A DNA stretch of 64,000 bases from Saitoella complicata NRRL Y-17804. Its lineage: Eukaryota > Ascomycota > Saitoellomycetes > Saitoellales > Saitoellaceae. Positions 1 through 64,000 of the stretch are shown here, piece by piece. The position numbers were made by a program, and so were the translations under genes. The stretch is from NCBI RefSeq assembly GCF_001661265.1, contig NW_017567003.1, positions 369,794 to 433,793 on the forward strand, in the 5' to 3' direction. The notes below the pieces were generated by a model. That model was not told the origin of the DNA. It was given only the letters and a program-made list of their open reading frames with translations, and ran no database searches. Numbering within the stretch: position 1 is the stretch's first letter; every line of letters begins with the position of its first letter.

Positions 1-406
1 GTGAATTTGCATTTGGGGGGTTTGGAGGGGTATTCTGAGGGATGAGTTAGAGGGTGTTGTTCAAATGGTTGGAGAGTCCGGTGCATGCAATGCAGCGACA
101 TGAAGGACGACAGCGCCATAGGGCGCAGAGGGGGGAGGAGTATACCTTCGGGAAAGCTCATGGTCAACCTGTACAACCCACCCTCCCACAACGTCCCAAT
201 CTTCCCCGGAATCCCAACACTCCAGTTCATGAGATCCATACCACCATCTTCCGCTTTATTCGGTTTCGCCCAGAATCCGAATGGGTGGTCCCGTCGCCAC
301 TGCTTGCGTTCCTCTGCGCATCTCTGTCATTCAAACCATTCTTCTCCGTGCACAGAACCCAGGTCGACAACGTACCTTGGAGACGATTCCGCGAGAGACC
401 TGACAT
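1..406 (-). CDS. UBC9: SUMO-conjugating enzyme E2 Ubc9 (5' part, runs off the left edge)
   Basis: Ubc9 takes SUMO from the E1 enzyme and passes it to lysines of nuclear target proteins. Three exons can be joined on the minus strand: 406-376, 313-146 and 34-1, with introns 375-314 (62 nt) and 145-35 (111 nt), both GT-AG. The joined frame starts [16 protein letters not shown], continues into [10 protein letters not shown], then [20 protein letters not shown] and ends at the window edge with [10 protein letters not shown]. These are the N-terminal helix, first beta strands and PPKCKF motif of Ubc9. The catalytic cysteine lies beyond the window. The gene diverges from RPB12 across 156 bp. The exon joins restore the family sequence exactly, so identity is secure although only about 77 residues are visible. 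Confidence 0.9.
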
Positions 407-562
407 TGTAATTGTGATAGGTGGCGATACAACAAGTATTTGTTGTTGCTGGCTTACAGTATCGTACGGAGCGCGTGAGCCGCATCGCCACACGCACTCG
501 CACTCGCCACACCTGCTTCTCTGCTGCTCCCCGTAACCTCCTCGAAACCTCGTATCGTCGCT

Positions 563-820
563 ATGTCCTCCCAAGCCTACCAACCCCCGGCCTCCGCTGG
601 TGCCGCAATCGCCCGTCCTACGCAGCAGATCGTTTACCTGTGTGCCGACTGTGGCAGCAAGAACCAGATTCAGGCCAAGGAGCCGATTCGGTGTAGGGAG
701 TGTGGACATAGGGTTATGTACAAGCAGAGAACGACGAGGATGGGTAAGTAACCGCGATGATGGGCACCTGTGGCAATGCTAACGTGTCGGTTCTTTACAG
801 TTCAGTTCGAGGCTCGTTGA
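563..820 (+). CDS. RPB12: DNA-directed RNA polymerases I, II and III subunit Rpb12 (RPABC4)
   Basis: This is the small zinc-binding subunit shared by all three nuclear RNA polymerases. Exon 1 is 563-743 and exon 2 is 801-820; intron 744-800 (57 nt) starts GTAAGT and ends TTACAG. The second exon supplies only the conserved tail VQFEAR, which the open frame alone misses. The 66-residue product has the C4 zinc ribbon CADCG...CRECG at about residues 28-48, followed by RVMYKQRT, as in the family. The flexible N-terminus (about 20 residues) is rich in Ala and Pro. Length matches the usual 60-70 residues. Confidence 0.95.
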
Positions 821-1254
821 TGTTGTGGAGGTGTGTGACGAAATAGACCGGGCGAAAACGAGGAAGGAAAGAGAAAGCGCGATGAACGCGCTAAAGATAT
901 CTTGAAAAAGTTCAAATGGGAATGAATCCGGCGTTTTTGGCTTCTTGATCTGGTTTTTACATCTTTTTACGAGCTGGGAAAGGGCATGCTGTATGCTCTT
1001 GAGTTTAAAGGAAAACATGCATATATTACGAATCTGTTCGTCCAGCTAGATTGCGTGCTCGTGTAAATTGTTAAAGTCGAGTCTTCAATCGTCTGGCTTC
1101 TCACACGGTGAGATAGGCGGTTCAAGAACAACTTGAATTGACGCGTCCGACAATCGTGTTGCCAGGGTAGGGTAACCGGGTATGTAATAAAAAGGTCAAA
1201 AACGCCACGATAGTCCCAGTTTTCAAACACCCCTCGACACATCCCTCCCACAAA
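821..1254. other. Convergent 3' intergenic region
   Basis: About 430 bp between the stops of RPB12 (+) and ORC6 (-). It should carry both 3' untranslated regions. I see no further gene, RNA or repeat here. Confidence 0.6.
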
Positions 1255-2372
1255 TCACACATCAGCCATCACCACATCACCCTCCTCCTCCCTCTCCCTC
1301 TCCTTCTCCACCGCATCAACCTTCTCCATCACACCCTTTTTCCAAACTTCATACTCCTTCACCCTCCTCTCACTCAAGTAATCAACCTGTGGGACGATCA
1401 TGCTCCCAATACCACTTATCGCGCGGGTTTGTGTTTTGTTTCGCGTGGTCGCGGCGAGTGCCATTGCAGAGTTTGCGGGTGTTGATGTGGGGGTCGGGGT
1501 ACCAATGTCGTCGTGGACTTGGTCTGCCGCTTTTCGTTTCCGTGAGGGGGTATCAGCGCCAGAACCCGGCGTGGGTTTCTTAGTAGGCGACTGTTGTGGC
1601 TGAATGCCATCAAGCCAATCGTGCCCCTCACAGTCCTCCCGGACGATCTCGACCCATTTATCCAGTTCTTTGGTTTGTAATACACCACCCAGGGCATCCA
1701 ATAACCCCTTCCGCTGTGCTCTCGAGAGGGAGGCGGGAGGCGCGGTGATGATATCGGTACTGGTGTTGTTAGTGGGAGTGCTGAGTCGCTGATGGACGAG
1801 GACGTATGCGGCTGCGATGACGCCCGCGCGAGATTCAGCCCGGGGATGGAGCGGGAGGAGTTTCGTGACGAGGGAGATGATATGCACAATCCCCGTCGTC
1901 GCGCCGAGTTTCGTGCACAGTGCTCTAATCTCCCCACTCGCGACGTCAACAACGTGGGAAGAAGTCGACGTAGGTGTCCCAGATTCTGCACGGGATGATC
2001 GACGGCGGGTGGAAGGTGTCGTTGCGCTTTCCAGTGCGGTGCGGAATTGTGCGAGGAGGGTCTTGTAGGTTTTTGGTGGCATTGGGGGTTGGGGTGTTAA
2101 ATCAGGGAGGTTTAGTGATGTGGTTAACCTGATATACCACATGATTAATACGGTTGGATCGAAGGTATAGATTCGGGATCGAGGGAGCACACATACCTCT
2201 CGCAAGCTAGATGAGCACAGATGTATAGCCTCCCACTCTCCTCCGCCGGCTTCAAATGTGGGATTTTCTTCATGCTTTGTGATTGCAGGTTTTGTGCCGC
2301 TGTTACTAGATTCTGTGGTATCGTTCCATAGGATGGCAACAAGCTCTTCAGGGCTGACTTGAGTGGATCCAT
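1255..2372 (-). CDS. ORC6: Origin recognition complex subunit 6
   Basis: Orc6 is the TFIIB-like subunit of the complex that marks replication origins and loads MCM. A longer open frame from 2451 reads through in the wrong frame; the correct model uses exon 1 at 2372-2197 and exon 2 at 2128-1255, with a 68-nt GT-AG intron (2196-2129). The 349-residue product starts MDPLKSALKSLLPSY, and reads HLKPAEESGRLYICAHLACER directly into LTTSLNLPDL across the splice, which is the N-terminal cyclin-fold helix pattern of Orc6. A second TFIIB-like segment (about residues 125-185, IRALCTKLGATTGIV) follows. The C-terminal third is low complexity with a charged tail ending in VVMADV. Identification rests on pattern recognition of these helices. 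It diverges from CIA1. Confidence 0.72.
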
Positions 2373-2706
2373 CTTCGTTGCCTAAGCTCTGGAGTCCTCG
2401 AGGAGGAGACGCGCCTGTGTACGGCGGTACCGGTATACGTGACTGCGCCATGCACCAGCCTCAAGGGAAGGATGCCCCCGAACGTCCATTCCGTCAGAAT
2501 TGCATTCTCAGCAACCGCGCAACTGCGAAGAGGGACGTACAAACGTGAAGGGTCTCTTTTGTCCGTTGATCTGCTGCTTTCTCGAGGGTGTAATTACACC
2601 GCGGAGTGTGTCGTACAACGCTGCACGTGCCAGCGCTCACCGCCGCCGACGCTACCGCCAAACCTAAAATACACCTCGACTTTGACCTCCCCTCCATCAG
2701 TTCGCA

Positions 2707-3741
2707 ATGTCTGCTCCCAAATCTCTCAAACCCAAACACACCTTCCAAGGCCACACCGCGCGAGCCTGGCACATCACACCACATCCGACTCTCCCCCTCC
2801 TCTCCTCTTGCTCCTCGGATCTTACGACACGGATTTGGAATACTGCTACGGGTCGATGTATCGCCATACTCCGTGATCAACACAAACGTTCCGTGCGGTG
2901 TTCAGCGTTCAAGCCTCCACGCACAAACAGCGGTGACGAACGAGTCGTCCTCGCAACCGCCTCCTTCGACGGCACGATTGGTATCTGGGAATACGTGAAT
3001 GATCTCGAAGATAACCAAGACGGCGAATGGGACTGTATCGCAACCCTCGAAGGCCACGAAAACGAAGTCAAATCCGTTGTGTGGTCAGCAGACTCCACCT
3101 TCCTGGCAACCTGTTCGCGCGACAAATCAGTCTGGATCTGGGAATCTGAAGATGACGACGAATTCGAATGTCTCTCCGTGCTGCAGGAGCATAGTCAGGA
3201 TGTCAAATGTGTTGCGTTCTCGCCGAGGGAGAGTTTGTTGGCGAGTGCGAGTTATGATGATACGGTTATCTTGTATCGGGATTCGCCGAGTGATGATGAT
3301 TGGACGCCGGTTGCGGTGTTGAAGGGGCATGGGGGAACGGTCTGGGGTGTTGCGTTTTCGCCGGATGGGAGGACGTTGGCGTCATCGTCGGATGATTGCA
3401 CGGTTCGGTTGTGGCAGAAGAAGAAGAAGGAGGAGTCGAAGATCATCCGTACAGACGAGGATTGGGAAGAGGTTGCGCAGCTCCCTCAAGTCCACACTCG
3501 TTCGATTTACTCAGTCGCTTTCTCTCCTAGTGGACGGATAGCTACAGCTGGTGGAGATGGGATTGTTGCTGTGTATAAGAGGAAGGAGGGAGATGCAGAG
3601 GAGTGGGAGGTGGAGTATGTTCAGACAGAGGCACATGGTGTGCAGGAGGTGAACTGCGTTACGTGGCAAGTACAGGGCGATAGGGAGGTCGTGTGGACTG
3701 CAGGTGATGATGGGAAGGTGAGGGGATGGACCATGCCGTGA
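2707..3741 (+). CDS. CIA1: Cytosolic iron-sulfur assembly protein 1 (CIAO1 family, WD40)
   Basis: Cia1 is the WD40 scaffold of the CIA targeting complex that hands Fe-S clusters to cytosolic and nuclear apoproteins. This single-exon 344-residue protein has seven WD blades; diagnostic stretches are GHENEVKSVVWSAD, LATCSRDKSVWIWE, HSQDVKCVAFSP, LLASASYDDTVILYRD and GHGGTVWGVAFSPDG, in family order. The length is typical (330-440). The start follows a pyrimidine-rich leader at 2660-2700. The shared promoter with ORC6 is 334 bp. Confidence 0.93.
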   Translation: MSAPKSLKPKHTFQGHTARAWHITPHPTLPLLSSCSSDLTTRIWNTATGRCIAILRDQHKRSVRCSAFKPPRTNSGDERVVLATASFDGTIGIWEYVNDLEDNQDGEWDCIATLEGHENEVKSVVWSADSTFLATCSRDKSVWIWESEDDDEFECLSVLQEHSQDVKCVAFSPRESLLASASYDDTVILYRDSPSDDDWTPVAVLKGHGGTVWGVAFSPDGRTLASSSDDCTVRLWQKKKKEESKIIRTDEDWEEVAQLPQVHTRSIYSVAFSPSGRIATAGGDGIVAVYKRKEGDAEEWEVEYVQTEAHGVQEVNCVTWQVQGDREVVWTAGDDGKVRGWTMP

Positions 3742-3830
3742 GGAAAGACAAGGATAGCATACAAATTATTTGCCAGGTCAACAGCGCTTTAAAGTATACA
3801 CCAAATCCTTACGCGACTACGCCACGCACG

Positions 3831-3865
3831 AGCCTCAGGGGTCGATGCCGGCAAACCTTAATTCC
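3831..3865 (+). promoter_or_regulatory. Candidate shared upstream motif, copy 1
   Basis: The stretch AGCCTCAGGGG, TCGATG, GCCG and AACCTTAATTCC recurs in the same order at 14359-14399, in front of ALG13. Here it lies upstream of the EOS1-like gene. Both genes have N-glycosylation links. A role is inference only. Confidence 0.3.
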
Positions 3866-4090
3866 TGGACAGCAACGATCCCCCGCTCAACTACCCTCCC
3901 GTCCGAAGCTGGTCTTCCGTACGGTATATTACGACGTCGCTGAACCATTGCATCCTTGCTGTAGCGTTGCTTGTTGCTGTATTCGCTTCGAAAGCATTCG
4001 GCCGAGCCAAGACGTCTATAAAGAGCTTTACGTAGGCACTTCAGGTGTGTTCTTTTGTTCTTGAGCAGCAGAAATATTACTTACCTCCAG

Positions 4091-4952
4091 ATTACACAGC
4101 TTACCCACTTGCGACGATATCTCAGACCGTCGCTCACTTTCACCACACTTCATTCCCACCGAGAATACCTCCAAAATAGGCCTCCTCACCTCCCTCGCCC
4201 AACGCATCTCGCGTCGCCGCGCCCCTCGCATCGCCCTCTCCCTGGGCATCGACCCCGCCTACCACATCCCCCTCGTCGCCGCCCGCTCCCTCTCCATCCT
4301 CCCCTCCGTCCTCGGATTCCTGGACGCATTATCAACAGCCTACACCAACCAATACCTCACAACAGACCCCCATGGCGGAACCGGGAACGTCTGGAAAGAA
4401 TTCGGGGATAGAGAGTGTAAGATCTGGGAATTGGGTGCTGCGTGTATGTGGTGTGCGGTATGCGGCTACCTAAGTTTTTGGTTCACGGATGGCCTCATGC
4501 TTCGGTGGCTTATTCGGTATTCGCCTCTCGCGACGTGTATCAGACTATTATCGCTGAGTACGATCAACGCGGCGTTGACGTATGGGATTGTGTGGGCTGA
4601 GTGGGGGTGGGTGAGGAGGGAGCCGAGTGGGTTGTTGGTTGCGTGGATTGTGGAGGCGTGTGTCTTGACGGTTGCGTACACCATCCAAGACTGGGTTACG
4701 TCTGATCTGTCACTACCCGTCGCACCACGCGCTCAACGCTCGCCCCGTACTGTTCGATTCAAGAAGAGCGATGACGACGCACCGTCGGGAGTGGAGAAGG
4801 ATAAAGAGGAGGAAGGAGGGTATAGAGAGTTGGATTTAGTCGAGGTGGCGGTGTTCGCTGTCGTTCCGGTTGGTATGGCGGGGTTTGTTACGATGGTGTT
4901 GGGGTTGTGGGAGGTGCATAGTATACGTGCGGGATGGGATGTTGGTGGATGA
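4091..4952 (+). CDS. EOS1-like multi-pass membrane protein (N-glycosylation protein family); 5' exon uncertain
   Basis: One open frame runs from about 4091 to the stop at 4952, but an in-frame stop lies just upstream and no usable ATG occurs near the start, so at least one upstream exon must be spliced in at an acceptor near 4090. An ATG at 3826 with a donor near 3916 would give the right phase, but this is not certain. Visible features: IALSLGIDPAYHIPLVAARS, a tryptophan-rich helix (WELGAACMWCAVCGYLSFWF), a short DGLMLRWLI motif, a helix with TINAALTYGIVW, then VAYTIQDWVTSDL, a charged linker and a final C-terminal helix. This resembles fungal Eos1, an ER membrane protein tied to N-glycosylation and oxidative stress tolerance. 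Family assignment is from memory of its pattern and is moderate. Confidence 0.5.
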
Positions 4953-5062
4953 ACGTTGAAGGGGCAGAGAACAGTTTACCCTATGGACGTTGGACTGAAT
5001 TCTACTCTCGGCAGCTATCATCTATATCGTACCCCCCTCACTCTTCGCACCCACGATCGCTA

Positions 5063-6482
5063 TCAGTTCCCCCTTCCCTCCGCCCTCCTCTCCCTCACAA
5101 CCGGCAATATCGCCAAATTATCCCTGAAGGCGACATACTCCGCATCCGCATACCCCAATATCGCTTCGATCCCGCCTTCGGATTTTTTTAGGGAGATACC
5201 CTTAATCTTGTCGATTTCGTGGGCGGAGTAGTTTACTAGCGCCCTCCCTATCACTTCTTCCTGGATTTCATGAACCCTCTCACCAACAGACACCGTCTTC
5301 ACCCCCGACGCAACAACCCCCTCTCCCCCAACCTCACGCACCCGCCACTGCGCAACGACATCAACACACTCCATCCTCTGAAATCCACCCTCGACGCCTC
5401 TTACCCCAGCCGGCAAGAGTCCTGCTTTCTCGGTTCGAGTTAGTGCGCGTGCGGCGCCGTCGTCGATGTAGATACGGCCGTGAGCGGTTAAGCCGTTGAG
5501 GAGCCAGAATTGGCGGTCGCGGACGCGGTGGGAGGGGGGTGGGGGGAGGAAGCGGGTGTGGCGGGGGATGTCTGAGAGGGGGACGGTGGTTGAGATGTCA
5601 TTTAGTGAAGAGGTGAGGCCATCGACCGAGTTTTGTCGTGTCGGTGTTGTCGATGATGAAGTAGCGTTGATACTGTTGATGTATTCGACGATCCGGAAGA
5701 TGTTTGTCGGTACGGACGAATGCGCAATAACCGTCGTACAACCCGCACTCGTCGCCAACTCCGCCGCAATCAATTTCGTCCTCATGCCACCCGTGCCCAC
5801 CCCACTCCCCGCTTCCGAAACGTCCGCCCGTTCCTTCAACTCAGCTATATCCACCACAACCTCAATCGGTTCCGCATCGGGGTGGGTTCGTGGGTTAGCG
5901 GTATAGAGGCATTCCACGTCCGTCATGAGGAACAGATAGTCGGCGTTTACCATACCGGCTGTGATGGCGGATAGGGTGTCGTTATCCCCGAATTTAATTT
6001 CGGAGACGGAGATTGTGTCGTTTTCGTTAACGATTGGGATTACGCCCATTGCCAACAATTCCCCCAAGGTATTCGCTGCGTTGAGATACTGGGTTCGATC
6101 CGCGATGTCGTTCTTCGTTAACAGGATCTGCGCAACAGGCTGCCGCAGCTGTTTAAACAACTCGTCCCATAGCGCAATCAACCTACACTGTCCAACCGCC
6201 GCAATCGCCTGAACCGCCGCCAGTTTTTTTGGACGCCGTGCGAGATCCATACGACGGAGTCCCATCCCGATTCCGCCGGATGAGACGATGACGACACGGT
6301 GTCCTGAGCGACGGAGTTTGACGCATGTTTCGACGAGGAGGGAGAGGTTTGCAATGAGTGGTTCGTGTGTTTTTTCGTCGCAGATTGAGGAGGTGCCTGT
6401 GTGTGACGGGTTAACGGGCTGATCTGGGGGAGGGAGGGGCGGTGGATGTACCGAGCTTGATGACGATTGTGTTTCCCTTCAT
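5063..6482 (-). CDS. PRO1: Glutamate 5-kinase with C-terminal PUA domain
   Basis: This enzyme phosphorylates glutamate at the gamma carboxyl, the first step of proline synthesis. Exon 1 is 6482-6452 (MKGNTIVIKLG), then a 55-nt GT-AG intron (6451-6397), then exon 2 to 5063, giving 454 residues. The amino acid kinase domain shows IKLGTSSI, VIVSSGGIGMGLRRM, QILLTKNDI, PIVNENDTIS, KFGDNDTLSA and GTGGMRTKL, with the expected Lys, Gly, Asn-Glu-Asn and Asp-Asn-Asp active-site residues. A linker of about 60 low-complexity residues separates it from the PUA domain (GRIYIDDGAARAL to about the end). It diverges from eIF3h with 185 bp between starts. Confidence 0.93.
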
Positions 6483-6667
6483 CCTGACTTGATCTTCGCC
6501 TGGCAACTGGAAATCCGTCGAGGACCGGTACCGTACACCTCCCTCGGTGCGACGAGGTCCCGTGCGTCTCCAGCCACGCCAGAAATCTGTCAGCGCACAC
6601 AGCCAAGAACAACACGCACCACCACCAAGCAGCACCGACGAACCACCGATCATTCAACAATTGCACG

Positions 6668-7794
6668 ATGGTCGCTCCCTCAGAACCCCTCCCCGCTCCC
6701 TCCGTCACCGCAGCGTACGTCCCCTCCTCCCTCCCCCGTCTCTCCTTTCAATTTATTCTAACCCCTCCCACAGCCTCGATGTCGAAGGCTCCGCCCCCCT
6801 CCGCCTCATCCAAGTCGACGCCCTCGTCGTCATGAAAATCATCAAACACTCCCAATCTTTCTTCCCCTCCCCCGTAACCGGTCAACTCCTCGGCCTGGAC
6901 GTGAACGGCGTGTTGGAAGTAACCTCCTCCTTCCCCTTCCCCTCCGCCGGCGCAGACGGGAAAGCTGCTACCGCGACTGGTGGTGCAGGGGGCGCGAGGT
7001 ATCAGGCTGAGATGATGAGATGCCTGCGCGAGGTGAACGTGGACAATAATACCGTCGGATGGTACCAATCCGCATACCTCGGCTCCTTCCTCAACTCGCA
7101 AGTTGTCGAAGCCCAATTCGCCTACCAAAAAACCCTATCCGAGAAGAGCGTCGTCCTCGTCCACGACGTGTCCGGCGGCGCCCGCTCCATGCTCCGCGCC
7201 TTCCGCCTCTCAAAAGGCTTCGTCCAATCCTACAAAGAGGGTAAATTCACAGAAGAATCATTAGCGCGAAACGGCGTCACGCACCGTTCCATCCTCGAGG
7301 AACTCCCCCTCGAAATCAAGAACTCGCATCTCCTCACCACGCTCCTGCATTCTGCACCTCTTGACCCGGAGGCGGGGTTGAGTTTGACGGCGCCGTTGAC
7401 CCCGAATTTGGACAGTGTGTTGGATTTGGTTATTGATCCCTACCTCGAGAAAAATCTGGAATTCTTGTTGGAGGCAGTCGACGAATACCAATCCGAGACC
7501 TCGAACCTGCAATACCACCAACGTGCCCTCGCCCGCGAACAATCCCGGATTAACACCTGGCTCTCCCGTCGTCGTGCCGAAAACCTCCAGCGCTCCTCTT
7601 CTGGCCAGCCGCCGTTGGATGAGGATTGGAAGAAGACGGGGATGTTCAAGGTTCCGCAGGAGCCGAGTAGGTTGGAGGGGTTGTTGGTGAGTGCGCAGAT
7701 TGAGCAGTATTGTGGGCAGGTTAGTGGAAGGGCGGGGGGGGTTTTGGGGAGGATGTATGGGGTTAGGGAGGGGGTTGGACGTTCGGAGCCGTGA
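6668..7794 (+). CDS. Translation initiation factor eIF3 subunit h (MPN domain)
   Basis: eIF3h is a non-catalytic MPN-domain subunit of the eIF3 complex that binds the 40S ribosome. Exon 1 is 6668-6714 (MVAPSEPLPAPSVTAA), intron 6715-6773 is 59 nt, and exon 2 is 6774-7794, giving 355 residues. The MPN core shows VDALVVMKIIKHS, GQLLGLDVNGVLEVT, VGWYQSAYLGSFL and FAYQKTL. As expected for eIF3h, the metal-binding JAMM residues are absent. The C-terminal helices include LEEVPLEI-like LEELPLEIKNSHLL. The C-terminus is glycine- and arginine-rich. Confidence 0.92.
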
Positions 7795-8099
7795 GCGAGC
7801 CCTGGCGGGCTTGAGATAGAATGAGAATGAGCGTGAAGTGAGTGTGAGGATAAAATGATTATGGGTTTGAGTGGAGAGATGAGGATGAGGACAGCGGTGT
7901 GTATAGTCAGTTGTGTGTGCCAAGCAAGGCGCAACTATTATATCCGACCATTTTGGTCACAAGAGCATATGTTTCGAATTGAATACGTTATAGATGTCAC
8001 CCTTTCATGTCAATTCGGTGGACGTCGTTTAATATAACGCTTGCAACAGGGCTACGGGTGAACTTGCCTTCCTTTGACGATCTTCTTTGCAATTCTTGC
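7795..8099. other. Convergent 3' intergenic region
   Basis: About 305 bp between the stops of the eIF3h gene and CWF19. No gene or structured element seen. Confidence 0.6.
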
Positions 8100-10250
8100 T
8101 CAATCTGCCAAAGAGCCCGTCCAATCCCATTTTGCCCAAGCTTTCCTAAATTTCTCCTCCCGCTCACCTTCACCCCCCCTCCTCCACCTCCCCCTCTGCC
8201 TCCACACCTCCACCCCCAAATCCAGGATCCCTGCAATGACCTCCCTCTCGAAATATCTCGGCCACTTATCTTCGCTTTCGACAACATGCCCCACTCCCCC
8301 ATCGATCTCATACCAGACGTGGAAGTATGGCATCTCCTTAACCATGCTCTTCCTAAACGCGAACTTTCCTTGTCCCGACTTCGCACGGGCAAGAGTATCG
8401 ATGATGGGTTTGTGCTGTGACCATTCTTCGTCGGCTGCGAGGATTGCTTCGCGGAAGTATCCGGGCACCATACCGGCTATGTCGCGAGGGATGGGACAAG
8501 CCTCGATCTGTGTATGGCCACGGCGACGAGGACGAGAGGCGTCCTCGAAGAAAATGCAGTCCATGTTCATCTCGTCGTACATTCGTAGGAGACACTTCAT
8601 GTAGTTCCTGATCTCGTCCCATTCGTCATCATCGCATTCGAGTGTGTTTACACGGTGCTGAAGGGGGACGATGATGGCGCTGTACGGGGATAGAGATGGC
8701 GAAGGAGGAAGGGAGAGGTAAGTTCTGGTGCCTGTTGAGATCATGGGCGCAATCGGCGCTGTGGTCTCTTGCGAACACAGTGGACAGTTATCCAGGATCT
8801 TCTGCGTCTTTTTGAAATCCGCAACTGCCATATGCTTCAAGTCGATCTCTGATCGCTTAACGCGTTTCGCAAGCTTTTCGGCGTTCTCGTCCATATAGTC
8901 CAACATGTGTGTATCATCGAATTTCTTATCCCTGGTGATACGGTCGGCGAGCATCCGTCCCTCCCCCCCATGGATCTGACCACGCTCGCGTTTTTCTTCC
9001 CTGAGCATATCTGTGATGGTCATCTCCTCTTCGGTCTTCGGAGTGTTTGCGGCAGAGCCTGTGAGACGGCGCGTATCCATTGCGTTGAGAACAATGACCT
9101 TCGAAGCTGCCAGTGCACGCTCTTTGTCCGCGTACTCCGCCTCGAGAGTCTCAACCTTTGCGTTACCGCCCATCATTTGAGCCCTCAAGATCGCAGCACG
9201 GAGCTTGTTGAGCGTATTCTGATCCACAGGTTCCGCAACGGTTCCCGTCGCACCAGCGTTGTTGGTCGGTGGTGCAGCGGGAAGTCGAGTATCGGGAATG
9301 GAATGCTCGGACGCAAGGTCGTCATGTGCGATGATCTGCCCACCACCGCGTGCTTCCAGACGCTCTTCCCACAACCTTCCCGTAATCTTCTGCTTTTCGT
9401 CTTTTCTTCCGCGTCCGTACATCTTGCGCCTCTCCAACTCCTCCCGTTCCTCACGCGCAAAGTCGTACTCGCGTAGCGAACCGTAGCGCTCCGTGGCGAG
9501 TCCCTCGACCGGACGGCCGTCCTCGACTGCGGCTTCTTCAAGACGACGGAGCTTTGTTTGTCTCCATTGGGATGACTCGTCACCGATTGTCCAGGATGGC
9601 AACTTGAGTTCATCTTTATCCTCTTTGTCCCTGCTCCGAGCTGCTTCGACTGAGGATAACGGCTCCTCTGTTCTGCCCTCCGCAAATGTACGATTGAGTT
9701 CGCGGGAACTGACTTGAAGCTTGCTTGGGTCAGGCTTTTCCTTGACTTCCTTCGTGCGCTCCCGACCCATGCCGCTGAACATCTCCAGTTCTTGTTCCTT
9801 CGGGTCAATCATCCACAAGTCACGCTGGGGTTTCCCCTGTCCCTCCCTATGGAGTTCAGCAGCATCTGGTGTGCGTACTGGTGTCGTGTCTAATACTATC
9901 GCTTCAGCTTGTCCCTCCTCGACCATGTCAGCGCGTGATGATCCTCCGGCTGCAGGCTTTTCCTCCCACATGTCTTCATCTTCCTCAGCGACTGCCTTGG
10001 ACCAGGACTCGTGCTCACGTATTGAGGAGGAATGGTGACTGCGGCTACTCCTGTGTCGTTGGTGTTCACGGTCCTTTGGCGATCTGGACCTTGACGAGTG
10101 CCTCCTCCTCTTCGAATCCTCATGTCCATGTCGATCTCCGTGATGCGACGAACGATGACGGTGCCCATCCCGATCTCTGTCGGACCTATGCCTATGACTG
10201 CGCTCCCTAGACCTCGACCTCAGCCTGTCCTGTCTTGGTTTGGACTCCAT
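8100..10250 (-). CDS. CWF19: CWF19-like splicing factor (CwfJ C-terminal domains)
   Basis: Cwf19 family proteins bind late spliceosomes and lariat-debranching complexes. A single open frame of 716 residues is read from the ATG at 10250 (MESKPRQDRLRSRSRERS); an in-frame ATG 18 codons upstream would leave only 43 bp to BET2 and is less likely. Residues 1-90 are an RS/H-rich low-complexity stretch. The middle has EERLEARGGG and IADRITRDKKFDDTHMLDY. The C-terminal CwfJ-1 part begins with the CPLCS motif (KKTQKILDNCPLCSQ) and shows IVPLQHRVNTLECDDDEWDE and MDCIFFEDA. The CwfJ-2 part has PYFHVWYEIDGG and WPRYFEREVI. The whole family architecture is present in order. Confidence 0.93.
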   Translation of the reverse strand: MESKPRQDRLRSRSRERSHRHRSDRDRDGHRHRSSHHGDRHGHEDSKRRRHSSRSRSPKDREHQRHRSSRSHHSSSIREHESWSKAVAEEDEDMWEEKPAAGGSSRADMVEEGQAEAIVLDTTPVRTPDAAELHREGQGKPQRDLWMIDPKEQELEMFSGMGRERTKEVKEKPDPSKLQVSSRELNRTFAEGRTEEPLSSVEAARSRDKEDKDELKLPSWTIGDESSQWRQTKLRRLEEAAVEDGRPVEGLATERYGSLREYDFAREEREELERRKMYGRGRKDEKQKITGRLWEERLEARGGGQIIAHDDLASEHSIPDTRLPAAPPTNNAGATGTVAEPVDQNTLNKLRAAILRAQMMGGNAKVETLEAEYADKERALAASKVIVLNAMDTRRLTGSAANTPKTEEEMTITDMLREEKRERGQIHGGEGRMLADRITRDKKFDDTHMLDYMDENAEKLAKRVKRSEIDLKHMAVADFKKTQKILDNCPLCSQETTAPIAPMISTGTRTYLSLPPSPSLSPYSAIIVPLQHRVNTLECDDDEWDEIRNYMKCLLRMYDEMNMDCIFFEDASRPRRRGHTQIEACPIPRDIAGMVPGYFREAILAADEEWSQHKPIIDTLARAKSGQGKFAFRKSMVKEMPYFHVWYEIDGGVGHVVESEDKWPRYFEREVIAGILDLGVEVWRQRGRWRRGGEGEREEKFRKAWAKWDWTGSLAD

Positions 10251-10272
10251 CCTAGGTGTGTATGTTTTGAGA

Positions 10273-10304
10273 GTCGACGTTACAGGGCACAGTCTCAACG
10301 TCAC
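10273..10304 (+). promoter_or_regulatory. Candidate promoter motif in the CWF19/BET2 divergent promoter
   Basis: A stretch of about 31 bp, including ACGTTACAGG, CACA and TCTCAACGTCAC, is nearly identical to 11484-11514, just upstream of the SUZ-domain gene. It sits 44 bp before the BET2 start in an intergenic region of only 97 bp. Function is unknown. Confidence 0.4.
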
Positions 10305-10347
10305 GACGCAACCCGCTCACCCAAGAAACTCCACCTCAACGACAGTC

Positions 10348-11351
10348 ATGACCGACCCTAGATTCCTTCTCGAGAAGCACATCAAATATATCCAAGAGCT
10401 CGACACACATCAAGATGATCTGCAATACTGGTTAACAGAGCACCTCCGTCTCTCGGGCGTTTACTGGGGCCTCACGGCTCTCAACCTCATGGGCTGTTGC
10501 GATGCACTGCCACGGGAGGAGATGATTGACTTTGTATTGGCATGTCAACATGATAATGGCGGGTTTGGGGCTCAGAAGGGGCATGATCCACATTTGCTGT
10601 ATACGTTGAGTGCTTTACAGGTTCTTGTGATACGGGATGCGCTGGACAGAATAGACACTGAGAAGAGTGTTCAATGTTCGTCGCTGTTTCCTTCTTATTT
10701 AGGACGAGGCTACTGATGGGGCAAACAGATATTGCAAGCCTACAACTTCCCAGTGGTGCCTTCACCGGCGACAACTGGGGCGAAACCGACGCTCGGTTCG
10801 TTTACACCGCCTTCAACGCCCTTTCCCTCCTCAACCGTCTCGATGCAATCGACATTGATGCATCCATTCAGTACATCCTCTCTTGTCACAACTTCGACGG
10901 TGGCTTCGGCTTCGCACCAGGCGACGAATCCCACGGCGGCGCTGCATTCGTTTGCTTAGGCACCCTCGCAATCGCCCAAAAACTCCACCTCATCGCAACG
11001 GATCAATGCGCCTCCTGGCTCTCCGAACGTCAACTCCCCAATGGGGGCCTGAATGGCCGTCCAGAAAAACTCGAAGATGTCTGTTATTCTTGGTGGGATC
11101 TGTCGTCGCTGTCGATCCTGGGCCGGGTGGATTGGATTAGTTGGGAGAAGCTTATGGAGTTTATCTTGTCGTGTCAGGATCCAGAGGGTGGTGGGTTTAG
11201 TGATCGGCCGGGGAATATGGTTGATGTTTTTCATACATTGTTTGGAGTTGCTGGGTTAAGTTTGTTGGGGATGGAGGGGTTAGAGGAGGTTGATCCGGTT
11301 TATTGTATGCCGAAGAAGGTCATGGAGAGGGTGATGAAAGGGCGGCGGTAG
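10348..11351 (+). CDS. BET2: Rab geranylgeranyltransferase (type II) beta subunit
   Basis: The beta subunit of GGTase II holds the zinc and the prenyl pocket and attaches geranylgeranyl groups to Rab GTPases. Exon 1 is 10348-10675, intron 10676-10728 (53 nt, GT-AG), and exon 2 is 10729-11351, giving 316 residues. Prenyltransferase repeats are clear: [60 protein letters not shown] and [19 protein letters not shown]. Zinc ligands expected in the family (Asp and Cys in EDVCYSWW, His in DVFHTLFG) are present. Length matches the family (about 330). Confidence 0.95.
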
Positions 11352-11483
11352 TCGTAAAGTCAACGTGTTCACTTTGGGAGAATTCGGACCTTACAATCGA
11401 TATTTCAGCATTCAGTTCACCAATCGTACACTTTCCCAAAACTCCAATGCAAAAGAGCTCACTCACGTCTCTGTGTTGCGAAG

Positions 11484-11514
11484 GTCTACGTTACAGGCAC
11501 AATCTCAACGTCAC
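11484..11514 (+). promoter_or_regulatory. Candidate promoter motif, second copy, upstream of the SUZ-domain gene
   Basis: Near-identical partner of 10273-10304 in the same orientation. It lies 15-45 bp before the predicted start at 11529. Confidence 0.4.
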
Positions 11515-11528
11515 CAGACAACACGACA

Positions 11529-12128
11529 ATGACATCTACAAGCTGGGATCCATGGAATGATGAAGAGGCAGTCAATAACACGCCTGTAGTACCACCAATA
11601 CAAACAGAGCGTCCTCCGACGTCACGGCCGAACTGCAGTGCGGCACTCTGGGAAGAAGCGTAGGGTACACCGTAGCAGCTGGCGCCGGAAGCTGATGAGT
11701 GTCCCTACAGAAATAAGCAAGCACCAGTTCCTCAAGTAAAGATTGGCGCACCAGCCCTTGCTCAGCGCACAATGTACAAGCCGGAGGTCAAGCTGCTGCG
11801 TCGAGAGTCACCATCGAATTCCAGCACCAATTTGAACGCTCTACAGCAAAAGTCAAAACGAGAGTTAGAAGAGGAAAGAAAGGAAAAGGAGAGACGATAT
11901 GCAGAAGCACGCGAAAGGATCCTGGGAAGCGGGAATGCGAATCCTAGTCCAGTTCCGATGAGACCAGTTAGTGGAGCGAGCGGAGCGAGCGGAGCAAGCG
12001 GAGCAGGAAGAACGCTGGTCACAAGAGAAGCACCGAGAGAACAGAGCGGGGTTCTACGGCGGCCAGAAGGGCCAGAGAGCGGACGTGGTGGTTTCAGAGG
12101 ACGAGGCAGAGGTGGACGGGCGAACTAG
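11529..12128 (+). CDS. SUZ-domain protein (SZRD1-like)
   Basis: SUZ domains are conserved RNA-binding motifs. Exon 1 (11529-11659) encodes MTSTSWDPWNDEEAVNN and ends LWEEA; the 51-nt intron (11660-11710) hides a frame stop; exon 2 (11711-12128) continues NKQAPVPQVKIG. The product is 182 residues. The SUZ core is MYKPEVKLLRRES followed by a charged helix with RELEEERKEKERRYAEARER and the closing ILG motif. The tail has a short GAS repeat (encoded by about three GAGCGAGCG-type units near 11970) and ends in an RG-rich RGGFRGRGRGGR, also typical of RNA binding. Only the family, not the target RNA, can be inferred. Confidence 0.8.
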
Positions 12129-12194
12129 ATGTATCACTAATACACCTACGATGACTATCCCCCACACCCCTGATACAAATCTGCATCATTTGCC

Positions 12195-14261
12195 CTAAGC
12201 TTCTGGTTGCTCCTTCTCCTTCTCCGCCGCCTTCCTGGCCATCTCCTCCTTCCACTTCTGCGCCCTCGCCAAAAGCCCAAACATATTCCCCTTCCTCTCT
12301 TCCTCGTCTGGAAACAAGTAATCGAAATACTCCTCGAAACTCCCATCACCCACTGCTCTACGTTTCTTAATGATCTTCGGCATCTTCGCCTCAACGTCCT
12401 TGAGACTCTGTTCAGTGCCGTGGGCGGATTCGAAGGATTTCCAGGCTTCGAGGAGGATGACGCGGTCTTCTTTGAGGTCGCGTTGGCGGAGGTGTTCGAG
12501 AGCTCGCTTAAATACCGCGCGGGCGTTCTCCTTCGCCTCTTCCGTCGCCGGTCTCTGCACTTCTTCGTCTTCATCCTCCTCTTCTTGCCCTTCCTGTCCT
12601 TCACCCGGTACAGAAACCTCAAACTCCGCAAACGAAATCCAAACTTTGACATGTCCAGTCCGGCTAAGCAACCTCTCGTACAACCCTCTAGCCCTCTCCC
12701 ACTCCTCCTCCTCAACCTCCATATCAATCCAGCTCTTCCATAGTAACTCGGGCATGTCTAACACCTCCTGCTCAACCGCAATCTCGTAAATCGCCCGCGC
12801 GCGATCCATATCTCCGAGCATTCGTTCGAGTTCAGAGTACTTGATCCAGGCATAACACGACGAGGCATCATGTTCCAAGAACTTCTCGTACAGGGTTCGT
12901 ACCCGGTCGAATTCACGGAGTAGAAGTTCGAGTTCGATGTAGCCCTTGAACAACTTATCCTTCGGACACATGCCGAGGGCCATGCCCAGGTTCTTGCGCG
13001 CGGCGGTCAAGTTGAGTCGGCGCACCTCGAAGTGAGAATACCCCAACCACACCTTCGCAAACGTGAACTTCTTGTGCGGGATAAGACCCAAACAAGCCTT
13101 CCATATCGCTCGTGCCCGCTCAAAATCTTTGGTCTCGAGTTCCTCCCATAACGCGTACTCAAGCCAGAGATAGATAAACCGTCTCCAATGCCTCTTCTCC
13201 TGACTCGGCGGTAACTGCGCAATCGCGCGTTCATACACATCCCTCACCCTCTCCACATCCCCCGCAGACTCCTCCAACCTCACATAATCAAACCACGCGT
13301 CATAATTCTTCGGTTGCACCGTCACAGTCTCTTCATACCTCACTCGTCTCTTGCTGAGCACCACGTCCTCGATCCCCTCTTTCTCACCAAATTGTTTCTC
13401 AAATGCGGTGTATTGGGAGTAGAGTGTCGCACTCTTTGAGCGGGGCATACGGTCAAGGGCGTATTTGTAGATGACTCGTGCGCGTTCGTATTCGCGCATC
13501 TTGGTCTCGTACCGCGCGTATGCGATGAACAACTTCTCTTCCATGAATTCATCGCCGAGGGCATCGATTGCCATTGAGAACACCTCGCGGACGTTGTCAC
13601 TCGAACCAAACTCCTCTTCGAACCGCGCCCATCGGATCCAGTATTTGGGCTCGGGATGCACGACGGTAAACCTCTCGTAGATTGCACGAACACGGGCGTA
13701 TTCCTGGTACCGCGTCTCGAACTTGATATAAGCGAACCATGCCGCCTCTGCCGGCTCCCATGCCATCCACCGCTCAAACACCTGTCGTGTCCCCGCAATA
13801 TTCCCCAATGTTTCCTCCATATAGACATACTTGAACCACAAATTATCCACACGCGGCAACACCGTCACCGCCCGATCAAACAAATTCCTCGCATGGTTGA
13901 TATTCCTCGTCTTAATCTCGGACTCAATATACCTCAACCATAACGGGACACAAGCTCCATCCGCGTCAAGCGCACGCTCAAACACCGATCTAGCTCTCGC
14001 GAACTCGTTTTGTTGTAACTCCCATGCCGCGTAATTCATCCACTCACCCATCTTCAGCCTGTTGCCCCTTAGCTGATCTTCATAGTACTTCCGTTTTCGG
14101 CCCTGATATTCGTGTAACTCCTCGAGATCCGCGATCTTTTGTTTCGGCGGCGCAATGGGTGGTTCTTGTCGCGAGTACGACTCCCGCAAGATCTGCTCTG
14201 CCGTAATCTGGATCGGCGCTGGGGCCTTGTTTTTAACCCGTGGAGGACCAGAGGACGCCAT
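12195..14261 (-). CDS. CLF1: Pre-mRNA splicing factor Clf1 (crooked neck, HAT repeats)
   Basis: Clf1/Syf3 is a scaffold of the Prp19-associated (NTC) complex. One exon encodes 688 residues. N-terminal [20 protein letters not shown] is the family signature. About 14-16 HAT repeats follow, for example [60 protein letters not shown] and [12 protein letters not shown]. An acidic loop (about residues 555-575) breaks the last repeats. Length matches the yeast to human range (about 690-850). It is divergent from ALG13 (193 bp between starts). Confidence 0.96.
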
Positions 14262-14358
14262 TGTTGGTTAATTGATCAGGCTCGATGAGAGAGGGACCTT
14301 GGGATGGTGTAGAGGTTCGTACGGCTGTGAGCTGCAAGGGTGTGCGGGTGCCACCACC

Positions 14359-14399
14359 AGCCTCAGGGGGTATCGATGATACTGCCGAACCTTAATTCC
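14359..14399 (+). promoter_or_regulatory. Candidate shared upstream motif, copy 2
   Basis: Partner of 3831-3865: AGCCTCAGGGG, TCGATG, GCCG, then AACCTTAATTCC with small insertions. It ends 55 bp before the ALG13 start, inside the CLF1/ALG13 divergent promoter. Confidence 0.35.
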
Positions 14400-14454
14400 C
14401 GAGATCCTCGACCAAAACGATATACCGTTCAATGATCTCATCCGTGTTAACAAC

Positions 14455-15060
14455 ATGCGCTCAGTGTTCGTCACAGTAGGGTCTACCGTCTTCCACAAGC
14501 TCGTCGTGGCGGCCGTAAAACCTGAAGTGCAGGAGGCATTACAGCGGGCGGGGTATACACACATGGTCATTCAGCATGGAATGGATGGTGACCGTGTTCT
14601 GAGAGGACAGCTTCGACTCCAGCCGGCAGAGGATTACCGTTTGAAAATACGGAGCTTTGATTATTCGGCTTCAATACGAGAAGAGATGGCGAACGCCGAT
14701 CTCATCATCTCACATGCTGGTATGGGAGTAACGATGTCTCTTACCGACATTTTCTGACTGTTATCAGGGTCCGGTACGATACTTGAAGCTTTGAACCTTC
14801 GCAAGCCGTTGGTTGTCGTGGTTAATGACATGTTGATGGACAATCACCAGCAAGAACTAGCTGATGAGCTACAAAAGAGCGGATACGTAGCAGCATGCCT
14901 ACCGAGGTATCTTTCATTCTTTACGCATATCTATGCCCAAGCTAACACGGATGTCAGTGATCTTGCTGATGCGATCCAAAACATGAAGGCTTTGAAGCCG
15001 TTTGCTACAGAGCGAACAACGGCACTCAATGACGTACTGAAGGAGGAAGCAGGACTTTGA
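14455..15060 (+). CDS. ALG13: UDP-GlcNAc transferase catalytic subunit Alg13
   Basis: Alg13 pairs with membrane-bound Alg14 on the cytosolic ER face and adds the second GlcNAc to dolichol-PP-GlcNAc. Exons are 14455-14719, 14768-14906 and 14958-15060, with introns of 48 and 51 nt; 168 residues result. The N-terminus SVFVTVGSTVFHKLV and the segments DLIISHAG|GSGTILEAL, KPLVVVVNDMLMDNHQQELA and a C-terminal helix are the GT28-type donor-binding half seen in all Alg13 proteins. The glycine loop is formed across the first splice. Length is typical (about 170-200). Confidence 0.95.
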
Positions 15061-15385
15061 AGAGGAATGTATGGAACGTGACGGTATTACGTTACGGTCG
15101 TCGGACCTTTAATCCTTAAAGGAAACAATACCCCGCCCGATTTTAAGGAGAAGAGGAGGAAGACTAGGGCCTGTAAGCAACAGGCCGACATGGAGAAGGT
15201 AATCAGAAGAGATAGTAAGTTTCAGGGAAAAGAGAAGAAGTAGTTAAAGACTGAGTAACCATAAGTTCAGACTGTATACTCGACTTCGCCACGACACCAG
15301 CCACACCAATACGCGCCCGCCTCCCCGCGTAAAGTACTTCGCGTCTCCCGCAGACATCCTCGACACCAACGACTATTCCTACCAA
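15061..15385. other. Intergenic region, probable promoter
   Basis: 325 bp between ALG13 and the next plus-strand gene. Purine-rich around 15150-15240. No gene seen. Confidence 0.5.
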
Positions 15386-16024
15386 ATGTTTACCTTTCAG
15401 AGTCCCGTATCGCCATACACTTTCTCACAGACGAACGCGATCATGCGTCCAATATCATTTTCGTCACCGGCGCCAGCCACCGGTGAGCGAACACACACGC
15501 AAGGAACGACATCGACGTCGTCACCCCTCAAACCCCCCGGGTATCACATCCGCAGCCCCCCCTCCTCCCCTCTCAACCCCACCTCAACCACCCAACGACG
15601 CCGCCCCCCACCAACCCTCCCACCCCCCTCCGCCCGTCGCCAGAAAAACCTTACACAGACTGTGGCGCTGCTTAAACATCAGCGCGAGAAGAGGGTACGT
15701 GAGGGACGGGGTGGAGAGGATGAGATTATGAGGGTCATTATTGCTGCGGAGAGGAGGAGGAGGGAGGGGGAGATGGAGGAGGAGGCGAGGAGGGCGGCGG
15801 CTTGGGATGAGGGGGAGGAGATGGATGCTGATGGGGATTTTGAGATGGATGGGATGGATGTGGGTGGTGGCGAAGGTATGGAGATGTACTCTAGCCGGAA
15901 TCCGACGGGGGGACAGGTGGAGACGCGAACGTGTCCGGAGTGTTGGAGTGACGAGCTTGTTGCCGTCGATGGTGGATCCGTATGCTTCGAATGCGGAGCT
16001 GTTGAGGGCGTCGTCTCTGTTTGA
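15386..16024 (+). CDS. Uncharacterised protein with C-terminal zinc ribbon
   Basis: An intron-free frame of 212 residues. Residues 1-85 are rich in Pro, Ser and Thr. Residues about 85-155 form a charged helix with LTQTVALLKHQREKRVREGR and ERRRREGEMEEEARRAAAWD. The C-terminus has a zinc ribbon, CPECW to CFECGA (about residues 183-206), C-x2-C-x15-C-x2-C, resembling TFIIB-type ribbons. I do not recognise the family. A start at the internal ATG (residue 20) is possible. Codon use is like its neighbours, which supports a real gene. Confidence 0.6.
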   Translation: MFTFQSPVSPYTFSQTNAIMRPISFSSPAPATGERTHTQGTTSTSSPLKPPGYHIRSPPSSPLNPTSTTQRRRPPPTLPPPSARRQKNLTQTVALLKHQREKRVREGRGGEDEIMRVIIAAERRRREGEMEEEARRAAAWDEGEEMDADGDFEMDGMDVGGGEGMEMYSSRNPTGGQVETRTCPECWSDELVAVDGGSVCFECGAVEGVVSV

Positions 16025-16271
16025 ATATAGAGGACGCAGAAGGTTATCGCTGGACGATCTGGGCTTTTCTTTTATTTTCTCGTAGGTGTTTGTTGGGTAC
16101 AGGCGTTTTATTTTTCTGCTTTTTTTTTTTTAACATGACATCGGCTTGTATGGTGACACTCTCCCACTCAAGCGCCGGATTTTGGCACAACTGACTGCAC
16201 CCCCGCTAACCTCCAAGAACTCTATCGCTGCACCCACAAACCAAATCGCGTACATTCCCTCACCACCTCCG

Positions 16272-17243
16272 ATGGCCGTTTCCGAGCTTCGACAAGAACT
16301 CAGCGGTGTGAGTGGGTACGTTTTTGCTCGTTCGAGTGAGGCAGCGTGATTAACAGGTGGTTGTAGGTCGATCTCGTTGGCTTGCTGGCTCGTCGTCCTC
16401 CTTCCCCAATTATACGAGAATTACCGTCTCCATTCCGCATCGGGCGTTTCGCTGACGTTCATACTTGCTTGGTTGATCGGTGATGTGCTCTCCCTGGCCG
16501 GTGCGCTCACGGGGGGATTACTTTCTACCGTCGTCGTGCTGAGCGCGTACTTTTGCGTCGCGGATGGTGTTTTGATCGCGCAGGTTGTTTATTACAATTA
16601 TCTCAACAAGGCATCTGGAGAAGGACATGCGAAGACGAGGAGGACGAGTAGTATGAGTGTTGTCGCGGGCGCGCAGGACCACATCGTCGGCGGGGGAGGA
16701 GACCGCGAGACGGCGCCTCTACTCCGCGGCCGCAGCACGTCTACTGCGTCAAAGCATTCACTCCGCGAGCAAGCTCGTGCTCGACGGAGAAAAGCCATCT
16801 TGCAGAATATCTCTGCAGTCATCCTCGTCATCGCTGCGGGAATCCTCGGATACCTCCTCACCTCCCACCACTCCCTCTCCTCGCCCGCCCCCACCGACCC
16901 CCAAATTCCCGAAGCACCGAAACCCACGCCATCTCTCCTCTCCTCCACCCTCGGCTACGCATCCGCCCTAACCTACCTCCTCGCCCGCATCCCCCAACTC
17001 CTCCAAAACCACCGACGTCGCGCAACAGACGGCCTCTCCATCCTCTTTTTCGTGTTTAGTATGTTGGGGAATGTGTCATTTGCCGCGAGTATCATGTTTG
17101 GGGAGGAAGAGTGGAGGGGGAGTGCGCCATGGTTGGTGGGGAGTGTGGGGACGATTGTGGAGGATTTGGGGGTGTTTTGGCAGTTTTGGGCGTATGGGAG
17201 GGGGGAGGAGGGGGAGGGTGATGATGAGGAGGCGGTTGTGTAA
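16272..17243 (+). CDS. PQ-loop repeat membrane protein (vacuolar amino acid transporter type)
   Basis: Exon 1 is 16272-16315 (MAVSELRQELSGVSG), intron 16316-16366 (51 nt), exon 2 16367-17243; 306 residues. The two PQ-loop motifs are LLPQLYENYRLHSASGVSLT (about residue 25) and ARIPQLLQNHRRRATDGLSI (about 235), each starting a three-helix half, with a seventh helix between. A hydrophilic loop of about 50 residues lies mid-protein (RTSSMSVVAGAQ to RARRRKA). This matches fungal Ypq and human PQLC2 proteins, which export cationic amino acids from vacuole or lysosome. The substrate is inferred from family only. Confidence 0.88.
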
Positions 17244-17636
17244 AGGGTAAGAACGTCGAATGGCGGGAATTCCGGGATATGATACGGTGCCAGAAGGCGC
17301 AGAGGAATGAGTGAGGGTATACACGAACGATTGATCACTTAAAGGATGGGGTTCAGATTTGGGGTATGGTGGGTTTTTCTAATATGCATAGCGTTTATAA
17401 TATATGAGCAAGTGCCATTTCTACACCACCGAACATAGCTATAGGTAGCAACCATGCTGTAGCCTCGGCCGCGATGGTGTGTGCCATGGCCGGCGCGTAC
17501 ACGCAGACCGTGGGAAATACCCCGAGAACTCTACCAACACGCCATCCTTCTCAACCTCCCTTCTCCTGAAGCTTCTGTTTGCCCTCTTTCTTCTTCCTCA
17601 ACCCTCCTTTCTCCTTTGACGAAAACAACTGCTAAA
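17244..17636. other. Intergenic region
   Basis: About 390 bp upstream of a small plus-strand gene. An AT-rich patch at 17380-17405 and a pyrimidine-rich leader (17540-17620) look like a promoter. No tRNA or repeat seen. Confidence 0.45.
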
Positions 17637-17989
17637 ATGGGCGCTGTTATCTCATGTGTATGCTGCGTCTCGTGTTCTTCATGAAGCAGATAGCTTCTTC
17701 TGGGGTGAATGCTGATACATCGTGTGAATAGCGATCCGCGATCGCTAATTGCCTCGTCGCTGTCTTCCTTGGGATCGTTCGCTGTGTTGGAGCGGTACGT
17801 ATTTGTTCTCTCATCTTACCTTTGCCGGTATCGGCAGCATACATCCCGTACGGAAGGAGCATAAAGGTTCTAGTTACTAATCTCATGGTGCTGTAGGTCT
17901 TCGTCGGTATCTTCAACGGCATCCTCGCCTGCTTCCGTCTCATTCTCCGCTGTTTGACCTGCGGCCGTGTCGGCGGTGGAGAAGTATAG
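17637..17989 (+). CDS. Small hydrophobic membrane protein, three exons, 58 residues
   Basis: Too small and split to show as an open frame. Exons 17637-17657 (MGAVISC), 17732-17794 and 17897-17989 join in phase 0 at GT-AG introns of 74 and 102 nt. The product reads MGAVISC, then ANCLVAVFLGIVRCVGA, then VFVGIFNGILACFRLIL and a tail RCLTCGRVGGGEV. It is one or two hydrophobic helices with six spaced cysteines and a glycine-rich end. Short MG...SC proteins of this plan occur widely in fungi but have no established function that I know. The MG start and cysteine at residue 7 could allow lipidation; this is inference. Confidence 0.6.
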
Positions 17990-18300
17990 TGCTGCGGATG
18001 AATGCGGTTTGGCTATGATACACGATGGATGGTGATGCTGTGCGCTGGTCGCCGGCTCTTTGTTTGTGATTGACTCGTGACTTTATGTTCTCCTTTCTTT
18101 TTGCGGATGAACGTACTCTATGGACTGTTCTGGGTTACCACGCTGATCATACATTCTTTAATGGGTCTGTCCATCCTGCAGCTGCTGCTAATCATCGTGC
18201 TTATTATTTGATATTGTATTCCTCTCGCGTATTGCCAAAATGTATATGGTATCCAGGAAACCCGCCCAATCCAAGTCCCCCCATCCAGATATTAGTTCCT
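17990..18300. other. Convergent 3' intergenic region
   Basis: 311 bp between the small membrane protein gene and HIR1. T-rich; no feature seen. Confidence 0.5.
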
Positions 18301-21191
18301 TCACATCTCCATAGCATGCGCAGTCGTAGCACCATCAACCTCGAGCTCCCCAAGCGCCTCCTCATACTCCCTCATCAACCTCTGCAACTCTCTATGCTTT
18401 CCAATCGCCTCAATCGCCTCCCTCAACAACTTCCTCTTCTCATTCCCCGCAACAATCGGTTCCCAATCTCCTTTCTCAGCGTACGCAGTAGGACCCAACA
18501 ACCCCTTAAACAACTCCTCCAGTTTCTCCTTTAACCCCTCACTCGCGAGTCGCTGCACGTATGTGATTAAAGTCGTCCGATACTCTTCTTTCGACCCGAG
18601 CACGCACGCAGCACCCAACCGATTCTCCAAATGCGAAACACTGACACTCATCTCGAACCCCTCGAATCCCTTGCGCATCAACACCGGCGCCTTCACAATC
18701 CGATTCAGGACTCGTCCACGGCCGAGACGCATCACAGCCTCGTCAGTCCGTCGTTCCATCATAGCCACAATTCCAACCTTTTCTTCATCGAGACGAGACC
18801 GGAGCATACCCGACGCATCCCAGTATTGCGACCCAACCATCCACCAAGATTCGCTGACGCGTAACCAGGATTGGAGAGAGGCGGAGTACGTGAATGCGTC
18901 ACCATCCGTGAGCGTGATCACAGCCGCGCCCTTATCCGTAACACTCGCCCGCGTCAACGCCGGCGCGCGACGAACCTCCGTTCCCCCAATCACCGCCGCA
19001 TCTAACACGGAGGCTAGGGAGATAGGTGGGTGTGCTGCTTTGAATGTGGTGAGATTCCAGACGTGAACCATACCGACACTGGTGACGCACATCAGCCACC
19101 CCCCCATCCCCTCCAAAAACACCGGTTGGCTCTCGAGCACGATGGGGGGAAGCAATCTGGTTCCGTTCCGGGACCAGGTTAATAAGCTCCCATCCTCGCA
19201 TGCCGCGGCGTAGAATTCGGGTGTTGAGGTTAGTAGGAGGATCGAGCGCGGCGTGTAATCTGTCCATTGGAGGATTCCCCGTTTAACGGCGTTGAGACGC
19301 GTTGGCTCGCCTTCGCCGCGACCGTTTCGGGCTTCGAGGGTTGTTGTGGCGTCGGGGTCTCCTCCTTCGTGGGAGAGGACGCTGATGACTTTTGGTACGC
19401 TGAGTCTGATTTGGGAGACCGTGGTGGCTGGGTTTACGATAGCGGGGCGGATCCACTCCTCGCCCTCCGCCGCACCTCCGACAGCTGCTCCATTCGCGGC
19501 GTCGAGTTTCCGCTTGTTACCGACTAGGAGGGCCTTGACCCCCCCAGGCGGCAACTGTGCACTCGGCTCGCTCAGATCAATGACTCTCTGTCCTCCACCA
19601 CCTCCACTGGATGACTGTGCAACGGCGACGGGTTGAGGAAGGGCTGAGGCGGCGGTGTGTCCACCCCCGGAGATTGTGGTGAGGAGTTGTGGCGCGACGC
19701 GTTTTCTCCCGTCTTTTGTTACGGTAATTTTTTGTTGAAGGGGTTTTGAGGGTGTCTGCTGCACGGGAACAGCTACTGCAGCGGGGATGACGGGGGCGGA
19801 AAAGGCTGTTGGTGCTTGTGCTTGTGCTTGTGCTTGGGGTAAGTCAGATATCATCACATCCCCTCCCCCCTTCCCCTTCGTCTGTAACTCCCGTGCATCA
19901 GTCCGTTCCTCCCGTTCCAGCTGTTCCGTAGACTCAGGATACACAACTCCCCGCATCCCATGTCCATACTTCCCCAACATCCCAATCACCTCCTCTTTCG
20001 AACACGCAACCCCCAACTCTCCAGGCTCAAACCGTAACATCACAATCGAGCCATCGTAGGAGGCACCGAAGAGTGTGAGGCCGTCGGGCGACCACGCGAT
20101 GTCTGAGATGGATTTCTCGGATACTTCGTCGGAGATGAAGATTGGGCGTGAGCGTTCTGTTGACCATAGTGCGAGACGTTTGTCTTGGCCTGCGGAGGCG
20201 GTGATGCAGTAGGTGTTTGTGTCCGTCGCTTCTTTGTGTGCTTCTTTTTTGTAGACGATAGGTGAGAAGGACATCACCTCCACCGGGCCCTCATGTCCGA
20301 TAAGCGAGAGATCGGAATTCCAGGTTCCGCGTTGAACGACTCTCGCGCACGTGACGGGCCCATTCATCGCATTGCCAACCCCCAAAAATCCACCCTCGGG
20401 ACTCCATCCGACTCTCCTAAAATACGTCCCGATACTGGAGTTCTTGAATGGTTCGCTCAACACTGCCTCCGTCCCAAAGTCGGAAGTTCGGATGATTCGG
20501 ACGGAGCGGTCGTCGGAGGAGGTGGCGAAGTAGCGGGAGGCAGGGTCGAAGGTTATGCCTTTTATGTGGGATTGGTGGGATTTGAGGGTGCGGAGGCGGG
20601 TGAAGGTGGGTGGGGACCAGATCATGATTAGGGAGTCTAGGCCGACTGTGACGAGGAGGGAACCATCGTGGGACCATGCGAGGTCTTGGATATCTAGACG
20701 AATTGTTAGCCATTGAGGTGATTGAAGGAGGGAGGAAATGTACCGTTTTCGTGCCCGACGAGACGTTTTGTGCACCGCCAGTTTTCGACATTAGTTTCAT
20801 TCGACCCAAATACTTTTCCGAGGCCGACGCCGGAGATGTCGCGTTCCCATATCATGACGATCTTATCATCCGATCCACTCGCCAGATACCTTCCATCCGG
20901 GCTGAATCGCACACATGTCACGGCGCCGTTATGCGTACTCATCGAACACAGCTGTTTCGGCGTGTTGGGATCGTCTTCGGGGGAGAGGATGGAGGCTGTT
21001 GACCATATTCGGATTTTTCCGTCGACGCCGGCTGTTGCCAGGCGGTCTCCGTCGGGGGTGACGTGGATGGAGAAGACCATTTGGCCGACTTTTTTGTCAT
21101 CTGTGCGGGTGGGGTTAGCCATTGATCATCGTTGATAATCATGGAGTGGTGTACCGTAGTGGCCGAGCCATCCTTTCTTCCAGTACTTCAT
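18301..21191 (-). CDS. HIR1: Histone chaperone Hir1/HIRA
   Basis: HIRA-type proteins deposit H3-H4 outside S phase together with Asf1. Exons are 21191-21155 (MKYWKKGWLGHY), 21100-20744 and 20693-18301, with introns of 54 and 50 nt; 928 residues. The first exon was found only by splicing and restores the family N-terminus before FSIHVTPDGDRLATAGVDG. The WD40 propeller covers about residues 1-390. A B-domain motif for Asf1 binding is visible (QKITVTKDGRKRVAPQLL). The C-terminal Hira domain contains the GSLLTWSRNGTRLLPPIVLE strand pattern and YRTTLITYVQRLASEGLKEK. A QA repeat near residue 445 is encoded by a short microsatellite (19811-19834). Confidence 0.94.
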
Positions 21192-21554
21192 ACTGGCTCG
21201 AGGGATCAATGGTCGTTGGGGAGGACGGAGGATGGAGGAGTACTTGATACGCGCTGCCGGTGCCGGTACGCGGTGGGTGCGAGTCGATGCAGGGTGCATG
21301 CCCGGACTGGAAGGCAGGTAATTCTCGTACGGTTTGCAGTGGCCATGGCCTTGGATGAATGGGACAGATTCACAAAACGATCAGAACAAACTTCATCTTC
21401 GCGGCAACTTCAGCATTCCCCCGGCGCGCCACCCAGTCGAATGTTCGGCGACTGTACGTGATCTGCAGCGTGCGTCACCCACAGCCATATATAACTCCCT
21501 CGGGTCTTCTCTCCTCGACATCCCCACCAAAGCACAGATCAACTCACATTAGAA
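21192..21554. promoter_or_regulatory. Divergent promoter of HIR1 and the GHITM-like gene
   Basis: 363 bp between the two start codons. A TATATAA element at 21488-21494 lies about 60 bp before the plus-strand ATG. Confidence 0.5.
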
Positions 21555-22562
21555 ATGTTTACATTGCGAACATCACTACGATCAGTCCTACCACGTGCTT
21601 CCCAGCCTTGTCAGTTTGCCCAGCGCACATTCTTCTCCTCCGCTCGCGCCGGCGCTCGTCCTTCGCCATCCTCCGCCTTCGCCATTGTCCGGGCACGGTT
21701 CGCCACACCCGCTAAGCGTGGGTTAACAGCATCGGCCCTTGATCCATCCGCAGCCGTTCGTGCTCGTCCCGACGAAGCGGAGAAATGGAAGCGGATCGGT
21801 TTGGCAGGGGCTCTGTTCGGTGGTACCATCTTCGCGACGAACCTATTGCTGAACCGGGAGACGCGGGCATCGCTGTCCCCGTACGAGCGCAGTTACTTGA
21901 ATGAGACCTTTATGTACGTCGGTGCCGGACTCGGTCTCACCGCACTCGCGGCACGGGGTCTGCACCTTTCGGGATTCTCGCAGAGATTGATGATGATGAA
22001 CCCTTGGCTCGTAATGGGTGGATCCCTCGTCGCCTCCGTTGGGTCAATGTACGGAACCCTCAACACCCATCCCAACAACAGCGGTACCAAACATCTTTTC
22101 TGGACCGCGTTCCAGTTGACACAGGGTGCGATGTTGGCTCCGTTGTTTTTTGTGAATCCGGCGATTTTGGTGAGGGCGGGGTTGTATACCGCTGGTGTTG
22201 TGGGTTCGATTGCGTATGTTGGTGCTACGGCCCGTGATGGGAAATATCTCTACTTGGGTGGACCTCTTCTTGCTGGGTGTTCGATTGTTGCGTTGAGTGC
22301 GTTGGCGCCGATGGTGTTGCCGTTGGGTACAAGGGCTTTGGCAGTGACGGAAAATTTGTACTTGTATGGTGGATTGGCTGTGTTTGGAGGTTTCACGCTT
22401 TATGATACGCAGAAGATGTTGAACCATGCGAAGCAGGCTCAGGTTGGCGCGAGGCCGAGGGATCCGGTTGCGGAGTCTTTGAGTCTCGAGCTTGACTTCA
22501 TCAATATCTTTATCCGTTTGGTGCAGATTTTGCAGATGTCGGGGGGAAACAACCGTCGCTGA
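21555..22562 (+). CDS. Mitochondrial GHITM-like protein (BAX inhibitor-1/TMBIM family)
   Basis: An intron-free frame of 335 residues. The N-terminus MFTLRTSLRSVLPRASQPCQ is Arg- and Ser-rich without acidic residues, as in mitochondrial presequences. After LSPYERSYLNETFMYVGAGL, six to seven hydrophobic helices follow. Family marks include GLGLTALAARGLHLSGFS, HLFWTAFQLTQGAMLAP, GLYTAGVVGSIAYVGATA, YLYLGGPLLAGC and LYGGLAVFGGFTLYDTQKML, with the typical FTLYDTQ near the end and LELDFINIFIRLVQIL. GHITM acts in the inner membrane in cristae organisation and Ca2+/H+ exchange in animals; the fungal role is inferred. Confidence 0.9.
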   Translation: MFTLRTSLRSVLPRASQPCQFAQRTFFSSARAGARPSPSSAFAIVRARFATPAKRGLTASALDPSAAVRARPDEAEKWKRIGLAGALFGGTIFATNLLLNRETRASLSPYERSYLNETFMYVGAGLGLTALAARGLHLSGFSQRLMMMNPWLVMGGSLVASVGSMYGTLNTHPNNSGTKHLFWTAFQLTQGAMLAPLFFVNPAILVRAGLYTAGVVGSIAYVGATARDGKYLYLGGPLLAGCSIVALSALAPMVLPLGTRALAVTENLYLYGGLAVFGGFTLYDTQKMLNHAKQAQVGARPRDPVAESLSLELDFINIFIRLVQILQMSGGNNRR

Positions 22563-22719
22563 TCAAGTTGATGGAGGATGTATCATATGATGGATTGAGC
22601 TAAGCAGGTTGTTTTCGGCGTTTACCTATTTCTACTTAACAATACCAACCCTATCTACTAACGTGATATCGTCCCTGGCCATGGTATACCTGGTATCTTG
22701 ACTTTATCGAACGTAAATC

Positions 22720-24010
22720 TCACAACCACTCCTGCCCCTCTGTAATCTCAAACTCAACCCGTCCAACCTCATCCTTCTCGCCAGCGTTCCTTGCCACAAT
22801 GGCAACGTACTTCCCGGGTACAACGACCCACTTCTCCTGCTCTGCGACGTAGGTCGCCGTTGCCCATTTGTCGAGTTTGATCATGGCTTTGGTCGACTCG
22901 CCCGGTTGGAGGAGGTGGACCTTGGCGAAGCCGCGAAACTGCTTCTTCGGGCGACCGGAGTCAGAACCAGCAGCAGAGGCGATGTAAGCTTGTACGACCT
23001 CAGCACCGGACACCTTTCCAGTATTGTGAAGGTGGGCGGTGACCTCGATGGCGCCGGACACTGCGCGAGACCCAACATTCGTGATCTCGAACGTGGTGTA
23101 CGACGACCAGAACCCGAAGCCGAAGGGGAAGAGGGGTACGATGCTCGTCTCGTCGTGATGTTTGTACCCGATCAATACCCTTCTTCGTACCTGACCTCGT
23201 CTTGGATGATCTTGCCTTCATCGTCGGAGCTGAATGGGAAGTTACCGTACGATGCGGTGTCCTCGAGCTTCTTCGGGATGTAACGGGTAATTTCCCGGAT
23301 GGATGGGTTGGCCTTGCCGGTAACAACATCGACAAGCGCCCGTCTATTTTCCTGTCCTTGGTACCAAGTTCAGAGAACTGCGCCAACCTTGTCCAATCAC
23401 GGCATCTCAACAGGCGTACCAGATTGTATCACCACGATTGTCTTCGGTTTGACCTTTGCCACAGCCTCGATGAGGTCCTTCTGTCGACCGGGAAGGGAGA
23501 GGGTCGTCATATCATGCCCTTCACTCTCCCATTCTTGCGTCTTTCCCACGATAAGGATTGCTGCGTCCGCGGATTTGGCAACAGATACGGCCTGCGCGGT
23601 TCGGTGGTCGTCGGTGGTCGCGAGTGAGAGCGCACCGATCCGGATTCCGTTTAGGGCTGTGAAGAGGGAGTGGTCCATTGAGAGTTGGATGTATGGGTTC
23701 GGTGGGGTGGAGAGGCCCTCGATGCGGAGGGAGCATGTTTTGCTGGCGGTGAGGATAATGGGGGATGATTTGGCTTCGACGGAAGCTGTGTTGAAGAAGG
23801 TTTCGGAGAGTTCAATTCAATTCCAGTTATCGAACAAGAGCTGTTCGTCGAGGAAGAGCTTCGTGCGGCCATGTAGGCAGCGCAGGGGATGAAGGAGGAG
23901 GAGGAGCCGTAAGCCCAGGTGGAGCCGCGAACGCCGGAAGGACCGTCGGAGGTCTTGATGGAGGGGATCAAGGCATCGGGGCCGCTGATAGACGCGGTTT
24001 GGAGTTGATC
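22720..24010 (-). pseudogene. GH3 beta-glucosidase pseudogene with internal deletion
   Basis: Fragments of one GH3 gene lie in order on the minus strand. An N-terminal part (IPSIKTSDGPSGVRGSTW, FIPCAAYMA, about 24010-23875) jumps directly to the end of the PA14 insert (KLFLDEQLLFDNW), so most of the catalytic barrel, including the region of the nucleophile Asp, is missing. The C-terminal alpha/beta sandwich (AAILIVGKTQEWESEGHDM) and fibronectin-III-like domain (LFPFGFGFW, then FRGFAKVHLLQPGES) follow. The reading frame is broken by three TGA codons, two of them clearly at Trp positions (NWN-stop, MP-stop, VL-stop) and by two single-base losses near 23260 and 23170. It cannot encode a functional enzyme. 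Confidence 0.88.
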
Positions 24011-24486
24011 AGAGTGTTGAAGTCCATACCAGTGACGGGTGACGGTTTGGAGGGGTGATGTCAGATCAAAAGGTGCTGCATATTCGGAGGATCTCAGGGT
24101 CTCTTTAAGTACAGCGACCGGATTGTCGGGGAATTGATGTACCGGAGGTCTGTCTTGTGCCGTTCAAACAAAAAGGAGAACCGAACATACAGTTGAGTAG
24201 GGATCTCGAGTATTGCAATCCGAAGCTGCGGGCGTAGGCGCTTCACGGTCGGTGAGGACGCAGTAACTTTATAACGCCGAGGCTCGGTTGTGGCATATAG
24301 ACGAACACAGGCGGCATCTAAAGTAAACTTGAGCGTGCACAGCTAAAGCCGCACATCCTAGAGCACATAGCGTTCACGGAACGCAGACGGAGTGATGGTC
24401 ATTGACTGCTTTTGCATTGTTTTGCTCCATGTTGTATCGTACAAGTACCCATTCGGGATCATAGGCCCCCGAAACCGGGACCCAAC
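24011..24486. other. Intergenic region
   Basis: About 475 bp between the GH3 pseudogene and the next minus-strand gene. It may hold remains of the GH3 promoter. Nothing else recognised. Confidence 0.4.
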
Positions 24487-24866
24487 TCAAGCGTTCGACT
24501 CGTGGATCATCTTCCCTCCCTCCTGGGCCGCATCAACATCGGTGACCTTAACATCCTCGCCACCGGCAAAATCACCGCCACTCTTGAGACTTTCTGCGGC
24601 CAAACTTCCCTCAGTAACAGCCCCAGGCTTCTCGTCCCTGGTGAGTCCAATGTCGACTTTTCCACCGACTCCGGTGTCGGTGAAGGTGTTGGTCGTCATT
24701 GGAGCGCCGCGGAACTCCTTACCGGAGATATCTTCTTCCTTGGCGGAGTGGAGGGCTTTGGCACCGGGATCAAGGGCTGATGAGAACGTTAGCGGATGTG
24801 AACGATAGACGAGGAGTAGAGGAGCAATGAGATACCTCCTTGCGAGCTTGATTGTGGGTTTGGCAT
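24487..24866 (-). CDS. Small hydrophilic protein, 106 residues
   Basis: Exon 1 is 24866-24836 (MPNPQSSSQG), the GT-AG intron is 24835-24777 (59 nt), and exon 2 is 24776-24487. The joined product continues ALDPGAKALHSAKEEDISGK, then EFRGAPMTTNTFTDTGVGGK and ends GGKMIHESNA. It is Gly-, Ala-, Lys- and Glu-rich with no hydrophobic segment, which suggests a natively unfolded, stress-type protein. I do not recognise a domain. The splice and even codon use support a real gene. It is divergent from the Mpv17-type gene (368 bp between starts). Confidence 0.62.
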
Positions 24867-25234
24867 GTTATTGCTTGAAAGCAGAAGATTAGTTGAAGGT
24901 GGACGGACGACGAAGAGCAGGAGATTTATGGCAGTCGGCAATGAGATGACGTCAATACGGGATCCGCACGCTCACCGCGGCCGGGCACAGCTATGGTAGG
25001 ATTAGGAAGGTTAAGAGGATTCAAGAAAGCGTAATAAAAGTAAGAGAGAGTCCCACCCGGCAGCGCTTCGATCCTGCTCCAGTCACGTACAATGCTTCAG
25101 CTGCGACCGGTATTTTGCAGTACGCTCCCCGCAATCGCACTCGAGCCCTATCGATCGAACAACCCAAACGATAACTTGGACCTCCTCCATCTACCGCCAA
25201 GCGCTACAACAACTGTCACTAACCCAGACTGACG

Positions 25235-25835
25235 ATGCCGGCTACTTCCTTCCTTCTCCAGACCGCCATGCAAAGCGCAGTCCTCTCCTTCCTCTCCAAC
25301 CTCATCGCTCAGACCATTCGTCTCTATCAACAGCAATCCATACCAGTGTTGAACTCGCAGACACTGCTTGGCATGTTGTCCAGCCTCGCGCTTACGCCCG
25401 CTTTTCAGTTCGGCTTGTTTGCGTTCTTGGATTCGATACCACTGACAATGTGGCAGCTCTACGTCGAGAAGGCCTTTCTGGGCCGTAGTGCAAGAAGTGT
25501 GGCATGCAAAGTTGGCTTGGATCAGGCGCTTGTTGCGCCGTTGAATACTCTGGCGGTGATCGGTGGGTTAGGCGTTATTCAAGGCTTGACCACGGGGATG
25601 ATCGTGAGCGAAATCGAGAAGGTAAGTCAATCATCGTGGACCAGATGAGCCTGCTGTTGATAAGACTTTGTTCACCGCTGGGACTCAGAACTTCTTCAAC
25701 CTCTATACATCCGCACTGAAGTTGTGGCCTGTCGTTGCCCTGATCTCCTTTTCGCTTATCCCACCGCACCAACGTATGCTTTTTGGGAGTCTTGTGGGGT
25801 TATGTTGGAACGTCTGGGTAAATCTGCAGATCTGA
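25235..25835 (+). CDS. Mpv17/PMP22 family membrane protein
   Basis: Exon 1 is 25235-25621, intron 25622-25688 (67 nt, GTAAGT...CAG), exon 2 25689-25835; 177 residues. Four hydrophobic helices are visible. The C-terminal family signature is formed by exon 2: NFFNLYTSALKLWPVVALIS, then IPPHQRMLFGSLVGLCWNVW. The N-terminal half has the AVLSFLSNLIAQ helix. Family members sit in inner mitochondrial or peroxisomal membranes. The residue order is clear, but which paralogue this is cannot be told. This is the last ordinary housekeeping-type gene before the subtelomeric zone. Confidence 0.8.
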
Positions 25836-26237
25836 GAGACGAATTGATGGATGCCGAGAAGAAGAAGAGTATCAAGTGAATTGCACATGCTAGCGATCCT
25901 CAGTTACGTTTCAAGATCATATAGGTCAACGCGTGTCCTGAGGTGTAAAAATCTAGTCTTGCTGGCACTTTATTCCACTTTCACTTACACGGCCTCATTA
26001 ACCCTAAGCCTGTCGGGAAGACCGTCATTCGTAGCCCTCCAATGTATGTTGTTCACGGTTCACGTTCCCACGCCTACCAATACACTACCACTAGTTCGTT
26101 GAACCCTAAGTCAGACAAAGTGAAAACCCCCAGTCAACTGGAAAAACCCAGGTGAGGTTTATGCACCGGTTCTAAGTAGTTGACCTCAGTTGACTTAGAA
26201 CGACGTTAGTAAAAGGGAAAACGGCAAGTCAACTACT
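25836..26237. other. Start of subtelomeric spacer
   Basis: Contains short related blocks (GTCAACT and GTTGAC variants at 26130-26235). No gene recognised. Confidence 0.4.
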
Positions 26238-26360
26238 ACTAGTACATCGACGGCCCATGGCATCGCCCGTCCGTTTTGGGCGATGCTAACCCGCTTGTGG
26301 AAACGATCGGCGGATGCGGAGACGGGCCATGCCCTCAGGGCGGGCCATGCCCTCAGATTT
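26238..26360 (+). repeat. Hairpin element, copy A
   Basis: Begins ACTAGTACAT. An imperfect 10-bp stem (GACGGCCCAT / ATCGCCCGTC, loop GGC, 8 of 10 pairs) is followed by GTTTTGGGC, a core, and two tandem 18-bp units (26321-26356) with GGGCCATGCCCTCAG. A second perfect 9-bp stem overlaps (GCATCGCCC / GGGCGATGC, 26260-26286). Confidence 0.55.
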
Positions 26361-26430
26361 GCGCGCTGAGCTGCTAAGTCGCTACCGCTACAGCCTACTC
26401 CCTCGCTGTCGAAAGAGCCTACTCCCTGTT

Positions 26431-26550
26431 ACTAGTACATGGAGGTATTATGGCATAATACCTCTGTTTTGGGCAAGACTAGACCATAAGCGGTAGGGAT
26501 CGCCGGGTCTGGGGAGGGGCCATGGTATCAAGAGGTATTATGGTATCACC
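26431..26550 (+). repeat. Hairpin element, copy B
   Basis: Begins ACTAGTACAT, 193 bp after copy A. It has a perfect 10-bp stem (GAGGTATTAT / ATAATACCTC, loop GGC, 26442-26464), then GTTTTGGGC, a core related to copy A, and two tandem 18-bp units (26514-26549). The second unit repeats the stem arm GAGGTATTATGG. Confidence 0.55.
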
Positions 26551-26788
26551 GGCAAAAAAGTAGGGTGACGGAAATCGACGAAAATCGAACTGGACCTAGA
26601 GAACCCGAAAAGGGTAGGCCCGGCAAAACCTTAAGGTACTAGCTCCATCGTGAGCGAAGATATTGACTTCAAACGCTGTCTAGTTTCTCTAGCCACACTC
26701 TTCCTTTCTTTAATATTAAACAAGTGGGCTTCACCGACCTGACGGCATCAAGCGGGTAAACGTGGGTTCTAGGCAGTATGTAACCTGC

Positions 26789-26960
26789 TCGCTGACGTGA
26801 ATGAATCTTGTTTTAAATTCTGAAAGCACTCGTCGAGTCGCGTCCACTCGCGAGCGCATCTTTTTCTCACCGCAAAGTTGGGTACGATACGCCGGGCCGT
26901 TATCGGCGGCGCGGGTTATGTATGGAAGTACGGCGGCCGTATTCTTTTATGTCAGGAATT
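26789..26960 (+). repeat. Dispersed subtelomeric repeat, copy 1
   Basis: Diverged direct repeat of 32613-32835. Shared blocks include GACGTGAA, AAATTCTGAA, CTCGTC, GGGTACGAT, GCGGGTTATGTAT and AGTATTCTTTTATGT-like sequence. No coding signal. Confidence 0.6.
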
Positions 26961-27486
26961 CGGAAACTCTAGAAGCAGTCATGTATTTACGCTGCTTACC
27001 CTCACCGCGCGATCACTGTAGCAAGTTGCCCTAGATGAGCACTTTTGCTTTGTCGGTCGGAAAACAGACATTGTACGTGAGTTGCAGCGTAACGAATGAC
27101 CGCTGCATCGGAGAATTGTTCAATGGTGGTGATGCACGTAATTGTGGTTCGTCTATCGAGTCTGCTCGTTGAAATTCATGTCGAAGCTGCATTCAATTGA
27201 TATGATCATTGAAACTCGTACGAGAATCACAAATGACTAACGCTTTCCCTTAACCTTGAATGTCTTGAACGGAGCCGCTTTGTTTCCCTTCCCCTTTGCT
27301 CTATCAATCGCCCTATCCTTTCTCAAACCCCGCACTCCTCTTCTCCACAACCCTCTCCCCACCCGCCTTTGGCATCAAATACTCCAGCACGTGTTTCAAA
27401 TGCGCTTATACCCGGTTCGGATGTAATTCAAGATCATGACGCAAATGTTGGAGACCTTGTGGGATTTCCTGCAAGTGACGTTAAGG

Positions 27487-27975
27487 ACAACAGCGACGTG
27501 TGACATGGCCGAACAGTAGAGATGCGATAATAACAAACAGGAGAATGACGAGGATGCGGCTCCAACGGCGGTCACAAGATCGCTGCATCAGTTGCTTCGA
27601 ACATCTCCGGTCACCCAAAACACAGTTCAACAAAGTAAGTCTCAACTCATCTTTTCTGCGCGGCTGCATGCGAGGATGAAGCACACGGCAAGCTTTACCA
27701 GCGTGACGATGGTTTTCCGCCGGAAGTTGTCGAACTCGTACCTTCCCGAACATACAGCGTGCTCTTGAAGCCCCTCTACGATCACGATCGCAAACCATTC
27801 TGTTTGATTATTGCATACACTGTCGAAAATTCTAGGGGTCTCACGGTGCACGATGCTTATAGCTTGGACATCTTTGGTCTCGTGGTCGTGAACGAATTCA
27901 TGCGACGTTCTGCTGTCGAAGCCGACCAAGTTAAGGACTCGTTCATTTCAAACATTCTACATGGAAGGGGTGGTA
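27487..27975 (+). pseudogene. Hybrid histidine kinase fragment, copy 1
   Basis: Translates in pieces as KPLYDHDRKPFCLIIAYTVE, then FGLVVVNEFMRRSA and ADQVKDSFISNI, which stops being related right at the H-box of the kinase dimerisation domain. The region upstream (TGACATGGCCGAACAG and on) is homologous at the DNA level to the inverted copy at 42330-41838. Stops and frame changes occur throughout. No kinase catalytic domain follows; the sequence turns unrelated near 27980. Confidence 0.7.
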
Positions 27976-28663
27976 TGCTGACTATTAAGGATTTTTTGTG
28001 GGGGTCAGGGAGACCGGTGTCACCTCTGATCTCCTCACGGTTCACTGCACATAAGTATTCCCTTGGACATAGGGCGCCAGGAGGGGGGGAAATGAAGTCG
28101 GATATTTGAGTCAGAGAATAGTCCATTATAACACTCCTTTCCTGTTGAATCTCATGGGCTAACTCTCCCTTTTTTGGGGTGGACGCTGCGCACATGGTCG
28201 CCGCGGATACCTTTTCGACGGATTGTAGCTATGTCTAAATCAACGAACCGCTGTAAGGCACTTATATCCGCTTTATCCAGCTGCAGCGCAGCCACGTTGT
28301 CAACGATGCGAACTCAGACTCATTTACCAAATATTATTGGGCTTACACCATCACGCGTGATCTGCAGCGGCCGGGGCGCGGACCGTGCCCAGGGTTAGGG
28401 TCCATATACTATACCAGGTAGGTAGGTAATGTATACGAACTAGTACTACCCCGTGGCGCGGCCCGGTGGAGAGTGTGATCCCGGTAAGGTTACGTCGATA
28501 ATGTACGTGATAATGATCTTGGGTTTGCGATTGGGCTTGCCACCGTCCTGACGATCACGACCGTGACTGCCCCTTTCCCGTACGCCGCCAGCAATGGTAT
28601 ATAAAGACTGTGACACTCGCTCTATGCGCAACAGCGTAGGTCCCAGTGATATCGAACTTTCGC

Positions 28664-31600
28664 ATGGCTAGTCACGCTGAGCCTGCAATAAATGCGCCTT
28701 CTGTCACACCAACTCCTACGTCAGGACTAGCGACGACGATTGCCGAGAGTCCTTGGCCTGGAGGTGTGATTCGACAGCGTACTCGCATCTCCCATGCCTG
28801 CGATGCTTGCAAGGAGCGGAAGAGGAGGTGTTCCGGCGAACGTCCGGTTTGCGTTCACTGCCGTTGTTACGGTCTCAACTGCGTCTACTCCTCACGCCGC
28901 AGGGACGGTCATCAAGGGTATGGATCATTCAGGTCTTTCTCATACCCATAAGTAATCATTGTTATAGTGAACTCGCTGCGCTAAGGGATGAGAGGGAGAT
29001 GTTGACGGACATGATGGTTCGAGCCCTGCCTACCGTCAGTGACCCGACTCTTCAAGAAGCAATGCAAAAGGTCCTCGACACGAACAGAAGGTCGGCTGCT
29101 CAGGCAACGTCCATCCCGAAGGAGGAGCCCAGCAGCGATTTGCCTCGCGAGTATCCCGGCCCTGATTATACGGAGGAGGAATTGCTGTATGATTTGAACA
29201 CCATTCGGATCACGCACCCCGAGGGTTATTTGGGTCCATCACACCCTACTGCGATCCTGAAACCCTTGGCGAATGAAGTTGTGCCAGACTATGAGCGCAC
29301 GGTAGGACATTTGCTTGGCTTTGGTACGGATGATCTCAAGAATGCGGAGTGGTTGGATCTGAGCGTTGATCCTCTCGAGCTTCCGTCAAGGCAAGACGCA
29401 GATGAATTAGTCACAGTATGATTCTTCTTCTCGGTCTCCATCCTGCGTCTACTGATGTCTTCTTCCAGATTTACTTTTCTCATCTTCACTGTCTCTATCC
29501 CATTCTCTGGCGTCCTCGATTTGTGTAAGGATCAGGGCGAACCAGGCAGCACATGTCCGCTAACCGAGCAGATAGGTATGAGTACATGAGATTTTGGGAC
29601 AACAACAAGCGTGTTGTCTTTTCAAATAACAACAACTGGCTCGCAATCCTAAACATGGTGTTCTGCATCGGATCGCTTTACGCGATGGCTATGGTCGACA
29701 ACCCTGATCAGAATGGACCGTTGATCTATTTCAAGCGCGCGCAGTCTCTCTCGATGAACATGTTTTCGATTGGAAATCTCGAGACGGTTCAATGTTACCT
29801 GTTCATGGCATGGTTTCTGCATGCTATGGGAATGAACAATAGGTACGTTGAACTTTGTCTGCTCCGAAAAAGAAGTTTGCTAAACCTTAACAGGGCGTAT
29901 ACACTCTTGGGAACGGTGGTTCGAATGGCTGAAGCGCTTGGACTTCATATCAAGTCTTCTCGTTCTGGGATTGATCCTATTCTCCTAGAGACACGTCGGT
30001 GAGTACTACTTGCGCCGTTTCAGTCACTTCCATATGGTGCGGCTAGCATGCGAAATTCGTTCTAACAGACTTCTCAGGCGCGTCTGGCATGGCATAATTG
30101 TCTTTGAGCGGTAAGTGGATGGTATGTCATGTTTGGAGAAATTCTTTATTCACTGTCTTTTAGAACTCTCGAACTTCTACTTGGTCGACCTATCAGCAGT
30201 CCTGGTCGTTTCTCCAATGTGGAACTTCCGGTGGAGGTAGATGAAGAATGGTTCGAAGGCCCACAATCCCTTCGTGGTGTAGGACAGCCGAACTTCAAGC
30301 CTACCCGTGTCGCATACCTCATTGAAGCGTACAAACTGTCGAAGATCACGGAGCAGGTGGTGGACAAACTTTACTCCGCTGTCGCTTCAGCCGTTCCGTG
30401 GAGCTTGTATGAGGTCTCGGTCGCCGACTTGGGGAACCAAACCTTGACTTGGAAAAGTTTGCTTCCGTTTCATCTTCGCTTTGAGGATCAGTTTTGTACG
30501 GGTGATCCTGATGGGATTTACATCCGTCAAAGAAATGCGTTGGCGCTTCGCTATCACAATGTGCGCATGATGATCTTTAGGCGGTAAATTGAAGACCCTT
30601 CTGATGATGTTTGACCGTGCTGACGAGTACGCCGGGTAGGTCAATCAACACAGCGTTAGCCCGCGGAAAAGATGCCCAAGACCAGCATGATTACGTTCGT
30701 ACGCGTCCGAAACTGGACATGACCGACTTTGCCCTTCGCGAGTGTACCAATGAAGCAATGCAAGTTTGTCTCATGTTCCATGACACCCGAGTGAGAACAA
30801 AGCAGATGTTTTTAGAGGTAAAGCGCATTACATGTATCAAGTATCCGAATGTAACGACTGTTTTGATAGCAAGCATGGTGGGAAGCGCGTCCCACGATTA
30901 TCACTGCCGCTTCGATTCTTGCGCTAGTTTACAGAGCATGCACACAGGGCAATGTTAATCTTGACGGAGATACTATTACGAAAGGCAAGATTCGAGAATG
31001 TCTGGAATATTTAAAGGATGCTGTTGAGGCATTGATTCTCGATTCGCTCTTATGTTCAGAGAGGACGAAGGGGATCGTCCTATGGTAAGCCGATCATTCT
31101 AAGAAGTCATAAGCAGCCTGCTGAGTCTCTCATCAGTCTAATTAGGTTGGCCGATGGGGATACGAATGCTCTGTTTGGTGAGACATTCCTCTCATCAATT
31201 GGAGCCCTGCTCATGTTTCTTTTGCAGACTACAATCAGATATCAATGACTACTCCAAGCGACACAGACAGCTCAGGAGCTGAGACCGATTCGTGGTCCAA
31301 AACCTTTGAGATCTCACAGTCGTCTGAAGTCAACTTGTTCGATGTACGGGCAGGCATCGATTACGGTGTGGGCATGAACGTGCAAAACATGCCCACGAAC
31401 CAGGCACAAAGGTCCAGTCCGGCAGATTATAGGTGGGTTGATCAAGAAGTAGGGCTTGAGCAAAGGTCATATGGGGAAGGCATGCCACAATGGACAACCA
31501 TGTTGGCTGTGGAAGGCGAAAGACAGGTGGCAACCCCATCAAGTGAGAGACGAGGCGCTCCGTCATCTGCCTTCACCGCTGACAAATTTGGGCTACCCAT

Positions 31601-31729
31601 GCTATACGACAACCCAGGTATGGTACATCATGTTTTCGTAAGGGTTTCGCTGACGGCATACACGTAGTGTGGACGGTTCATCAGCACTCGCAAAGTCAGG
31701 GATCAGGCGGCGGACCACAAGGTCAATGA
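28664..31729 (+). CDS. Zn2Cys6 transcription factor with fungal-specific TF domain, 12 exons
   Basis: All exon joins can be traced with GT-AG introns of 50-61 nt: 28664-28917, 28968-29415, 29469-29524, 29576-29842, 29894-29998, 30078-30110, 30164-30583, 30640-30817, 30870-31084, 31146-31177, 31228-31617 and 31668-31729. They give an uninterrupted 819-residue protein. The zinc cluster is at residues 46-73 (CDACKERKRRCSGERPVC...C, C-x2-C-x6-C-x6-C-x2-C-x6-C). The regulatory domain shows IYFSHLHCLYPILWRPRF, GMNNRAYTLLGTVVRMAEAL, RRRVWHGIIVFER and LLLGRP. The architecture, with a PEGYLGP motif before the TF domain, matches the telomeric paralogue at 59764-63262. Its targets are unknown. It is one of few intact genes in the subtelomere. 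Confidence 0.9.
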
Positions 31730-31749
31730 AAAGACGCAAAGGGTTGATA

Positions 31750-32578
31750 ACAGGAGTGGTACGATCCCTTTTAGTAATAATTTTCGGTCTTTTCTGTGCA
31801 TCCATTGCTAGAGAAGGCACTTGTGAGATCCATTGGTGGTTACTCCCGCCACGGACGTGCTGGTTCATAATGAGCACAGTTTTGAGGTTTCGTCTCCAGT
31901 CGATGACAACGCCTTCTTCAGGCACAACTGTCAAGGCCCATTCGATGCGACCGACAGTCCAATAATCCTCTTCCGGTCGATCAGAGATGATATCGAAAAA
32001 CTCTTCGAAAAACTCCTGGAAGGTTTCGTAAGTGATCCCAGAAGAGTCAAGTTTCACTCGCTTTCGTCCTTGCTCTTCTTCATCGTCATCGTCATTACCA
32101 TGACTGTTTGTTGATTCGGCGTGTTTGACGGCCATTTTCTCCAACCACTCGGCCCAGTATGATTGTTTCCCCTGCTTGTACCTCTCATGGACAAGAAAAA
32201 GAGCCAGGAAAAGGACTTCTTCGTCATTCTCGCGGAGCGTGCCTGGGTTGCCAGAACCAAAACAAAGATGACTTCGACAAGATCGCGAAGAGCGACGGGC
32301 AGGTGCGGCGTCTCTTCAGAGATATCTGGAACACCCAGCAGTTGATCCGATGACAGACCTGCCTCATCAATGACGGTAGTACTATCCGGCTTACCGTGAC
32401 CCAGATCTTGCCATCGAACTTTGTTTAGAGGGGTCACGAGTTCTTCAAGGACTGACTCGGCAGCCTCAAGCGCTTTGTTCAGGACATGCGCTTGACCATT
32501 TCGGTACAGCATGGCCCATTTCGAGTTCTGCGGTCGCTGCAAATTATCTGTGGCGACAAAAGTATCGGGATCAGACAC
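31750..32578 (-). pseudogene. Uncharacterised gene with frameshift
   Basis: Two frames run on from each other on the minus strand. The first (from MSDPDTFVATDNLQ at 32578) has a helical, Leu-rich stretch (LNKALEAAESVLEELVTPLN). It passes near 32210 into another frame (LFLVHERYKQGKQSYWAEWL, then an acidic run DDDDEEEQ, then FQEFFEEFFDIISDRPEEDY). A single-base change near 32210 would account for the break; an unrecognised intron is the alternative. The end may overlap the last exon of the Zn2Cys6 gene on the other strand. I do not recognise the family. Confidence 0.4.
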
Positions 32579-32612
32579 CTGTTAAGGAAGTAGAGGAGCT
32601 CAATAGGATTCG

Positions 32613-32835
32613 ACGTGAACGAGTCATGTTTCAAATTCTGAAGGCGCTCGTCAAGTCCCGTCCAAATGGTCCTTACTCAAAACGGTCTAGTATTCTGTAC
32701 CCTCCGTCAACGTCAATGAGCCTGGTGCCGCTCTTCGCGAACGCAGCCTTTTTTATTAAAGTCGGGTACGATGCGCCGTGATTGGAGCGGGTTATGTATA
32801 GAAGTGCGGTGGCAGTATTCTTTTATGTAGGGCAA
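32613..32835 (+). repeat. Dispersed subtelomeric repeat, copy 2
   Basis: Partner of 26789-26960, in direct orientation, with about 60 bp extra in the middle (32666-32728). Blocks GACGTGAACGAGTC, AAATTCTGAAGG, GGGTACGATGCGCC and GCGGGTTATGTATAGAAGTG are shared with minor changes. Confidence 0.6.
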
Positions 32836-33279
32836 TCAATCAATTATATGGCCGCACATGACGTCCTACTACGCGACATCAGCCGTGCATGGCTTCACCA
32901 CAAACCGATTTTCGTTTGTATGTTCCACGTCGACTCTCCCGTGTTTCATCATGGCCTTGCAGCTAACCGATCACGACAGTAGCCCTACTTCAGAAATCAT
33001 GTACGTCAAGGTTTCATGGGTCTCTATGCTTCGAGTCGACAATTCAATGCGAAGTTAAATTACGAACAAGATTCGCGACGGGCGCGCGGGACGAAAGGAA
33101 ACGAACGATGCAGCGCCGATGAGGTGACAGACAAAGGAAGAACGATCCGTAGTGAGAAACATCTTCGATAGAATATGTCAGAGGTGGTTATCGGAGAAGA
33201 ATACCCGCCACGAAACGCAGAAAGGGTGACGGGTGGATGAAGACGTGAAGGAAGTCGCCATGATACGGGCGTTTACGCC

Positions 33280-34597
33280 GTGCGTCGAGTCCATGGTGGT
33301 TCTTTCGGACGACAAAGGAGGTTCGATTGTCCTTCGGATCCTCCCTTTTCCCTGAAGAAGCACATAAGAGCCGCGAACGTCCTCCTTGATCGTAAGGAGT
33401 TCCGGCATCATTCGTCACCACTACGGCGCCCTGTTCTCTACGAACGCGCCAAAAAAATCGTTTGGATGCCTGAGGAACGCAACCGCCCGAAGCGAGGTGC
33501 AAGACGGATTCGAGGAGCCCTTCGGCCTCGATTATCTGCCATCGTCGGAACCCCCCAGCTGGCCGACTTGACCGAAGTCGTGACAGCTCTTACTTCGGAC
33601 GAGGACCTTGGTCAAGATGCTCCAGAGCGCGCGGCCACGATTATCGCCACCGTCTTTCACGCATTCGAGTGCTACGACCTTCTCCGCCTGAAGGATTTGC
33701 CGGATCTGCTCATCAAGTTCAGCAGCGGCCTCTATACGGTTGGTTGTCGCTCACCCTTATCGTAAAAGATCGCACTGTTAACCCTAGCCTGGTCGTCAGA
33801 TAAGTCTATCGTCGATGTACGAGGTGGACCCACGCATGCGGTATCATACAAAGGCGACGGATGAAGATAGTTCAGGAAGGGGAACGATGCATAGGTCAGC
33901 CTGCGGACAGACGACACACGCCAATCGAGGAATTGAGGAATTGCTCGAATCGTTGTTCGGAGTCGACGAAACGGAATTCTCGAAACGCATGTCCGACCTC
34001 CAGATGCTGGACGTTCGCGACATGCCCAGCATCTCTTGCGAGCACGTCGATGGACCGGGAGACACTCGTGGCATTGCAGCAATATTTCGTTGCCTGGACC
34101 GGCTGGCGGCTGTAGACCATGCGCTGTCCATCCGAACGAACTGCGTCTATTGGACTCTGGGCGCGGCCTACGACAGTTTCGCGACAGCCGTGACACAAGG
34201 TGTGACTTTCAAGGACGACAGAACACGCTCGCGTTACGTGCTTCGGCGACTTCTCGAAGAGCCTTGGGCCGTCCGTGCGTCCACGGAACATGGTGGCCGG
34301 TGGGTGTCTGCGCTAAAAAAGCGCGTCGAGTGCGCGAGGAAGTTCAGGTCGATCACGTCCGCGCTGCCGGTCAGCGTGCTCCTCGTTGTGCCGCACATAT
34401 GCGTCACGCGGTTGGACAAGATCGGATTGAAGCAACTGGCTTTGCTTCCGTCAGCCGTTGTCGCTCACGGTGACAGTTTGGCGGCTCTCTTGGCCCTCAT
34501 GGCGAGAACCGATGAAGCCGTCCTTCAGGGTCTGGCGACTCTCTCTGGAAAGGGCGGAGGCGAGGACGGGCATGCGAGTTCTAGTATGGAGGAGTGA
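33280..34597 (+). CDS. Hypothetical protein, probably two exons
   Basis: Two plus-strand frames, 33280-33765 and 33815-34597, show steady helical character and could join by an intron (a donor near 33737, GTTGGT, and an acceptor near 33877, GATAG, are possible but unproven). The first part has LADLTEVVTALTSDEDLGQD and ATIIATVFHAFECYDLLRLK. The second has IEELLESLFGVDETEFSKRM, GIAAIFRCLDRLAAVDHALS and ALKKRVECARKFRSITSALP, then ends GKGGGEDGHASSSMEE. No domain is recognised and the start is uncertain. Codon use looks protein-coding. Confidence 0.35.
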
Positions 34598-34599
34598 GA

Positions 34600-36127
34600 T
34601 TCTTCACAGAGTCGAAACCTCTGGGTATTATTTTTTGCGCAATGTCTGCAGCCAGGCATTGCCCGACTCACCTATTGCTTGTTTGCTGCTGTCCCCAGTT
34701 CATACGCAGCGTCATTCGTCTCGCGCTTTCTCTTCAATGTGCGCCTCGTCATGCTATACCTCCTTCACACAAAAAGCCAAGAGAAGAATTCACAGAACAT
34801 TCAATGCCCCCCGCCTCTATCCAAGGCCATCTTTAACACTCTACTTAAGCAAAAGAAAAGCACAGCCGTAGCCCATCCCTCAACTCCTATTGTTTATAAC
34901 ACGAACACCACCTCCTTCTCCCTCGTCCAGAGTGTTTCTTCAAAGGTCCTGCATGCTCATTTTCGGCAGAGCGCCTCTCCTCGTCTAGCGCTAGTCTGCC
35001 AAAGGGCACTCAACTCATTTGGTCGTCTGAGGGTAATTTCCGACCATATTATACGCCAACGACTTGCCGTTGCCCGGTTTCTCAAGCTTCGGAAACCCGA
35101 AGCTGATCGCCTAACGAAGAATAACAGTCATACGTGGGTTTGAGCAACAAAACACGATCGTGGCTTTCCCGGGCGTCCGAACAGACAGGCTGTCTTTTCG
35201 CTAGATCGTCTTCGCATCCAACTGGGCCCCGACATGAATAAGTTATTGTTTTGGAGGATGGTTGAGGTTGCTCGTGCTCATCGCAAAGCAGCAGCGCCTG
35301 GAACACAGCATTGAGTGTTTCAAATGCGAACCACAGAAACTACTATACCGCAACAAATACCGAATGCTATCTCCCAGATCCTTTGCCCCACCGACCTCGA
35401 ACCCTGAATAACCTGGTACCTTAAAGAGAGAAAGGCGTGAAATGGTTTGAGCGACCACACGCGTTAGGGTTATTCACCGATAGTGAAGGCGGCCTTCAGA
35501 ATCGCAGCGTTTGCGTGCGTTCCCGCAGTCTAGTGTGTGAATTTTCGCTTGCGCTCTTCCGGAGAGTGCAAGCTCTGCTACGCGCCACGTGTTTCCGTGA
35601 GGCCTATCGAACGAGTTCATACGAGACTCGGGATCGTGGCCAGTTACACACTACGATAAGCTTATTTCGGCTTCTCGAAAACGGGTGCGGAGAAAGTCGA
35701 CGTCCGTGCACCCCTCAATCGGACATTTGGAGACGTCCAGTTACCCAACCTGCCGTCTCGTACTGCAGACGGGCCCAACCGTGGTTTTGGAATGCAAAGA
35801 GCCTGAGTGAACGGATTAGGCGAAGTACTTCATATAAGCATTTCGTGAACTAAACTTTTTCCTTAAGTGAGGCGCGTCCTTGAACTGAGTTCACACGCTT
35901 CCGAACCATTGGCAGGAACCCGACAAACCCCACTTGCGCGTACGGTACTACAAGCAACCGAATATATAAATAATTATCCCAAAATTTTTTAATTCCGTAC
36001 CGTGTAAAGTAAACCCAACACCTCCAGTTGCAAACCCCAACACCTCCGTATAGTATGATGTATGATTGTGCCGACCCATACCCCAGATGTAACCTCAAAC
36101 CACAAGGCGAACAACAACGTCCCTTAA
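34600..36127. other. Subtelomeric stretch without recognised genes
   Basis: About 1.5 kb. Only short frames without family resemblance. An AT-rich block lies at 35955-36000. Confidence 0.45.
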
Positions 36128-37069
36128 CGACTGACTTCAACCATTACCACACCTCAAACTCACACTTCGATATCACATCGACGTTGACCCCCCATGCCCA
36201 TGCCCACGCCTCCACCCACTTCCACGCCCCTGCTCCTCCCCGCTGGCCATGGGCACGGGACGGATCGTTTCGGCACTCCCCGCGCTCTGCATCATCGTCG
36301 CACTCGTACTACCCATCGTCGTTCCGGTCCCGCCACTGCCTACACTCTTCATGGTTGTTCTCTGCACTGACGCTACGCCTGGGCCTGCACCGGGACCCTA
36401 TCCTCGTCCCAGTCCGGCGGATGATGCGCTTGGCATTATGGGAGGGGTGTTAAGGTTGACATTCACGTTCGCGATCACTTGGGATTGAGAATATGTGGGC
36501 TGGGAAGCTGAGTACCGCCGCTGGTGGTTTTGGTGGCCATGGACAAAGGACGAGGGTGCAGGCGGCGCCCACTGAACTTGTCCCATCCATGCCGGGTTTA
36601 CCATACTCACGCTCCCCCTGACCTCCGTAACCCTGATTCATATTCGGGGTTGGTGCATATGGGGTTTGATTCCGGAATGGATACGTCCCCGGACTCTGCC
36701 ATACAGTGGGTGAAGAACCACCCATGACGTTCGGAACAGCCCTCTGCGGACCCGATCCCTGACCATGGATTCTCGAGGCAGCGTCGGGGTTAGAGAGGGT
36801 TGGATACGGACTGGGATTAGTTGGATTGGAGGGGGGAGGGGTTGTTTGTAGCTGGGAAGGCGGTGCTGGTGGGAAGCGGGTTCGGTTCGACTTGCAGGGG
36901 CTTTTGGTAGGGGGTGCAGCGTGGTATGGTGGTGATGGAGGCTGTGATGGTGGAGGAGTCGGGTATGGGCGTGCGGGGTTGAGAGTAGAGGTTGGAGTGG
37001 GAGGGGGTCGGGTTGTCAAGTCGCGGCCTCCATGGATGCACGGTGCGCCGTCGTGCTTCGTTAATGTTG
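36128..37069 (-). pseudogene. Degenerate copy of the C-terminus of a Zn2Cys6 regulator
   Basis: Segments in changing frames match the C-terminal low-complexity region of the telomeric regulator at 59764-60700: QRAVPNVMGGSSPTVW (there PPRAVPNVLHGAYSPS), NPAWMGQVQWAPPAPS (there NPAWTGQVQWAPPAPS), QRRYS, ANVNVNLN and TMMQSAGSAETIRP (there identical). Homology appears to continue past the stop codon. No DNA-binding or TF domain is present. The frame shifts several times, so the copy is dead. Confidence 0.78.
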
Positions 37070-37263
37070 TCAGTTCTGATTTTTTCAAGACCAAGATGGG
37101 AGCGAATACGGAGGCGGAGAATGAGGCGAATAAGATGAGTGTGCTTGGGAGGCAGGGTGATGTTAAGGAGATGAAGGGGTTGTATTTGTATTTGGCGAGT
37201 GATGCGAGTCGTTTTCAGACAGGGAGTGATGTGATTCTTGATGATGGGTATACTTTGCCTTAA
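37070..37263 (+). pseudogene. 3' fragment of a short-chain dehydrogenase/reductase gene
   Basis: The frame ending at 37263 reads DFFKTKMGANTEAENEANKM, SVLGRQGDVKEMKGLYLYLA, SDASRFQTG and a final DVILDDGYTLP. This is the C-terminal end of an SDR, with the GR-x-G..E-KG, FLASDAS and V-DGGYT motifs (here DDGYT). The Rossmann fold and the YxxxK active site are absent; upstream DNA belongs to the regulator copy, so the gene was cut at about 37070. Confidence 0.65.
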
Positions 37264-37544
37264 GCTTGGTCAGGAGCACAAGGACAGTGATAGATAACTA
37301 GTAAATCAATTCATTCAACCTCAGCAACCAAAGTGTGAAGATCGTATACTTCAAAGACTTAGAAGACAAGCGAACCAACTGCTGCTCCAGTGGCAAAGGA
37401 ACGGTAACCCATCAGAATTAAAAGGTTCATTGACTATATACTACATTAAACTGAGCAATCAAAAGGTAAAGACTGTATTCCATCCGAAACTTAGGAAAGG
37501 GAAAAGTTCACAATCATTGACGGCGCAGCGAATTCAACGTCCAG

Positions 37545-38225
37545 CTACTCGGATGTGATGTTACTTGTAGTCGAGTTGAAAACGGTCTTCCCTACGTAAA
37601 TCTCGAGGTTGTCAATGTCGTAGGCAACGTAGGCGGAGCGGAGAAATGTATCGCCGAGAATGTAGGAAGAATCATAAGTCGGAGGGCCTGGAGCGAGGGG
37701 TACCATGCCCAATACGCAGACGATGTTGCCGTTTTGGTCAGTCACGGACCCCCCGTCGTTGGTGTCGGGCACAATGAGTTCATGAAACGGGACATTGACG
37801 TAGGTCGTACCGTTGTCAAAAGAGAAGGAGAAGATGTCATTGGATGTATCATCCGCAGAGTACTCAGAGAACATGTCACACGGAAAACCATTTCGCAGGT
37901 CAGAAGAAGTTAGACCGAGTACAGCCGCGATGTTGTCGACTATATCCGACGGAACCTGTGACAATTGGCTCCCGCTGTCCAACAAGACAGCAACGGGCAG
38001 ACTTCCATTGGAAACTTCAGACGTAGAGCCATTGAGAGTTAGAGATACATCTGTAAGCATGATCTCATACCTCTCCACCTGCCCGCTGTCCGGGTTTACC
38101 AGCATCGGGAGAGGTCCGCTCAAGTAACCTTCAAATGTGTCGGTATCGATTCCTCCAAACAAAACCTCAGCTACTCCAGCATCGATGTCTCGGGATGGAT
38201 TATCGAAGACTATACGGCGGGACAC
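37545..38225 (-). pseudogene. C-terminal half of a pepsin-like aspartic protease (A1)
   Basis: About 227 residues: EVLFGGIDTDTFEGYLSGPL, then the second catalytic motif AVLLDSGSQLSQVP (Asp-Ser-Gly) and YILGDTFLRSAYVAYDIDNL near the end, the usual A1 C-terminus. The N-terminal lobe with the first Asp-Thr-Gly and any signal peptide are missing; sequence beyond 38225 is unrelated. A shortened protein is unlikely to be active because both lobes form the active site. Within the fragment the frame is open, so the cut is probably recent. Confidence 0.7.
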
Positions 38226-38574
38226 ATATTCGACGTCGGGTCCGCAATCTCGAACCTCTCCGACTTCTTTTTCGATCCGAACGATACCCGAGCATTACTG
38301 TCGCCTCAAAGCCAACCTGGACACGTCACACAACGACAAATATGCTAATCCGGTCGGAAGACTGGCTTGGCAAGTCTCCCAGGAAGGTGGCGAAGGGGAG
38401 CCCTTCTACGTCGATCCGCACGGTTTCCAGCGTGGATTGGACATGTGGATCAACGCCGGTAAGGATGTTTACGCGGAGAAGTGGGATTCGTCAGAATGCG
38501 CGCTCGTGGACAATGGCGTGACGTTAAAGGATATGTGGAGGAAATGGAGGAACGGAGCCGACGGGCGTGGATGA
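38226..38574 (+). pseudogene. 3' fragment of an unrecognised gene
   Basis: The plus-strand frame ending at 38574 reads RLKANLDTSHNDKYANPVGR, GEPFYVDPHGFQRGLDMWIN and AGKDVYAEKWD, then a C-terminal helix KDMWRKWRNGADGRG. It looks like a genuine protein end. Just upstream another frame has HIFDVGSAISNLSDFFFDP, which may belong to it after a frame change. Family unknown. It abuts the protease fragment head to head. Confidence 0.35.
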
Positions 38575-39068
38575 CGTTGATAATTCCTGTACAGGCAGAG
38601 ATGTTTTGAAAAGCCTAAATAAGCGGTCGTCAAGCATCATCCGGTTCGCTCGCATCGGCAACTTCTTCAGAGACTCTACACTCGTATTCGCATTGCGTGC
38701 TGGGTTTCCCTTCGAGACAAGCAGTCCCTCTAGAGAGTCCAGTGCGTGCTTGTGTGGACATCGGTGCATCTCTTCCCTCCCAGCGACGTATCCTTGCGAC
38801 CTCGCCTAACCAAGTCATATCGCACAATTGACTGTGCGAGTCACCATACACGGAGTGACAAAGTCAATCACGAACCTCGCAAATCGACTGTGGACCACGG
38901 CTACCCACCCCCGTCGTACATACGCGTCCACGGCATCCCTACTCCTCTCGCACAAGGAACCCACAAAATCGCATACACGATCGATGACGATAACGCCGGG
39001 ACGAGTTGCCGCCCATGTACGATGCGCAAAACTCACCGACCTCCCATAAAGAAAAAGAATCATGCCGA

Positions 39069-39917
39069 CTACGTACTATCCTCTGCCGAATCGCACTGTG
39101 CAACCGGACCCACGTCATGTCGGATCAAAGATTGACGCTTCCACCCCATAAAGTCGTAAAAGTTTCCGAGGATGCCTTGCGGAACGTGGTCAGGTGATAT
39201 GCGATAACGGACTATCGTTCGTTGTTGGACTTCGTCGCTGTCGTCAGATCGGATCGTCAACAGCTGTTTGGAGAGCACGGATGCAGCCTCGCCATTTCTG
39301 AAGAAAAAGTAGGCGTGGAAGGGCTCCAAGCGGTTTCGCCGTAGAGCCACCTGCCCGTCGAAGATGTCTGTTGCGAGGCCGGTGTTCGATATGGCCGTGC
39401 GAATGATGCTGTACATTTCGCAGGCCAGATCCTCTTCGTTTTCATCACAAGCTGCTGTGCCGGGATCATTCTCTGTGATGCTCCTCGTTTGGCAAACGAA
39501 CTCGAATACGACGAAGTCATCGCGCGCTCCTACGCTTTCCTTACTTCGAAGTTCGGGTTCTTCTCCTGCAACGAGGCAGCCTGCCTTCTCTGATTCTGCT
39601 GCCATACCGATGAAGTTTAATCGGCAGTCAGAATTGTCCTGAAAGACTGGCAACTTATCCCCGTTGTTCAACCATTGGCTCTCCGTTACGCACAGTTTCG
39701 CGGCGGCTTTCCAAGACGCATGACGTGCCATCTGATGCACTCGTTCCACACAGCAGACCAAAAGACTCGCACAGCGAGTGGGTTGAGTTCCGGATGACGG
39801 AGCAGTTACGACTACCGTAGAACACAATGATTGACCGTCGATCATTTCAGCCGAGACAGATATTACCGCGACTGCAGATATCAAGTGTCCTATGGATAGC
39901 GGGTAATTTAAAGGCAT
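39069..39917 (-). CDS. Hypothetical, possibly secreted protein
   Basis: An open frame of about 282 residues if started at MPLNYPLSIGHLISAVAVIS, whose hydrophobic core could be a signal peptide. The middle is acidic and cysteine-containing (CDENEEDLACEMYSIIRTAI), followed by FHAYFFFRNGEAASVLSKQL. No family recognised. It stands alone among fragments, so it may itself be a remnant. Confidence 0.3.
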   Translation of the reverse strand: MPLNYPLSIGHLISAVAVISVSAEMIDGQSLCSTVVVTAPSSGTQPTRCASLLVCCVERVHQMARHASWKAAAKLCVTESQWLNNGDKLPVFQDNSDCRLNFIGMAAESEKAGCLVAGEEPELRSKESVGARDDFVVFEFVCQTRSITENDPGTAACDENEEDLACEMYSIIRTAISNTGLATDIFDGQVALRRNRLEPFHAYFFFRNGEAASVLSKQLLTIRSDDSDEVQQRTIVRYRISPDHVPQGILGNFYDFMGWKRQSLIRHDVGPVAQCDSAEDST

Positions 39918-39950
39918 GTGGTAGGTGCTTTGGGTTTCACAAGGCACCAT

Positions 39951-41299
39951 CGCGATATGAAGGGATCAGGCTAGAAGTAGACATCAATGCACCACGCTGT
40001 CGTAGAAATTGGGAACAGATAAATGAAAGAAGGACCGAATATGCTATCTCCCCTTACATACGACTTCTTCGCATGACGCTTGGCGAAACCCAAGGTCCGC
40101 TGTCTGAAGAGTGGGGGGTTCCTTTGTTGACCCGAGAGACGTTGTATAAGACCAATTTACGAAGTCGCTCTTCAATGCCTCATGGGTCACACACCTCAGT
40201 CTCTTCCTCAACTCCATAATCCTCTCCCGCATAAATCCACTCGTCATCCCCCCCTTCTCCTCCCCAAAACTGCACGAAATCCCCCCCCGCACAAAACCCT
40301 TCCTCATACCGCCAAATCAAACAACTTTCCCACCCCTATGTACATGTACATTCACTTCTTCTCTGGGGAGCTCAAGTCCTTCTTCTCACCAGACACCCTA
40401 GTCATACTGATCTCGCCTCCACGAGAACATGCAGCGTAGACAACATGCCCACACGGTTGGAGATTCCCTGGATTCAGCCCAACGGGATGTGCTATCTGTG
40501 GGTTCGAATGAGTGTCCGGCCTACACCCATAATGTCACAAAAAAGCCCAGGAAGACAGGAGAGAGGCAAGACGTACTCTTGGCCCTTTTCCTTCAATTCT
40601 CCCGAAGACATGGAGCTCGTCTGGCAGTGAATGCTATCGAATAAAAGGGATGGCGATTTTAATGGATGAGAAAATCTCCTTTGAAATGTCGATTTGGAGT
40701 GATTTAAGGTTGATGGTTGCCGTGGGCGGGGATCTCCGGCGCATGCGCTGCGATATGACGTTTTAGGGCTTCATTGTGCAGCTTGCATAATATAGGGATG
40801 AGTTAAGAAATAAATCAGTCCGTCCTGAAACGCCTGAACGAAAGATACCAACTACGCAACACGATCCGCGAAAGAGAGCATCGGATGTTACGGGTTGCTT
40901 GTAAGACTTGCAACTTACTTCTGATCCGTCTGTTCAGGCGCGCGAGACACCACGGTGCGGCATTCGGCAAGACCGAGTCAAACTAGCGGGATCAGTCGAC
41001 GTTACTAGTTCCACCACCACTTTAGTATCGTGTGGCCAAGATTACAGAGTTGCCCTACACTGAAGTTGAAACACGGATACTGTGGCCAGGCTTTGATCCA
41101 GAGTAGGACAGAGTCATGACGACGTTTCCTGCGGGTTGTAGAGCTTAGCGTCTTTCCGTTTTTTTCGTGATCAAAACCGCTTCGCTTTCCAATTTTCTTT
41201 TTCACTTCACTTATCAACCACTCGAAGTATCCACTTCCACCTACTATCATCTACAAACCACTTCACCAAGCCATATCACTCTACATCCATCAGCAAAGA
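39951..41299. other. Subtelomeric stretch without recognised genes
   Basis: About 1.3 kb with no frame of recognisable character. A long pyrimidine-rich tract lies at 41170-41295, directly before a small open frame. Confidence 0.4.
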
Positions 41300-41446
41300 A
41301 TGTTCTCCGTCATTTCCCACCCCATTACCGCCGCCAAGCCTGCCGCTTCAGCCGCTTTGACCACCGTCAGCGCACATCCCCACGCCGTGAGAAGTCAATC
41401 GAGCATCACTCATTCAAATTTGATGACTTTGATGTTGGAGCAATAG
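41300..41446 (+). CDS. Short frame with mitochondrial-presequence character
   Basis: A 48-codon frame starting MFSVISHPITAAKPAASAAL and continuing TTVSAHPHAVRSQSSITHSN. It follows a pyrimidine-rich leader (41170-41295) like those before highly expressed fungal genes. Ala/Ser/Thr-rich with few acidic residues, it resembles a mitochondrial presequence or the first exon of a longer gene. No continuation is found, so it may be a 5' remnant. Confidence 0.25.
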   Translation: MFSVISHPITAAKPAASAALTTVSAHPHAVRSQSSITHSNLMTLMLEQ

Positions 41447-41539
41447 ATAGGCAAATTGCTTCCACTTAATTGTTTGTCGTGTTTTGTACCGCCCTGTCTG
41501 CCCCGTTGCCCCCTTGCACTGCAAATATCCTATAATAAC

Positions 41540-42420
41540 TCATTCACAATGCCTACACGCAATAGTATCGCCTCCTGACCTCAGAATAACGTGTCCCAAA
41601 TCCTTACTGTCCTTGAACGTCTCCATGGGAATGCTATTACCCAAAAACGCGACCTCGACGTTTGCCGACTGTTCACTTGTAAGATATCTTGGCTTCTTCT
41701 TGACAACTTGTCCATCAGCTCTGTCAATGGTCGCGACAAGTGTAATGTTCCGCAGGAACGTCCGATCAGCACTCGATTGATCGGGCACTTCGGACAGTAG
41801 CTCAGCATTAGCCAAAATACCGTGTAAAGGACTTCTCAGATCGTGCGAGATGTTTGAAATGAACAAGTCCTTAGCTTGGTCGGCTTTGACAGCAGAACGT
41901 CGCATGAATTCATTCAAGATCACAGGGCCGAAGATACCAAAGCTATAAGCATCGTTGAGTGTGAGACGCCTAGAGTCCTCGACAGTGTAGCCAACAACCA
42001 AGCAAAACGGGTTTTGGTTGTGGTCGTAGACAGGCTTAAATACCACATTATACGTCGTGGAGGGCACAAATTCGAGAACCTCTGGCCGGAAACTATCATC
42101 ACGTTGGAAACACTTGCCGTTACACCATCCTCAAATAAGCCGCGCAAAAAAGACGAAATGAGACTTCCTTCGTTGAATCTTGTTTCGGGGTGACCCGAGA
42201 TATTCGGAGCAACTGATGCAGAGATCTTCATTCGGGACGCCGTTTGAGCTAGCATCCTCGTCGTTCTCCTTCTTTTTCACATTATCACGTATCTGCTGTT
42301 CGGCAATGGTCACACGTTGCTGTTGTCCAGCGGCTTCGACGGCGAAGAAAGGAGGTATCACATCTTGGGTCAGTTCCTCCGCATCTTGCTGCTCCACATT
42401 CGCAACACTCCTGCCCGACT
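41540..42420 (-). pseudogene. Hybrid histidine kinase fragment, copy 2 (inverted)
   Basis: On the minus strand pieces read QQQRVTIAEQQIRDNVKKKE, then FKPVYDHNQNPFCLVVGYTV, FGPVILNEFMRRSA and ADQAKDLFISNISHDLRSPL followed by HGILANAELL. The last is a HisKA H-box with the phospho-acceptor His kept. Frames change between the pieces and the kinase ATPase and receiver domains are absent; sequence after ELLSEVPDQ soon loses family character. It aligns over about 480 bp with copy 1 at 27487-27975 in the opposite orientation. Confidence 0.75.
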
Positions 42421-42449
42421 GACTGACATTTTGCCACCTTGTGCCCATC

Positions 42450-43559
42450 TGCCTGCTAATGTTTTCCTGCGCTCCTAACTTCGCCTACTCGCGATGCTTA
42501 GGGTTTCGAAACTGTTTCCACGGATGTGCAGTGGCTCCATTCGCAGACTCTTCAGCTCCCTGGCGATTGGGCGACATTTCTAGGTCTTTGTGTCTGAGAC
42601 CGACTTTGCAGTATTCTTGTCATTGGTGAATCGGATCTGCTGAAGGAGTATGGGCACGAGGAGGATTTGAAGCCGTTGTGAAGGGCTGCTCAAAGGGCGT
42701 GCAGACATTCCTCATGTCAGCAACCCCTGAGGACGACGTAAATCAGTTGTTGCAATACCAAGTCAACTGCGGCGAGGAAGGAAAGGGTTAGTGTGATGTG
42801 AGTGACGTGTTTTGGGAGGTTTCCGCGACAGGGTTTGGAGGTCGATGTGTGTCCGTGCGATACGTATCGTACGGTGTGAGTTGACTAAAGGGGTCAGCGA
42901 CCGAGTAGTGCAGGCCCGGGTTCGATGCGGGTGCGGCGGTCCTTTAGGGTAATCGTTGGTGCGGTGGATATTGAAATGACATGTTCGGGCTTGAGCGGGA
43001 TCCGAAGTGTGTGCAAGGATATGACCTGTCTATGCAGACGTCGCCCTTCATCCGCCTCTAATATTACTCCTCTGGATCGGCCCGCCTTCAAGCTCCACCA
43101 CCGATAGGCAAGCACCAACCCCCGCATGCCAGTGTTCTCAAAGCCCATGTCTCTAACACAACTTTTGAAAGTACAATGACCGCAAGCACAGAGGGAGGTT
43201 GGCTTCAACATTTCGGGCTGCAGTTTTAGGCTGCCGTGCGCTAGCGGTACGTTGGGGCGAAGTTTAAATAACCTGATCTTCCACCCCTTCCGCGGTTTCG
43301 GTTCGGCAGTTCGCACCCGTACGGCTGGTCCACCCGAAGTCCAAGGTCGTATGGCGCAATTCCCAACACAGGTTCTTGGCGCAGCCTTCCCCATTTGGGG
43401 ACTCCAGGCCCGGTGTACGTTCCTCATGGATCAATCCCTGAAGGAAGAGAATGCGGGAAGTGTCCATGTGGTCCATCTGGTTTACCTGGTAAAACAAACC
43501 TGTAAAAAGCAGAACCAAGCTGTAACTCCATATAACACATTCACACTGTCTCCGTCCAT
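42450..43559. other. Subtelomeric stretch without recognised genes
   Basis: About 1.1 kb. Frames on both strands lack family resemblance. Confidence 0.4.
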
Positions 43560-46500
43560 CTACTCATTATCAGTGTCCTCAGGCTTAGGCGTACCTGGCG
43601 CAGACGACAACCAAGCCAAGTGTCTCAACCTTCTACGCTCCTCCTGAGCCTTCTTCTCATTTCTAGTCATCTTCTTCCTCTTCTTCGCCTTACCAACGGC
43701 ACCAGTCTTTGATTCCGCAGCCTTTCCATCGGTCTTCTCCAAGAACTTGGACTCGTCGATACCATCCTTGGTACGGGAAATGACCTTTCCGTTCTTGATA
43801 ATCCACAGCTGGAGACACAACGCGCCGACGAACTCGGAAGAGTGGGAAATGATGACAACGCCACCAGCCCAGTCACGGATAGCGACGGCGAGACCACCAA
43901 GGGAGTCACGGTCCGAGTAGTTTGTAGGCTCGTCGAGAACCAACAAGTGGGGGTTATTCCACATAGCGGCAGCAATAACGACCTTGGCCTTCTGACCACC
44001 CGAAAGACCACGAATAGCGTTATGGTCGGCGATATCACCATCCAACCCAATCTCCTCAAAGTGCTTCCTAATAACCACAGGCGACAACTCACGGTATCCA
44101 AGACCCTCCTTGGACGCAAGGTAATCATTGAACCTCTGCACTATCTACCCTTCTCCCTAGGAACAAACAAATTGAACTTGTGTCCCATATTCTGCCACTT
44201 AACCTCATACTGGAACGTCTTCTTCAACTTCTGACGACCGATGATCATCTCAACCATACGCCTGTCCTCACCATTAGGAGTCTGGACAACGAACGGGGTA
44301 TCCAACTGCGCCTTCTCCTCGTCGGTCAAAATACGAGAAGCCTTTTCCAAGACTTCACGGTCCTCACCTCCAGCGTAACGCCACTGGATGTACTGGTTGG
44401 GAGTGAGATCCATATGCTGCTCAACGTGGTGGAAAGCGTGCTGAGCGACGTATCCGACACGCAGGTTGGGATGCTTGTCAACGGTACCCTCCTGAGGAAT
44501 AACGTCACCGGTCAAAACCTTGATAAGCGTAGACTTACCAGCTCCGTTGGCACCGATGACAGCGACACGGGAAGAGAGAGTGATAGTAGCAGAGACATCA
44601 TCTAAAGACTTCTTCGCGGCTCCGGGGTAGGTAAAGTGACAACGCGTCATCCTCATAATCGCCTTCGTGTTCGACTTAATCCCACTCAAAATCCCAGGCG
44701 GAGGAAACTTGAACTTAACGTTACTAGCATCCAACTTATGACAATTCTTCGTCTCGGGACGGAGATCAACGAAAGTCGAAAGGTTACCCATGTAATAAGC
44801 CAACTTCTTGCGCTCGTAATGGACGATGTCCTTACAGACGTTATCCAAGAACTTGGAGTCGTGGGAGACGATCATGGATGTCATGTGCTCTTGAGAGGTA
44901 AGGTAGGACTCGAGCCATGCGATGTTGGTGATGTCCAAGTGGTTAGTGGGTTCGTCCAACAACAACACATCGACGTTCATCAACATCGCCCGAGCAAGAG
45001 ACAACTTCATCCTCCATCCACCAGACAAACTGCTAACAGGCGCAGCTTGGCGCTCAGGCGTGAACCCGGCCTCGAGGAGAGCAGCGGCGGTTCGCTCCTT
45101 GGTTATACCGAGCTTAACCAATTCCTTATCCTCGGCGACGAAGTCGAGGATGGGAGAAGTAGACTCAGACCCCTGCAAATTATGCTCAACGAAACACGTC
45201 CTAACTTTCCCAGGACTCGGGAACCCCTCCAACTTGCCCGTGGCGATCGCACGCATGAGCGTACTCTTACCCGCACCGTTGTGCGCAACGATACCATACC
45301 TCCTACCACGGTAGAGACGAAGATGGGTGTGGTTAAGCAACATCATCCCACCATACGCGAGGGAGAAACCAACATCAACGATCTTCTCACCAGTCTCATC
45401 GTCGTCGAACTCGTTCGGATGAGCCTTTTTGTATTCTTCAAGGTAGTGGTTAACCATATCCCAACCCAGCTCGATCGACATTTTGGGCGTGCCCAAGACC
45501 GGAGCCATGTATGGGACGACGTAGACCCCAGTCCAAGTCAAAGTAGACAAACGGTCATTGTTGACCATCTGCTCCAAGATGAGACAGAGGGTCTGGTAGA
45601 GGATACCAGAGACGTTGTCAGTAGGGGCTTCCATCCCAACTTCTTAACGACGAAGCCCTCGAGGACGGTATGGATATGCTGGGGAGTAGTCTCATGCGAG
45701 ACATCGGCGGCCTTGGCCTCGGCACCGGCAGCAACCATGGTGTTGTAAGCCTTAGTAGCGAGCGCACAGACCTGGGGCATAGAAGCAACCTTGACAACAC
45801 GCTCCTGCACAAGGGGAATCAACTCCGGCTAGAAGCGAGCCGCGTCAAAGGGGTCCTTGACCAAACGACACAAGTTGTCAGCAACGATGACGGTCTGACG
45901 CAAAACCTCCTGACTCCGTTCATTAAGCGCACGAACCAAGATGGGAACGAGGATAGCGAGGACATGGGCATTGACCTCCGCAACGAAAGCCTGTGCGGAC
46001 AAAGCCTTGATACAGGCGGGGACCTGGGTAGGATTCGCCATACACTCCACAATCAATGGCAAATGAGGCTTAATATCCAAGTTCTCCGCCGTAGCCAACA
46101 ACCCCCGCATACAAGTAATCGCAGTCTCAGACGCCTCAGCCTTCGTATCGTGCATACACAATTGCACAGCGGGGATCAACTCGACCAAATGCTCCGTAAC
46201 CTGCTCCTTGCTGATCTTGGGGAACTTGGCCAAAACCCCCAGCGCGGCGATTTTGGATTGCCATTTGGGGTCGGTGTTGAAGTAGTCTCGGATTGCGGGC
46301 CAAACCGCTACGCCGAGCTCTTCGGGGCGGAAGTTGGAGCACAAGGCTTCGAGGGCGCATGCGGCTGCGTCGCGGACGACTTGTCCTTTGTCCGCGTGGG
46401 TATCGAATAGGGAGGTATTGGAGGAAAAATGGGGTAGCCGGGATCTCAGGGTGTTTGGAGAGCGCGTCAAAGAGACGGTAGTATCCAATCAATGCGGACT

Positions 46501-46716
46501 CGCGCTTGATTCCGTCCTTTTTGTTTTGCGCATTTTGTTGGAGGTTCGCGAGGACGCCTGAATAGATGAGATTTCTGAGCGTCGCAGCAGGTGAGGGGGG
46601 GTGGCATTCAAAAGTCCCTCAGCGAGCTGGTCTGCAACGTGGAGACAGTCATCGGAGGTCTCGGCGATGTAAAGCTGAGCGAGGAGGTCCTCGATTGTGC
46701 CTGTAGGAGCAACCAT
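43560..46716 (-). pseudogene. Translation elongation factor eEF3 pseudogene
   Basis: eEF3 is the fungal ABC-F ATPase that clears E-site tRNA. Nearly the whole gene is recognisable: N-terminus MVAPTGTIEDLLAQLY (46716), HEAT repeats (DPKWQSKIAALGVLAKFPKI), four-helix bundle region, first ATPase (IVAHNGAGKSTLMRAI, SSLSGGWRMKLSLARAM, LLLDEPTNHLD), second ATPase (VIGANGAGKSTLIKVL, LSGGQKAKVVIAAAMW, LVLDEPTNYSD) and the Lys/Arg-rich tail. It is broken at least five times: near 46600, near 46430, an in-frame TAG at 45829-45831, near 45635, and at 44138-44143 where a stop plus a small deletion removes the link between chromodomain insert and second ATPase. The Walker B neighbour Leu is Ser (NYSD). 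It cannot give a full product. Confidence 0.92.
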
Positions 46717-48212
46717 TGAAAAAGACTGAATAAAAATGACCACCTAAAGGAACCTCGAGCCTGCGAAACAACCTTGATTTGCTCGTAGACAGCGATGAGT
46801 GGAGAGGGGTGTGGTTGAGTACGGGAAACGACCGACGTTATACGACGTCACAGCTGGGGTGAGCCGATTGTGCCTTATCGATTCGCCTGCGGGAGGCGCG
46901 GCACGTAGGTCCACCCAAAGCATGCGAAGAAGTCGGCCCGAATCAATTGCCTCCGCTTGCACGGTTTGTCTTGCAAATGGACCGTCTTTTGGCTCGTTTG
47001 AATTTGAAAGATCGTAGGACTTGTAGGGAATGTCACGGGCTCGGGCCCGCTGGTAACGGCTTCACTTTCACGTAACCGGCATTGAACATGACATCCTGTG
47101 AAGGGCCTGGAAGATAACACCGGTAGATAGAGCTGCTGAATACGAACACTTTGACTCCAGACTCGGCAGCCTTGTCTCATGTAACCATGTTCGTTCCTTG
47201 CTGAAAACTCTGTGATTTCATGGGGGGATCCATTCTCCGGCATCGCGCGCGTTTCTCCACACAGCTGCAACGGACTCGACGTACGACAGACCCCGTACAG
47301 GATGACAACGTCCTAACTAACAGGACTAACAGGATCCTGGAACCAACCAGTTAGTACCGACGTTGAGTGTCAATCTTGCGTGCGTGCCTCAATTCTAGTG
47401 ACGTCGAGTTTGACGTTGCCTACCACTTGGTACTAGGGACTCAACGTCGTTTTCGACCACTAGGTTCTCAATGCTGATTGGTCGAGCGACAGCCCACTAA
47501 TGGACGGCACCGCAACGCTTCACCCTACTGCCAACCGCGATTCTACTACGGCTACGTCTACGGACGCGTCTCTACAGCCTCCCTACGTCTCCGCGCCCTC
47601 TACTACAACTACGATGACGCAGACGACCACTTCGTTCTTGCCCGAGACGGCGCACAGTTTCAACCATCCGCGCTCGGCTTGGGATTGCTCGCACAGCCTT
47701 AGGCTTAGATTTACTTAGGGTTGGGTTTACGCACAGTGAGTGAGATGCCCATCTGGATCTCGGCCTCGTCTCTTCGGCATCCTCCCAGCTGTTCGTGGAC
47801 GGTTCCGCGTCGTTCCGGTGCAAGTGCGGCTTCTCCACCACTAGGCAAAGGGAGCAATCATGTCAAGACCGTCTGTCAGTCCCAGGGCGTTGGCATCACC
47901 GGATCGCCAGAGAATTGGAAGTTCAAGTGCGACTGTGGACGGTATGAGAGCGCGGACGGCTGGAATTTTTCTCAGACATTACGACGATTGCCATCAACCA
48001 ACTACCGCGTCTTAATAGCCCCCCAGGTTATCATAGCCCGCTTCGCACTGGGTCCTCCCCAACCCTTCCTTGCCTGGTTCGCCAGCGTTGCCCAGAAAGC
48101 CTCCCCTTTCGTGTTCCCAACTTCGTACGAAATCCCCGGTCCTCGACGGCAAATCCGCCATCCTACGATTCGAAAACGATGGCCCCCATGACCAGTCTCC
48201 CACTCAGATGTC
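46717..48212. other. Subtelomeric stretch without firm genes
   Basis: About 1.5 kb. A plus-strand piece at 47800-47960 (FRCKCGFSTTRQREQSCQD) could belong with the next feature. At 47280-47470 there are several related CAACGT and CTAACAGGA words, perhaps worn repeats. Confidence 0.35.
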
Positions 48213-48752
48213 ATGACCGTCGTCGAAAACGCAGCGCGCACCGTGAGCAACCACAAGAAAAGGACCCAGATTCTTTTGCGCGACGTCAACGATCCTTCGG
48301 ATATTTCTCCCTGGTTGAACTTCCGTCGTTGGAAGGAACACTTTGGCAGACATGGAGGAGATCTCCGACTGTGGTATGGGAAGATGGTGTATATTCACAC
48401 CAGACGAGATGCCCTGGTCAACTCGCTCCGTCCAGCCGTGAAGAACATCTTCACCGCGTGCGAGGACGTCGTGGGCACGCAGCAGCGATCTTTCCTGGAG
48501 CATCTCAACAGCCCCAACTCCGAGGAGACGAACCTGAAGCCCTTCACCGTGCGACCCGATCGGGGTACAATGATGAAATACAGGAATCAGTGGCTGCAGT
48601 TGTTGGTTTACCTGATCAAGTCCATGGAAGGAGACGCGGAAGCCGATTCCTTGGATCCCGATGGAAAGGAACGTCGCACCCAACAATTGATCGCAGACAT
48701 CAGCGAGACATTAGTTGGCCTGCCCCTTCCCATCCACGACGAATTCGCATAA
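48213..48752 (+). pseudogene. Fragment resembling N-terminal region of fungal telomere-linked helicase-type proteins
   Basis: A frame of 179 residues with NDPSDISPWLNFRRWKEHFG, then CEDVVGTQQRSFLEHLNSPN and GTMMKYRNQWLQLLVYLIKS. The SPWL-x3-RW-x2-HF pattern followed by a KYR-x-W-x2-LL motif resembles the conserved region before the helicase or recombinase part of large subtelomeric and mobile-element proteins in fungi. No helicase motif is present here. Assignment is from memory and weak; it may be a plain hypothetical. Confidence 0.35.
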
Positions 48753-49453
48753 ACTTTGCCGCAGCGCTGGGCATAGCCTCTACTAAGGACGTTTTTCTCA
48801 ATGTCAGCTTCTTGACCGAAAATCATGCGACCTGGTCCGACAACCTTGTCATATGCCTTCGGCTGTGTTTGAAGTAAATTCGCCCTGCAGCCAGAAAGAT
48901 CGGCCTTGCGAGTGAAACGGCAGGCTGGGTTATCGTCTAAGCTGCCCATGCGTCTCCTACCAGTCCCAACATGCGCGTAACGCCTGGAATGCTGTTGGGC
49001 TTGACGTGGTTTACCCTTTTCGATGTCGCTTTCGAATTCTTGGTCCCGATCAGGACCGGTGGCCTTAGTCGAAATTAGCGGCAGAGGTTCAGCGACGCAG
49101 GACTGCCCAGGTTTGGACATTCCATACTGTTGCAGGAAGTCTTCGCGTGGTGGACATTGCCGGGCGCTAGGAGCGATGACGGAAAGGCTCGAAGACGCAC
49201 GGCAAGGTTGACAACTTTCAATGCCATCTCATGAATGAGTTATCGCGGCTGATCACTGAGCTCCTTGATTGCTTTCGGGTACGGTGCTTGCATATGCTCT
49301 TGCTCCTTGACGCGCTGTTGGAGCTGCCCTCTTGATTAGGTACGTTTGGACAGTAGCACGGAGCGCGCGGCCAAAGTCGATTCAGCAAAACGAGAGAAAA
49401 TGTGCATGAGCTAAAGCTGAGATTGAGATTAAATTTGTAGTTGTCGCAGAATG
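48753..49453. other. Subtelomeric stretch without recognised genes
   Basis: About 700 bp; nothing recognised. Confidence 0.4.
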
Positions 49454-50050
49454 TCAGCGATGGTGATGCTTAGGCGAATGGAGTGAGCGAAAATGGATGA
49501 GCTGAGCCTGAGTACAAGAATAGCAGGAGAGATAGTACGTCACGCCGGGAAAGAGGCCCGCTTCTGCCACGCCGAGGAAGAACCGTGCGGCACGGAGTCC
49601 GGAGAAGTTTTGGACGAGACCCATGAGGGTCATGCACGTGCCCCAACAGAGCATGATCCCGGAAATCCAGATACTCGGTCGCAAGCGCTTCAGGAGGATA
49701 TTGGAAGGTACTTCGAAGAGGGCGTAAGGGAAGAAGAATGCGGTGAGGGTGCAGAGGTATTGTTGGTCGATCATGTGCAGATCTTTGTCCAAGCCGTCGA
49801 TTTTCGCGTTACCGATGTTCGCGCGATCGAGAAACGAGAGGAGGTAGAGGAAGGACAGGTAGGGGATTAGACACCAGTCGATTTTGCGGAGGAGAGCCCG
49901 GTCTGCGGCGGGGTCGGCTAGGGCTGGATCAACGGGAAGGTCGAGGTGGCCATGTTTGAGAGAGGGAGAGTCGGGTGGGGCGGCGTATGTGCCTTTCTCG
50001 GGATCGAGGCTTTCGAGGTGAATGACTTGGTTTTTGTCGAAGTCTGACAT
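49454..50050 (-). pseudogene. 5' fragment of an MFS transporter (allantoate permease/Dal5 type)
   Basis: Starts MSDFDKNQVIHLESLDPEKG and passes into LLRKIDWCLIPYLSFLYLLS, FLDRANIGNAKIDGL, YALFEVPSNILLKRLRPSIW and RFFLGVAEAGLFPGVTYYLS, which are helices 1-4 of the anion:cation symporter MFS group, with the DRANIGNA and FEVPSN motifs. Right after GVTYYLSC the family sequence (usually a WY-K/R motif) is lost and the frame stops. Eight helices are missing. Its promoter and start appear intact, so a short product could still be made. Confidence 0.75.
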
Positions 50051-50235
50051 CTTCGTTTGCATGCAGCTTCAAATCGAGGAGGGACAACTACAAAAGACGT
50101 GGACCAGTCCACCTTTATAGCACAGCCTAATGCGAGGACGGACGAGGTGGATTGACCGATCGCGACGCTAAACTGCGGGTGCGGCGGGGAAGGCAACTGC
50201 GGCTACTTGTCTGGGGAAATGGCCCCCAACGTTAG

Positions 50236-51854
50236 ATGCATAAACGGACTTCATTCCCGTGCCTGTGGCAGTCGCAGTCGGAGTCCGACTGTGCGTTTGA
50301 GTGTGAATGTGAAAAAGATGGCAACCCAGACTTCCTACGCCGCGAGGTATATAATGCCAAGCGAGACATCAAAACGGCAAAACTTGGGGGACGCACACCA
50401 ATTGTTGCCTTGTTGGATAACCTTCAAGAAGAGGGTCTGCCATTCCGTCACAGAGTGGACGATGAGAATCACGTCACTGGTCTTATCTTCACTCATCCTC
50501 GATCGGTTAGTTTCACCAAGCGCTTTCGAACTGTGTTGGTCATGGACTGCACCTACAAAACCAACAAGTTCCAGATGCCACTCCTCCACATTGTTGGGAT
50601 GACTTGGTGCAACACTCCCTTCACCTCTGCCTTGTGCTTATTCTCCACGGAAACTCGGGAGGACTATCTCTGGGCACTGCGCATGTACTCGGATCTTATG
50701 GGTGGTTTTTCACCTCATGTCATTGTCACAGACCGAGAACTCGCTCTTATGAATGCCAACGATGAAGTGTTTCCCAATGCTGCAAAGTTGTTGTGTCGCT
50801 GGCATATTGAGAAAAATGTGCTCACAAACCGCAAGGGTGTCTTTCCAACCAATGAGGACTGGGTTGATTTCCTCAAGACAGTGCAACGTCTCATGAACTC
50901 GTCTACAGAGGCATTGTTTGAGCAGAACCTGGAGAGTTTACTGTATGAGTATGAAAGGTCACTGCTTACATCCATACTGCCCTCCCCTACTAAACTTACT
51001 TCGTCTCAGCCTGGGTTGATGCTGTTACTCACCTTGGTTCCTCGGTGACATCTCGAGCTGAAGGTGCCCACAAATGTCTCAAGGGTCACATTCAGGTCAG
51101 CACGGGTAACCTCCTTACTGTCGTCAATCGATCTCGTTCATCCATGGAGGAACAATACCAAGAGATCCTGGGCCAGGTTGCTAAGGAGAAGACAAGTGCT
51201 GCGACTTCTTTAACAGCTCCTTTCTTTGCCGATGTCAAGTTCAAGGTTTCTGCCTTGGCGCTGAGCATGATCGAGCAACAATACATCCTTGCACGTCGGG
51301 AGTTGGCCACCGAGTTCAGGTTGCCCACATGTCGGGGTTACATGAAGCGGGTTTTTGGTCTACCCTGCGCCCATGCCAGCATCGAGGCATTGGAGGGAGA
51401 TCGTGTTCTCTCTATTAACGATGTACATAAGCAGTGGCATTTTGTCCTCGACGGGAACTACATTGGGGGACCTGCAACTGCTGAAGCCAACCAACAAATT
51501 CGTGATCCTCAAGTCTTCAACGCTAGAGGACGCCCGAGAGGCTCTCAAAACTGCCAACCAGCCATACCACAAAGCTCAACTCAGTGAGATCCCAGTGCCT
51601 TTGAGATCGTTCAGGCCCCAGCAAGGCTCTGTGGTTTATGCAGGCGCCCCGGGCATGATCGGAGGGCATGTGAGCTTCGTGGAACCCAAACACCAAGCCA
51701 GACTCAGCATCCTATTGCTCCAGTGAATGGTGGGCCATCTCGACCTTGGTTTGTACCGTCCTATGATCCCCTCCAAGCTGCTCCGGTGCAATATCAGTTT
51801 TATGGCCCTCCCCCCGGGGCGCCGTGGAATTATTTTGCTGGGTATGGGCACTGA
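50236..51854 (+). pseudogene. MULE-type DNA transposase with SWIM and CCHC zinc knuckle, decaying
   Basis: The transposase core reads TVLVMDCTYKTNKFQMPLLH (first catalytic Asp, DCTYKTN), IVTDRELALMNANDEVFPNA (second Asp in TDRE) and LCRWHIEKNVLT (the C/H-W-H motif), as in MULE transposases. An intron with a fine branch site (TACTAAAC) ends at 51009; after it come TSRAEGAHKCLKGHIQ and the SWIM-like GYMKRVFGLPCAHA. Donors at 50943, 50949 or 50958 all put exon 2 out of frame by one base; a weak GTTTAC donor at 50936 would keep it. A TGA at about 51585 cuts the frame, but past it the same frame stays open to 51854 with a CCHC knuckle CGLCRRPGHDRRAC and a Pro/Tyr-rich tail. Terminal inverted repeats were not found. 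Confidence 0.85.
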
Positions 51855-51960
51855 GGAGTCCGTGGGAGTGTTCTGGCTTTCTTTTTGTACATACTGCTAA
51901 TGTAAATAATATTATCTTGTCTTGTTCTGCTCTGATCTCTCCAATTTGGCCGGCTGCAGC

Positions 51961-52037
51961 GCGGTATCCGGGCGCGGTATCCGGGCGCGGTATCCGGGCG
52001 CGGGGGTGTGGCACGAAGAAACGGGGGTGTGGCACGA
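51961..52037 (+). repeat. Short tandem repeats beside the MULE
   Basis: Three copies of the 13-mer GCGGTATCCGGGC (51961-51999), then GGGGGTGTGGCACGA twice (52002-52016 and 52023-52037). They may mark the old edge of the transposon. Confidence 0.8.
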
Positions 52038-52210
52038 TCAGGACCCTATATTTACCCCAAGACGAAGAGGGATAAAAGAAGCAAGGTTGCCGATGAGAAA
52101 CCTGAGTGTATGAAATGCCAGAGACAAAACAAGACTAGACTAATTTTCCCTATGGCGGGTCTGGCACGACTTGTTTCGCTCCTATTGCTTGCGGCTCTCC
52201 CTCTCCTGAC

Positions 52211-52390
52211 ATGACTTGTGGAGGAACGCAGCGGTACATCTGTGGGGCTGGATATTACTGTTCTCAGTCCGGTTGGTGTAGTAATAGCAAGGCATTCTAC
52301 GTCTTTGGTGCTTTGAACTTTGCGTGGACATTCGTCGTGTACTTCTTCCCCCAGACTGCTCAGCGTTCTTTGGAATCGATCGAGATTTTA
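52211..52390 (+). pseudogene. 3' fragment of a sugar-type MFS transporter
   Basis: The frame contains KAFYVFGALNFAWTFVVYFF and PQTAQRSLESIEILC. This is the last helix and the PETAGRSLEEID-like tail of sugar porters, with Glu changed to Gln. Nothing upstream belongs to the transporter. An overlapping minus-strand frame (52182-52769) has one hydrophobic stretch but no recognised family. Confidence 0.6.
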
Positions 52391-53522
52391 TGTTCATGTC
52401 TGTATGCGCATGTCCACTTGCTGGAGCCGCTACCTCAACTGCCGTCGTTGCAGGCATATTCGCAATCGCAACCGTCGAAGCGACCTCCGCCACGATCGAA
52501 GAGTGATGGGAATGAAGGGCATTGATAGAAACTGATGATTTTTCCTCATCACTTCCATGCTCATGTACCAGAGAAAGGCTGGCGATGAAGCCGAGTGTGG
52601 CCGGTATGTATGCTGCGGCGCGCATCTCGACTGTTTGCCAGCAGGCCAAGGCTACCCCAGCGCCTGTCAGTGACAAGACCGAGTTGCCTACTAACGTTGA
52701 AGCCATCCGCTGGTTTCCTGTCGAGTGACTTAGCGTGAGAAGGTCATCGATCTTTCGCCGTAATCTCAAACTTGGCGTACAACATAAGCTGTGACAGATA
52801 ACACCACAAGGAACTCATGGGTGTGTGAATCTGATTTGGCATGCCTTGATTAGAGCTCAGACATCAATAACTACTGAGTATTTGACAATGATTCAGCGAC
52901 TGTCTCAAGGCCGTTTGTTCTGCGGACTCTAGCGTACTATTATTCGGTCAGTCCTAATCATGATGATGAGTTTGTTGGAGACAGAATGTTGGGAATTGGA
53001 GACTCGTGATGAATTGCGAATTGTCCATGTGGGACGTGACCTATTGGTCTGAAGACATGTTGGGTCATGAATCTAAATTATGCATGCGACTTGGCTAACG
53101 TACGGATCTTGCAGGCCGTCTGAGACGAAATTATACGCGGGCCGAACATCACCTTAGTCAGTGCGAGCTTGGCCGATGCCGAAGCAACTCATGCCCCTTC
53201 TTCGGCCGATATTAATGTCAACCGTTGATCAAGGCCTTGACTGGTGACATCATTCCCCAAGAGGGTATCGTATCCTGAGCAGCGTATGGGTTTGACTCCG
53301 AAGCGGGGCATCCTGTGGCGGTATGTCGGTGGTGATGATCGTAAGGTTCTCGAAAACGCGTGACTGTCACGCAGCTTGACTTCATAATAAAATGCCTGTC
53401 GTCATGACGTCTCTCCAGAGCATGTTTTGCTATCTTTGATATTGATATCCAACCTCCGGGAGTGAGATTGCTATGTAATATTGAGTAATATATCTTTAGA
53501 CCATAACGCCACGGTTTTACAT
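52391..53522. other. Subtelomeric stretch without firm genes
   Basis: About 1.1 kb. Low-level coding character on the minus strand up to 52769; the rest shows nothing. Confidence 0.35.
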
Positions 53523-54494
53523 TCACTCCTGGTCTCTGCCGTCCTTTCCGACTCTTTCCTTCCACTCGAGACCTCCAGCTGACCCTCTCTTCTGTCTTTC
53601 GTCCCGGAATGTACTCGTCCTCCTCGTAATCCCCTCCCTTCTCTCTATGCGCCGCAGCAAATACGCATCGCGGCCATCGCCCTCGGCAATCGCCGAGCCC
53701 GGCATGTTGTCATCCTCATGACTCGGCTCATCCACTTCTCTGCCTTCCTCCATAGTCACCTCGCGGACCGTTCGAAGATTCCCAGATCTAGTAAGGTTCG
53801 GTTGACCGTGGGTGCCGCCGACGGACTCCATGGTGAATGCAGACGCGGTGGGCGCATCGAGGATGGCAAGTTCTTCTGCGGTGAAGAACCGCGGGAAGAC
53901 CAAGGTGCGAACCGGGATTAGGATCATGATGATCAATGGGAAGCCGATCGCCGCGATGGTCTGTGTAATAGCAAAGGTTCCGGCGAAACCCAGCAACATG
54001 AACCCGACAAAAGCGTAAACCGCGATCTTGCGACATCGGTTCAACGGCTCCGACTTGGACGTAAGGGAGCGCTCGCGAAAGAGATAAACGAGTTTCAAGG
54101 TGAGCCCATTCTCTTCGAGTGCGTAGATGCCCATGACCCAAAACAGCCCCGCCAACACGGCTTGCGGGATGAGTCCCAGGACAACGAGCAACGGTCCGGA
54201 CATACACCCCAACGTTAAAAGCCCCTGCGCCAGGTTACTCACCCGCTGCTCTACAACATGATCGATCACACTGATCTGTCTGTCTTCTCCATTCTCTGCC
54301 GAAGCTTTCTCGTCAATGACCCGTTTCGTGACGCACAGTGCTGCGGTGTGGAAGGGCGCTTGTGGGATGAGACCGTTAGGAGCGGGAAGGCCTAGGATAC
54401 CAGAGACGAAGGTGGTCACGCCAAGAAGGAAGAAGTCCCAGTGGAAGGCGGCGGGCTTCCGGAGGGGAAATTCGGAGCCTTGAGCGATGAGAGA
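53523..54494 (-). pseudogene. C-terminal half of a BOR1/SLC4-type anion transporter
   Basis: An exon of 323 codons begins at a GT-AG acceptor (GTACAG, 54495-54500) and reads SLIAQGSEFPLRKPAAFHWD, then FFLLGVTTFVSGILGLPAPN and GLIPQAPFHTAALCV, followed by membrane helices and a charged cytosolic tail ending GKDGRDQE. This is the second half of the borate/bicarbonate transporter fold. The first half is absent upstream but present, on the other strand, at 57470-58606, ending at exactly the exon boundary where this half starts. No stop interrupts this half. Confidence 0.88.
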
Positions 54495-54616
54495 CTGTAC
54501 GTCACTGACTTGCAATAATACCAAGGAGAGCGGCAACTTGCTCGGTTGAGGCCTTGATTAGATGTATGTCAGGCTTCTTGGTCTCCAAGAGGTAGGGTTT
54601 AAGGTCAAAAACTCAC

Positions 54617-55123
54617 AACAAATATGTGCAGCATCGTAGCCAGATGATGGTTAGCACGGGCGATCCCGTGTTTCATGAGATAGCGATCGAGGATCTCACA
54701 AAATTTTCCAAATTCCTCGCACAAGCTCAACTCAGCAGACTTTGAATCCAGCATCTTACCGATCATACCCTCCACCGAGAGTTTGGATAAATCAGTTTGA
54801 CGAGACGATCGGCGATTTCGAAACCCTCCAGGGCCAGCTCAGGCTCCGATCGATTTGTCTCCTGGGACTTAGTCCAGGTGGGTTTCAAGGCGGCCGCAAA
54901 ATACTCGGATGAGGAGGTCAAGAGCGCGCTGTGCACTTTAACGAAGCCGGAGATGAAAGTCAACTTGGCATCAGGAGCCGGCGTGACTTGCTCAATGAAC
55001 TGCTTGAATTTGAGCACAAACAACGGCTGAAATGGCTCTGAAACTTGCCTCGACAGTTATTTCACCATTGGCACCCACCTGAGGCCTTTCTGGACTGAAT
55101 AGAAGCTCTTCACTGAGTTCCAT
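54617..55123 (-). pseudogene. BTB/POZ protein pseudogene (paralogue 1)
   Basis: Exon 1 encodes MELSEELLFSPERPQ and ends at a GC donor (GAG|GCAAGT). Exon 2 reads FIEQVTPAPDAKLTFISGFV, then KVHSALLTSSSEYFAAALKP, the BTB core. After LVKLIYPNS one base is lost (near 54780) and the frame moves to LSVEGMIGKMLDSKSAELSL and FCEILDRYLMKHGIARANHH, matching paralogue 2 at 55932-56422. The 3' exon equivalent to 55491-55870 is missing; past 54617 the sequence is unrelated. Confidence 0.72.
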
Positions 55124-55490
55124 CACGCCTGTAGGTTCATGTCATAGACGTTGTTCGGTCCATCTGATATCTTATTTACGGAGCACAGGTCACCATGGAT
55201 GTAAGCACTTGAGCGAAGCCCGTGACGAGTATACAGCTACCATATTCGTGACTGACTTGAGATGAGCTTTCTCGCTTGTGAAGTGGCAAAAATCAGCACA
55301 TATTATGTATATCATTTGGGTTAGCCCTAATTGCACCGGTAACTTCAGTCAATCTGCCCGTAAGCCAGTCATTGTGGTGGTGGACCGAAGAAATATGAAA
55401 ACCACCCAATTCCTGGCCTACGGAGAGTGATTATCCCCAAATGCCGTTCCAGCACTACTCATGGTATTGCGGTACAAGTTTCAGCAAGTT

Positions 55491-56422
55491 TTAGCGGAGT
55501 GGTGAGTTCAAGACATCGAAATCGGCTTCATGAAACCCCGCTGCGATGTTGACCGCCCGTTTGTTCGGCTGACATGCAACAGTTAAGCATCCCGTGAACT
55601 TCGGACCCGGGCTGCACTGATCGCATAGGGCTTCTATGAGATGATCTTTGATTTTCAAAAACATCTGAATGATACCGTCAGAATAGAGCACATGCATGGT
55701 ACTCAGTATAATTGGGATCACGTCGGATGCTGAACGCAGGAGCTGTTTGTAAGGCTTGCCGAGCGATTGCAAAGCACCCCAATGGAGAGCGGCGTGACGC
55801 ACGATCCCCTCGGTGCTGCAAGGTAGATCGTAACGTCCAATCGTATGTAAAAGAACCGCTACTTGCCAAGTCGACGCCTCAATGACATCCATGTCAGAAA
55901 AAGACGAACCAAATGAATACCAGGTTGACACTCACGACATAAACGTACAATTCAGAAGCCAGGACATGCGAGCAATCCAAGGCTTGAGCAGGTAGCGATC
56001 CAGCATCTTACAAAACCAGTCCAACTCCTTGCAAAACGACTTTTCGGCTTCAGACGCGAGTGTTGCCTTTATCATTGCCTCTACTGAAAAGCCCGAGTTG
56101 ATGTAGATCACTTTGGTCAATGCCTCTGCGGTTCTTTCGTCCTCCACGGCGACCTCGCAAAGTATCCCTCGACCGGGTTCGCTCCAGGCGGGTTTCAGAG
56201 CGGCAGCGAAGAACGCGGAGGCCGTGGTCAGAAGGATACTGTGTACAGTCACGAAACCGCCATCGAAGGTTAACTTGAGGTCGGGTGTAGGCGTTGCAGG
56301 AATGAACTGTGACTGTTCAGCACACCTTGAAACGTCACTCGTCACGAGTATACACTTGCCTCGAAGTTCAATTCAGTCTTATCACCAGCCTTTACCAAGG
56401 ACAGCTCTTCGTTAGACTCCAT
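55491..56422 (-). CDS. BTB/POZ domain protein (paralogue 2)
   Basis: BTB domains mediate dimerisation, often for Cul3 ligases or transcription regulators. Exon 1 is 56422-56360 (MESNEELSLVKAGDKTELNF), followed by a GC-AG intron (56359-56307, donor GCAAGT), then exon 2 with FIPATPTPDLKLTFDGGFVT, VHSILLTTASAFFAAALKPA and a back half LDWFCKMLDRYLLKPWIARM. A further intron near 55945-55870 (donor GTACGT or GTGAGT, not decided) leads to a 3' exon with LLHTIGRYDLPCSTEGIVRH and IIQMFLKIKDHLIEALCDQC, ending FDVLNSPLR. No disabling change seen. Exact 3' splice uncertain. Confidence 0.68.
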
Positions 56423-56442
56423 TGTGTTTAGGGTTGGAACGT

Positions 56443-56700
56443 TTACGACTGATCCTCCTGATGTTCTTCCTCTTCCAACTGTACATTACAAGACTCCTCA
56501 AGAACATCATCAACATTCATCTCGGACTCAGAAACAACGCTGATCTCCGTCTCCATCCTCTTCCTTGAGGAAAAGCGGACAGGCATGCCAATTGCGATAG
56601 AGGTGAGTCTTCCCATGATGAGGGGAGCAGGGTTTCTCATGTGTTGCTCGTCCTCCACGTCCGCATCCGTATCCTCTTCTGCATCGCCGTCTTCGTTACA
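56443..56700 (-). other. Acidic open frame of uncertain status
   Basis: A minus-strand frame with DADVEDEQHMRNPAPLIMGR and MPVRFSSRKRMETEISVVSE, ending in an acidic, Gln-rich run. A frame at 59240-59400 (minus) has similar AMGVKYRKRSELEVEISLDV. The two may be relics of one duplicated sequence. Confidence 0.25.
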
Positions 56701-56879
56701 GGTCTCTTCGCCCGTAACCTCAAGACTCGTGGGCCTAGCAGGAACCCCGAATTTCTTAGACACCATCTCAGGTCTCCTTCGTCTTCTTCCTCCCCTTATG
56801 AGGGAGGGACCCTCGTGGGTTTCACCCAGCTCACACGAGATCTGACCAGGCGCCGTGAGGCGGACTTCCGGCTTATCCC

Positions 56880-57095
56880 TCAGTATGAGGAAGCGTCCAA
56901 ACTTAACTCTCCGGTTTTTGGCGAACATGAGAAACGAGATTCGATCCCCGATGCACGGTATGCTGTCCACGAACACCCTCCTGGCGGATGCTTCCTTGGG
57001 TACAGAGCAGCGAGACTTGGTAGCAATTATGGAAGACTCACCATCGATCCTATTGCAAGTTAATAATTATATTCCGGACTGCTCCAAACCGTCAT
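56880..57095 (+). pseudogene. Histidine kinase HisKA fragment, copy 3
   Basis: Reads LRFLANMRNEIRSPMHGMLS, TNTLLADASLGTEQRDLVAI and a continuing helix NNYIPDCSK. This is a HisKA dimerisation domain whose expected H-box Ser-His-Glu is Arg-Asn-Glu here, so the phospho-acceptor histidine is gone. No ATPase or receiver domain follows. It differs from copies 1 and 2 in sequence and so comes from another kinase gene. Confidence 0.75.
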
Positions 57096-57469
57096 CCGGA
57101 ATGTTTACGACGAGTAAGAGCGATATGAGCAGGTCCACAGAGTCAGTACGTCATAGGTGCGACTCTTATCCTTGTATTGGCTTTCCGTCCATGCATGCCC
57201 ATGTATGCCCCAGTATGCTCATTGCCCACTCGGCTAGGGCGGGAAGCTCAAAGTGCAGTCAAGTCTAGTCCTCACAATAGTCTTGGGCTTGCTCCTTTCA
57301 TAGGAGGGTCTAGCGAGACGCCGAATTCGGGACTGCCTTGGCGTATTCAACAACTAAAATGTCCCCGCGCTTTTTTATGCGCCACATTACTCCAACACAT
57401 CCGCACAATATTCTTCCTCCTTCCGACCCCATTTGCAGTTATCCTCATCGAAATAGCGTTCCAGCAAAG

Positions 57470-58606
57470 ATGACGTCGGAGGCACCAACCTTGGTGAATA
57501 CCCCCATGGCTGCTACACCTCGGCCGAGCGCGTCAACGACGCCTAGTCTGCTACAGCCGTCAGAACATCCGCCGCCGAATCGCCGTTCGAACAGAGCTTC
57601 TGCCCGACCTCCGGCAGAAAGAAGTATATGGGACCGATTGGGAATCCATCCGTTGCGCGGGATAATCACGGATACCAAGAGACGTGTGCCGTATTACTGG
57701 AGCGACTGGACAGATGCATGGGATTATCATGTGGTCCCGGCCACGATCTTCATTTTCTTCGCGAAGTGCGTACATCACACGCTCCCCTGCCCCTCGGTCC
57801 GTAATCTTATAGCGTAGCATTCTACCCGCCCTCGCATTCTCCTTCGACATGTACGTCCGCACCGACCGCTCCTATGGCGTGAACGAAGTCCTTCTCGCCT
57901 CCGTCCTCGGTGCCGGAGTCTTCTCCATTTTGGGCGGCCAGCCTCTCACTATCGTCGGCGTTACCGGTCCCATCACCGTGTTTAACTATACTATTTATAA
58001 CATCATCACGCCGAATGGAATCGCGTTCTTTCCATTCATGGCGTGCGTGTGCATTTGGAGCGCGATCATGCACTGAATATTGGCGGTCACGAATGCGTGT
58101 AATGGCCTGAAGTATGTTACGAGGTTTAGCTGTGATACCTCCGGTTTCTACGTCGCTTTGGTTTACATTCAGAAGGGCGTTCAGGTAACACCCCATCTGC
58201 TCCTTTCCGAGCTTAGCTGAGGTTTGGTCAGGTCATCACCGACCAATACGAATCCGGTCCTATTGATCCCTCAGCGTACCTCTCCATAGTCATCGCTCTC
58301 CTCGTTACCGTTTTCGGGTACTTCTGCAACCTCATCGGCCGCTCTCCTCTCTTCTGGCGTTTCTTCCGTATATTTGTCAGCGACTATGGAATCTCGCTCA
58401 CGGTCATCTTTTTTACGGGCTTTCCACATATCGGTCATATGCGCGCGGTGGGATTGCAGAGGCTTCCGACGAACGAAGCGTTCGGCACCACGTCGGGAAG
58501 AGACTGGCTTGTGCATTTTTGGGAGATCGATGCTGGGCATGTGTTCCTCGCCATCCCGTTCGGATTCCTTTTGACCGTCCTCTTCTACTTTGACCACAAC
58601 GTCTCG
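57470..58606 (+). pseudogene. N-terminal half of a BOR1/SLC4-type anion transporter
   Basis: Exons 57470-57765, 57818-58184 and 58232-58606 join by GT-AG introns of 52 and 47 nt into 346 codons. The order is a Ser/Pro-rich N-terminus, IWDRLGIHPLRGIITDTKRR, NILPALAFSFDMYVRTDRSY, GVNEVLLASVLGAGVFSILG, GGQPLTIVGVTGPITVFNYT, VITDQYESGPIDP and GHVFLAIPFGFLLTVLFYFD, ending HNVS at a GTAAAT donor. A TGA replaces a conserved Trp (58074-58076, IMH-stop-ILAV). The family's next exon is missing here but is the first segment of 53523-54494 on the other strand. Confidence 0.88.
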
Positions 58607-58679
58607 GTAAATTGGCTGCATGAATTCCCTGATTTCTCTCTGCAGAATCCAGCGGCTGCTATACACTGGGTGTCTTGAA

Positions 58680-59700
58680 AGACGTACCTCATTTCAGTCA
58701 CGTTCGAGCCGCGAGGGAGACTAATCCAGAAGTAAGCCAGTCGAACTCCAACTGAAACATCGATATGTGCCGAGTGGATCTAATCGTTGCGCACAGGTGA
58801 TTCTCCAGATTCAAGATATCCTCATGGAGGGTATGATCAAGGAACTGGCATCGACTGGTGGTCCTTGGAGGGCTGTCACTGCTGTATGCCAGCCTACCCG
58901 CTCTGCCATGATCAGCAGCTATAGCCACCGGACTTCCACCTATGGGTCGTCTGCCAAGGACGCCGTCGATAACTCGACTTTCCGCAAACACTTGCTGAGC
59001 TTCGCCCCGCAATACAAGGAGTAATTCACCTTTCTCTTTAGGCCAAGAATTGAGTGATTGTCGTGCGTTCACCACTGCAATGACTGGCTTACAGAACAAA
59101 GGCGTATAGGCTTCGCGTGAGTGCCCTGAAGGAGGGTGAGCGTATTGATTAGCAGTTTCTATATCCGTTCTGTGGTGGGGTTCTGACGTATAACACAAGA
59201 ACCTGTGCTTTCTCCGCCAAATATATGAGTTACAATTCTCCGTTCTTGCCGCACATCCAAATGCTTCTCGTGCTCCGGCTCCTCATCAACATCCAACGAT
59301 ATCTCAACCTCGAGCTCACTCCTCTTCCTGTACTTCACCCCCATTGCCATAGCCGTTTCATTCCATGAACCGTTGTTCATCATCAGCTGCTGTGGTACAG
59401 AAAACGCTGTACAACACTTCAATCTAGACATTCCCACGCTTTCGCGCCCGACGACCGCCAGGAACCCGATGAACCTCACTAGTATAGGAGACCGAGAGGT
59501 TAAATAATTTGTTATCGCAAAGACGTTAATTCCGGAATAAAAGTCATATAGGATAAATCTCCAACCCACAACTCTTCCGTGTATGATGACTGTGCTCACT
59601 TATACCGCAGCTATACTGTTCAATGCCACCATGAACGACGAGATCCTGCAGTGACCGACTTCAAATTAGCTCCAGCCGTGCCGATGTCACCTTAACATCA
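58680..59700. other. Subtelomeric stretch without firm genes
   Basis: About 1 kb. A plus-strand frame (58767-59024) and minus-strand frames lack recognised families. Confidence 0.35.
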
Positions 59701-59763
59701 CCTTTAACACCCGTGCCCATGCTCGTAGCCATGCCCAGGCTATATGACCTACTCGTACCCCTA

Positions 59764-62700
59764 CTACCGCTCCTCATGACTTGCGCGGGGACCGGGACGG
59801 ATCGTCTCAGCACTCCCAGCACTCTGCATCATCGTCGTACTACTCATCGTCGCACTACTCATCGTCCCACTACCACTGGTCCTACTACCCATACCGGGAC
59901 TTTGCACTCCCTGCATAGTCCGTCCGATCCCCTCTGCGTTGCCTTGATCTATTCGTTGTTCTGGTCCTTGGCCAGCGGGTCCGGCGCCTGATCTGCTGGT
60001 TGTCGGAGGGAGGTTCAAATTGACATTCAGGTTCGCGGAAGATTGTGACTGCGTCCGTACCGGCCTTTCTTGAATATGAGGCTGCGGTTGTGAATACCGA
60101 CGTTGATGTGAAGAATGAGGATGCGACGGCGCAGGCGGCGCCCACTGGACTTGTCCCGTCCAAGCCGGATTCCCCATCCCCATGTTCATACCCATCGCCA
60201 TATTCATAGCTTGAGGTCCTGATCCGTGGCCCTGGGTTTGATATGATCCAGGATACGGGACCTGCTGATACGGCCACGGTGGACCACCCTGGCCGTATTT
60301 GTGACCTGGATCGAAGGGGAAGGCACTGGGGGAGTAAGCACCATGGAGAACGTTCGGGACTGCGCGCGGCGGGCCCTCTCCTCCTCCTCCTCCTCCTCCT
60401 GGCGGAGAGCCACCGTGGTGGTGGATACTCGAGTACGGCGGTAATGTCGGGATCAGGGATGGTTGGATGCGTACTGGGCTACCGAGCGGTACTTGCGGGA
60501 TTGGCGGAGGGAGGTGACGACCGCGAGCATCAGCGAACCCGCCCGTTGTCGTAGTTGGCGTGGTGGCTGTCATAGAGGACGCGGGCGTAGGGTCTATTCG
60601 TGCTGGTGCGGGAACATGAGGAAGGTGTGTGTTGGGTTGCGAACGGTGATAGGGGGTGTAGCCAGGGGTGGTGGCAGATGCGATGGGTGCGGAGGAGGCA
60701 GAGGTCGTTGACGAAGGCATACTTGGGCGTGTTTGAGATGGGGTGTACAGATTGGATTGAGAGAGGCTGAGGTCGCTTTGTGAGTGACGTTCCTGCCCGG
60801 CTGAGCCGTCCGGTGTGCGGAAGGGCCAGGCGGATCCCTCGTCTCTGCCAGAGTCACTTCTCTGCACCTTCCTTTTCGGCGACGAAGGTTGAGCGAAGGG
60901 TCTTCCCTCGTTATCCGCCATTTCCCTATCCCTGTCCATGAAGGCATTCCCGCTCCTCCCCTCCCTCGTTCGATCTCTCAACCCACCTTCTGCGATTGCC
61001 CGTCTCAAGTCCTGCACGATCCTCAAACACCTCCTCGCACTCTCCTGTGTCCTCCCGATACGCTCATAGAGACGTGTACACTTCTCGACACAAGCATGGA
61101 GCTCATCTTTGCGTTCACGGTCCGGATCGATGACAAGAGCGGCGACGAGGACGACTGCGGCGGACATGAGGTAGAAGCAAATCACCCACCACGCCGAGCT
61201 CGTCATCACCAAACTCGCCGCAGCCTCCGCTTCCCGCTCGGGTACAACACCCGTTGCTCCACTCTCCGCAAATGCCGCAGCATGATGGGACTCCATCGCC
61301 GAGATCGTGGCGACGGCAGAGTCGATACAAGCCCGCGCAGCGTAAGCGTCCACATCGAACCTTGAATCATGAGCATGCGTCTCCCCAGAACGCGGTGAAC
61401 AGCTGGAGAGACATACACGCATAATCCATATCCTCGCATTATAATACTGCAACTCCAACGCGAATCTGAGCCGTTTAAACGTGGGCGAGTAAAACCTCAA
61501 CATCGCGTCTTCGATATCAGGACGGCGGCGGGGTGTGTGGCTGCTGTGGGGACCGTGGGGACCGGAGTGCAAACCGCGGCCGGCGCCGTAAGAGGTTGAC
61601 GAGCCTGGGACGTCGAATTTGAGGATATCGGGGAGGGAGGAATTCCATTGTTTTAGCTCGCGTTCGGCGTCCATGATGTTTTGTTGGATGATGTTCCAGG
61701 GGGTATGTGAGGCCTGCACAGAGTGTAGCTTCCGGGTTGCGTCCGTGATGATTCTCACGTATTTTGTCTCTGATAACAGGAAAGAGACGTAGGAACGTTG
61801 GCTAGGAGGTTGTTCACCGATGTTTCCGTCAGCGTGGAGATATTCGTCGTCGATTTCGCGTGGGAGGGCAGCGAAGACATCTGAGTCTGAGATACACGGC
61901 GGTCTGGACAACATATGCGACAACTCAAACTCCAAACAATAGATCGACCACCACGTCCTATTACGTGTTTCTTTTTGGACTTCCGTGACGCCTTCCATCG
62001 CCTCGTTTTTGAGGTTGAGCCCGATACCGTATGCGAGGCGAACGGCGAGGCCGATGGTGTTCCAGGCGCGGTTGGGGCGGTCCATGCTGGTGAGGAAGAG
62101 AGCGCAGAGGAGGACGTATTGGATGTGCATCAAACGACCTACCTCTTCCAAGTTGCCGGCGCATATCTGTGCACGGGCATAGAGTTCTTCGTGGATCTTC
62201 GGCGAGGCATCAGCGGAGGTAGATGGAATTCCTTCCCCGAGTGGTTCGGAACGCCAGACTTGGTATGCACCGATCGCGAGAACGATGTTGACTAGTGCGC
62301 GGAACGTATTCACTTGTCCCACCATCGGGGGTGGTTCATCCCAGAATGTGTCATACCTCTCCATGAACTGCCGACGATCGAGGAATGGAAAGACGATATG
62401 AGAACAGCCCCAGTATCTCTCCAGAAAGATATCTGCGAGGTGGCGGGACGGGAGGATGGAGGTCTCGACGGTGGAGGGGTCGGGACCGGGTTTGACGTCG
62501 TCGAGGTGGAAGGTTGTGTGGATATCGGGGTGGCGGGATATGGAGGTGGAGGTCGAGTCGGGATTACGGCCGGGGGTTGCGTGTGCGGAGGGGGCGTGGT
62601 CTTTTTCGTTGAGTTTGCTGATGATGGCACGGACGAAGGCTACATCCGTCGCGGGACCAATGAACCCCTCGGGACGGTTGAGATCAATGGTGTTGAAATC

Positions 62701-63262
62701 CTCCTCGATCGCATCCAGCGAATGTAACGACGATACCTCATCCGCATCCGCATCAAAGGGGTCATCGCCGGATGATCTAGACGGGGAACCAAGAGCGTTC
62801 GTCTGGCGGAGTGCCTCGGTTACGGCGGAAGCGGGGCCTTGTGGGAGGTGAGGGAGGATGTTGCGCAGGAGTTGCTGGTAGGTTGTGTTGATTTGGCGCA
62901 GTTCGGTTATTTCGCTATGGACGATACGTTAACGAACACTTCCTACAGGCTTACACATATGAAATGGAGCGGCTTACTCTTGAGCTCGGTTGCGTTTGCG
63001 GCTCAGTTCGTACTTGCACTGTAAAATTGATGGATCAGAGTGATTCGTCGGTGGAAAGGGGACGGCATACCTCAAATCCGTAGGTACGACAGTGTTGACA
63101 GGCGGGACGGTCTCCGGAACATTTGACGCGACGCTGACGACATGATTCGCAGGCCTTGGCGACGCGGATGCGTTGCTCAGGGAGGTGAGAGAAGAGACCT
63201 AAACCGCCTCCCGAAGCCATCGAGTCATCGCGCTGTGTATCGCGTTGCGCATTCCCAGCCAT
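59764..63262 (-). CDS. Zn2Cys6 transcription factor, telomere-proximal
   Basis: Exons are 63262-63071, 63018-62978 and 62914-59764, with introns of 52 and 63 nt; 1127 residues without interruption. The zinc cluster spans residues 38-65 (CESCRQRRVKCSGDRPACQH and on); its sixth cysteine is the first codon of exon 2. A short coiled segment follows (KYELSRKRNRAQ). PEGFIGPATDVAFV precedes the fungal TF domain: HIVFPFLDRRQFMERYDTFW, LGEGIPSTSADASPK, AWNTIGLAVRLAYGIGLNLK and RTWWSIYCLEFELSHMLSRP. The C-terminal third is Pro/Gln/Ser/Gly-rich with a Gly run (GGGGGGG), probably an activation region. It starts about 600 bp from the telomere repeats and has a paralogue at 28664-31729. Confidence 0.9.
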
Positions 63263-63870
63263 GGTTAATCAAACGACGTGATCCGATTCAAATTGATCAA
63301 TGACGTTGTTGTTCGAAGTCGAACTCGCAGCACTGACCATCAACACACTATGCCACGCAGCGGATCACCCTTATTTGTAGTCGGCGACGAAGCGCATCCG
63401 ATCCGTCGCTTCCCATTTACATGCGCCTTTCCCGGAGTCCTTGCTGTCCATTTCAGAAGGAATCCTTGATCAGTTGGCTGTGGGTGTACGACAGGGCGCC
63501 TACTTCCACCTTTTCCTAAACGGACGTGGGAAACGCGCGATTATTGGTTCCCGGAAACCTGTACGCGGCCGGCCGCGTACAAGTCTCTGCGGTGTTATCA
63601 AATTAAGATAAGCTTATTAAAAGTGACGTTTGATGTGCTGTCTATCGATTGGATCGCGCCATTGACGGTAGATGATGTCGGCAGTTGCCGAGGCATGACG
63701 TTTCGGTACCCCTCCCAGCTGGCGGTCGACGCATTTTGCAATGACTTCAATTGAGCGGCTGACTTCTACGGACCTTCCCTATAACGTTCCTCGCTCAACT
63801 GCAGTAGTGGCTGAGGTAACATGAGAACGTAGCCTTGGAGAGCAAGCATGTGTAGCAGGTGACGAGAACA
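63263..63870. other. Telomere-adjacent spacer
   Basis: About 600 bp between the promoter of the last regulator and the telomere repeats. It should hold that gene's promoter. An AT-rich patch lies at 63598-63630. No repeat family seen. Confidence 0.5.
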
Positions 63871-64000
63871 GTTAGGGTTAGGGTTAGGGTTAGGGTTAGG
63901 GTTAGGGTTAGGGTTAGGGTTAGGGTTAGGGTTAGGGTTAGGGTTAGGGTTAGGGTTAGGGTTAGGGTTAGGGTTAGGGTTAGGGTTAGGGTTAGGGTTA
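63871..64000 (+). repeat. Telomere, TTAGGG tandem repeats
   Basis: About 21.5 perfect TTAGGG units run to the last base, with the G-rich strand reading 5' to 3' toward the end, as required for a right-hand chromosome end. The junction with unique DNA is at 63870/63871. Confidence 0.99.

Follow-up and report, generated by a model that had tools for sequence, protein, structure and literature searches.

A probable small subtelomeric inversion cutting a second-copy Bor1-like transporter gene and a BTB-like gene

Two divergent halves of a transporter gene near a chromosome end

How did the two halves of a Bor1-like transporter come to face away from each other near the end of a chromosome, and do they belong to one gene or to two? 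In the stretch of DNA analysed here (64,000 nt, hereafter the window, to which coordinates refer unless assigned to another sequence), the halves are divergent and separated by 2,975 bp (Table 1). We consider it likely that a single inversion of about 4.1-4.3 kb cut this second-copy gene in or at an intron and also cut the BTB-like gene beside it. Because the contig terminates in a TTAGGG array, the right end of the window is the chromosome end and both breaks, about 9.4 kb (left) and 5.1-5.3 kb (right) from the telomere, are subtelomeric.

Table 1. Positions of the transporter halves, BTB-like genes, breakpoint intervals and neighbouring features in the window
Feature	Position	Strand	Remarks
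MULE transposase domain	ORF 50236-51048	+	E 2.5e-23; about 3.4 kb left of left breakpoint
Bor1-like C-terminal half	53523-54494	-	One open exon; PF00955, PDB 5sv9, C23 match
Left breakpoint interval	54495-54508	-	From C-half AG acceptor to last BTB1 base aligning to BTB2
BTB1, 5' part only	54508-55150 (right limit by eye)	-	Frame shifts relative to BTB2
BTB2, tandem relative of BTB1	55360-56430 (limits by eye)	-	Present end to end
HisKA fragment, PF00512	56912-57067	+	Residues 23-74 of ORF 56846-57268, E 3.5e-6
Bor1-like N-terminal half	57470-58606	+	Three exons; TGA at 58074-58076
Right breakpoint interval	58607-58796	+	GTAAAT donor, then DNA without significant BTB2 likeness
3' end of BTB2-like gene, stop codon and 3' flank	58794-59092	+	Read as lost BTB1 part
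Telomere repeat array, TTAGGG	63871-64000	+	Contig end

The N half terminates with FDHNVS at a TCG/GTAAAT donor, and the C half opens directly after a GTACAG/TCT acceptor with SLIAQGSEF. These exon coordinates and splice signals had been given in an earlier note on this DNA and hold for both halves, as does the Trp-to-TGA change that it reported in the N half, a TGA at 58074-58076 standing where the only other copy found in the genome, on contig C23, has TGG. Its account of the intervening DNA, about 3 kb with BTB genes and a kinase fragment, was right on the spacing and on the kinase, which is a HisKA match, whereas the BTB genes are present under a weakly founded label, with PF00651 below its cut-off.

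The three ORFs tested in Pfam matched PF00955 (HCO3_cotransp) above the cut-off (E = 2.3e-32 for the C half, 9.9e-17 and 6.2e-9), and exon 1 of the N half was matched in a profile search of the genome (E = 4.3e-8). Among solved structures, Bor1p (PDB 5sv9) came nearest to the three ORFs tested, which do not include exon 1, and it reached E = 7.8e-50 with the C half in the PDB search; when aligned to it by eye, the N piece extends to FDHNVS and the C piece continues with the next residues. The window transporter is a Bor1-like member of the SLC4 family and a putative borate exporter.

Both halves correspond to one intact gene elsewhere in the genome

DNA searches of the genome scored two candidates per half, one of them the query itself. 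The sole other match of the C half was C23:229440-230363 (query 1-907 of 972, 69% nucleotide identity), and that of the N half was C23:230365-231297 (query 157-1136 of 1141, 70% nucleotide identity). The two matches are adjacent on a single strand and make up an unbroken gene, in which the two halves meet with no residue missing and SLIAQGSEF directly follows FDHNVS in a single open frame. Moreover, a genome search with PF00955 returned seven matches, all within two genes, namely the window copy and the C23 copy.

We further scored divergence from the C23 copy exon by exon and in frame, with between-codon indels outside the scoring. The pN values were 0.102 for N exons 2 and 3 (247 codons; 95% 0.076-0.131) and 0.104 for the membrane part of the C half (231 codons; 95% 0.076-0.139), and the corresponding pS values, near saturation and with overlapping intervals, were 0.706 and 0.790. 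Among the N exons, pN was 0.202 in exon 1, 0.072 in exon 2 and 0.131 in exon 3, and over the whole halves it reached 0.129 in N (339 codons; 0.103-0.157) and 0.155 in C (316 codons; 0.125-0.188). The differences lay mostly at third codon positions in every piece, and this bias, together with the like divergence, suggests similar constraint on both halves through most of their history.

The earlier note had named an origin from different paralogues as one finding that would overturn its reading. The PF00955 search found one other gene in the genome, which matches both halves with overlapping divergence. Nothing beyond the slightly unequal divergence, itself with overlapping intervals, speaks for two source paralogues, while the halves complement one another to the residue and only two PF00955 genes were found; given that count and the overlapping divergence we ruled this origin out, its probability being close to nil. 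By these comparisons, the two halves are parts of one gene and not of two paralogues. A comparison of the window with 123 ORFs taken from C23:221500-241300 showed no shared block; beyond the transporter ORFs, C23 224828-225046 and 232696-234423 match scattered, distant places in the window.

Relative to the C23 copy, stops occupy one of 339 aligned N codons (the TGA described above) and none of 316 aligned C codons. The halves have decayed little, which suggests an undated inversion that was recent relative to the transporter duplication. The window copy is most likely a pseudogene by now, a loss of function that we infer from its broken structure, and the transporter function is presumably carried by the C23 copy.

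A BTB-like gene appears to be cut at the segment's far end

One inversion predicts a cut gene at the other end of the inverted segment, a test that the earlier note had not named, and the apparent split of BTB1, found at the DNA level and in the predicted orientation, supports such an event. BTB2 (about 56430-55360, minus strand) was used as the yardstick for the two outer pieces. BTB1 at 55080-54508 (minus strand) aligned to BTB2 56391-55833 with a score of 172 (200 shuffles: mean 29.5, maximum 47; reversed target: 30), and the plus-strand DNA at 58794-59092 aligned to BTB2 55667-55360 with a score of 93 (200 shuffles: mean 28.5, maximum 38; reversed target: 26). The left and right pieces are successive parts of BTB2 on opposite strands and show similar divergence, with identities of 66.0% (349/529 aligned columns) and 69.5% (189/272), respectively. 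When the window was scanned by blastn (E up to 0.05), BTB2 matched only itself and these two pieces; its 5' part was found in the left piece only, and its 3' part only in DNA to the right of the N half (E = 4.1e-4 and 0.005 for 58794-59092), where the likeness was strongest over the final coding bases and the 3' flank. The right flank was missed by tblastn with the BTB2 C-terminal exon, both in the window (E up to 1) and in the genome, and BTB2 was not found by a protein search of the genome with the right-flank ORF (E up to 5). A reciprocal partner joined at the second breakpoint is seen in DNA only and not in these protein searches.

The BTB name is a weak label and no more. One BTB1 ORF scored 20.3 bits with PF00651 against a Pfam cut-off of 20.5, the BTB2 ORFs had no Pfam BTB match, and both genes were absent from the matches of a genome-wide PF00651 search. 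Both also look worn when set against each other: each has one 7-nt gap in its coding sequence, BTB1 matches BTB2 as two tblastn pieces in different frames, and BTB2 has an early stop 12 codons ahead of the stop position that it has in common with the right-flank piece. Two candidate relatives elsewhere were set aside, namely a C31 relative of BTB1 (E = 2.3e-4), which offered the 5' part only and whose surroundings gave no usable 3' part when read in three frames, and a hit of the right-flank ORF on C26 (E = 0.028), which was taken as chance.

Breakpoints carry no paired repeats

Positions 58595-58735 did not align significantly to BTB2 (1111 of 2000 shuffles scored as high), so the right breakpoint is placed only to within 190 bp, the segment spans 4.1-4.3 kb, and the continuity of BTB1 across this breakpoint lacks base-level resolution. 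A placement of BTB1 directly at the right breakpoint, on the strength of an AAIHW/AALHW likeness, was rejected, as 97 of 2000 shuffles were as good in the frame concerned and the nucleotide test failed.

No inverted repeat had both arms in the breakpoint intervals, and none was of 20 nt or more, so inverted repeats were discarded as the cause of the rearrangement. Two 14-nt inverted pairs near the breakpoints (54761/58825, exact; 54519/58294, 86%) are taken as chance, being of the size that chance gives. Each of the 11 tandem arrays listed between 50 and 64 kb lay more than 500 bp from both intervals. This lack of paired repeats or arrays at the breakpoints agrees with end joining and lowers the likelihood of an assembly error driven by repeats. 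A 4-kb segment wrongly oriented in the assembly, with both genes whole in the living genome, would likewise break both genes reciprocally and would suit the little-decayed halves with their one TGA; we nevertheless hold it quite improbable, given that inverted repeats with arms in the two intervals are absent, that the window is without any N and the contig reaches the telomere, and that the N half and BTB1 bear lesions of their own.

A probable intron at the transporter break

The cut in the transporter is bordered by GT and AG, and no residue is lost relative to the C23 copy or, by eye, to Bor1p. Multiplied together, the frequencies of GTRA and of YAG in the window come to about 1.4e-4, a value that speaks for a break inside an intron. 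At the site of the cut the C23 copy is without an intron; it also lacks the intron found at 58185-58231 in the window copy, and the two copies therefore differ in introns anyway. By eye, BTB1 at BTB2's length there would leave only about 25 nt for the intron, which would mean either a loss of bases or a mistaken intron reading. On balance, the break likely fell within a real intron, as judged from the splice signals. The earlier proposal of a rearrangement with one breakpoint in this intron is supported as to the rearrangement and is narrowed as to the intron: the breakpoint lies in or exactly at a putative intron site at which C23 has none. As a separate observation, the difference at 58185-58231 represents a gain or loss between the paralogues.

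One inversion would account for all four gene parts

Before the proposed inversion, the transporter would have lain whole on the minus strand and, to its right, BTB2 and BTB1 would have formed a tandem pair on the plus strand. Once 54.5-58.6 kb had flipped, the 5' part of BTB1 would have been next to the C half and its 3' part next to the N half, with the ends presumably repaired by end joining; the change is likewise presumed to have run from the uninverted to the inverted state. Turning the segment back in silico would restore the order of the parts of both genes, as reasoned from coordinates rather than from a joined sequence.

The same arrangement might have arisen through separate events, for example if the region was duplicated in inverted form and then partly deleted, or if the C half was transposed, the 3' end in the right flank then deriving from another BTB2-like copy. 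The subtelomeric site with its BTB-like duplicates and the MULE transposase about 3 kb leftward would suit such a history, as would a right breakpoint that is not resolved to the base and a 3' match seen in DNA only. We regard it as unlikely, because two or more events are needed to place four gene parts as one inversion does, searching the genome at the DNA level revealed neither the segment nor the right flank a second time, and the halves match only the C23 gene elsewhere in the genome. Small gene-breaking inversions are a common kind of event, and the loss of a duplicate gene through one single, probably recent, inversion would be ordinary biology and an instance of known processes.

We also considered a functional outcome of the inversion, namely a reciprocal chimeric gene pair with at least one member expressed, in which splicing of the BTB1 5' part to the C half would yield a fusion of part of BTB1 with a membrane fragment. 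These two pieces, the C half being open, are on the same strand, and by eye the BTB1 donor at 54616 and the C-half acceptor at 54495 could splice in the same phase. Such an expressed pair is very improbable, and an in-frame BTB1/C-half fusion protein is unlikely because BTB1 and BTB2 are worn, as seen from the 7-nt gaps, the frame change and the early BTB2 stop.

Relation to known systems

In Aspergillus nidulans, two Bor1 orthologues, SbtA and SbtB, are described as borate exporters, and deleting sbtA had less effect than deleting sbtB (PMC5541321). The present transporter belongs to the same SLC4-like family as fungal Bor1p and A. nidulans SbtA/SbtB, and two paralogues in one genome are known from A. 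nidulans as well (PMC5541321). It differs from SbtA/SbtB in that one copy here is broken by rearrangement, and the likeness is drawn by family and not by SbtA/SbtB orthology. In Dothideomycetes, frequent intrachromosomal inversions (mesosynteny) are described, with simple repeats lying less than 500 bp from breakpoints more frequently than expected by chance (PMC3516569). The proposed event shares with mesosynteny, as there described, the within-chromosome inversion as the mode of rearrangement (PMC3516569). Unlike that study, which is concerned with gene order (PMC3516569), the present case involves two cut genes, and no listed array lies within 500 bp of either breakpoint interval.

A broad literature search, by its nature no proof of absence, found no report of this locus. 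The locus offers a case that is readable from a single genome, in which the reciprocal cut in a second gene supports an inversion with no need of a sister strain. It would illustrate the one-step loss of a spare subtelomeric transporter copy, and adds little that is new on mechanism.

Neighbouring features

The HisKA match (27.4 bits against a cut-off of 26.9) lies inside the segment proposed to be inverted. The phospho-acceptor motif of this domain usually has His; by eye the fragment reads RNEIR instead, and it may therefore be a remnant of a dead histidine kinase. Chance-level Pfam rows were dropped, including ThiF (E = 0.27), Rota_NSP4 (E = 0.0012, below cut-off) and others, and Rfam gave no match in the window. 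A perfect 13-bp tandem repeat of 3.5 copies occupies 51959-52003. Finally, the minus-strand stretches 56417-56618 and 59163-59368 are weakly alike, both in nucleotides (score 50, where 200 shuffles reached 43 at most) and in protein (5 of 1000 shuffles as good), a likeness that perhaps reflects an old duplication around the BTB-like genes.
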